NCBI GenBank assembly: GCA_017990495.1
Contig: JAGNNV010000011.1
Span: forward strand, 1 to 36,567
DNA: 36,567 nucleotides
Source of the DNA: Vicinamibacteria bacterium
Lineage (GTDB): Bacteria > Acidobacteriota > Vicinamibacteria > Fen-336 > JAGNNV01
Direction of reading: 5' to 3'
Shown: positions 1 to 36,567 of the stretch, piece after piece
How the letters are laid out: each line of letters begins with the position of its first letter
How positions within the stretch are numbered: the stretch's first letter is position 1
The notes under the pieces: model-generated
Databases searched by the model: none
Told to the model about the DNA's origin: nothing
The model's input: only the letters and a program-made list of their open reading frames with translations
Position numbers and translations under genes: made by a program

Positions 1-262
1 CGACCGCGGCGAGATGGCTGTCGAGAGCGGCCAGTTCCAGGTCAAGGAGCCAGGGGGTTCCGGTGGCCGCCGCGAAGGCCGCGCCGGGATTATTGAGCGC
101 CAGGTCCGCGGGAAGCCGCAACAATCCTTCGAAGCCGATGGCCTTGCCCTCGGTCAGCGAGATGACGGGCTGGAAGACGCTCCTGAATTCCCCGGAACGC
201 GAAAGCAGATCCTGGAGGGGATCGCCTCCGGGCGGGTACACCATCTTCAGGAGGGAGGCCAT
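1..262 (-). CDS. EAL-domain protein, N-terminal part (cut by window edge)
   Basis: The first 87 residues of a protein that runs off the left edge. Residues 28-50 match the start of an EAL c-di-GMP phosphodiesterase domain: an FQPVISL strand, then GFEGLLR, where E45, L47 and R49 give the ExLxR form of the EAL signature. The remaining catalytic residues lie outside the window, so activity cannot be judged. The ATG at 262 overlaps the end of the receiver-domain gene by 16 bases, which suggests co-translation with it. Inference: it is the output of the kinase-receiver pair just upstream, lowering c-di-GMP in the cytoplasm. The ribosome site is weak, so the exact start is uncertain. Confidence 0.75.
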   Translation of the reverse strand, partial: MASLLKMVYPPGGDPLQDLLSRSGEFRSVFQPVISLTEGKAIGFEGLLRLPADLALNNPGAAFAAATGTPWLLDLELAALDSHLAAV

Positions 263-708
263 GACCCCGCGGCTTTCGGCGGCACGCTCTTGATGCGTTC
301 GAGGATGCGCCCGACCTTGGTGGCGAAGCTCGAGCCGATCTCGGACTTGGAGATGAAGCCTCGCGCGCCGGTCCGATTCACCAGCCGCCGCAGCTCGCCC
401 TCTTCGTTGGAGGAGAAGAACACCACCGGATAGTCGCGAAGCCGGGTGTTCTCCTGCATCAGGCGGAAGATCTCATCGCCCGTGACCATCGGCATGTTCA
501 CATCGAGCAGAACGAGGTCTGGCTTCTGCTCCATGATGAAGTTGAGGCGGTTGAAGGTGGTGAGACAGGTGGCGACCTCGAATCCCGCGCGCTCGAGCAG
601 CGCGGCGGCGGTTCCGAGGAGATCGGCGTCGTCATCCACAATGGCGATTCTCGGGCGGAGCCGCGGAGGCCGCGCCGGAGTGACGGGGGTGGGGAGGGTG
701 GTGGTCAT
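247..708 (-). CDS. Stand-alone response regulator receiver (REC) protein
   Basis: A 153-residue protein made almost entirely of one CheY-like receiver domain (about residues 20-140). The acidic pocket is D25-D27 after the IAIV strand, the phospho-acceptor is D69 in LVLLDVNMP, serines follow the VVFFSS strand near 99-100, and the conserved lysine is K121 in FISKSE. There is no DNA-binding or enzymatic output domain, so it should act through protein contact. It sits 16 bases after the kinase gene and overlaps the EAL gene. Inference: it receives phosphate from that kinase and controls the EAL protein. The first 19 residues are a Pro/Thr-rich leader and the true start could be slightly internal. 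Confidence 0.88.
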   Translation of the reverse strand: MTTTLPTPVTPARPPRLRPRIAIVDDDADLLGTAAALLERAGFEVATCLTTFNRLNFIMEQKPDLVLLDVNMPMVTGDEIFRLMQENTRLRDYPVVFFSSNEEGELRRLVNRTGARGFISKSEIGSSFATKVGRILERIKSVPPKAAGSWPPS

Positions 709-724
709 GAGTTATGGGATCCCT

Positions 725-1894
725 TCATCTCGTTTCGTAGCCAAGGCGGGCGGCGGGAATCGTGACCTGGAAGCGGGCGCCCTCATCGGGTTCGCTGCTC
801 ACCTCGATGCGTCCTGAAAGCTGTTCCACCAGGCCCTTCACGATGCTGAGCCCGAGACCTGTTCCCGCATGGCGCTTGGCCCGCGTGGCATCGAGTTGCC
901 CGAAGCGGGTGAACAACCGCTCGCGGTCGGCGGGCAGGATCCCGGGGCCGGTGTCGGCGACACCCAGGGTGAGGATCTCGTCGGTGCGATCGCCTTCGAG
1001 GGTGACTGCGCCAAACGGCGTGAACTTGATGGCGTTGCTCAGGAGATTGGTGACGATCCGGCGCACAAACGCGGCATCCGTGGGAAAGGGCCGGCGAAGG
1101 GCCTGGCCGAAGTGGATGCGCAGGCTGAGCCCCCTGGCTTCGGCGATGGGCTTGAAGGCGTCATGCATCTCTTCGAGAAGAGTGAGCACATCGCACTCCT
1201 CGCAGTCCGGAAGCAAGGCCCCCGCATCGAGCCGATGGCGGTCCAGAATGTTGTTGACGATGCCGCCCAGCTCCGAAGCGCGGTTGGACAAAACGCCCAG
1301 TCGTTGCGCCTGGGTCGCCGACAGGCCGTCGTCCCCCTTGAGCAGCTCGACCAGGCCGAGAATGGTGTTCACCGGAGTGCGCAGTTCGTGGGTCATGTTG
1401 GACATGAACTCGGACTGCAGCCGGTTCAGCTCCTCGAGCCCCCGGGCCTTGTCCTCGAGCACGCTGCGTTCAGCAATGCTCCGAACCAGGAGGTCCTTGT
1501 GATGGGACATGAGGGCGCGGAAGGAAACGAGACCGCGTAGTTCACGACCCTCGACCACGAGGATGTCGTCATAGATGCGCGCGGTGTCGCGTTCAAGGGC
1601 GAGGGCCACCACCTCGACCGGATCGGCCGAGGCTTGCGCCGTGGATCCGTCCTCGGCGATCGAAGCCGCCGGCTGCTTTTCGAGCAGGGCATAGCCAAAG
1701 CGCTTTCCGAGTTCCCGGAAGAAGCGGGGGCGGGAGACCATCCGCGGATGCCTTCCGCCCACCACGGCGACAGCGTCGAACTCCGGGTTCTCCTCAAACA
1801 GTCTGATGACCCGACCCACCGGAGTCTGCTCATCGACGCGCAGGTCGTGGGAGATCAGCTCGGCGATGGTGCGATGACGGGCCTCGGGAGACAT
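725..1894 (-). CDS. Cytoplasmic hybrid-less sensor histidine kinase
   Basis: A 389-residue kinase without obvious membrane segments. Residues 10-135 resemble the CBS-like pair found in GGDEF/EAL signalling proteins (DEQTPVGRVIRLFEENPEFDAV followed later by a second similar unit), a likely ligand-sensing region. The HisKA H-box is FMSNMTHELRTP with H169. The ATPase domain has the N-box NLLSNAIKF (N287), the G1 box DTGPG (314-318) and the G2 box GTGLGLS (344-350), so it looks active. It is followed after 16 bases by the receiver gene and then the EAL gene. The three probably form a phosphorelay ending in c-di-GMP turnover. The CBS assignment is from pattern only. Confidence 0.88.
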   Translation of the reverse strand: MSPEARHRTIAELISHDLRVDEQTPVGRVIRLFEENPEFDAVAVVGGRHPRMVSRPRFFRELGKRFGYALLEKQPAASIAEDGSTAQASADPVEVVALALERDTARIYDDILVVEGRELRGLVSFRALMSHHKDLLVRSIAERSVLEDKARGLEELNRLQSEFMSNMTHELRTPVNTILGLVELLKGDDGLSATQAQRLGVLSNRASELGGIVNNILDRHRLDAGALLPDCEECDVLTLLEEMHDAFKPIAEARGLSLRIHFGQALRRPFPTDAAFVRRIVTNLLSNAIKFTPFGAVTLEGDRTDEILTLGVADTGPGILPADRERLFTRFGQLDATRAKRHAGTGLGLSIVKGLVEQLSGRIEVSSEPDEGARFQVTIPAARLGYETR

Positions 1895-1970
1895 TCCTCC
1901 CGCACCTTAGGCAGACGGTATGACGCCACCGTCACATCGCCGTGATCATGGCGCGCCCGCGCCCACCCGA

Positions 1971-3236
1971 CTATCGGAGCTTCATCACCGCGGTGCGCAC
2001 TTGCGAGGGAGCGGGAGTGGCCCCGCCCTCGGGAGCGGCGCCCACTTCGGTCCACGCGAACACCACTTCCCCGCCCGAGAGTTCGAGACGCGGAAAACCG
2101 GAGGCGCGCGCCATGGAAGTGCCCGCCACCTTGAAAGCCGGCTTCAATGCTCCCGCAGGATCGATGAACGCAGCCTTTATCTCAGCGGCGCCGCCTTCGC
2201 CTCGACCCAGCCACGAGAGGAGCGATTCACCCGATGGGAGCAGGGCGATGTCCACGCGACCGAGCGGGAAGGCCGCATCGACTTCCAGGTGAGGAGCGAA
2301 CGTATCGCCGCCGTCGCGCGATACCGCGGCGCGCACCCGCGGCTTGCCTCCGCCCATGGTGAACCACGCCACCGACACCGCGTCTCCGCGGGCGGCCAGG
2401 GCTGGGCCGTTCACCGGGCAGGCGTTGATCTTCCAGCCGTCCTTCGAGAAATCGCGCGGCTCGACCTTCTCGGCGAAGGGGCGAACGAACGAGATGTCGC
2501 GCAATTCGGTATCCGACCGGTCGCGATACGCGGCGAGCAGGCCCCTGGACGTGTTCACCACCGCGGTCTGACAACAGTCGCAGACCCGCGAGTCGAGCAC
2601 GGACTCGCGCAGACGGGTTCCATCGCTCAGGAACTCGGCCGAGCGCAAGGTCATCGCTCCCCCGGCGGCCGCGTGATCGCCGCCGTCGTGGCTCATGCCC
2701 TTGGTCTCCCGTCCGTCCAGCCAGACCACGGCCAGGCCCTTCTCCGTGGTCGCGAACGAAACAAAGCCGTGCTCGGCTTTGGTGCCGTCGGTGTTCACGA
2801 GGAAAGGCTCGCCCCAGGTTTTCCCGGCGTCACGCGAGATGCGCGCGTTGATGTTGTAGTCGTAGGTTCCCTCACCGCTCCGCGCCAGCCAGTGAGTCAT
2901 GACCGAACCATCGGGGAAGATTCCGAGACCCGGAAAATCGGCCCAGTTCCGCCAGAAGGTCTTCCCCTCGTGGACGGTGGTGGGCTCCGTCCAAACGCCC
3001 CCTTCCTTCCGGTGGGCGAGGCGGAGACGATGACCGGCGGCATCCTTCAGCGTTTCGAGCCACGTCATGTAGACCCCCCCGCGACCATCGGCCAGCAACT
3101 GAGGGAAAGCGGAGTCCGCGGAGGCGGGGGTGAGCACGGCCTCGACTTTCGTGGGCGGAACCGCCTGTGCCCACGCGTGGCCGCCGGCCAGGGACGCCAT
3201 GGTGAGAGTGAATCCGAGCAGGATCGGTGTCTTCAT
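1971..3236 (-). CDS. Exported BNR/Asp-box (sialidase-fold) repeat protein
   Basis: A 421-residue protein with a Sec signal peptide (MKTPILLGFT through about AWAQ, cleavage near residue 24). Repeated beta-propeller blades carry Asp-box motifs, for example ISRDAGKTW (133-141) and a VSRDGGDTF copy near residue 316, as in the sialidase/BNR superfamily. The sialidase catalytic arginine triad was not identified, so enzymatic activity should not be assumed. An unusual CDCC cluster (219-222) and a later CP pair could hold a metal or a disulfide. It stands between the frameshifted phosphoesterase and the kinase gene, 76 bases before the latter. The role in the cluster is unknown. Confidence 0.75.
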   Translation of the reverse strand: MKTPILLGFTLTMASLAGGHAWAQAVPPTKVEAVLTPASADSAFPQLLADGRGGVYMTWLETLKDAAGHRLRLAHRKEGGVWTEPTTVHEGKTFWRNWADFPGLGIFPDGSVMTHWLARSGEGTYDYNINARISRDAGKTWGEPFLVNTDGTKAEHGFVSFATTEKGLAVVWLDGRETKGMSHDGGDHAAAGGAMTLRSAEFLSDGTRLRESVLDSRVCDCCQTAVVNTSRGLLAAYRDRSDTELRDISFVRPFAEKVEPRDFSKDGWKINACPVNGPALAARGDAVSVAWFTMGGGKPRVRAAVSRDGGDTFAPHLEVDAAFPLGRVDIALLPSGESLLSWLGRGEGGAAEIKAAFIDPAGALKPAFKVAGTSMARASGFPRLELSGGEVVFAWTEVGAAPEGGATPAPSQVRTAVMKLR

Positions 3237-3498
3237 GGCCTAATTCTGCCCTGTCGCGAGCCATCGCGGGATCAAGTGAGTACAGTGCGAGCTTTCGCCC
3301 AAGTCTCTGAGCCGGCGAGTGACCGCGCAGGCTGGAGGACGTAAGGTGCGGGGGTTTGGGCGAGAACGGACCAAAGGCGCTTTTCAGGTCGTCCGGTCGC
3401 AGACCAGCCGCAGTTCATCAGCATCGTTGGACCGGCGAGGTCCTGGTGCCCCACGACCGTGTCACCGACATCTGCGGCCACCGTATGCATTCCGGGAA

Positions 3499-3535
3499 AG
3501 CAACTGGGAGTTCCCCCTACCCCAGCAACTGGGAG
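3499..3535. repeat. 12-bp direct repeat at the phosphoesterase 3' end
   Basis: AGCAACTGGGAG occurs at 3499-3510 and again, identically, at 3524-3535, a 25-base period. The second copy encodes the last codons of the phosphoesterase and the first lies just past its stop. This fits a small slippage duplication of the gene's tail. Confidence 0.6.
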
Positions 3536-4538
3536 CCGCTGTCGGCGAGCTTCAGGCGTCCCGCGGCCGTCTGGGTTTCGGGCGCGGTCCAGTACTCCCA
3601 TGAGTACCCCCTGGCGGTCAGGCGGAATCGTCCAACTCCGAACTCGGTCACCCGGCCGTCTGCGGACGCGTGACGGTACTCGCTCATTGAGCGGATGTCC
3701 GCGCTCTTGAACTCATACAGGGCGCCGCCGCCCGTGCCGATGATGAAGGACCGGAAGCCGGCAGTTTCGCGCATCCGCTCGTAGCCGTGCTCATGGCCAT
3801 GAAGGGTGAAGCCCCGCCGCCGCAAACGATGGACCTCATCCAGAAAGGTCTGGCTCGGCGGCCAATCGCCGTTGCGACTCGAGCCCCATCGGGGGCGGTG
3901 CCAGACCAGAACCACAAACCGGTCAGGGTGGAGCGTGAGCTGATCTCTCAGAAACTGAATCTGGCGCGTGTCGGCGGGGATCTCGCTGTTTAGGACAACG
4001 ACGAGCCAGGCCTCCTCCAGATAGCTGTAGTAGCCGTCTCTGCCGTTGCCGGTCGCCGCTGCGCCGAAGTATTCGTAGTAATAGGGCGCAACGCGCCGGG
4101 CATTAGCGTCGTCCAGTTCGTGATTCCCGAGCGAAGGCTCGATGATGGCCTTGAACTGACCATAAAAGGGCGCGAAACACTGTTCAATGCGGTTTTGCTG
4201 CCGCCCAAGCCGTCTGGAACTTGGTAAGCGTGATCGCCCAGCGTATGAAGCCATGTGGGACGGGAACCAGCGGGGGTCTCCGAAAGAAGGGCAGTGATTA
4301 TCTTCGCGCTCGTTTCTGCTCCGCCCGTCCCACAGTCTCCGATGTCTCCAACAGCGAGAATGCCGAAGCCGGAGGCGGGGGGACTTGCGGGCGTGGGCGA
4401 GGGGCTCGGGCCGATCGGAGAGTTTGCGTCGGATGGTCCGCAGGCCACGCCTGTCGCAAGGAGCGCAGCGGTCTGGACGAAGGTCCGACGACTGACTTGT
4501 ACTGCGGGCGGGCGGGACGGGGGAGGAGGCGACTTCAT
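3517..4538 (-). pseudogene. Tat-exported metallophosphoesterase, interrupted by a frameshift
   Basis: Two adjoining reading frames together encode one calcineurin-like phosphoesterase. The first frame, from ATG 4538, has a twin-arginine signal (SRRTFVQTAALLATGVAC, possibly lipidated at the Cys), then motif I in AVGDIGDC and motif II in LGDHAY. The second frame continues with FYGQFKAIIEPSLGNHEL (motif III GNHE), VWHRP (motif IV) and GHEHGYERM (motif V), ending at 3517. The switch falls at an A run (minus strand AGCAAAACCGC; run at 4193-4196). One extra A would join the frames as S-K-N-R-I-E-Q. So one base is missing, either a real mutation or an assembly error. Its ATG overlaps the ATPase stop (ATGA), so it belongs to that operon. 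Confidence 0.8.
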
Positions 4539-6709
4539 TCGGCTTTCGACCGGAGGAGACGCAGGCCGTTCCCGACCACCAGCAGCGATGCGCCCATGTC
4601 GGCGGCGATGGCGGCCCAGAGCGACGCATGCCCCATGACGGTCAGCACGACGAACGTGGCTTTGACCAGCAAGGAGAACGCGATGTTCTGCCGGACGATG
4701 GCAAGGGTCCGGCGCGAGTGCTCGATCAGCCAGGGAAGCCGCGAGAGGTCGTCGGACATGAGTGCCACATCGGCTGTCTCGATCGCCGAGTCGCTCCCTG
4801 CGGCGCCCATGGCAATGCCGAGGCTGGCCCGGCCCAGCGCGGGCGCGTCGTTGACCCCGTCGCCGACCATGCCCACGGTCCCGTACTTCGCCAGCAGCCG
4901 CTCGATGGCCCCGACCTTGTCTTCGGGCAACAACTCAGCCGCGATCTCGTCCACACCGGTCTGGCTTGCGATGTTCTCGGCCGTGCCCCGGTTGTCGCCG
5001 GTGAGCATGACGACGTGCTCGATGCCCGCGGAGCGCAGGCGGGCGACCATCGCCTTCGACTCGAGTCGCACCTCGTCGCCGAGACCGATCAGGCCGCAAA
5101 CGTGCTTGTTGTCTCCGACGAGAACCACCGTACGGCCCTTGCCGGCCATGGCTTCGAGTTCCCGATGCACCTTGAGAGTTTCCAGGCCGCGTTCCTCCAG
5201 ATAGCGGTGAGAGCCGAGCCAGTACAGCTCAGTCCCGAACATGGCGGTGGCGCCCTTGCCTTGCACAATCTTGAAGTCGGTCGCGGGATTAACGGCGATC
5301 CCTTGCCTCTTGGCATAGGCGACGATCGCGCGCGCCAGCGGATGATCGCTACGAGCTTCCATGGCCGCAACCCGCTCCAGCAGGCGCGACTCGCCATGAT
5401 CATCCCAGGACACGACTTCGACGACCGCCGGCTCACCTCGCGTGAGCGTGCCTGTCTTGTCGAGTGCGAGGGCCTTGAGGCGCCCCGCCATCTCCAGGTG
5501 GGCGCCGCCCTTCACAAGCACCCCGTTCCGAGCCGCGGCGGCAAGACCGGCCACGATCGTGACCGGCGTCGAGATCACGAGCGCGCAGGGGCAGCCGATA
5601 ACGAGCAGCACGAGTGCTCGGTAGATCCAGTCTGACCAAACGCCGCCGAAGAACAACGGCGGGACTACGAGAACCGCGACCGCCAGGGCCAGCACCACCG
5701 GCGTGTAGATGCGCGCGAACTTCTCGACCCATCGCTCGGAAGGGGCCCGCTTCGACTGCGCGTCGCCGACCATGCGGATGATGTTGGCGAGTGTGGTGTT
5801 GCCCGCGACCTTGGTGGCCTGCGCTTCGATCGCGCCGTCGCCGTTGATCGTGCCGGCATAGACCACCGAGCCCGGCACCTTGGAGACGGGCATGCTCTCG
5901 CCCGTGATCGGAGCCTGGTTGATGTCGCTCTCGCCCTTGGTCACCGTGCCGTCGAGCGGCACACGCTCACCCGGCCACACCACAAAGGTCGCGCCGATCG
6001 TCGCCTCTTCGGCCCGCACCTCACGCTCGCTCCCGTCGGGGAGGCGCAAGCGCACGGTCAAAGGAGCCAGCTCCATCAGCTTGGCAACGGCGCGCCGCGC
6101 GCGCCCCACGCTCCAGGACTCGAGCGCCAGCGAAACCGCGAACAGGAACGAGACCGTGGCCGCCTCGAACCACTCGCCGATTCCGACCGCGCCGGCGACG
6201 GCGATCGTCATCAGGACGTTCATGTCCGGACGTCCGTGGCGCGCGGCGAACCAAGCCTTCGGGACCACGTATCGTATACCTGCCGCGATCGAGACCGTGT
6301 ACAGGAGTGCTGCTACCGCAGGCACGCCCTCCGAGATGCCCATTCCCTCAGATCCCAGGGCTCCCAAGACGCTGCCGGCGCGCCAAGCGTGATACCCAAA
6401 GCCGAGTCCCAGCGCGAGCCCGCTTATCGCGGTGAGCAGCGTGCGGCCCCGCTGCTGCGAGCCTTCGTCCGGCGCGCCGTCGGCCGTGACGTCTGTCCAG
6501 GGCTCCGCAGTCATGCCCGTGGCGCGCACCGCCGCGATGATGGCCGTCTGGTCCGAAGCGCCGCTGCCCGGAGTGATGATCATCCGGCCGTTCAACACGT
6601 CGAACGCCAGATCGCCACCCTGCCCGACCAGGGAGCCGAGGGTCTCCCGCAGCGCTCCGACCTCCTCGGCACAGTCCATGCCACGAACCCGGAAGCGCAG
6701 AGTGGTCAT
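4535..6709 (-). CDS. cadA: P1B-type heavy-metal ATPase (Zn/Cd/Pb class)
   Basis: An inner-membrane pump of about 724 residues that uses ATP to move divalent soft metals from cytoplasm to periplasm. It has an N-terminal HMA-like domain whose motif is GMDCAEE (one Cys, C12, not CxxC), the actuator TGES (269-272), the membrane CPC (373-375), the phosphorylated Asp in DKTGTLT (D417), an HP dipeptide near 456 and GDGVND (616-621). K683 in the seventh and D704 in the eighth membrane helix are hallmarks of the P1B-2 (Zn/Cd/Pb) class. I start at ATG 6709 because GGAGGAG lies six bases upstream. A GTG at 6727 would add six residues. It overlaps or abuts the PII-like gene upstream and the phosphoesterase downstream. 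The substrate is inferred from class residues. Confidence 0.94.
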   Translation of the reverse strand: MTTLRFRVRGMDCAEEVGALRETLGSLVGQGGDLAFDVLNGRMIITPGSGASDQTAIIAAVRATGMTAEPWTDVTADGAPDEGSQQRGRTLLTAISGLALGLGFGYHAWRAGSVLGALGSEGMGISEGVPAVAALLYTVSIAAGIRYVVPKAWFAARHGRPDMNVLMTIAVAGAVGIGEWFEAATVSFLFAVSLALESWSVGRARRAVAKLMELAPLTVRLRLPDGSEREVRAEEATIGATFVVWPGERVPLDGTVTKGESDINQAPITGESMPVSKVPGSVVYAGTINGDGAIEAQATKVAGNTTLANIIRMVGDAQSKRAPSERWVEKFARIYTPVVLALAVAVLVVPPLFFGGVWSDWIYRALVLLVIGCPCALVISTPVTIVAGLAAAARNGVLVKGGAHLEMAGRLKALALDKTGTLTRGEPAVVEVVSWDDHGESRLLERVAAMEARSDHPLARAIVAYAKRQGIAVNPATDFKIVQGKGATAMFGTELYWLGSHRYLEERGLETLKVHRELEAMAGKGRTVVLVGDNKHVCGLIGLGDEVRLESKAMVARLRSAGIEHVVMLTGDNRGTAENIASQTGVDEIAAELLPEDKVGAIERLLAKYGTVGMVGDGVNDAPALGRASLGIAMGAAGSDSAIETADVALMSDDLSRLPWLIEHSRRTLAIVRQNIAFSLLVKATFVVLTVMGHASLWAAIAADMGASLLVVGNGLRLLRSKAE

Positions 6710-6723
6710 TGTCTTCTCCTCCG

Positions 6724-7098
6724 TCACAGTTCGGTGCTGGGCATGAGAGAGCTGACGCCCGTTTCACCCGAACGAATGCGACAGGCGACATCCACCGGCC
6801 CTGCGAAGATCTTCCCGTCACCAGGGTGGCCGGTGTAGGCGGCTTTGCGAATCGCCTCGATGACGGCGATGAGATCCGCGGATTGGCAGAACACCTCGAG
6901 GCGGAGGATCGGCTCAAAGGGATGGACTTCCGATCGTTCGCCTTTTCTAGGCGTGTGAGCTTCATCAGACCCGAAACCCCGCACGTCTACCACGCTCATA
7001 CCCGGAAAGCCGGAGAGATGCCGAACCGCATCGACGACGCGGCCCAGGGTCAACGGGCGAACATAGGCAACGACAAACTGCATAGCGTCTCCACTCAT
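6724..7098 (-). CDS. PII-like signalling protein of a metal-efflux operon
   Basis: A 124-residue protein with the PII fold order: strand FVVAYVRPLTLGRVVDAV, a T-loop region rich in charges (about 42-62), strand LRLEVFCQSADLIAVIEAI, then the C-loop motif GDGKIF (93-98) and RIRSGETG (108-115). GDGKIF and the RxxGExG segment are typical PII nucleotide-pocket features. The T-loop does not look like the GlnB/GlnK uridylylation loop, so control of nitrogen enzymes is unlikely. PII-type proteins encoded next to heavy-metal efflux genes are known as a separate group. It lies directly before the ATPase. Inference: a nucleotide-dependent regulator of the ATPase or the RND pump. ATG 7083 is an alternative start. 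Confidence 0.85.
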   Translation of the reverse strand: MSGDAMQFVVAYVRPLTLGRVVDAVRHLSGFPGMSVVDVRGFGSDEAHTPRKGERSEVHPFEPILRLEVFCQSADLIAVIEAIRKAAYTGHPGDGKIFAGPVDVACRIRSGETGVSSLMPSTEL

Positions 7099-7132
7099 GG
7101 TGTCTCCTCGTATTCGTGAATTCTCCGCAACG

Positions 7133-8359
7133 TCAGTCCAGGAGTCCGACCCCGCCCCCCGGGGAATAGCCGGGAAACAGGGCGATGTCTGGCGCCACGC
7201 CGAGATGCTTCCACGCTACTTCCGCGAAGATGTCGCGAAAATCGGTGGTTACGGCCAGGTCGCGTTCTTCGAACAACTGGTGCGGGGCGATGCCGGGCCA
7301 CGTTCCTCGAATCGCTCCCCCTCGGATTTTGCCGCCCAGAATCAAGGCGCAATAGCCCGAGCCGTGATCGGTGCCTTGCGACCCATTGGCGAAGACGGTC
7401 CGGCCAAATTCCGTCGTCACGATGACGACGACGTTGTCGATCTTCTTACCGAGGTCCGTGTCGAACGCCGCGAGCGCAGCGCCCAAAGAGGCGAAGTCCA
7501 CGGCATTCGCCGCCAGTTGCCCAGAGTGAGTGTCGAAGGTGCCGCCACCGTCCACGAAAATGCAACGTGTACCGATTTCGGCCCTGATGAGTTGGGCGGC
7601 CTGACGCAAGGAGTTTCCCAGCATGGTGTCCGGATAGCCGGCGCCATTGTGAGGGCTTTCGTGTTCGCCCGCGGCCCCCCGCAGCTGATCGATGGCCTGA
7701 AACATTCCGCTCGCGAGATCGTGAAGGGGGGTCTCGGCGTACATGGACCTGATTCCGCCTGCGGCCTCGCCCGGCCAGTTCTTCGCTCGCAGGCGGTAGG
7801 CATTCAGTTCAACTGACACCAGCGCCTTTTCCGGACCCAGAACGGAAACCGGGGTTCGTGTCGAGAAGGCAACGATTTTCGTCGCTCCTCCTCCGGCGAG
7901 TGAAGCGGCGAGACGGCCCATGGTCCCGGTTGGCGTCGTCAAGACCCCAGGGGTGCCAAGCTCAACGTAGTCTTGGGCGGAAAAATGCGAGCGAGAGACG
8001 CCGTAGTGACCGACGGCGTGAACAATCGCCAGCCGACCCTCGGAAAACACCGGATGGAGCGGGGCGAGTCCGGGATGCAGAGCAAAATGATCGTCTAGCG
8101 CAACCAACCCACCTGGCCGCCCTGGTGGAGGCAGCGCCACTTCTCCGCGCTGGTCGTAGAACCGGGGCTCTCCATACGGGGACACCATGGCCAGGCCGTC
8201 GGCTCCCCCTCTGAGGAAGATGTGGACTAGGACAGCACGTCCGGCAGGGGCTGCGGCTTCCGCAAGCGACGACAGGAGTCTCGATGGACCGACGCCAATG
8301 CCGACGGCAGAAAGGGCGGCCCCGCGCAAAAAAACACGACGCGATAAAGAGCTCCGCAT
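7133..8359 (-). CDS. DUF1501 family Tat-exported protein
   Basis: A 408-residue protein with a twin-arginine signal (SRRVFLRGAALSAVG) and the DUF1501 pattern: HIFLRGGADGLAMVSPYGE, HPGLAPLHPVFSEGRLAIVHAVG, SRSHFSAQDYVE, then FVDGGGTFDTHSGQ, TTEFGRTVFANGSQGTDHGSG and LILGGKIRGG. The domain is related to the alkaline-phosphatase/sulfatase fold and the D, H and TDHG residues fit a metal site, but the biochemical role is unknown. It lies 16 bases after the DUF1800 gene, its usual genomic partner, and 34 bases before the PII-like gene. Its presence inside a metal-efflux operon is unusual. Confidence 0.9.
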   Translation of the reverse strand: MRSSLSRRVFLRGAALSAVGIGVGPSRLLSSLAEAAAPAGRAVLVHIFLRGGADGLAMVSPYGEPRFYDQRGEVALPPPGRPGGLVALDDHFALHPGLAPLHPVFSEGRLAIVHAVGHYGVSRSHFSAQDYVELGTPGVLTTPTGTMGRLAASLAGGGATKIVAFSTRTPVSVLGPEKALVSVELNAYRLRAKNWPGEAAGGIRSMYAETPLHDLASGMFQAIDQLRGAAGEHESPHNGAGYPDTMLGNSLRQAAQLIRAEIGTRCIFVDGGGTFDTHSGQLAANAVDFASLGAALAAFDTDLGKKIDNVVVIVTTEFGRTVFANGSQGTDHGSGYCALILGGKIRGGAIRGTWPGIAPHQLFEERDLAVTTDFRDIFAEVAWKHLGVAPDIALFPGYSPGGGVGLLD

Positions 8360-8375
8360 GTCTGAAAGGCCTCCG

Positions 8376-9809
8376 CTAGTTCGACTGCATTTCCGGGCTG
8401 GAAAGAATCAGGCCTGCCACCTTGGCGACGGTTCCCGGATGACCCTTCGTGAGACCCTTGGCGGCGCCCATGGTCCGTTCGGACAAGCCGCCACCGAACA
8501 CCTCACGGTTGAAGAATGCGGCGATAGAGACGGAACTCCCGGCGTCGTATCGAGCTGCAGCCAGCCTGGGGGCGAGTCGCACCTGCACTCCCCGGATGGT
8601 GTCGTTCGCCAGGTCCAAGGCGAAGTTCAGCCGATAGACGTGGGCCGAACTCTGCCAGTCGCGCCCACGATCGGACCAACCGGTAGGTGGAGTACAGAAG
8701 TACGGGCGCATCCCCATCTTGTCAAGATGCCAAATTAGCCCGGGCTCAGCGGATTCGACCCTCGCACCCGTGGCCCTGAGCGCAGCGACGAGGTATAGAA
8801 AGGGCGTCCGATACCTTGGCTGGTCCGCGGCCGCCCGAAACTCTGCGCTGGTGAAGAGAGTCCGTGTGACCGAACGAAGATCCCCGCCGGTTTCAATGAA
8901 CGTTCGCGCGCAGGTGTCGACGAGTGACGGCGGTGGATCGTCCGCCACAAACCGCCGTGCCAGCTTGAAGCACACGAAGCGAGCGGTCGCGGGATGAGCG
9001 GCGAGGTAGGTCAGCACTCGGTCTCCATCCTCTACCCCTCCGCCAGCAGGAACCTCCAGGCCGAATACCCTCTTCGGACCTTCATCGTGGTCGGCGGGCC
9101 GAAACACGAACCTGCCCTTGGTCTTCAAATCGTCGATCGACCAACCGGTGAAGCATCTCGCCGCGGCTATTACGTCCTCCTGGGTGTAGCCGCCATCGAC
9201 GCCCAAAGTGTGCAACTCAAGAAGTTCTCGGCCATAGTTCTCGTTCAGGCCGCGCGCGACTTTCCCATTGGTTGTGGAGTTTCTCCGGCTCAGGTAGTTG
9301 TCGAGATAGAACAACATAGCTGGATGGCGCGCTGTGGCACGCAAGAGGTCTGCGAACTTTCCGAACACGTGGGGCCGAATCGCGTCGCGTTCATACGGGA
9401 TAATGCTCTGCCTGACGAACTGGTGTTGAAGGTTCACGTTGAAGTGGTTGAACCAGAAGTCGACGAGCACTTCCTCAAGCTGGTTCTGCGCCTCAATGGC
9501 GCGCACCACTTTGGCGGTCTGGAGTTCCTCCACGACGAGGGGCATGCCGCGTCCGAAGGCTCTACGGCCATGATAGATATCGAGCAGCGTAGCGACTGAG
9601 TACTTGAGAGACTTGAACCGCAAGAGCTGGGCGGCCAACGGTGGATCCGGACGCGGGTTCAGTTGTTCCTCAAGGTACCTGCCGAGGCCCTTGTTTACGA
9701 CCCGGCTGATTTGACCAGGACGCGGGCCAAAGCCCGCCCGGTTGAGGAAGTGAACGACTGCCTTGTTGGCGTCTTTCGCGGCTGGACGGAATTGGGATAC
9801 TGCTTCCAT
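8376..9809 (-). CDS. DUF1800 family protein
   Basis: A 477-residue protein with the family landmarks: HFLNRAGFGPRPGQ near the N-terminus, VDFWFNHFNVN, the NENYGRELLELHTLGVDGG signature followed by YTQEDVIAAARCFTGW, and a C-terminal LILSSPEMQ end. The function of DUF1800 is unknown, but it is nearly always encoded with DUF1501, as here. I start at ATG 9809 since GGAG lies four bases upstream. The preceding GTG (9812) has no room for a ribosome site. It begins nine bases after the stop of the HMA-like gene, so it is read with czcA. Unlike its partner it shows no clear signal peptide. Confidence 0.9.
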   Translation of the reverse strand: MEAVSQFRPAAKDANKAVVHFLNRAGFGPRPGQISRVVNKGLGRYLEEQLNPRPDPPLAAQLLRFKSLKYSVATLLDIYHGRRAFGRGMPLVVEELQTAKVVRAIEAQNQLEEVLVDFWFNHFNVNLQHQFVRQSIIPYERDAIRPHVFGKFADLLRATARHPAMLFYLDNYLSRRNSTTNGKVARGLNENYGRELLELHTLGVDGGYTQEDVIAAARCFTGWSIDDLKTKGRFVFRPADHDEGPKRVFGLEVPAGGGVEDGDRVLTYLAAHPATARFVCFKLARRFVADDPPPSLVDTCARTFIETGGDLRSVTRTLFTSAEFRAAADQPRYRTPFLYLVAALRATGARVESAEPGLIWHLDKMGMRPYFCTPPTGWSDRGRDWQSSAHVYRLNFALDLANDTIRGVQVRLAPRLAAARYDAGSSVSIAAFFNREVFGGGLSERTMGAAKGLTKGHPGTVAKVAGLILSSPEMQSN

Positions 9810-9818
9810 CACGCTCCT

Positions 9819-10073
9819 TCACTTTGCTGGGGGGAATTCTCTGGCTCGCCGACGGATCTCAGCGGAGAGGAGCGCGGCCGTGACAGTCCCTGGGTCGTAC
9901 TCGATGGTTACCCGCGCCTCACCGCGCGCCCAGGCTATTGAGGCGCTGTGGACGCCGCTGATCTCCTGAAGCAAGGTGGTGAAGCGAATCAACAGCCGGT
10001 CCTGATCCGTGGGCGAGCCCTCGTTGGCGAGCCGCACCAAGACCTCGCAGATGGCGGACGGCATGTCCGTCAT
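9819..10073 (-). CDS. Small HMA-like protein lacking the metal-binding cysteines
   Basis: An 84-residue soluble protein. Residues 20-80 have the beta-alpha-beta rhythm of a heavy-metal-associated domain: LIRFTTLLQEISGVHSAS, a strand with an ARVTIEYDP end, then a helix AALLSAEIRRRAREF. The MxCxxC loop that binds metal is absent, and the only Cys is C9. The ATG overlaps the czcA stop (ATGA), so its synthesis is coupled to the pump. It could be a regulatory or adaptor relative of HMA domains, or an unrelated ferredoxin-like fold. No function is assigned. Confidence 0.6.
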   Translation of the reverse strand: MTDMPSAICEVLVRLANEGSPTDQDRLLIRFTTLLQEISGVHSASIAWARGEARVTIEYDPGTVTAALLSAEIRRRAREFPPAK

Positions 10074-13000
10074 CGCTGGTTTTCCCCAGGCGCGACGGGC
10101 GCGCTTCGACGGAGAAGTCCGTAGATCGTTGGCAGAACGAGGAGGGTGAGAAGCGTGCAGGTGATCAGGCCGCCGATCACGACGGTGGCGAGCGGCCGCT
10201 GCACTTCCGCTCCTGAACCGGTCGCGAGCGCCATCGGCACGAACCCCAGCGAGGCCACCAACGCGGTCATCAGGACAGGGCGCATGCGAAGGGCGCAGGC
10301 CTGCCGCAGCACATCCCCGATCGGAAGATCCGAACTCGACTCAAGCTCTCGGATCTGGCTCACCAGGACGAGACCGTTGAGGACAGCCACACCGAAGAGA
10401 GCGATGAAGCCAACGCCCGCGGAGATCGAGAAGGGAAGGTCCCGCAGAGCGAGCGCGAATACGCCCCCAACGGCGGCGAATGGCACGTTGAGATAGATGA
10501 GAGCCGCCGGCCCCACGGAACCGAACATGAAATAGAGCATCGCGAAGATCAGCGCCAAGGCCAGAGGCACAACGATCAACAACCGCTGCGTCGCAGCCTG
10601 GAGGTTTTCGAATTGACCGCCCCACTCGAGGTAGTACCCGGTGGGGAGCCGGACCTCTTTCACGAGCGTGGCGGTGGCTTCGGCCACGAATGAAGAGACG
10701 TCCCGTCCGCGGACATTCACTTCCACCACGATGCGACGGTGAACGGCTTCGCGGCTGATCTGCGAGGGCCCGGTGTCGATCTTGATTTCCGACAGTTGAG
10801 CCAAGGGCACGCTGGCGCCCGAGGACGACAGCACCGGGATCTGGCCCAGGCCGTCGAGACTCTCCGCGGTCCGATCATCGAAGCGCACGGCCAGGGAGAA
10901 TCTCCGCTGGCCTTCAAATACCGCGCCCACAACCTTCCCCGCCCTCGCCGCCTCGACCGTGTCCAGAACATCTCGGACTGAGATGCCATAGCGCGCGCAG
11001 CGGTCACGATCGACCCTGATCCGGATCATCGGCAGGCCGGTGGTCTGCTCGGCGCGAACGTCCGCCGCGCCGGGCACCTTGGCCAGAACCGCGGCGATCT
11101 CCTGGCCCGTTTTCGCCAGAAGATCCAGATCCTCGCCAAATAGCTTGACGGCAACGTCCGATCGCACACCCGCGATCAATTCGTTGAAGCGCATCTCGAT
11201 CGGCTGGGTGAAAGCGAGCCCGTTCCCTGGCGCCCCGTCTGAGAGCGCTGACTCCATCTTCTCGATCAGCTCGCCCTTCGATTTCACGGTCCACTCGGAT
11301 CGGGGCTTGAGGATGATGAAGCCGTCGGAAAGCTCGATGCCCATCACATCGGTGGCGATCTCCGGGCTTCCGGAGCGTGTGACGACGGTCTTGACCTCTG
11401 GAAAACGCATGAGGATCTTTTCTATCCGTGTGGTGGCGGCTACGGTTTCGGACAAAGCCACGGAGGGCAGGCGAATCGACTGAAGGGCGATGTCCCCCTC
11501 ATCAAGGCGAGGGATGAACTCACCGCCGAGTCGGGTTGCAACAAAACCGGCGAGCGCAAGGCCGATGAGGGCGACCGCGATCAACACTTTGGGGCGCAAG
11601 AAGCTCTGATCGAGAAGTTTCAGATAGATGGAGCGAAGGCGGCCCACAAAACGTGGCTCGTGGTCGGCGGCTCCAGTCTTCAGAAAGAGCGACGCCAGGA
11701 CCGGGATCAACGTGGCAGTCAGGAGAAGCGAGGCGACGAGCGCGAAAACGACGACGAAGGCCATCGGCTTGAACATCTTGCCTTCGATGCCGCCAAGCGT
11801 GAGGATGGGCAGATAAACGAGAATGATGATTCCGACGCCGAAGGTCACAGGCCGAACCACCTCACGGGCGGCCTCGGCCGTAACCTGCCGCACCGTCTTG
11901 CCGTGACCCGGCTCATTGAGGCGGCGAACCACGTTCTCGATAAGGACCACCGCGCCGTCGACGATCAGGCCAAAGTCGATGGCTCCGAGGCTCATCAGAT
12001 TGGCCGAGATCCGGCCCTGAAGCATTCCCGTGAACGCCGCTAGCATGGAAAGCGGAATCGCGGAGGCGACGATCAGTCCGGCCCTGAAGTTGCCAAGAAA
12101 AGCGAACAGCACTGCGACCACGAGCAACCCTCCTTCAAGGAGGTTCTTCTCGACGGTGGCCAGAACCTTGCGAACGAAGTCTGACCGGTCATAAAAGGGA
12201 ACGACCCGGACACCATCGGGGAGACTCGACTGGAGTTCCTCGATGGCTTTGCCCACGCGAGTGGCCACATCCAATGCGTTCTCTCCGGCGAGCATCTGTG
12301 CGATACCAACGACGGTTTCTCCCTTTCCGTCCGCGGTGGCGGCGCCTATGCGCAACATCGCCCCAACACGAACCTCGGCCACGCTCGATATGGTTACGGG
12401 GGTTCCGCCGGCGCCCACCCGGAGCACCAGCTTTCCAAGGTCGGAGACATTGCGCGCGAGACCGTCTCCACGGATGACGTACTGCTCCCGGTTGCGCTCG
12501 ATGTATCCGCCACCGGCGTTTCCGTTTCCGGCCTCAACAGCGTCGAAGACCTCCTTAAGGGAGATCCCGAATCCACGCAGCTTCGCCGGATCGACGACCA
12601 CCTGATACTGCTTCGGGAGCCCTCCCCACACGTTTACCTCGGTAACGCCCGGGATCGCGCGCAGCCGTGGGGCAATATCCCAGTCGAGAAGCGTCCGGCG
12701 TTCCATTGCGGAAAGCTCGCCGCCTTCAACCGTGAACATGAAGACCTCGCCCAAGCCGGTGGAGACGGGGCCCATCTCAGGCACGCCGAATCCTGCCGGG
12801 ATGTTCTCTTTGGCCTGGGAGAGCCGCTCGCTCACCAGTTGACGCGCGAAGTACACGTTCACATGGTCTTCAAAGACCACCGTTATCGCGGAGAGTCCGT
12901 AGCGCGAAATCGAGCGGATCTCCACAAGGTCGGGCAAACCGTTCATGGCGGCTTCAATGGGGTAGGTTACGAACTGCTCCATCTCCGCAGGCCCGAGGGC

Positions 13001-13162
13001 TGGGGCCTTGGTGAGAATCTGCACCTGCACATTCGTCACGTCCGGAACAGCGTCAATAGGCAATTGGGTGACCGCGTACCCGCCGCCGAACACAAGAAGG
13101 ACGGCAAGGATCAGGACTACGGGACGATTGTCGAGACTCCAGTCAACGAGTCGGTTCAGCAT
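10070..13162 (-). CDS. czcA: Heavy-metal RND efflux pump, CzcA type
   Basis: The inner-membrane proton-driven component of a trans-envelope pump, about 1030 residues, the normal length for HME-RND proteins. After the first helix (RPVVLILAVLLVFGGGYAV) comes a large periplasmic domain, then helix 4 with DFGLIVDGAVVLIEN. D396, D402 and E409 form the proton-relay set, and the DFG-x-IVDGAVV form is characteristic of pumps for divalent Zn, Co and Cd, not Cu/Ag. A second periplasmic domain and C-terminal helices follow. I start at ATG 13162, one base after the czcB stop (TGAGATG). A longer start at 13195 would overlap czcB. It is followed by the HMA-like gene in ATGA overlap. Substrate range is inferred from the motif and the neighbouring ATPase. 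Confidence 0.95.
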   Translation of the reverse strand: MLNRLVDWSLDNRPVVLILAVLLVFGGGYAVTQLPIDAVPDVTNVQVQILTKAPALGPAEMEQFVTYPIEAAMNGLPDLVEIRSISRYGLSAITVVFEDHVNVYFARQLVSERLSQAKENIPAGFGVPEMGPVSTGLGEVFMFTVEGGELSAMERRTLLDWDIAPRLRAIPGVTEVNVWGGLPKQYQVVVDPAKLRGFGISLKEVFDAVEAGNGNAGGGYIERNREQYVIRGDGLARNVSDLGKLVLRVGAGGTPVTISSVAEVRVGAMLRIGAATADGKGETVVGIAQMLAGENALDVATRVGKAIEELQSSLPDGVRVVPFYDRSDFVRKVLATVEKNLLEGGLLVVAVLFAFLGNFRAGLIVASAIPLSMLAAFTGMLQGRISANLMSLGAIDFGLIVDGAVVLIENVVRRLNEPGHGKTVRQVTAEAAREVVRPVTFGVGIIILVYLPILTLGGIEGKMFKPMAFVVVFALVASLLLTATLIPVLASLFLKTGAADHEPRFVGRLRSIYLKLLDQSFLRPKVLIAVALIGLALAGFVATRLGGEFIPRLDEGDIALQSIRLPSVALSETVAATTRIEKILMRFPEVKTVVTRSGSPEIATDVMGIELSDGFIILKPRSEWTVKSKGELIEKMESALSDGAPGNGLAFTQPIEMRFNELIAGVRSDVAVKLFGEDLDLLAKTGQEIAAVLAKVPGAADVRAEQTTGLPMIRIRVDRDRCARYGISVRDVLDTVEAARAGKVVGAVFEGQRRFSLAVRFDDRTAESLDGLGQIPVLSSSGASVPLAQLSEIKIDTGPSQISREAVHRRIVVEVNVRGRDVSSFVAEATATLVKEVRLPTGYYLEWGGQFENLQAATQRLLIVVPLALALIFAMLYFMFGSVGPAALIYLNVPFAAVGGVFALALRDLPFSISAGVGFIALFGVAVLNGLVLVSQIRELESSSDLPIGDVLRQACALRMRPVLMTALVASLGFVPMALATGSGAEVQRPLATVVIGGLITCTLLTLLVLPTIYGLLRRSAPVAPGENQR

Positions 13163-13163
13163 C

Positions 13164-14411
13164 TCAGTGCTCGTCCGCCAGTGAAGCCTTCGCAAACTCA
13201 GACTTAAGGATGAAGCTGCCCTCGGTCACCACAACGTCGCCCGCCTTCACGCCCGAATAGACTTCGGTGAATCCCTCGAAGGTGTGGCCGATTTCCACGA
13301 GACGCCGTTCGAAGGCTCCGGCGGAGGTTCGTACGAACAAAACCGCCCGACCCTCAAGGGTCTGGAACGCCGATTGCGGGACCGCCACCACCGTCTTTCC
13401 CTCGTAGCTCTGAGGGACATTGACCTGAGCCTTCACGAACATCCCAGGGCGAAGCTGTTCGTCTGGGTTTGAAACCGTGGCCCGTAACTGAATCGTGCGC
13501 GTGGCGGGGTCCACCATGCTGCCCAGGAAGTCGATCCTTCCCTTGAAAGCGCGCTCCGGGTACGCCTCGGCGCGGATCGTCACTCCGACCCCTTCGCGCA
13601 ACATGGACAAGTCTTTCTCGTAGGCCTGCATGAATACCCACACGCTGGATATATCGACAATGGTGACCAGCGGCTGTAGCGCTTCTACGAGGGCGCCTGG
13701 GGCCACTTTTCGCTCGGTGACGCGACCGTCGAATGGTGCCCTGACCGAGAGGCGGATCCCACCCGGGAATGTGAGGGCGGCCCCGGATTCAATAGCCGCA
13801 CGTATGCGGGCAATCTCCGCTTCTGATTCCCCGAGGAGCCGCAACCCCCTTTCGGAAGCCTCCGCAGACGCGCGTTTTCCAAGATAGTCCCCTTCGCGCG
13901 CCTGGAACTCGCCTTGGCTGATCGCCTTGCTTCCAACCAGCACCTTGGCGCGCTCGTACGTTCTGTCCGCGAGGCGGAGGTCGGAGAGAGCTTTGATGAA
14001 TTCTTCCTGCGCCTCGCCCAGCTCCACGCTCTCGAGCACCACCAGGGGAGACCCCTTCTGAACGCGGGCTCCCAGATCGCGGGGCATTTCGACCACACGC
14101 CCGCGCACCTGCGCTGCGACGGCCATAAGCCGGTTCTCGTTCGCGGCGACGTTGCCGTTGAGGACCAGCAGATGTTCCAGGCTTACTGGCTTGATGGTCC
14201 AGGTATCGATTCCCGCCTCGGCGATCGCCGCCGAGGTGAGTGTGACGGTTTCGGGCATTTCATCGTGGCCTTTTTCTTCGCCATGGGCTTCTTTGGCCTG
14301 CGTCTCCGCGGTCTTCGGCGATTCGTTCGTCGGCTTCTCCGCCGACCCGCAACTAGCCATGAAGATCGCGGCTGCAAGCGCAGACGCCGAGGTTCTTGAA
14401 AGTACTTTCAT
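13164..14411 (-). CDS. czcB: RND periplasmic adaptor (membrane fusion) protein, CzcB type
   Basis: A 415-residue lipoprotein adaptor that links CzcA to the outer-membrane channel. The lipobox is FMASC with the acylated Cys at 21. A His/Glu-rich linker (KEAHGEEKGHDEM) follows and may bind metal. The lipoyl/barrel-sandwich parts are seen in VRGRVVEMPRDLGARVQKG and VRAPFDGRVTERKVAPGA, the alpha-hairpin lies between them, and the beta-barrel region has the RTIQLRATVSNPDEQLRPGM pattern typical of the family. Its ATG overlaps the czcC stop (ATGA) and its stop is one base from the czcA start, so the three pump genes are translationally coupled. Confidence 0.93.
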   Translation of the reverse strand: MKVLSRTSASALAAAIFMASCGSAEKPTNESPKTAETQAKEAHGEEKGHDEMPETVTLTSAAIAEAGIDTWTIKPVSLEHLLVLNGNVAANENRLMAVAAQVRGRVVEMPRDLGARVQKGSPLVVLESVELGEAQEEFIKALSDLRLADRTYERAKVLVGSKAISQGEFQAREGDYLGKRASAEASERGLRLLGESEAEIARIRAAIESGAALTFPGGIRLSVRAPFDGRVTERKVAPGALVEALQPLVTIVDISSVWVFMQAYEKDLSMLREGVGVTIRAEAYPERAFKGRIDFLGSMVDPATRTIQLRATVSNPDEQLRPGMFVKAQVNVPQSYEGKTVVAVPQSAFQTLEGRAVLFVRTSAGAFERRLVEIGHTFEGFTEVYSGVKAGDVVVTEGSFILKSEFAKASLADEH

Positions 14412-15655
14412 CGCTTTTCTCCCACGCCGTCATAACGTCCGCTGATCCGATCGATTTCTGTCCGGGCCCTGACAAGGGCTAGCCCGGCCGAGAGTTCCTC
14501 TATTTCCGCAGCCCGCAGGGTGCGTTGAGCGTCGAGTAAATCGAGCAGGGAGGTTTCTCCCGCCTCGTAGCTCAAGCGAACCAACTCGAACGTCCTGCGT
14601 GCGGCCGGAACGATTCCCGTCTCCAGAAGTCGCGAAGTCGCTTCTGCGGCCTCGGCCTCTTGAACGGCCTGCTCAAAAGCGAGAGAAACCTCAAGACGCG
14701 ACCTCTCAATGGCAGCCCGAGCCAGCGACACCGCTGCCTCCGCCCGCGCGACCTCGCGGCGCCCTCCGTTCCATACAGGCAGGCTGACGCCAACCGAAAA
14801 ACTCCATGACCGTTTGTCGATCTCACTCGTTTGGAGCCATGAAAGATCGAGGTCCGGACCTCGCGCAGCTCGGGCCAGGGCGGCAAGGCCCTTCTCACGC
14901 TCGAGCCCCGCGATGGCGGTTCGGAGATAGGGGCTCGACCGCGCCAGCCCCTGGCGGCGCGCTTCGATCTCCGTGGGGGCGATCGCCCTCGGCGGAGCGA
15001 CGGCAAGCTGAACGGAATCACCCAGTGGTTCGACCGCGAGGAGACGAAGAGCCTCCTCGGCAGCGCGCGCCTCGAGTTCGGCATTGCGGACCACCAGAGC
15101 GGCTCGAAGGCGCTCAGCGTGCGCGCGGTTACGATCCGCCTCGCGCGCTTCGCCTACATCCACACGCCGCGTTGTGAGTTCAAGGACGCCGGCCGCGGCT
15201 TCGTCGTTCCGTTGGGCAAGGTCTCGAGCGCTACGCGCATACTGCAGCCGCCAGAAAGCGGCACGCGCTTGAAGTTCCAGATCCCAGCGCGCCGACTCTT
15301 CGCCAGACATCGCGACGCGGCCAGCCAGTTCGGCGGCTCGCTCGCGTGCGGGGCGAACGCCGGGCCAGGGGACAGTCTGAGAAATCGAAAAGTTCCACTC
15401 CGGGTTGCCGACCTGCGAATCAGGGAACCCGCGGCCCCGACCACGCGCCAAGCCGATCACAGGGTCGGGCCACGCGCCGGCCGCGCGCAGCTCCGCAGCA
15501 GCCAGACGCTGCGTCGCCACCGTCTGGGCGGCCCGCGGGTGAGCCCTCAGCACAATTTCCACGTACGCGTCTATGTCCAGCAGTAGCTGAGCCATCGCCG
15601 AAACCGGCAGCAGGGAAAACACCACGAAAAACAGCCATCTCGTTCGAGAAAACAC
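14408..15655 (-). CDS. czcC: Outer-membrane efflux channel of the TolC family, CzcC type
   Basis: About 415 residues with a signal peptide (RWLFFVVFSLLPVSAMA, cleavage near Q23). Two TolC-type repeats of long amphipathic helices follow. Landmarks are VLRAHPRAAQTVATQRLAAAEL, the WPDPVIG and PEWNFSISQTVPWPG strands, and in the second repeat FSVGVSLPVWNGGRREVARAE and LSYEAGETSLLDLLDAQRTL. It forms the outer-membrane exit duct for CzcBA. I prefer the GTG at 15655, which has GGAGG just upstream. A GTG at 15667 would add four residues. It begins 95 bases after the small Cys-rich gene. Confidence 0.92.
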   Translation of the reverse strand: MFSRTRWLFFVVFSLLPVSAMAQLLLDIDAYVEIVLRAHPRAAQTVATQRLAAAELRAAGAWPDPVIGLARGRGRGFPDSQVGNPEWNFSISQTVPWPGVRPARERAAELAGRVAMSGEESARWDLELQARAAFWRLQYARSARDLAQRNDEAAAGVLELTTRRVDVGEAREADRNRAHAERLRAALVVRNAELEARAAEEALRLLAVEPLGDSVQLAVAPPRAIAPTEIEARRQGLARSSPYLRTAIAGLEREKGLAALARAARGPDLDLSWLQTSEIDKRSWSFSVGVSLPVWNGGRREVARAEAAVSLARAAIERSRLEVSLAFEQAVQEAEAAEATSRLLETGIVPAARRTFELVRLSYEAGETSLLDLLDAQRTLRAAEIEELSAGLALVRARTEIDRISGRYDGVGEKR

Positions 15656-15750
15656 GCACGCCTCCACGCTCCTGATTGTTCAGAGAGGCCCAACCAGGCA
15701 AGGCAGGCCAGTGAAGGCGCCTTGGTCCCCGGGGGCCGAAATCCGGCTAA

Positions 15751-16074
15751 CTAAGCGCGGAGGAGCGGAGGGTGGAAGATCGAGACGGAAACGCCGTCGA
15801 GTGGAGACTCGGGCGCCTGCTCGGTGGGATTCGTGATGCGCCCGAGATTCGTCATCACACTAGGGCGATTCGATTCAGCGCCAATGCAGCAGCAGAAGCA
15901 GTCAGGCACGCAGATGGTGGAGCAGGACTCACCGGTTGAATTGGCGCTGACAACCTCGATATCGGATGCCATTGCAATGCGCTGGTCGCATAACGCGTCA
16001 GCGGCAAGGTCTTGCCCGATGCACAGGAGCAGGACCACCGCCAAGAGGCGAAATGCAACCGAAAAGCGAGACAT
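15751..16074 (-). CDS. Small exported Cys-rich protein ahead of czcCBA
   Basis: A 107-residue protein with a hydrophobic export segment (FSVAFRLLAVVLLLCIG). The mature part has a compact cysteine cluster, CSTICVPDCFCCC, likely to bind soft metal, and ends in the hydrophobic/basic tail IFHPPLLRA. Small exported proteins of this sort often precede czc/cus channel genes and are thought to sense or buffer periplasmic metal, but I cannot name the family. I start at ATG 16074, in front of the signal sequence. An in-frame ATG at 16116 would add 14 residues before it. It follows the methyltransferase after 60 bases, which may hold a secondary promoter. Confidence 0.7.
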   Translation of the reverse strand: MSRFSVAFRLLAVVLLLCIGQDLAADALCDQRIAMASDIEVVSANSTGESCSTICVPDCFCCCIGAESNRPSVMTNLGRITNPTEQAPESPLDGVSVSIFHPPLLRA

Positions 16075-16134
16075 CGCCCCAAAGTGTAGCCCATTGGGAC
16101 AGAAACGAGGAGACATTTCTTCGTCAGCCCGCAG

Positions 16135-16797
16135 CTAAGTGGGTCGAACCGCGCGGTACAGGGCCATCGTTCCGTAGATCGTGGAGAAGGTCCGCCGCTC
16201 TGATACCTCCACGAAGCCAGCTCTCTCGAAAAGCGGAACGAGTCTGCCACGAACGTTGTCGTTGGTATTCCCGAAACCGTCCAGCGCCTGAATGCTCAGG
16301 AACAGGCCACGCATGACGATGTTCCCCGCGCGCCCCCAGTCAGCGATATGCAGCGAGGCGCCCGGCTTTACAACGCGGAACAACTCCCGCGCTGTGCGCT
16401 CCTTGTTCGCCCACGACAAATGGTGAAAGAACAGACTTGAAACCACGCGATCAAAATTCGCGGCCGGATACGGTAGTTCATGCGACATTGCGCAATCCAA
16501 GCTCAGAGAGACCCCTGCTTCTCGCGCCTTCCGCGATGCGATCGACAGGATCCGCGGGTCGGCATCGACGCCTGTGACGTCTGCTCGGGGCTCATGTTGT
16601 TTGATCCAGACAGCCATGGTTCCTGTTCCACAGGCCAGATCGAGGACTCGATGACCGGGCTCGAACCGGGCTTGGCTGATGAGCGCTTCCTTGAAACGGC
16701 GTTCGCGCGTGGTAGCGCCGACCACGGCATCGTAGAAGGGGGTGAGCCAGTGAAAGCCAAGCGCTGGCACGTATTTGGATTCAAGCGAGAACGGCAT
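16135..16797 (-). CDS. Class I SAM-dependent methyltransferase
   Basis: A 220-residue cytoplasmic enzyme with the Rossmann methyltransferase order: motif I VLDLACGTGTMA (51-62), the acidic SAM-ribose strand VTGVDADP (74-81), then NFDRVVSSLFFHHLSW, and a post-motif FRVVKPGASLHIADWG typical of UbiE/COQ5-like and related enzymes. The substrate is not evident. There is no Cys pattern of the arsenite methyltransferase ArsM, so methylation of arsenic is not suggested. I start at ATG 16797. The frame is open upstream, but that part lies within the kinase gene. Its ribosome site is weak, and it starts 22 bases after the kinase stop. Confidence 0.88.
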   Translation of the reverse strand: MPFSLESKYVPALGFHWLTPFYDAVVGATTRERRFKEALISQARFEPGHRVLDLACGTGTMAVWIKQHEPRADVTGVDADPRILSIASRKAREAGVSLSLDCAMSHELPYPAANFDRVVSSLFFHHLSWANKERTARELFRVVKPGASLHIADWGRAGNIVMRGLFLSIQALDGFGNTNDNVRGRLVPLFERAGFVEVSERRTFSTIYGTMALYRAVRPT

Positions 16798-16819
16798 CGG
16801 TTTATTTGTACTCCATGAT

Positions 16820-18241
16820 TCAATCGGACGCGAGGGGAAGACTGACGACGAAGCGGCACCCGCCCTGATCCAGGTTCTCGACGCGAATCTCGCCCTGGTG
16901 GGCAACGGCGATCCAGGCCGCGATCGAAAGCCCCAGGCCCGACCCCTCTTGTTCGCCGTGCGTTCGCGCGGGATCGGCGCGGTAGAACCTCTCGAACACA
17001 TGGCCGATCTTGTCGTCCGGGATGCCAGGACCATCGTCTGAAACCGAGAGAAGGCCGCGGCCTGATTCTGCAGACACGCTCACGCAAACGTGCGCTTGCG
17101 GCCCGTTTGTGGTCTTGACCCCTGCAAACTTCACCGCGTTGTGCACGAGGTTAAAGACGAGTTGCCTCAACCAGCGTTCGTCGCCCGCCACGATGACGGG
17201 CACGACGGCCTCCACCGCGACCTGAACGCTCCCGACCGGCGCCGCGCCCCCGGCGGTTTCCGCAATCTCTCTCGCCAGAACATCGAGGCGAACCGGCGCC
17301 CTCTCCATCGGGATACGACCGGCGTCGGCCCGCGCAAGCACCAGGAGGTCGGCGGTGATGGAGCGCAGGCGGTCGACATCGTAGCCAACGGAAAGGAGGG
17401 CCTCACGGTACTCCGGCGCTTCGCGGGGCTGGGCCAGTGCCACGTCTATCGCACCGCGCATCGTGGCAAGTGGCCCCCGCAACTCATGCGACGCATCGGC
17501 GGTGAACCTCCGCATCGCTTCGAAGGCGGCCTCGAGGCGGCCGATCATCTGATTGAGGGTAGTGACCAGGCTGCCAATTTCGTCTTCAGAGTGAGGAAGG
17601 GGAAGGCGCCGGCTCAGGCTGCCCGCCTCGATCTCCCGGGCCAGACGCGTTACTTCGGCGACGGGTGCAAGCGCCCGCTTCGCCAGGATGTAGCCGCCGA
17701 GTGCGGCCAGGACCACCGCGAGCGGCGACATCAGGAAAAGAGCCCACCGAAGGCTCGCGAGGGGAAGGGGAACATCACCCAGGCCTTGCGCAACCTGAAT
17801 CAAGCCGGCGCGGCCGCTTCTTGACCGGTAACGCTCCCAATACACGCGGATCGGCTCGGCTTCAGTGCCCAGCACTTCGAAACGGCCAGAAATCGGGATC
17901 GGGGCGTCATCGGGCTTCGATCCGATGAGCGCGCCGATCCCGCGCTGGTCGGCTGATTGAAAGAAGACGCGTCGCTCCCCCCCGGCTTCATGAACAAGGA
18001 CGAGCGGACCGAGACGTTCGAGTTCTGCTCGCTGCGCGTCGGTGAGCGTCTCGCAGTCCGCCTCCGAGGAGAGAACGCGCTCGACGGCGCGCGCGGTGGC
18101 GGTGAGGTTCGTGTCGTGATGGCGGATCAGTTGGTCCCGGACAACGCCGTAAATCAGGACCGCGAAAACAAAGAGAATGACGGACAGCATTAGCGCGTGC
18201 CAGAGGGCCAGCCGCAGGCGAAGCGTTCCCATCCCGCTCAC
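16820..18241 (-). CDS. Membrane sensor histidine kinase of a metal-type two-component system
   Basis: A 473-residue inner-membrane kinase. Helix 1 spans about 13-34 and helix 2 about 165-187, leaving a periplasmic sensor of roughly 130 residues. HAMP follows (188-240), then the H-box FTADASHELRGPL with H252, the N-box NLVHNAVKF (N368), DDGPG (402-406) and GSGLGLS (433-439). The layout matches CusS/CzcS-type metal sensors, but the periplasmic part has no obvious Met- or His-rich site. It is coupled to the response regulator by a GTGA overlap. A start at ATG 18232 is also possible. Inference: it senses periplasmic metal and turns on the operon that begins with its own regulator gene. Confidence 0.92.
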   Translation of the reverse strand: MSGMGTLRLRLALWHALMLSVILFVFAVLIYGVVRDQLIRHHDTNLTATARAVERVLSSEADCETLTDAQRAELERLGPLVLVHEAGGERRVFFQSADQRGIGALIGSKPDDAPIPISGRFEVLGTEAEPIRVYWERYRSRSGRAGLIQVAQGLGDVPLPLASLRWALFLMSPLAVVLAALGGYILAKRALAPVAEVTRLAREIEAGSLSRRLPLPHSEDEIGSLVTTLNQMIGRLEAAFEAMRRFTADASHELRGPLATMRGAIDVALAQPREAPEYREALLSVGYDVDRLRSITADLLVLARADAGRIPMERAPVRLDVLAREIAETAGGAAPVGSVQVAVEAVVPVIVAGDERWLRQLVFNLVHNAVKFAGVKTTNGPQAHVCVSVSAESGRGLLSVSDDGPGIPDDKIGHVFERFYRADPARTHGEQEGSGLGLSIAAWIAVAHQGEIRVENLDQGGCRFVVSLPLASD

Positions 18242-18912
18242 TCCGCTTCCTTGAGGACATAGCCCGCGCCACGGACGGTATGGATCAGCCGAGGCGCATC
18301 ATTCCGTTCGGTTTTGCGCCGCAGATAGTTGACATAGACCTCGACCAGATTCGAACCGCCGTCATAGTCCGCGTCCCAAACATGATCGAGGATCATCGAG
18401 CGGGTGAGCAACAGGCCCTTCCTGCGGAGAAAATACTCGAGGAGGGCGAATTCCTTGGTGGTCAGGTCGAGGGGACGCCCCCCCCGCGACGCTTCCCGGC
18501 GCGCCACATCCATCTCGAGATCTCCCGCTTTAAGCGTCGTTCGCGGCTCAACCGCCGGCCGCCTGGTGATGGCCCGCAACCGCGCGAGCAGCTCTTGAAA
18601 CTCGAAGGGTTTGCTCAGGTAGTCATCGGCGCCGAGGTCGAGACCGCGTATGCGCTCACCCACGGCGGAACGAGCGCTGAGCACAAGTATGGGCGAACGA
18701 GAACCGCGTGCGCGCAGATCGCGAAGGACATCGAGTCCGCTGCGGCCTGGGAGCATGACGTCGAGGAGTATGGCGTCGTACTCGTAGGTCGTGGCCATAT
18801 CGAAGCCCTGGGTCCCATCGGATGCGACATCCACAGCGTACCCCTGCTCCCGGAGGCCCTGGCGAAGGACGCCGGCGAGTCTCAGATCGTCTTCAACGAT
18901 GAGTACGCGCAT
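18238..18912 (-). CDS. OmpR/PhoB-type response regulator
   Basis: A 224-residue regulator: receiver domain (1-115) with E7, D8 and D9, phospho-acceptor D51 in LLDVMLPG and K101 in LSKPFEF, followed by a winged-helix DNA-binding domain (about 125-222) with the typical DLTTKEFALLEYFLRRKG, SNLVEVYVNYLRRK and IHTVRGAGYVL segments. It resembles CusR/CzcR regulators. It is the first gene of the minus-strand operon and is transcribed away from the repressor gene at 18966, with 53 bases between them. A truncated paralogue of residues about 107-168 lies at 21204-21407. Confidence 0.93.
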   Translation of the reverse strand: MRVLIVEDDLRLAGVLRQGLREQGYAVDVASDGTQGFDMATTYEYDAILLDVMLPGRSGLDVLRDLRARGSRSPILVLSARSAVGERIRGLDLGADDYLSKPFEFQELLARLRAITRRPAVEPRTTLKAGDLEMDVARREASRGGRPLDLTTKEFALLEYFLRRKGLLLTRSMILDHVWDADYDGGSNLVEVYVNYLRRKTERNDAPRLIHTVRGAGYVLKEAE

Positions 18913-18965
18913 TCTCCGAGCTTATGTGCGTCGGGTTAAGGCCGGATTAGACGGTCGCTCTTCGC

Positions 18966-19244
18966 GTGCTGAATGAGACTTTCGTACCTGACGAACGCAA
19001 AGCGGAGCTGCGAAGTCGGCTGGGACGCATTCAGGGTGAGGTGTCGGGCGTTGGACGCATGTTGGACGAGAACAAGCCAAGCATGGACATTCTCACGCCG
19101 GCTGCTCAAGAGGCATTGCGCGGCTTCAGCCGGATCATGGTCCTGAACTACCTGGAGAAGCGCGCAACTGCTGCCGTGAGAGAGGGGCGACAGGACGACG
19201 TTTACGAGGATCTAATGAGGGTGATTTTCAGGCTGGCTCGATGA
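18966..19244 (+). CDS. CsoR/FrmR-family repressor paralogue without metal-ligand cysteines (copy A)
   Basis: A 92-residue all-helical protein of the DUF156 (CsoR/RcnR/FrmR) family, very like the protein at 22597: both have PDERKAELR, GRML, ALRGFSR and VLNYLEK in the same order. At the ligand positions it has Ser 39 where copy B has Cys (PSMD against PCMD) and Arg 66 where copy B has Cys (EKRAT against EKCAT). Two residues are missing in helix 2 between DIL and AAQEAL. With neither Cys it should not sense copper or thiols in the usual way. The GTG start is chosen by alignment with copy B and has no clear ribosome site. Either a decaying duplicate or a ligand-blind partner subunit. Confidence 0.75.
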   Translation: MLNETFVPDERKAELRSRLGRIQGEVSGVGRMLDENKPSMDILTPAAQEALRGFSRIMVLNYLEKRATAAVREGRQDDVYEDLMRVIFRLAR

Positions 19245-19264
19245 GCCACACGAGATAGAGCGAA

Positions 19265-19550
19265 ATGGAACGCAGAATGACACTCAAGGCCCTGGCGATG
19301 GTCGGATTCACTGGACTACTCGGCGGAACGGTGTTCGCCGGCGGACAAGACACGCCGCCTTGCTGCCAGAAGAAGGAGCAACCCGCCAACAAGGCGAAAG
19401 CCACGCCGTCCACGAAGATGCGCTGCACGCTGACCGGGGAGGTTGTCGACAGGTGCTGCTGTGAACAGCAAGACTTACTGCCCACTCGCTGGCAAGGCCG
19501 TGGAAAAGTGTTGCTGTGAGCCGGTCGCGGATGAGCCCGCCAAGAAGTAG
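19265..19550 (+). pseudogene. Frameshifted copy of the CCCE-repeat Cys-rich exported protein (copy A)
   Basis: The first frame encodes MERRMTLKALAMVGFTGLLG, DTPPCCQKKEQP and MRCTLTGEVVDRCCCEQ, closely matching the intact protein at 22904. It then reads out of frame and stops at 19519. The other frame, from about 19464, gives KTYCPLAGKAVEKCCCEPVADEPAKK and stops at 19550, matching the rest of the intact copy. Comparison shows about 8 bases missing after the CCCEQ codons. The second CCCE repeat is therefore lost. It follows copy A of the repressor by 20 bases, the same order as in the intact pair. Confidence 0.85.
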
Positions 19551-19558
19551 CTACCCAA

Positions 19559-19580
19559 GCGGGGCGACGAGCATCCCCGC
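19559..19580. terminator. Possible bidirectional hairpin between convergent genes
   Basis: GCGGGG and CCCCGC form a 6-bp stem around a 10-base loop, between the plus-strand broken gene and the minus-strand chaperone gene. There is no run of T on either side, so intrinsic termination is doubtful. Confidence 0.3.
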
Positions 19581-19598
19581 CGGTGGTCCGACTTGATG

Positions 19599-20084
19599 CT
19601 ACAGGCCCGGTTCGACTTTAGCTCGCGTGAATTCTGCGACGAGTGCTGTCACCAACGAGCCGATGTTGCCCAAGCAACAACTGCCTTGGGGGTTCTTGAT
19701 CTCGCACGCGCAGCGGCCGGCCTTGACGTGTTCGGTTACGCGGCCTGACGCCGTGGATCGGCCGGTCTCCTGGATCTCGCGGCGCAGATCAGCCTCGCCG
19801 ATCTGAAAGCAGTAGCAGGCGGTGCGGTCGACGCCGGTCTGCTTTTGAAAAACGGAGACGGCGATGGCGTCAACTTCGAAGGCTTCGCTGTCGGCAAAAT
19901 AGACAACCGGGCATGAGGCGGTGGGACAGAAGCGGTGACCATGCGCGGACAGGGTCGCGAGAGCCGCGGGTCGAAGGAGCGCCTTCACCGTCATGGCATC
20001 GATTCTTCTTCCTGGCTGGGCGCACTTCGGGCAGCGGAGTGGCCCTGGGGTGGGTTGAGCTTCGGCAAGGCAGCAATCGGCCAC
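19599..20084 (-). CDS. CopZ-like iron-sulfur metallochaperone
   Basis: A 161-residue Cys-rich cytoplasmic protein resembling the N-terminal [2Fe-2S] and zinc-binding half of the Archaeoglobus copper chaperone CopZ. Cysteines occur as CPKC (18-21), FCPTASCPVVYF (C53, C58), CYCFQIG (C90, C92), CAC (C125, C127) and SCCLGNI (C136, C137). The last pairs sit in a BFD-like helical fold. There is no C-terminal HMA domain. The GTG start at 20084 lies two bases after the merP stop, so it is the last gene of the mer-type operon. Inference: it accepts metal delivered by MerT/MerP in the cytoplasm, perhaps coupling it to redox chemistry. Confidence 0.8.
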   Translation of the reverse strand: MADCCLAEAQPTPGPLRCPKCAQPGRRIDAMTVKALLRPAALATLSAHGHRFCPTASCPVVYFADSEAFEVDAIAVSVFQKQTGVDRTACYCFQIGEADLRREIQETGRSTASGRVTEHVKAGRCACEIKNPQGSCCLGNIGSLVTALVAEFTRAKVEPGL

Positions 20085-20086
20085 AA

Positions 20087-20392
20087 CTACTTCGCTTTCG
20101 GGCCGTCGGCGGTGGTCTTCACTGAGGCCTCGAACCCGGTCTTCGAAACAGACTCCGCGATCTTCTTCGGCTCGGTCTTCGAAGGATCGTAGGTCACAAT
20201 GGCCTCGGCCTTTTCGTAGCTGACCTCAAATGTCTCGACGCCCTCCGTTCGCTTGAGCTGAATCTTCACCGCTCCGACGCATCCGCCGCAGGTCATGCCC
20301 TTGATGGCCAGCGTGGTTTGCGCCGTGGTCGCGGCCTGCACGAGGGTGCCGAGCAGGAGCGCCGCAATGGTCATTAATGAGAGCTTTTTCAT
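20087..20392 (-). CDS. merP: MerP-like periplasmic metal-binding protein
   Basis: A 101-residue protein with a cleavable signal (MKKLSLMTIAALLLGTLVQA) and one HMA domain whose loop is GMTCGGC (C35, C38), the site used by MerP to bind Hg(II) and by related proteins to bind Cu(I). The rest follows the ferredoxin-like pattern: VKIQLKRTEGVETFEVSY, AIVTYDP and IAESVSKTGFEA. The start at ATG 20392 has GAGGAG nine bases upstream. The frame runs open upstream of it, but that overlaps merT. It begins 13 bases after merT. Mercury is favoured by the MerT and MerR neighbours. Confidence 0.88.
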   Translation of the reverse strand: MKKLSLMTIAALLLGTLVQAATTAQTTLAIKGMTCGGCVGAVKIQLKRTEGVETFEVSYEKAEAIVTYDPSKTEPKKIAESVSKTGFEASVKTTADGPKAK

Positions 20393-20405
20393 GGGGTTGA
20401 ACTCC

Positions 20406-20744
20406 TCAGAACAGATAGATCGAGTAGACGGGGAACGTGGTGGTGAGCAGGACAAAGAGCGTGGCCACCCACAAGGCGGCTTTGGCCGCACGATTGGCCG
20501 CGGGGATTTCACACGCCTCGCCCGGCCCGCATTCCGGCTGGGCGGGCCGGTAGGTCGAGTAGAAGGCTGCGGCGAGGAGAGCGTACGTCGCCAACAGAAG
20601 ATACGGACGGAGCGGCTCCAGGCGCTGGGCGGCGGCAGCGCCGGCGATTCCGAGCGTCGCGAAGACGAGGGGGCCGATGCAGCAGGCCGAGGACAGGATC
20701 CCCAGGGCAACTGACCCGAGGAGGGGCACGCGGGGTCTTTTCAT
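20406..20744 (-). CDS. merT: MerT-like mercuric ion transporter
   Basis: A 112-residue inner-membrane protein with three hydrophobic segments (about 8-38, 47-64 and 88-110). The first carries the paired cysteines SSACCIGP (C21, C22) that receive Hg(II) from MerP. A second pair, C72 and C78, lies in the loop ECGPGEAC, as in MerT. It moves metal into the cytoplasm. Its ATG overlaps the merR stop (ATGA). No mercuric reductase gene is visible in the window, so the cytoplasmic fate of the ion is unclear. Confidence 0.88.
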   Translation of the reverse strand: MKRPRVPLLGSVALGILSSACCIGPLVFATLGIAGAAAAQRLEPLRPYLLLATYALLAAAFYSTYRPAQPECGPGEACEIPAANRAAKAALWVATLFVLLTTTFPVYSIYLF

Positions 20745-21163
20745 CGGGTCCCTTTCTCCATTCCGGAGCCTTCGGCGAAACTCAAGACCACGGGGCAGGA
20801 ATCAGCGCCTTCAGCGCACAGCGCAAGCCCCTTCGCGAGTTCGCGGCGGAACGCGCTCAACTCACCAATCTTTTGATCGATGATTTCGATTCGACTTCGA
20901 AGGCGCTCGGCCACACGACGGCAGGCGCCGGGTGTCCGCAAGCGCTGGACGCGCAGAAGTTCGCGAATGTCGTCGAGGCTCAGGCCCACCCCCTGTGCGC
21001 GCCGAATGAACAGGACGCGCTGAGCGTCGGGCTCCCCATAGAGCCGGTAGCCCGCATCCGAACGCTGGGGCAGAGAGATCAGTCCCTCGCGTTCGTAGAA
21101 GCGCAGCGTGTCGCGCGAAACCCCGCACCGCCTTGCCAGATCACCGATTCTCAAGAGCGCCAT
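20741..21163 (-). CDS. merR: MerR-family metal-responsive regulator
   Basis: A 140-residue activator: winged helix (LRIGDLARRCGVSRDTLRFYE, then GYRLYG), a dimerisation helix, and a metal loop. C81 aligns with the MerR Cys used for divalent thiophilic metals (CueR has Ser there). C116 and C123 (LCAEGADSCP) flank the loop, which has only six residues between them. MerR has eight and CueR seven, so the metal cannot be fixed from the loop length. The ATG at 21163 is favoured because an earlier in-frame ATG (21175) lies at the -10 box. It is the first gene of merR-merT-merP-copZ and a MerR-type promoter lies directly upstream. Confidence 0.85.
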   Translation of the reverse strand: MALLRIGDLARRCGVSRDTLRFYEREGLISLPQRSDAGYRLYGEPDAQRVLFIRRAQGVGLSLDDIRELLRVQRLRTPGACRRVAERLRSRIEIIDQKIGELSAFRRELAKGLALCAEGADSCPVVLSFAEGSGMEKGTR

Positions 21164-21176
21164 CCATCGACCCATA

Positions 21177-21207
21177 GGGTAAGCCCTGGACCTGAGTCCA
21201 AGGTCAA
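21177..21207 (-). promoter_or_regulatory. MerR-type promoter/operator for the mer-like operon
   Basis: Reading the minus strand: TTGACC (-35, 21207-21202), a 19-base spacer and TTACCC (-10, 21182-21177). The spacer holds the dyad CTTGGAC-TCAG-GTCCAGG. A long 19-20 base spacer with a central dyad is the hallmark of MerR-family controlled promoters. Transcription should begin about 21170, leaving a leader of only a few bases before the merR ATG at 21163. Confidence 0.7.
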
Positions 21208-21407
21208 GGACTTTTCGTGAGGGAGCGCGTCAGCAGCAACAGCTTTTTTATAGGCAGGAAGTTTTCGAGGAGGGCGAATCCCTTCGTGGTGAGATCAATC
21301 GGTCGACCCGCCCGCTGGACGCGCCGACGCGCGACATCCAGATCGGCGAACTTGAGGATCGTGTGTGGCTCGACCGCGGGTCTACGCGTGATGGCCCGCA
21401 GCAGCGC
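21204..21407 (-). pseudogene. Fragment of an OmpR-type response regulator
   Basis: The open frame encodes LLRAITRRPAVEPHTILKF, DVARRRV, GRPIDLTTKGFALLENFL and LLLLTRS, matching residues about 107-168 of the intact regulator at 18238-18912. Only the receiver-effector linker and the start of the winged helix remain. The phospho-acceptor part and the recognition helix are gone. It ends at a stop inside the mer promoter region. It is a remnant of a duplicated regulator-repressor block. Confidence 0.85.
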
Positions 21408-21420
21408 GTGCCGGTCTCCG

Positions 21421-22230
21421 CTATTTCCGGGAATAGACGAAGGTCGCCCAGTGGACATCCCAGTTTGCGTCCGCTCCTGATGGCGCAGGCACAACATGGA
21501 TGGTACGGACGTTCCAAAGGCCGCCGTCGGCGGGAACGCTGACGACGCCATCGCTTGACGTCGTCAGGGACAGCTCGGTTTCCTTCTGCCCCGAGACGGG
21601 GGCCTTACCCGCGTGGACGCGTACTCCGCCGAGTGATTTGCCCTGAAACGTCAGCCGGATGCGAACAGGCACGACCGTGCCTGCCCCGGGATCGGACAAT
21701 GGAACAAACTCGAGCGGATGCCCAACGATGCGGTCGAAGGCGCGTGGCCCGGAGCCCGCCTCGACCACGGTTTTTCCATACTTCGCGTAGCGCCTGACGA
21801 TGTCGGCGGTCGGCAACTCCCCGGTACGATCGTAGTGGTGCAGCGCAGCCTCAGCGCCTTCCGCAATCAGATACTTGCGAAAACTGGCTGCGGTCTCGTT
21901 GACATGGCGCCAGCCGATGGCAACGCCGACGATCTTTTGTCCGGGCGTTTTCGGACGATGACGCAACACCAGCGAATTGCCCTGCGTGGTCAGCGAGGTA
22001 ATCCTTTCGTCTTCGACGGCGCCAATCACGCGCGCCTCGGTGACACGGTCGGGCGTGACGGCTGACAAAGTAGTGGGGAACGCGCTGCTGGTCTGGCCTC
22101 GCACTACGATTTCGCCTGAAGGGGTCGGGGCGAGAGGGTCAGGCACGAGCCAAAAATCGTGGGCCAGGGCTAGTTGCGCCACCAGTACGCTGGCGGCAAC
22201 GAATGAAACGGTTCGGCAAGATGTGGGCAT
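21421..22230 (-). CDS. DUF4198 (NikM-like) exported protein
   Basis: A 269-residue protein with a Sec signal ending LALAHDFWLVPDP. The AHDFWL-P start of the mature chain and the two-part beta-rich layout are typical of DUF4198 proteins, which are related to periplasmic parts of nickel/cobalt uptake systems. The mature N-terminal His could bind metal. A later segment (VVPVRIRLTFQGKSLGGVRVHAG followed by a GVVSVPADGGLWNVR block) fits the family's C-terminal beta-sandwich. It stands alone between the regulator fragment and the CsoR-type promoter. No uptake permease is nearby, so the role is unclear. Confidence 0.8.
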   Translation of the reverse strand: MPTSCRTVSFVAASVLVAQLALAHDFWLVPDPLAPTPSGEIVVRGQTSSAFPTTLSAVTPDRVTEARVIGAVEDERITSLTTQGNSLVLRHRPKTPGQKIVGVAIGWRHVNETAASFRKYLIAEGAEAALHHYDRTGELPTADIVRRYAKYGKTVVEAGSGPRAFDRIVGHPLEFVPLSDPGAGTVVPVRIRLTFQGKSLGGVRVHAGKAPVSGQKETELSLTTSSDGVVSVPADGGLWNVRTIHVVPAPSGADANWDVHWATFVYSRK

Positions 22231-22526
22231 AAAGAGAGTCCCCGAGATAAGGCGTTAAAAGTATCGAATGCTCCCACGGACGATGGCCAGCGTTGGGCTC
22301 TGTCCGTCCAGTCCAGCAAGCGCAGACTCTAACGCGTGTCTCAAAGCTGATTCCCCGACGATGAGTTGACCCCATACCATCGAGCCAAAGTCGCGCTCAC
22401 GGCCACGCCCTCGAGCGTCGGGGAGTCCGCATGCGAACGCACGAGCGAATCCCAGCGTCGTCAGGTTCGTTCGACCGCGGGCGCGCACGACATGAATCCC
22501 CGCTCGTTGGTCCCCTCGAAAATCCC
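22231..22526. other. Intergenic stretch without a recognisable gene
   Basis: About 300 bases between the DUF4198 start and the CsoR-type promoter. A minus-strand open frame (22255-22536) encodes 93 residues with no recognised motif and no convincing ribosome site. The DUF4198 promoter should lie here, but no clear -35/-10 pair was seen. Confidence 0.5.
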
Positions 22527-22556
22527 TTGACCTCAATATACCCCTGGGGGTATGGT
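22527..22556 (+). promoter_or_regulatory. Promoter with perfect CsoR-type operator
   Basis: TTGACC (-35, 22527-22532), an 18-base spacer and TATGGT (-10, 22551-22556). The spacer and -10 contain ATACCCCTGGGGGTAT (22538-22553), a perfect 16-bp palindrome with the ATACCCC/GGGGTAT arms known for CsoR-family operators. A bound repressor would block the polymerase, so the repressor should control its own operon. Copy A at 18966 has no such site upstream. Confidence 0.85.
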
Positions 22557-22596
22557 CGGCTCCGTGTTCCCCAAGCGAAAAACGATCCCGCTGCGG

Positions 22597-22881
22597 TTGC
22601 TAACCGAGACGTATGTCCCTGATGAACGAAAAGCCGAACTCAGGAAACGGCTGAAGCGGGCGCAGGGCCAGGTGAGCGGGATCGGCCGCATGCTCGATGA
22701 CAACCGACCTTGCATGGACATTCTGGTCCAGGTCACGGCGGCGCAAGAGGCGCTCCGCGGATTCAGTCGCGTGATGGTCCTCAACTACCTGGAGAAGTGC
22801 GCCACGGACGCCGTCAAGGAGGGGAGGCAGGAGGACGTTTACGACGACCTGATGAAAGTGATTTTCAAGCTGGCTCGATGA
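22597..22881 (+). CDS. csoR: CsoR/FrmR-family repressor with C-Y-C ligand set (copy B)
   Basis: A protein of about 94 residues in the DUF156 family: ELRKRLKRAQGQVSGIGRML, PCMDILVQVTAAQEALRG, VLNYLEKCATDAV and a C-terminal YDDLMKVIFKLAR. Counting from a TTG start at 22597, C39 and C68 match the two Cys ligands of CsoR (C36, C65), but the His position (H61 in CsoR) is Y64. The first ATG (22552) lies inside the -10 box and cannot start the mRNA made from that promoter, so I place the start at TTG 22597, aligned with the GTG of copy A. A GTG at 22564 is possible. It should repress itself and the Cys-rich gene through the operator at 22538. Copper is suggested by context. The missing His leaves a thiol or persulfide signal open. 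Confidence 0.85.
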   Translation: MLTETYVPDERKAELRKRLKRAQGQVSGIGRMLDDNRPCMDILVQVTAAQEALRGFSRVMVLNYLEKCATDAVKEGRQEDVYDDLMKVIFKLAR

Positions 22882-22903
22882 GCCGAGGAAAGGAAGAGAA
22901 AAA

Positions 22904-23203
22904 ATGGAGAGACGAACAATGTTCAAGGCCCTGGTCGCGGTGGGCGTCACCGGGCTTTGGGGGGCCGGAACCTTCGCTCTGGACAAGAAGGACACGCCGC
23001 CTTGTTGCCAGAAGAAGGATAAACCGCAGGCGGGCGCGGCCAAGGAAAAGCCCGGCACGAAGATGCGGTGCACACTGACCGGCAAGATTGTCGACGAGTG
23101 TTGCTGCGAGCAACGGGAGGGCAAGACCTACTGCCCGCTCGCGGCCAAGAACGTCGAGGCTTGTTGTTGCGAGCCGGTGGTGGCCGAGGCCGCGAAGAAG
23201 TAG
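22904..23203 (+). CDS. Small exported protein with two C-x9-CCCE repeats, putative metal binder
   Basis: A 99-residue protein with 10 cysteines. Residues 4-25 form an export signal (basic RR, then FKALVAVGVTGLWGAGTFA). The mature chain has PPCCQKK (C34, C35), a Lys-rich linker, and two related units 21 residues apart: CTLTGKIVDECCCE (56-69) and CPLAAKNVEACCCE (77-90). The consensus is C-x-L-x-x-K-x-V-(D/E)-x-CCCE. I do not recognise the family. The spacing differs from TRASH/YHS and from HMA motifs. It lies 22 bases after the repressor under a CsoR-type operator, so copper or another soft metal is the likely ligand, in the periplasm. A frameshifted relative lies at 19265. Confidence 0.85.
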   Translation: MERRTMFKALVAVGVTGLWGAGTFALDKKDTPPCCQKKDKPQAGAAKEKPGTKMRCTLTGKIVDECCCEQREGKTYCPLAAKNVEACCCEPVVAEAAKK

Positions 23204-23209
23204 CGCACA

Positions 23210-23243
23210 ACTGGCTCCGTAATACCGGCCTTACGGAGCCAGT
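23210..23243 (+). terminator. Perfect 13-bp hairpin after the Cys-rich gene
   Basis: ACTGGCTCCGTAA pairs fully with TTACGGAGCCAGT around an 8-base loop, seven bases after the stop codon. No T run follows, so it may be a processing or partial-termination structure that lowers expression of the genes downstream, rather than a full intrinsic terminator. The remaining bases up to 23397 show no gene. Confidence 0.6.
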
Positions 23244-23397
23244 CCAACACCAGGCATGAGGAGCGCAAAGACCGCCGCGCCTTTCGCGCGGAGATGGGCC
23301 GGCTCGGTCAAGGAATGAAGGCCATCGCCCGACGACTCAACGGTGGGGCGCACAGGTTCTAACGCGCGCCTAATGTTTGGTCCCTAGAGTCCGGTGG

Positions 23398-23775
23398 ATG
23401 AGACCGATTCCCACAATGCTCGTCCTCGTTCTCGCCCAGTTCGCCGCCACAGGTTGCGCGAGCGTGCCCACGCCTGCGACAAAGGCGCCGGACAGCCCGG
23501 CGAGCGCTACGGCCGCCGAAGGCCGGTTGCAGAAGCTCGAATTGTTCGATCTGGTGCAGGCGCCGAGCGCCCCGCCGCCGCAGCCATCCCCGGCAATGAC
23601 CGGGATGGACCATTCGAAGATGGATCATTCCGCGCCAGAGGCGAAGCCCGTCGCGTCGGACCCGTCTTCTGAGACATATACCTGCGTGATGCATGCGCAG
23701 ATCCAGCAGCCCAAACCCGGCAAATGTCCGATCTGCGGAATGGCGCTCGAAAAGAAGGCAAAGGAGAAGAAGTGA
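23398..23775 (+). CDS. Lipoprotein with C-terminal heavy-metal-binding domain
   Basis: A 125-residue lipoprotein (lipobox ATGC, Cys 20). After a Pro/Ala-rich linker comes the Met/His stretch MTGMDHSKMDHS (67-78), typical of copper-handling proteins, then an HMBD-type domain YTCVMHAQIQQPKPGKCPIC followed by GMALEKK, with C96, C110 and C113. In standard domains the start is YTCPMHP; here it is YTCVMHA. The same type of domain occurs at the N-terminus of CusB (30083). The ATG 23398 precedes the signal sequence directly. Its stop overlaps the GTG of the next gene. Likely a periplasmic copper-binding partner of the channel protein. Confidence 0.82.
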   Translation: MRPIPTMLVLVLAQFAATGCASVPTPATKAPDSPASATAAEGRLQKLELFDLVQAPSAPPPQPSPAMTGMDHSKMDHSAPEAKPVASDPSSETYTCVMHAQIQQPKPGKCPICGMALEKKAKEKK

Positions 23776-25196
23776 AACCACTCTTCCACCTTGCGGTGCT
23801 TCTGAGCGCAGCCGGCGTGACGGGCTGCGCCACCGTCGATCCTGGCGCCGCATTCGTCGACATCTCGGGCAAGGTCCGCGACAGATCCGGCGAGGATGCG
23901 CAGTTCATGAGGTCTCCCGGCGATGCCCAGGAAATTGAGCGCATCGTTCGTGGCATTCTCAAGGACGAACTGACCGCGGATTCGGCGGCGCGGATTGCGC
24001 TCGTCAACAACCGCGACGTTCAGGCCACGCTGCAAGACCTGGGCCTTGCTCAGGCCGACCTCGCTCAGGCAAGCCGCCTCTCAAACCCCGATCTCCACGG
24101 GTTCCTCAGGTCCCCGAACCGGGAACCAGGAGGGAAGAACTACGAGATCTCCCTGGTCCAGGACTTTCTGAATATTCTGGTCCAGCCCTTGCGCAAGAAG
24201 TTCGCGGCCGCCGAGCTCGAAGTCACCAAGCTGCGAGTCGGACACGAACTCATGCGCACGATGGCGGACACCAAGGTCGCGTTCTTCACCCTGGCTGGGC
24301 GCGAGCAACTGGCGACGCGTCTCGCCCTGATTCTCGATATTGAGCAGACCGCGGTCGCGTTTGCCCGGAGGCAGAGCGCCGCGGGAAACATCAACGACCT
24401 GCAACTGCTCAACCACGAAGCGGCGGCCACCGAAGCCGCCATGGCGTTGGCGCTCACCCGCATCGACGCGCGGCGCGACCGAGAGCGGCTGAATCGCTTG
24501 ATGGGCCTGTGGGGCACGGACCTCGAATGGAAGATCGCCACCGGCCTCCCCCCGCTGCCGGAGCGGGAGACCGGGGTCGAGCAACTAGAGTCTTTCGCCA
24601 TTTCCAATCGGCTCGATATCGATGCGGCGCGGTGGGGCGTCGAAACCGTGGGCCGGGCGCTTGCCCTCAAACAGAAGACCCGTTACTTCCCCGTAGGCAT
24701 CGAAGTGGGTGTCCAGCACGAAAAAGACACCGACGGACAGCGTGTGACCGGTCCGTCTCTCGGCCTGCAACTCCCCCTCTTCGACACCGGAAAGGCTTCA
24801 ATCGCCCGGCTCAAAGCTGAATACGAGCGCTCTCAAAGACAACTGGAGGGCCTCGCCATCAACACCCGCTCCGAGGTGCGAGAAGCCCGGGACGTCATGA
24901 TGGCCGCCCGTGAGGTAAAGGAGCGCTACGAAACCGTCCTGTTGCCGCAACGAGTGCGAATCCTCGAAGAGACAACACTTCACTACAACATGATGCTGAA
25001 GGGCGCCTATGACCTGCTTCTGGCCAAGCAGGGAGAGGTTTCGGCCGAACGGGGCTATGTGGAGTCGTGGCGCGACTATTGGATCGCGCGGACCGAACTG
25101 GAGCGGGCGGTGGGCGGCCGACTACCAGGAGCGCTCGCCGACCGCGGCAACAAAGAAACCCCTCAAAGCCTGCCCGAAGGAGAAACTGTTCGATGA
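23772..25196 (+). CDS. TolC-family outer-membrane lipoprotein
   Basis: A 474-residue channel-type protein with a lipobox (AAGVTGC, Cys 19). Coiled-coil helices and barrel strands follow the TolC pattern: ALVNNRDVQATLQDLGLAQA, SNPDLHGFLR, then the second repeat with LGLQLPLFDTGKASIARLKAE and LHYNMMLKGAYDLLLAKQ. I start at GTG 23772, which overlaps the previous stop (GTGA) and has AAGGAG upstream. It has no adaptor or pump gene of its own; instead it is coupled (ATGA) to a multicopper oxidase gene. Such TolC-oxidase pairs are common in copper clusters, with the channel role unproven. Confidence 0.88.
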   Translation: MKPLFHLAVLLSAAGVTGCATVDPGAAFVDISGKVRDRSGEDAQFMRSPGDAQEIERIVRGILKDELTADSAARIALVNNRDVQATLQDLGLAQADLAQASRLSNPDLHGFLRSPNREPGGKNYEISLVQDFLNILVQPLRKKFAAAELEVTKLRVGHELMRTMADTKVAFFTLAGREQLATRLALILDIEQTAVAFARRQSAAGNINDLQLLNHEAAATEAAMALALTRIDARRDRERLNRLMGLWGTDLEWKIATGLPPLPERETGVEQLESFAISNRLDIDAARWGVETVGRALALKQKTRYFPVGIEVGVQHEKDTDGQRVTGPSLGLQLPLFDTGKASIARLKAEYERSQRQLEGLAINTRSEVREARDVMMAAREVKERYETVLLPQRVRILEETTLHYNMMLKGAYDLLLAKQGEVSAERGYVESWRDYWIARTELERAVGGRLPGALADRGNKETPQSLPEGETVR

Positions 25197-26551
25197 TAAG
25201 CCGCCGGAAGTACCTCTCGCAGGCCGCGCTGCTCGCGGGCGGAGCCGCCCTCACCGGCAGCGCCCGAGCGATGACACGAGTCGAAGGCGAGGGGCAACAC
25301 GAAGGTCACGCCATGGCGACGCCGGCCGCGGCCAGGGCCAAAGCGCCATCGAAACCAGCGATCTCTCGCAAGGGCCTTCCCTATACCCCGGTGGTCACGC
25401 CCGATGGGTCGACGTTGCCCTTCGTCATGAAGGATGGAGTGAAGGAGTTCCATCTGATCGCGGAACCCGTAAAGCGCGAGTTCGCGCCGGGCATGATGGT
25501 GAACTCCTGGGGCTACAACGGCTCCACGCCGGGGCCCACGATCGAGGCGGTCGAGGGCGATCGGGTCAGGATTCTGGTTACGAACAAGCTGCCCGAACAC
25601 ACAAGCGTCCATTGGCATGGAATCTTTCTGCCGAATGGGATGGATGGCGTCGGCGGGCTTAATCAGCCGCACATCAAGCCGGGCGAGACCTTCACCTACG
25701 AGTTCACCCTTCGCCAGCACGGTACCCACATGTATCACCCGCACGCCGATGAAGTTGTTCAGATGGCCCTGGGAATGATGGGTTTTTTCATCATTCACCC
25801 CCGGGTGCCGGCCCGCGTCGTCCATCGCGATTTCTGCATTCTTCCCCACATGTGGTTCATCGACCCGGGGACCATGACTCCGAATCCGAACATCATGCTC
25901 GACTTCAACATGTTCACATTCAACAGCCGGAGTTTCCCGGGGACCGCCCCGCTGATCTGCAGGCTCGGGGATCGGGTGCGCGTGCGGCTCGCGAACTTGA
26001 ACATGACGAGCCACCCAATTCACATTCACGGAGTAAGGGTCTGGGTGGTCGAGACGGACGGCGGGCAGATTCCGGAGACCGCGTGGTGGCCGGAAACGAC
26101 GGTGAACGTCATCCCGGGCACCACGCGCGCCTTCGAATTCGTCGCGGATGTGCCGGGAGACTGGGCCTTCCACTGCCACAAGCCCCACCACGCGATGAAC
26201 GCGATGGGCCACGACATCCCAAACGTCCTTGGCGTGGACCAATCAGGTGTGGAAGAGAAGATCCGCGCATTGGTTCCCGGCTACATGGCGATGGGCAAGG
26301 ACGGCATGGCCGAGCACGCGCAACACGCGGAACATATGAAGGGCCTGCCGAACACTCTGCCCATGATGACCGGCACCGGCCCTTTCGGTCCGATTGAAAT
26401 GGGCGGCATGTTCACGGTCGTGAAGGTTCGCGAGAACCTCAAGAACTACGACGAGGATCCCGGCTGGTATCAATACCCGGAAGGTACCGTAGCCTTCAAA
26501 TCGGGCGAGGCGGCCGCTAAGTCTCCCGACGAGAAAGGATCGCGCCCATGA
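25193..26551 (+). CDS. Tat-exported multicopper oxidase
   Basis: A 452-residue periplasmic copper oxidase. The signal is twin-arginine (ISRRKYLSQAALLAGG). The copper ligands are all present: HWHG (140-143), HPH (182-184), HPIHIHG (274-280) and the type-1 segment HCHKPHHAMNAM (327-338), with the T1 Cys at 328. Such enzymes oxidise Cu(I) to the less toxic Cu(II) using O2. A Met/His-rich part follows (HAEHMKGLPN, PMMTG, IEMGGM) near 380-425, which probably binds substrate copper. The ATG overlaps the TolC stop (ATGA). An upstream extension of the frame is not needed. It is followed by a c-type cytochrome gene, again in ATGA overlap. Confidence 0.93.
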   Translation: MISRRKYLSQAALLAGGAALTGSARAMTRVEGEGQHEGHAMATPAAARAKAPSKPAISRKGLPYTPVVTPDGSTLPFVMKDGVKEFHLIAEPVKREFAPGMMVNSWGYNGSTPGPTIEAVEGDRVRILVTNKLPEHTSVHWHGIFLPNGMDGVGGLNQPHIKPGETFTYEFTLRQHGTHMYHPHADEVVQMALGMMGFFIIHPRVPARVVHRDFCILPHMWFIDPGTMTPNPNIMLDFNMFTFNSRSFPGTAPLICRLGDRVRVRLANLNMTSHPIHIHGVRVWVVETDGGQIPETAWWPETTVNVIPGTTRAFEFVADVPGDWAFHCHKPHHAMNAMGHDIPNVLGVDQSGVEEKIRALVPGYMAMGKDGMAEHAQHAEHMKGLPNTLPMMTGTGPFGPIEMGGMFTVVKVRENLKNYDEDPGWYQYPEGTVAFKSGEAAAKSPDEKGSRP

Positions 26552-27156
26552 CCCGATTGAAGAAGGTAGCGGTGGGCGTGGTGGCGGTGGCCGCGCTGGT
26601 CGGACTCGCAATCCCACTTTCGATAATCTCCCGCGGCGTGAGCGCCAAAGACGAGCCCACCGCGATCGAGGCGATTCTGGCGCGGGGTTTGAGACGGCTG
26701 GCGACGCCATCTGCTCTGCGCGCCGCCCAAAACCCGGTGCCCCTCACCCCCGAGGCCCTGGCCAGTGCCCGCGCGCATTTCGCCGACCATTGCGCTTCGT
26801 GTCACGGCAACGACGGCCGTGGCCAGACGTCGATCGGCCGCAACCTGTACCCGAAATCCCCCGACATGACCCTTCCCGCGACCCAGACTCTGTCGGATGG
26901 CGAAATCTTCGGCATCATTGAAAACGGAATTCGCCTGACCGGTATGCCGGCCTGGGGAAATGGGACTCCGGAATCCACGAAGGCAAGCTGGGAACTCGTC
27001 CACCTGATTCGTCACTTTCCGAGGATCACCCCCGAAGAACTCTCGGAGATGGCGGCCCTGAACCCGAAAAGCCGCGCCGAGTTCGAACAGGAACAGGCCA
27101 TGGATGCCTTCCTCAAGGATGGAGTTGTCAAGCCGCCCCACCACGCCAGCCACTGA
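26548..27156 (+). CDS. Membrane-anchored c-type cytochrome
   Basis: A 202-residue protein with an N-terminal hydrophobic anchor (VAVGVVAVAALVGLAIPLSII) and one class I haem-c domain. The haem motif is CASCH (82-86) followed by GNDGRGQT, and the probable axial Met is M133 in LTGMPAWG. It is coupled to the multicopper oxidase by ATGA overlap. Inference: it passes electrons to or from the oxidase or the respiratory chain. The C-terminal His-rich end (KPPHHASH) may also bind metal. Confidence 0.9.
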   Translation: MTRLKKVAVGVVAVAALVGLAIPLSIISRGVSAKDEPTAIEAILARGLRRLATPSALRAAQNPVPLTPEALASARAHFADHCASCHGNDGRGQTSIGRNLYPKSPDMTLPATQTLSDGEIFGIIENGIRLTGMPAWGNGTPESTKASWELVHLIRHFPRITPEELSEMAALNPKSRAEFEQEQAMDAFLKDGVVKPPHHASH

Positions 27157-27214
27157 TAGCACCGTAAAGCGTAAAGAACGTTCAACAAACCACAAACAAA
27201 CAAAGGATTCCCTC

Positions 27215-27559
27215 ATGGAAAAACTCATCACGTTCGCCCTGTTTATTGCCGTAACTGCGGCTCCGGCTGCTTTCGCCCATGAAGGCCACGCCCACAAGGT
27301 CATGGGAACGGTGGCCGCCATCTCCGGTGAGCAAATTGAAGTCACCAACACGGACGGCAAGAAGGAGACCCACACCCTGACAAAGCAGACCATGTTCATG
27401 AAGGGCAAGCTCATGGCCGCCGCCAAGGACGTCACGGTGGGAACACGCGTAGTGCTGTCGGTGGTCGAAAAGGACGGGAAGAAGTCGGTTTCCATGGTGA
27501 TGATCGGCGGCGCCGACGCCGCGCCGGCCGCCCCCGCCGCCACACCGCACAAGCACTAG
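27215..27559 (+). CDS. Small exported His/Met-containing protein, possible copper binder
   Basis: A 114-residue protein with a signal peptide ending PAAFA, so the mature chain starts HEGHAHK, a likely amino-terminal copper site. A small beta-barrel-like region (VMGTVAAISGEQIEVTNTDG) follows, with a Met cluster MFMKGKLM (60-67). The tail is Ala/Pro-rich and ends HKH. The pattern resembles OB-fold DUF5666-type and CusF-like periplasmic proteins, but I cannot assign either firmly. The ATG 27215 has AGGA upstream. It lies 58 bases after the cytochrome gene. Confidence 0.75.
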   Translation: MEKLITFALFIAVTAAPAAFAHEGHAHKVMGTVAAISGEQIEVTNTDGKKETHTLTKQTMFMKGKLMAAAKDVTVGTRVVLSVVEKDGKKSVSMVMIGGADAAPAAPAATPHKH

Positions 27560-27596
27560 CTAGCCCACGATCCAACGCAACCCCAGGAGAACAACC

Positions 27597-28085
27597 ATGA
27601 AAAACCGACTCGCCCTGCTATTCGCGCTGTCCATCTGGGCCGTGGCGCCGTCTCTGGCGGCAGATGATGTGGCGGAGATCAAGCAATTGCTGGCCTCCTA
27701 CGACGAGGCCTTCAACGCGAAGAGCCTGGACCGTCTCGCTACCCATTACCACCCGGACGTCACGATTTTTGAAGGCGGAGGGGTCAACCGCGGTTGGGCG
27801 GACTACCGCGACCATCACCTCGGCCCCGAGATGGCGGAGTTCCAGAAGGTGTCGTTCGCACACACCAACGTCGTGGTGACCGCTCTCGGCGCCGACCGCA
27901 AGAGCGCCTATGTGACTTCCGAGTACAGCCTCAAGGCCCACATGAAGGAGCGTGAGATCGATGCCTCCGGCCTGGAAACGTTGATCCTCCTGAAGAGAGA
28001 GGACGGGCGCTGGCAGATCCGACACTCGCACACCTCCAGCCGCCGTCGGCCCGCCACCACCCCGCCCGCGTCGCCTCACGAGTGA
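27597..28085 (+). CDS. Exported NTF2/SnoaL-like (DUF4440-type) protein
   Basis: A 162-residue protein with a signal peptide (LALLFALSIWAVAPSLAA) and an NTF2-like cone fold: EIKQLLASYDEAFNAKSLDRL, HYHPDVTIFEGGG, YVTSEYSLKAH, LETLILLKREDGRWQIRHSH. The pocket holds several His residues (HYH, RDHH, HSHTS), which may bind a metal. Family members have many roles, so no reaction is assigned. It has a clear AGGAG ribosome site and follows the previous gene by 37 bases, so it is in the same transcript. Confidence 0.82.
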   Translation: MKNRLALLFALSIWAVAPSLAADDVAEIKQLLASYDEAFNAKSLDRLATHYHPDVTIFEGGGVNRGWADYRDHHLGPEMAEFQKVSFAHTNVVVTALGADRKSAYVTSEYSLKAHMKEREIDASGLETLILLKREDGRWQIRHSHTSSRRRPATTPPASPHE

Positions 28086-28187
28086 GCGAACCCGGTCGGG
28101 CCATGTCACGTGATGCCAATGAATCAGGCAAAGAGGGCTCATGGCTCATTCCTGGTTGTGCTACGGCCCCGCAGAATAGCGTTTGCG

Positions 28188-28586
28188 ATGAAGTTCAACC
28201 TTGACCGCGTTCGGTACACCAAGCTTTTGGCGAGCGGCCTCGCTCTGCTCTTTTCGGCCCAGATTGCCGGCCTCTGTTTCTGCGCGCCAACTACTGCCGA
28301 AGAACACGATTGTTGCCCACTGGCCAGCCAGACTGACGTTTCAGGCCGCGTGAGTGTCGCTGACGTCTCGGCGCCTGCGAGTACGAGTTGCTGCCCCGAA
28401 GGCGGCGTGATGCGGGCCTCCCTGCGAATCGGCGAGCCCGAAGTGTCCACGACCCAAAAGATCCACGCGACCGTTGTCCACGCGGGGCTCCCGCGAAACG
28501 AAGTACCGGCGCAGCCGCACCACACCGGCTCCGCGCCCGCTGGGCGCACCACCCTGCTTCTCCGGTCCCCGATCCTCCGCATCTGA
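28188..28586 (+). CDS. Small exported Cys-rich protein ahead of cusCBA
   Basis: A 132-residue protein with a hydrophobic export segment (LLASGLALLFSAQIAGLC). Cys pairs appear as CFC, DCCP and SCCPEGG, with His residues in HHTG. The tail is hydrophobic/basic, ending RSPILRI. It occupies the same place before cusC as the Cys-rich protein at 15751 does before czcC, which also ends in a short -PLLRA tail. The two share layout, not clear sequence. A periplasmic metal sensor or buffer is inferred. The start at ATG 28188 is chosen to sit before the signal. An upstream in-frame ATG at 28110 would add 26 residues. Confidence 0.65.
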   Translation: MKFNLDRVRYTKLLASGLALLFSAQIAGLCFCAPTTAEEHDCCPLASQTDVSGRVSVADVSAPASTSCCPEGGVMRASLRIGEPEVSTTQKIHATVVHAGLPRNEVPAQPHHTGSAPAGRTTLLLRSPILRI

Positions 28587-28706
28587 TCGAACCCGCGCGG
28601 GCTGCTACGCCCGCGCCAGCTCTTCGGCCTGTCGCAGCGCTTGGGTGTATCCGCCCGCCCTGCGCGGCGCGCCGCTCCCGCTCACCGATCAACGGAGGTT
28701 TCTTTC

Positions 28707-30068
28707 ATGTCGTTCCGCCATTCGTTTCCTTTCCTCGCACTCGCCGCTCAACTCGTCCTGCCTCATACCGCGCACGCACAATCGTCCTGGCCGATGCCGG
28801 TGGACGATCCAGTCCTCGCTTCGCTGATCGAGGAGGCTTTGGCCCAAAACCCCGATGTTGCAGCCGCCCGACAGGCCGCCCTCGCGGCCAGGCAACGGCC
28901 GGTCCAGGCACGCTCTCTCGCGAACCCCATGGTTTCGGTGATCTACACCAACGATGGCTGGTCACCGAGCCTCGGTTCGATGGAGGACAGCAACCTCGCG
29001 GTCATGGCGAGCCAGGAGTTGCCCTACCCCGGCAAGCTCGGCCTCCGCGGCGATCTCGCGTCCCGCGCGGCCGATCAGGTCGAACAACAGACCGAGCGCG
29101 TAAAGCGGGGCGTCGCGGCTGCGGTCAAACGGGCCTATTTCGGTCTGCTCCTCAGTCGCAGTCTCCTCGATCTCATTCGCGATCAGGAGGAGAACTGGAA
29201 GCAGATCGAGGCCGTCGCCCGCTCGCGGTACGCGGTTGGCCTGGGGGCTCAGCAGGACGTTCTGCGCGTCCAGGTGGAAGTGACCCGCATCCAGCAATTC
29301 CAGGCGGAACAAGAAGCCGAGATTTATATCCGGCGGGCAGAGATCAATCGGCTCCTCTCCCGCGCACCGGATGCCCCTCTCGAAACCTCGGCCCAGCTGA
29401 CGCTGCGGCCGGTGCAGGGGGAAGTCCAACAGTTGTTCGAATGGGCCTCCGAGGTCAGTCCCGAAGTCAGTGCCGCCCGCATTGAAGCGGAAAGGGGCTC
29501 CCTCGCCATCAATCTGGCGAAGCGAGAGTTCAAGCCCGACTTCAGCGCGCAGAGCGCCTACATGAATCGCCGAGGCCTCCCTCCCATGTGGCAGGCCGGC
29601 ATCGGCATTTCGGTGCCGATCTACCGCAAAAAGTTGAGGGCGGGGGTCGCCGAAGCAGAGGCGCAGCTCAGCTCCACGCAAAGCGCCATCGAGTCGATCC
29701 GGCTGCAGCTCCGGTTCCGCACGCAGGAGCGGCTGACCCAGCTCAAGACGACGGAGAAGGTCGCGACGCTTTACGGCGAAGGCATCCTCCCCCAGGACCG
29801 CATGTCCGTGGAAGCGGCTCTCGCCAATTACCAGACCGGCAAGGTGCCTTTCATCGCGGTGCTCGAGGCGATAACAACCCTCTACAACGACCGCACCACT
29901 CACCTGCGCCTGCTCGCCAACCACGAGCAGACGCTGGCGAGCCTGGAAGAAGCGAGTCTCGATGCCAGCTCGGCGATGGTCGCGGGCGCGGCTGCGGCCG
30001 GCGCAAGTATGTCCGGTTCCGGCGGGGGCGCCTCCGCGGGCGCATCCGGCGGCATGGGAAAGCAGTGA
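28707..30068 (+). CDS. cusC: Outer-membrane efflux channel of the TolC family, CusC type
   Basis: A 453-residue channel with a signal peptide (SFPFLALAAQLVLPHTAHA). TolC repeats are seen in ALAQNPDVAAARQAALAARQ, ANPMVSVIYTNDG, ASQELPYPGKLGLRGD, then in WQAGIGISVPIYRKKLRAGV and LANYQTGKVPFIAVLEAITTL. The SQELPYPGK strand is common in Cus-type channels. The C-terminus is an unusual Gly/Ser/Ala/Met-rich tail (after residue about 418). A strong GGAGG site precedes ATG 28707. It starts 120 bases after the small Cys-rich gene and leads cusB and cusA. Confidence 0.91.
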   Translation: MSFRHSFPFLALAAQLVLPHTAHAQSSWPMPVDDPVLASLIEEALAQNPDVAAARQAALAARQRPVQARSLANPMVSVIYTNDGWSPSLGSMEDSNLAVMASQELPYPGKLGLRGDLASRAADQVEQQTERVKRGVAAAVKRAYFGLLLSRSLLDLIRDQEENWKQIEAVARSRYAVGLGAQQDVLRVQVEVTRIQQFQAEQEAEIYIRRAEINRLLSRAPDAPLETSAQLTLRPVQGEVQQLFEWASEVSPEVSAARIEAERGSLAINLAKREFKPDFSAQSAYMNRRGLPPMWQAGIGISVPIYRKKLRAGVAEAEAQLSSTQSAIESIRLQLRFRTQERLTQLKTTEKVATLYGEGILPQDRMSVEAALANYQTGKVPFIAVLEAITTLYNDRTTHLRLLANHEQTLASLEEASLDASSAMVAGAAAAGASMSGSGGGASAGASGGMGKQ

Positions 30069-30082
30069 ACGAGAGGAAGATC

Positions 30083-31594
30083 ATGACTGAACAAAACCCG
30101 TCGTTGACGCCCGATGCCGAGGCGCCGCCCGTGGCACCAAGCCCTGTCTCGTCGCGCGCGTGGCTCAAGTTCGCGATCGTTGCTGTGGTTTCGATCGCAA
30201 TAGGGGCTGTGGGCGCCGCAGTGTTCCTGGGACGACAGCAGGCCGCCCCAGCCACCCAGGCTCAGGCCCAGCGCTACCACTGCCCGATGCACCCGACTTA
30301 CACATCGGATAAGCCCGGAGATTGCCCGATCTGCGGCATGAAGCTCGTTCCCATGGAAGACCCGGGGGCGGGGGCGGCGACCGCGGAGCCAGGAGAGCGG
30401 AAAGTTGCCTTCTATCGGTCCCCCATGGATCCGACCATTCGTTCGGACAAACCAGCCAAGGACAGCATGGGAATGGACTTCGTGCCCGTCTACGAGGATG
30501 AGGGTGACGCACCGCCTTCGAGCGTCGCGGGGCGGGCCGTGGTGACGATCTCCTCCGAACGGCGGCAGGTTCTGGGCGTGCGCAGCGAAGAGGTCAGGAA
30601 GATGCCGCTGGCGCACAGGATTCGGACTGTTGGCAGGGTGGCCGTGGACGAGCGCCTTTTGCGACAGGTCCGCACGAAGGTCGAGGGTTACATCGAACAC
30701 CTATACGTGGACTACACCGGTCAATTCGTGAAGCGTGGCGAAAGGCTTCTCTCCATCTTCAGCCCCGATCTGGTAGCGACGCAGCAGGAGTATCTGCTCG
30801 CCCTGCGCGGACGGAACCGGCTTTCGGAGAGCGCCGTCCCTTCGGCGGCCGAAGGAAGTTCGTCCCTTCTCGAGGCGGCGCGGCAGCGGCTGCTTCTTTG
30901 GGACATCCGCCCGGCCGACATCGAGAAACTTGAGAGGACGGGGCAGGTGACCCGGACCTTGAACGTGTATTCCGAAATCGGCGGCTATGTGATGCAGAAG
31001 ATGGCGTACCAGGGGATGAAGGTGACTCCCGCCGACGCTCTGTACGAAATCGCCGACCTCTCGCGCGTGTGGGTTCTCGCCGATGTCTACGAATACAACC
31101 TCTCCTCGGTGACTCTGGGCATGCAGGGCGTGATCACCGTGGCGTCTATACCCGGCAAGGAGTGGACGGGAAAGATCTCCTTCATTTCTCCAACTGTGGA
31201 AGGCCCGACGCGCACGGTCAAGGTGCGCCTCGAAGTGGACAACACACGCGGGGACCTCAAGCCCGAAATGTTCGCGGACGTCTTCCTCAACGTTGACATG
31301 GGCGTTGGCCTGGTCGTGCCCGACGGCGCCGTCATCAACGCCGGCGACCGGCGGCTGGTTTTTCTCGACCGCGGCGAGGGCCGGTTCGAGCCACGCGAGG
31401 TGAAACTCGGGGCAAAGATCGAGGGCAGCGGCGTGCAGATCGTCTCCGGCCTCGCCGAGGGCGACCGGGTTGTGGTCGGCGCCAACTTCCTGCTCGATTC
31501 GGAATCGAGTCTGAAGGCAGTGCTCTCGGAGATGTCGCCCGTCAGCAAGAGCACTCCTCCGCCAACGCCCGATCACGACGCTGGCCACCGCTGA
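30083..31594 (+). CDS. cusB: RND periplasmic adaptor CusB with heavy-metal-binding domains
   Basis: A 503-residue adaptor anchored by one helix (about 27-50: WLKFAIVAVVSIAIGAVG). Next comes an HMBD, YHCPMHPTYTSDKPGDCPIC then GMKLVPM, and a second degenerate unit in FYRSPMDPTIRSDKPAKDSM then GMDFVPVY, the usual CusB lead-in. The barrel-sandwich (VEGYIEHLYVDYTGQFVKRG), hairpin and beta-barrel (RTVKVRLEVDNTRGDLKPEM) domains follow. It would collect periplasmic Cu(I)/Ag(I) and pass it to CusA. The tail is His-rich (DHDAGHR). It starts 14 bases after cusC. Confidence 0.93.
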   Translation: MTEQNPSLTPDAEAPPVAPSPVSSRAWLKFAIVAVVSIAIGAVGAAVFLGRQQAAPATQAQAQRYHCPMHPTYTSDKPGDCPICGMKLVPMEDPGAGAATAEPGERKVAFYRSPMDPTIRSDKPAKDSMGMDFVPVYEDEGDAPPSSVAGRAVVTISSERRQVLGVRSEEVRKMPLAHRIRTVGRVAVDERLLRQVRTKVEGYIEHLYVDYTGQFVKRGERLLSIFSPDLVATQQEYLLALRGRNRLSESAVPSAAEGSSSLLEAARQRLLLWDIRPADIEKLERTGQVTRTLNVYSEIGGYVMQKMAYQGMKVTPADALYEIADLSRVWVLADVYEYNLSSVTLGMQGVITVASIPGKEWTGKISFISPTVEGPTRTVKVRLEVDNTRGDLKPEMFADVFLNVDMGVGLVVPDGAVINAGDRRLVFLDRGEGRFEPREVKLGAKIEGSGVQIVSGLAEGDRVVVGANFLLDSESSLKAVLSEMSPVSKSTPPPTPDHDAGHR

Positions 31595-31604
31595 AGAGAG
31601 AACC

Positions 31605-34600
31605 ATGATCAAAGCCATCATCCGTTTCAGCGCCAACAACCGTTTCATCGTCCTCCTGATGACCGCGGTGGCCGTGGGCTACGGCCTCTATGTCGTGATG
31701 CACATCCCCGTGGATGCGATTCCTGATCTCTCCGACACTCAGGTCATCATCTACTCCCGCTGGGACCGAAGTCCCAACGTGATGGAAGACCAGGTGACGT
31801 ACCCGATCGTCACCGCCCTGCTCGGCGCGCCCAACGTCAAAGTCATCCGCGGTTTTTCCGATTTTGGCTACTCATACGTGTACGTCATCTTCAAAGACGG
31901 CACGGATATCTACTGGGCGCGCAGCCGCGTCGTCGAGTACCTCTCCAAGATCCAGCCCCTGCTGCCTGCTGGGGTGAAGACAGAGCTTGGACCCGACGCC
32001 ACGGGTGTCGGCTGGGTCTTTCAATACGCCTTGGTGGACGACTCCAACACTCACTCACTCTCCGATCTGCGCTCCTTTCAGGACTGGAACCTTCGCTACC
32101 GACTTCAAGCCGTGAGCGGCGTGGCGGAAGTGGCCTCCATCGGGGGATTTGTGCAGCAGTATCAAGTCACAGTGGATCCCAACCGCCTCAAGAGCTACGG
32201 CCTGGCGATTATGGACGTGAGTGCCGCGGTCCGCGCCAGCAACAACGAGGTGGGTGGCCGGCTGCTCGAATTCGCCGGCAAGGAGTTCATGGTCCGCGGT
32301 CGCGGCTATGTGCGGGCCAAGGAGGATCTCGAAAAGGTGGTCCTGAAGACGGACGAGCGGGGCACCCCCGTGCTGATCCGCGACGTCGGAGAGGTGTCCC
32401 TCGGCCCGGAACTCCGTCGCGGCGTGTCGGACCTTGACGGCATGGGCGACACCGTGGGCGGCATCGTGGTCATGCGGCACGGAGAAAACGCGCGCGCGGT
32501 CATCGAGCGGGTCCGCGAACGCCTGAAGGAGGTCGAGCCATCACTACCCAAGGGGGTCCGCGTGGTGACCACCTACGACCGCTCGGAGTTGATCGACCGT
32601 TCGATCGACAACCTGAAACACGAGCTGGCCCTCGAGATGCTGGTGGTCAGCCTCGTGATCCTGGTTTTCCTGTGGCACATACCCTCCGCCATCGTGCCCA
32701 TCGTCACCATTCCGGTTTCGGTGTTGCTCGCGTTCATCCCCATGGCCCTGATGGGGATCTCCTCGAACATCATGTCGCTCGCCGGTATCGCGATCTCCAT
32801 CGGCGTCCTCGTGGATGGCGCCATCGTGGAGGTGGAGAACGCCTACAAGAAACTCGAGCGCTGGCAGAGCGAGGGCCGGAAAGGCGATTTCCATGCCGTG
32901 CGCCTTGAAGCACTGCTGGAAGTAGGGCCTTCTGTTTTCTTCTCGCTCCTGGTGATCGCGGTGGCGTTCCTTCCGATCTTCACCCTCGTGGATCAAGAAG
33001 GCCGGCTCTTCAGGCCGCTCGCCTGGACCAAGAACCTCACCATGTTCATGGCCGCGGGTCTCGCGCTGACTCTCGACCCCGCGCTCCGGATGCTGTTCGC
33101 GCGAATGGACTTCGTGAGCTTCCGTCCGCGGTGGCTTGCGTGGCTCTACAACCAGGTGACCGTGGGGCGCTACTACCCCGAAGAGAAGCACCCCATCAGC
33201 CGTTTCCTGTTCGCGATCTACGAACCCGCGTGCCGAGCCGTCTTGCGGCATCCCAGAAAGACGATCCTGGCCGCGGTGCTGGTCGTCGCCACCACGATCC
33301 CGGCGTACCTTTCCCTCGGCCATGAGTTCATGCCCGCCTTGAACGAGGGCACGATGCTCTACATGCCGACCACCCTCCCCGGCATCTCGGTCACCGAAGC
33401 GAGCCGCCTGCTCCAGGTACAGGACCGGATTTTGAAGTCGTTCCCCGAAGTGGAGCGGGTCTTCGGAAAGGCCGGGCGCGCGGAAACGTCCACGGACCCG
33501 GCACCCTTCTCGATGATGGAGACGACGGTGATCCTGAAGCCGCCTTCGGAATGGAGGTCGAAGGACCGCTGGTATTCGTCGTGGTCACCGGAGTGGCTCA
33601 GCAACCTTGTGTGGCGCCGGATCTGGCCCGACCGTCTGTCGTGGGACGAGCTCGTCACCGAGATGAACGCGGCGCTCCAGATCCCGGGCACGACCAACGC
33701 CTGGACCATGCCGATCAAGGCGCGCATCGACATGCTCACTACCGGGGTGCGGACTCCAGTTGGCATCAAGGTCTACGGCTCCGACCTCAAGGAGATCGAG
33801 ACGATCGGTGCGCGCCTGGAGCAGATTCTGAGGGACCTTCCTGGCACACGTAGCGTATTCGCCGAGCGCGTCGCCGGGGGCTATTTCGTGGACTTCGACC
33901 TCAACCGCGAGGCCTTGGCCCGGTATGGCCTGACGGTGGCGCAGGCCCAGGACGTGATCATGTCCGCGGTGGGCGGCGAGAATGTGACCACCACCATCGA
34001 AGGACGGGCGCGCTTCCCGGTTAACGTTCGCTACCCGCGCGAACTCCGGGACGATATAGAGAGCCTGCAGGGAGTGCTGGTGATGACTCCGAGCGGCGCG
34101 CAGATCCCGCTCGCTCAACTCGCGAAGATCGAGTCGGTCGTCGGTCCGTCGATGATCCGGAATGAGAACGGGCTGCTCGCGGGCTACGTCTACGTCGACA
34201 CGGGCGTCAGCGATATCGGGGGCTACGTTGAGCGCGCCAAGCAGGCCGTGGCGCAGGGCCTGACCCTCAAGTCCGGCTACTCCCTGGAGTGGAGCGGCCA
34301 GTACGAGAACATGATCCGGGTGCGCGAGCGATTGAAGATCGTGGTCCCCCTGACCATCTTCACGATCTTCTTCCTGCTCTATATGAACACGAAGTCGACC
34401 GTGAAGGCCGGGATCGTGATGCTGGCCGTCCCCTTCTCGATAGTGGGCGCGGTCTGGCTCATGTACTTCCTCGACTACAACGTTTCGATCGCGGCCTGGG
34501 TGGGCATGATCGCCCTGATGGGCCTCGACGCCGAGACTGGCGTGTTCATGCTCCTGTTCCTCGATCTCTCGTACGACGAGGCGAAAGCGAAGGGGAAGCT

Positions 34601-34874
34601 CCGGAGCATGGCGGAGTTGCACGAGGCCATCATCCACGGCGCGGTCAAGCGAGTGCGACCGAAGATGATGACCGTTACCGCGGCGTTCATGGGGCTCATG
34701 CCGATCATGTGGTCCACAGGCGCCGGCGCCGACGTGATGAAACGCGTGGCCGCTCCCATGGTCGGGGGCCTCGCGACGTCGTTCCTCATGGAGCTGCTCG
34801 TCTACCCGGCGGTCTACCTTCTTTGGAAGTGGAACTCCGAAGTGAAGCCCAGCATCCAGAAATCGGAGGCGTGA
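31605..34874 (+). CDS. cusA: Heavy-metal RND efflux pump, CusA type (Cu/Ag)
   Basis: A 1089-residue proton-driven inner-membrane pump. Helix 4 reads AISIGVLVDGAIVEVENAYK (D404, E411), the form typical of monovalent Cu(I)/Ag(I) pumps, in contrast to the CzcA form at 10070. The three Met residues that bind copper in E. coli CusA are conserved: M587 in LYMPTT, M637 in PFSMMETT and M710 in RIDMLTTG. Between the last two there is a Trp-rich segment (about 650-680) longer than in the E. coli protein. Ten bases separate it from cusB. The stop lies one base before the GTG of the HD-GYP gene, so that gene is probably co-translated. Confidence 0.95.
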   Translation: MIKAIIRFSANNRFIVLLMTAVAVGYGLYVVMHIPVDAIPDLSDTQVIIYSRWDRSPNVMEDQVTYPIVTALLGAPNVKVIRGFSDFGYSYVYVIFKDGTDIYWARSRVVEYLSKIQPLLPAGVKTELGPDATGVGWVFQYALVDDSNTHSLSDLRSFQDWNLRYRLQAVSGVAEVASIGGFVQQYQVTVDPNRLKSYGLAIMDVSAAVRASNNEVGGRLLEFAGKEFMVRGRGYVRAKEDLEKVVLKTDERGTPVLIRDVGEVSLGPELRRGVSDLDGMGDTVGGIVVMRHGENARAVIERVRERLKEVEPSLPKGVRVVTTYDRSELIDRSIDNLKHELALEMLVVSLVILVFLWHIPSAIVPIVTIPVSVLLAFIPMALMGISSNIMSLAGIAISIGVLVDGAIVEVENAYKKLERWQSEGRKGDFHAVRLEALLEVGPSVFFSLLVIAVAFLPIFTLVDQEGRLFRPLAWTKNLTMFMAAGLALTLDPALRMLFARMDFVSFRPRWLAWLYNQVTVGRYYPEEKHPISRFLFAIYEPACRAVLRHPRKTILAAVLVVATTIPAYLSLGHEFMPALNEGTMLYMPTTLPGISVTEASRLLQVQDRILKSFPEVERVFGKAGRAETSTDPAPFSMMETTVILKPPSEWRSKDRWYSSWSPEWLSNLVWRRIWPDRLSWDELVTEMNAALQIPGTTNAWTMPIKARIDMLTTGVRTPVGIKVYGSDLKEIETIGARLEQILRDLPGTRSVFAERVAGGYFVDFDLNREALARYGLTVAQAQDVIMSAVGGENVTTTIEGRARFPVNVRYPRELRDDIESLQGVLVMTPSGAQIPLAQLAKIESVVGPSMIRNENGLLAGYVYVDTGVSDIGGYVERAKQAVAQGLTLKSGYSLEWSGQYENMIRVRERLKIVVPLTIFTIFFLLYMNTKSTVKAGIVMLAVPFSIVGAVWLMYFLDYNVSIAAWVGMIALMGLDAETGVFMLLFLDLSYDEAKAKGKLRSMAELHEAIIHGAVKRVRPKMMTVTAAFMGLMPIMWSTGAGADVMKRVAAPMVGGLATSFLMELLVYPAVYLLWKWNSEVKPSIQKSEA

Positions 34875-34875
34875 G

Positions 34876-35898
34876 GTGCCGGGAAGGCGTGCCGCGCGAG
34901 CGGCCATCGCGGGCGCTCTCCTTCTTACGGGCTTGCTCCATGCAATCACGCCCGTAGGGCCCAGCGGGTGGCACTGGTTGCACCTTATGGCGCAGAAGCT
35001 CTACTTGGCGCCGATCATAATGGCCGGGGCGTTGCTGGGCCCCTCGGGCGCCTTCGTCGCCACTGCCGCTGCGAGTGCTCTCTTCGCGGTCCACATCATT
35101 TTGGACTGGCGTGGTTTCGAGATGGTCCAGGCGGGGCAGGTGGCGGAGATTGCGAACTTCTGGATCGTCGGAGCGGTCGCGGCCATCCTGTTCCGCCACG
35201 AGCGCGAGGCGCGCGAGGCGACACGCGTGGCGCACGAGGAAACCCTGGCGGCGCTGGCCGGATCCCTGGAGCTGCGAGAGCACTACACCGCAGGGCACTC
35301 GCGGCGGGTCCGTGGCTACGCTCTTGTGATCGCCGAAGAGATGGGGCTCCGGGATCCAGCCTTCCTCGCCAATCTCGCTCAAGGCGCTCTGCTGCACGAC
35401 GTAGGCAAGATCGGCATCCCCGACCGCATCCTGCTCAAACCCGGGCCGCTCGGGGAAGAGGAGCGGAGCACAATGCGGCGACATCCTCAGATGGGGGCCT
35501 CGTTGGTGGGTGAAATCGCGTGGCTGCGGCCGGCCCGCGCCCTGATCCTGGCCCATCATGAGAGGTACGACGGCGCCGGTTACCCCCAGGGTCTCGCGGG
35601 AGCGACGATCCCCTTGGCCGCCCGCATCTTCACGGTCGCGGACGCCTTTGACGCGCTGACCACGGATCGCCCGTACCACGAAGCTCTCTCGTGGGAAGAG
35701 GCGGCCTTGAAGATCAAGGACGGGAGCGGCACGCAGTTCGACCCCGACGCCTGCGTCGCCTTCCTGCGAATCCCATACCACGCCTGGGCGCACGTGGCCG
35801 CAGGTACGGGCGTCACGTTGCGTCGCGGCGCGCCAGGCGCGGCTCTCGACGTTCGTAACGCTGGTGGCGAGTTGGCGAACCCGGGCCTGGCCCAATGA
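34876..35898 (+). CDS. Membrane HD-GYP domain protein (putative c-di-GMP phosphodiesterase)
   Basis: A 340-residue protein with about four N-terminal membrane helices (residues 8-106) and a cytoplasmic HD-GYP domain. Landmarks are the HYTAGHSRRV segment (H141), LLHDVGKIGIPDRILLKPG (HD at 174-175), MRRHPQMG (H203) and HHERYDGAGYP (227-237), so metal ligands and the GYP signature are present. HD-GYP enzymes hydrolyse c-di-GMP. The GTG start at 34876 is one base from the cusA stop and has GGAGG upstream. The close coupling to a copper pump is unusual. The membrane part may sense metal or envelope state. Confidence 0.9.
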   Translation: MPGRRAARAAIAGALLLTGLLHAITPVGPSGWHWLHLMAQKLYLAPIIMAGALLGPSGAFVATAAASALFAVHIILDWRGFEMVQAGQVAEIANFWIVGAVAAILFRHEREAREATRVAHEETLAALAGSLELREHYTAGHSRRVRGYALVIAEEMGLRDPAFLANLAQGALLHDVGKIGIPDRILLKPGPLGEEERSTMRRHPQMGASLVGEIAWLRPARALILAHHERYDGAGYPQGLAGATIPLAARIFTVADAFDALTTDRPYHEALSWEEAALKIKDGSGTQFDPDACVAFLRIPYHAWAHVAAGTGVTLRRGAPGAALDVRNAGGELANPGLAQ

Positions 35899-35912
35899 CT
35901 AGGGAGAATGTT

Positions 35913-36362
35913 ATGGAAACAGATGCCACGATCAAGGAATGGGTCTCGAGGCACAAGGTGACATGGGAGGTCGGGGCCTTTCAGGAGTTGGCGGAACACC
36001 AGGTGACGACTGTGGGCTTCGAGCTGCGCCTCTTCGGACAGCACGAGCCCGGGTTCCATGCAAGCGCGGGTTGCGAGAGTTGCGGTCCGGTCTTCGAGAG
36101 GCTCCGGACCATCGCACTCGCCGCGTTTCCGAAGGAGCACCGCCCGACGACTTACGAGATCGAACCCTCGGATGCGTCACTTCATCATAGGCCGGAAAGC
36201 GGGTGGACGCCTGAGGTCGAGCTCACGGTGCATATCGTGCATCGCGAGAACTATCTCCGCCCAGTTGACGGATGCGAGCGGCGCTGCGCCGAGGAGATCC
36301 AGAACTCGCTACGCGCCCTGGGTGTCCAACCGAAAACCTGGTCGAACACGCGGAGGGGGTGA
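35913..36362 (+). CDS. Uncharacterised protein with two CxxC-type pairs
   Basis: A 149-residue soluble protein with no signal peptide. It contains C54-E-S-C57 and C121-E-R-R-C125, with several His (GFHAS, HHRPE, HIVHRENY), so a zinc site is plausible. It is otherwise unrecognised. ATG 35913 is preferred since GGGAG lies six bases upstream. An ATG at 35895 overlapping the HD-GYP stop would add six residues. It follows the HD-GYP gene closely and belongs to the same transcript. Confidence 0.75.
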   Translation: METDATIKEWVSRHKVTWEVGAFQELAEHQVTTVGFELRLFGQHEPGFHASAGCESCGPVFERLRTIALAAFPKEHRPTTYEIEPSDASLHHRPESGWTPEVELTVHIVHRENYLRPVDGCERRCAEEIQNSLRALGVQPKTWSNTRRG

Positions 36363-36416
36363 ACCCCGAGCGGTGATGAAAACAAGAACGAAAGAACGAT
36401 GGAAAGAAGGTCTCAC

Positions 36417-36567
36417 ATGACTTTGATAGGTCGGAAGACGATACCTGTGCTGATGATGACGGTCCTGCTCGCTTCGGTCGGGCAGGCCGCGACAAAGACC
36501 GAGCCGGCGATACGGCCCAATCTCGCCGACGTGAAGGCGCGGACGCCGGAGTTCATCGCCTGGTCGA
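36417..36567 (+). CDS. Exported protein, N-terminal part (cut by window edge)
   Basis: Fifty codons are visible. They encode a signal peptide (basic GRK, then TIPVLMMTVLLASVGQAA, cleavage near residue 25) and the start of a mature chain, KTEPAIRPNLADVKARTPEF. AAGG lies about seven bases before the ATG. The family cannot be recognised from this part. It is 54 bases after the preceding gene. Confidence 0.65.
   Translation, partial: MTLIGRKTIPVLMMTVLLASVGQAATKTEPAIRPNLADVKARTPEFIAWS

Follow-up and report, generated by a model that had tools for sequence, protein, structure and literature searches.

A putative csoR-ccc operon encoding a CsoR-type repressor and a cysteine-rich CCC-repeat protein in Acidobacteriota

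In Mycobacterium, the CsoR-family repressor RicR regulates the small cysteine-rich binder MymT, and regulons of this type carry a palindromic operator with G/C tracts at the promoter. The bacterial metallothioneins (SmtA, MymT) are likewise small and cysteine-rich, and to our knowledge the known ones have neither an export signal nor CCC repeats. Csp1 is an exported cysteine-rich metal store that forms a four-helix bundle, and short cysteine units also occur in the HMBD and YHS/TRASH domains of metal-resistance proteins. MymT has been described, and Csp1 is known to carry a Tat signal (PMC7558416). Most operators of the CsoR family are pseudo-palindromes that include a tract of four or more G or C (PMC10318464), and a sensory fingerprint of DUF156, the family of these repressors, has been described (PMC5016687).

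Here we analyzed a stretch of 36,567 nucleotides from a Vicinamibacteria bacterium (the window), in which a csoR-type gene is followed by a gene for a protein with repeated CCC units (the CCC protein). In outline, small thiolate metal binders under a repressor of the CsoR family are already known; what is new here is the CCC architecture, the predicted export and the Cys-Tyr-Cys sensor. Compared with the RicR/MymT type, the putative binder in the window has a signal-like N-terminus and CCC repeats that match no profile, and sensor position Y of the repressor is Tyr instead of His. The CCC protein resembles the metallothioneins as a small, cysteine-rich and likely holder of several thiophilic ions, but does not match their profiles in Pfam or NCBIfam. 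With its predicted export it also resembles Csp1, whereas its core is predicted, from a two-row alignment, to be all-beta and has no Pfam match. If it is such a store, exported thiolate proteins for metals would come in two designs, that of Csp1 and this one.

The csoR-ccc operon of the window and its product

The operon comprises the following features.

22527 to 22556, + strand: sigma-70-like promoter TTGACC-N18-TATGGT (promoter scan; chance expectation 0.1, from shuffles of this region)
22538 to 22553, no strand assigned: candidate CsoR-type palindromic operator ATACCCCTGGGGGTAT, situated between the promoter boxes and overlapping them (chance expectation 0.07 at up to 3 mismatches)
22552 to 22881, + strand: CsoR/DUF156-family repressor (PF02583, E = 8.8e-22), with Cys-Tyr-Cys at the sensor positions
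22904 to 23203, + strand: CCC-repeat protein of 99 residues, with a signal-like N-terminus (MERRTMFKALVAVGVTGLWGAGTFA), a CCQKK pair and C-x9-CCC units at residues 56-69 and 77-90
23210 to 23243, + strand: 13-bp hairpin 3' of the CCC gene, without a U-tract (z = -2.76)

The repressor scored 77.7 bits against PF02583 (gathering cut-off 22.8), and its gene ends 22 bases before the ATG of the CCC gene. The position of the CCC gene between a CsoR-like repressor and a hairpin, as described in an earlier note on this DNA, was thus confirmed, and the hairpin, judged by itself and lacking a U-tract, is the probable end of the operon. No Rfam elements were found within the window. The ATG of csoR at 22552 overlaps the -10 box; the true start therefore probably lies downstream, at GTG 22564 or at a TTG near 22600.

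When the assembled genome (4.2 Mb, about 76% complete) was searched with ATACCNNNGGGGGTAT, the operator in the window was the only exact match. Because it carries this sole exact copy, the csoR-ccc operon is the likeliest main target of its repressor, as the earlier note had supposed for the CCC gene.

Translation of 22904-23203 yielded 10 Cys (residues 34, 35, 56, 66-68, 77 and 87-89), and the pattern C.L..K.V[DE].CCCE had exactly two matches, at residues 56 and 77; the earlier account of a 99-residue protein with 10 Cys and two units (14 residues each) spaced 21 residues apart was correct in coordinates and sequence. The mean Cys content of the larger open reading frames of the window is about 0.9%. 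Two CCC runs arose in 162 of 200,000 shuffles of the protein's own residues. Further, for all three members of the family described below, unit 1 aligned with unit 2 better than in any of 2,000 shuffles.

By eye, the protein begins with RR-x-M-F-K and a hydrophobic stretch, and its relative in genome G026 has a Sec-like start. A signal-like N-terminus is present in both complete members of the family, and export by Tat or Sec is predicted. In an oxidising periplasm, the multiple Cys (8-10) could instead form disulfides.

The CCC protein had no match in Pfam up to E 10 or in a PDB sequence search, and none in NCBIfam up to E 1 (E 10 for its relatives), in agreement with the earlier suggestion that it belongs to no known family. 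Since no family model covers it, annotation pipelines will call it hypothetical. A run of the form CxLTGKxV...EGKxY is superficially similar to HMBD and YHS/TRASH domains; kinship with either was rejected at an hhalign probability of about 0.1% each and with no Pfam match.

Structure prediction had been proposed as a check. The full-length model was poor (mean pLDDT 57), whereas the 44-residue core alone, modeled from a two-sequence alignment with no metal included, formed a compact all-strand structure, in which six short strands make up two units that resemble each other (pLDDT 87.6). Comparison of the core model with the PDB yielded no significant match; the hits, at E 4 or worse, included rubredoxin and zinc-ribbon shapes.

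Relatives of the CCC gene and of the csoR-ccc pair

A whole-genome search detected relatives of the CCC protein in G208 (core identity 60%; contig of Acidobacteria bacterium PMV_2.74) and in G026 (49%). The three genomes belong to three different classes of Acidobacteriota; core identity among them is 42-60%, and every Cys of the C/CCC/C/CCC frame is kept. This frame reads C-x9-CCC-x8-C-x9-CCC, with all eight Cys invariant, within the invariant core C-x-L-T-x(3)-V-x(2)-CCC-x(2)-R-x-G-x(2)-YC-x(2)-A-x-K-x-V-x(2)-CCC. The homologues in G208 and G026 have the frame intact and adjoin metal-efflux genes. Two details of the earlier description did not carry over to the family: the Glu of the supposed CCCE unit varies, leaving CCC as the conserved part, and the N-terminal Cys pair (CCQKK in the window) varies as well.

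The window harbors a second, decayed pair, 3.6 kb upstream of the intact one (copy 1, 18966-19550).

18966 to 19244, + strand: paralogous csoR of copy 1; frame open, sensor Cys changed to Ser and Arg, two codons deleted, operator lost
19265 to 19550, + strand: paralogous CCC gene of copy 1, disrupted by the loss of 8 bases between unit 1 and unit 2

The earlier note had overlooked this pair, as well as the operator and the His-to-Tyr change in the repressor of the intact pair. Between the copies dS exceeds 1, and dN/dS is about 0.10 for csoR and about 0.18 for the stretch of the CCC gene that precedes the break. Decay that struck the CCC frame, the operator and the sensor Cys jointly would fit parts that work together. 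The csoR of copy 1 has lost both sensor Cys, yet its frame is open and its dN/dS low; its product might have been retained to bind DNA without sensing metal, or the gene might simply be decaying. Given the relatives in two other genomes of Acidobacteriota and this decayed pair, sequence comparison indicates that the CCC genes are a real family.

Profile searches detected no further members in 193 genomes of the window's class or in 396 genomes spread over Acidobacteriota, and the gene is absent from two other genomes of the same genus as the window. Such a rare and patchy occurrence is what would be expected if genes are easily moved or lost. A degenerate-peptide scan of genome contigs for members outside Acidobacteriota matched PMV_2.74 only, and pattern scans of plasmids, phages and viral contigs matched nothing; because the scan patterns were short and fairly strict, distant members may be missed. 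Weak matches (E 1e-3 to 1e-2) were rejected as chance, as they had no CCC units and disappeared in the profile search.

The pair itself recurs in G026 as an operon of reversed order (ccc-csoR) with abutting frames. Its promoter, TTGACA-N17-TATATT, is followed directly by ATACCATAGGGGGGTAT, which precedes the ribosome-binding site. A promoter and a G/C-tract operator thus precede both operons, and both operators, ATACCCCTGGGGGTAT and ATACCATAGGGGGGTAT, follow the G/C-run rule (PMC10318464). Further, the partner repressors of the window and G026 form one clade (support 98/97) apart from the other csoR products of the phylum. The notion of a repressor-plus-binder module gains from both the recurrence of the pair and the supported clade. 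Among 30 csoR-like loci of Acidobacteriota, none apart from those of the window and G026 had a CCC neighbor within 1.5 kb; since csoR genes in this phylum mostly occur without an adjoining CCC gene, the module is rare. The CCC locus of G208 is cut at a contig edge and the family comprises three genomes, so that the link to csoR rests on two independent loci and a paralogue.

Metal-gene neighborhoods and the signal of the repressor

Downstream of the intact pair, on the same strand, lie a CusA-like pump and the following genes.

23377 to 23775, + strand: lipoprotein-like protein with an HMBD domain (PF19335, E = 1.4e-12), the next gene beyond the hairpin
23724 to 25196, + strand: outer-membrane efflux protein, cusC type (PF02321)
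25067 to 26551, + strand: multicopper oxidase (profile searches)

In total, the metal genes of the window encode a P1B-ATPase, two RND systems, the multicopper oxidase, the HMBD lipoprotein and proteins of the MerR, MerT, MerP and CopZ types. The last four form a compact cluster on the - strand (19599-21175: MerR-type regulator, MerT-like, MerP/HMA and zf_CopZ-type) between the two csoR-ccc copies. The CCC loci of G026 and G208 contain cusCBA-type operons, and RND metal-efflux genes lie near the CCC gene in all three loci.

Alignment placed Cys at positions X and Z of the window repressor and Tyr at Y, the position of the His ligand in Cu(I)-CsoR; His occupies Y in all five aligned solved chains of the CsoR family. 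The repressor thus departs from the Cys-His-Cys pattern of Cu(I)-CsoR. Other Cys-Tyr-Cys repressors of the phylum adjoin merA, ZntA-like and CopA-like genes; among these repressors, that of G131 lies beside a heavy-metal P-type ATPase gene and that of G060 beside a ZntA-like ATPase gene. Mercury operons are usually under MerR or ArsR-type control; in G120 a Cys-Tyr-Cys repressor heads a mercury-type row, in which MerA scored 532.7 bits, above its curated cut-off.

L062 (G120:C43:29500-41500), 3415 to 6279, - strand: csoR-merT-HMA-merA row

Because the window repressor does not have the Cu(I)-CsoR His, and because repressors with the same fingerprint lie beside merA, ZntA-like and CopA-like genes, copper is only one option. 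The best reading of the signal would be a thiophilic metal, namely Cu(I), Ag(I) or Hg(II). Of the earlier proposal of a copper or soft-metal binder, the soft-metal part is favored by the metal-efflux islands, whereas copper as such is weakened by the Tyr and by the merA and ZntA-like neighbors elsewhere.

We consider it fairly probable (roughly 0.6) that the CCC protein is exported and, being rich in thiolates, buffers soft metals under the control of a sensor transcribed together with it, whichever of these metals is bound. In this scheme, the CsoR-family protein would repress csoR-ccc at the G/C-tract operator over the promoter, as the sequence of the region supports. A thiophilic ion would bind the two sensor Cys and free the repressor from DNA, and the CCC protein would then be made and exported by Tat or Sec. 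Its eight invariant Cys, which a small beta fold would present in two C-x9-CCC units, may hold the ion as a metal-thiolate center or cluster, and the ion might be sequestered or passed to the neighboring RND efflux system. That the protein represents a new class of exported metal-thiolate protein, with a beta-scaffold cluster unlike those of metallothioneins and Csps and with a His-free, two-thiolate Cys-Tyr-Cys sensor for thiophilic ions, we propose only tentatively.

A narrower form of the soft-metal buffer, the probability of which overlaps with that of the general one, is specific to copper: CsoR would sense Cu(I), and the CCC protein would act either as a copper metallothionein of the periplasm or as a chaperone that serves the multicopper oxidase or CusBA. 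The multicopper oxidase, HMBD lipoprotein and CusA-like pump downstream on the same strand point to copper, as does a GAMVDAA motif, which we take to mark a CusA-type pump, in the RND pump adjoining the CCC gene of G026. However, the other RND pump of the window and the pump of G208 have the motif DFG-x-x-VDG, presumably that of a CzcA-type pump, and the cluster between the two csoR copies is of the MerR-MerT-MerP-CopZ type. With Tyr at the place of the Cu(I)-binding His, the copper-specific form is possible but somewhat doubtful.

The same cluster of mer-like genes, together with the mercury row of G120, would suit a sensor whose two Cys bind Hg(II) and a CCC protein that scavenges mercury. 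However, the window MerR-type regulator scores under both the MerR and the ZntR cut-offs, and the stretches read at G026 and G208 contain RND efflux genes but no mer genes; a mercury-specific role is thus unlikely.

A sulfur signal also had to be considered, because the persulfide sensor CstR is likewise a dithiol repressor (PMC9405070), and the window repressor has two Cys and no His ligand. Control of sulfur genes by a CsoR-family protein is known (PMC10318464), and clustered Cys are able to carry disulfides or persulfides. The repressor might accordingly sense persulfide or oxidative stress, with the CCC protein as a thiol/disulfide or sulfane-sulfur buffer. However, none of the CCC loci contained a recognisable gene for rhodanese, sulfide oxidase or another sulfur function, metal efflux adjoins all three, and other Cys-Tyr-Cys repressors lie beside merA and P1B-ATPase genes, which makes this explanation quite improbable. 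The partner repressors are natural variants of CsoR with Tyr for the copper-binding His, and they therefore allow a direct test of how ligand set relates to effector in the DUF156 family.

Finally, in each of the three RND operons the gene immediately upstream of cusC encodes a small Cys-containing and probably exported protein.

Window, 15751 to 16116, - strand: small Cys protein upstream of cusC
L017, 6747 to 7139, - strand: small Cys protein upstream of cusC
L016, 1484 to 1834, + strand: small Cys protein upstream of cusC

None of these proteins had a convincing match in Pfam or NCBIfam, and those of the window and G208 share the motif C-x3-C-[IV]-P-D-C-F-C-C.
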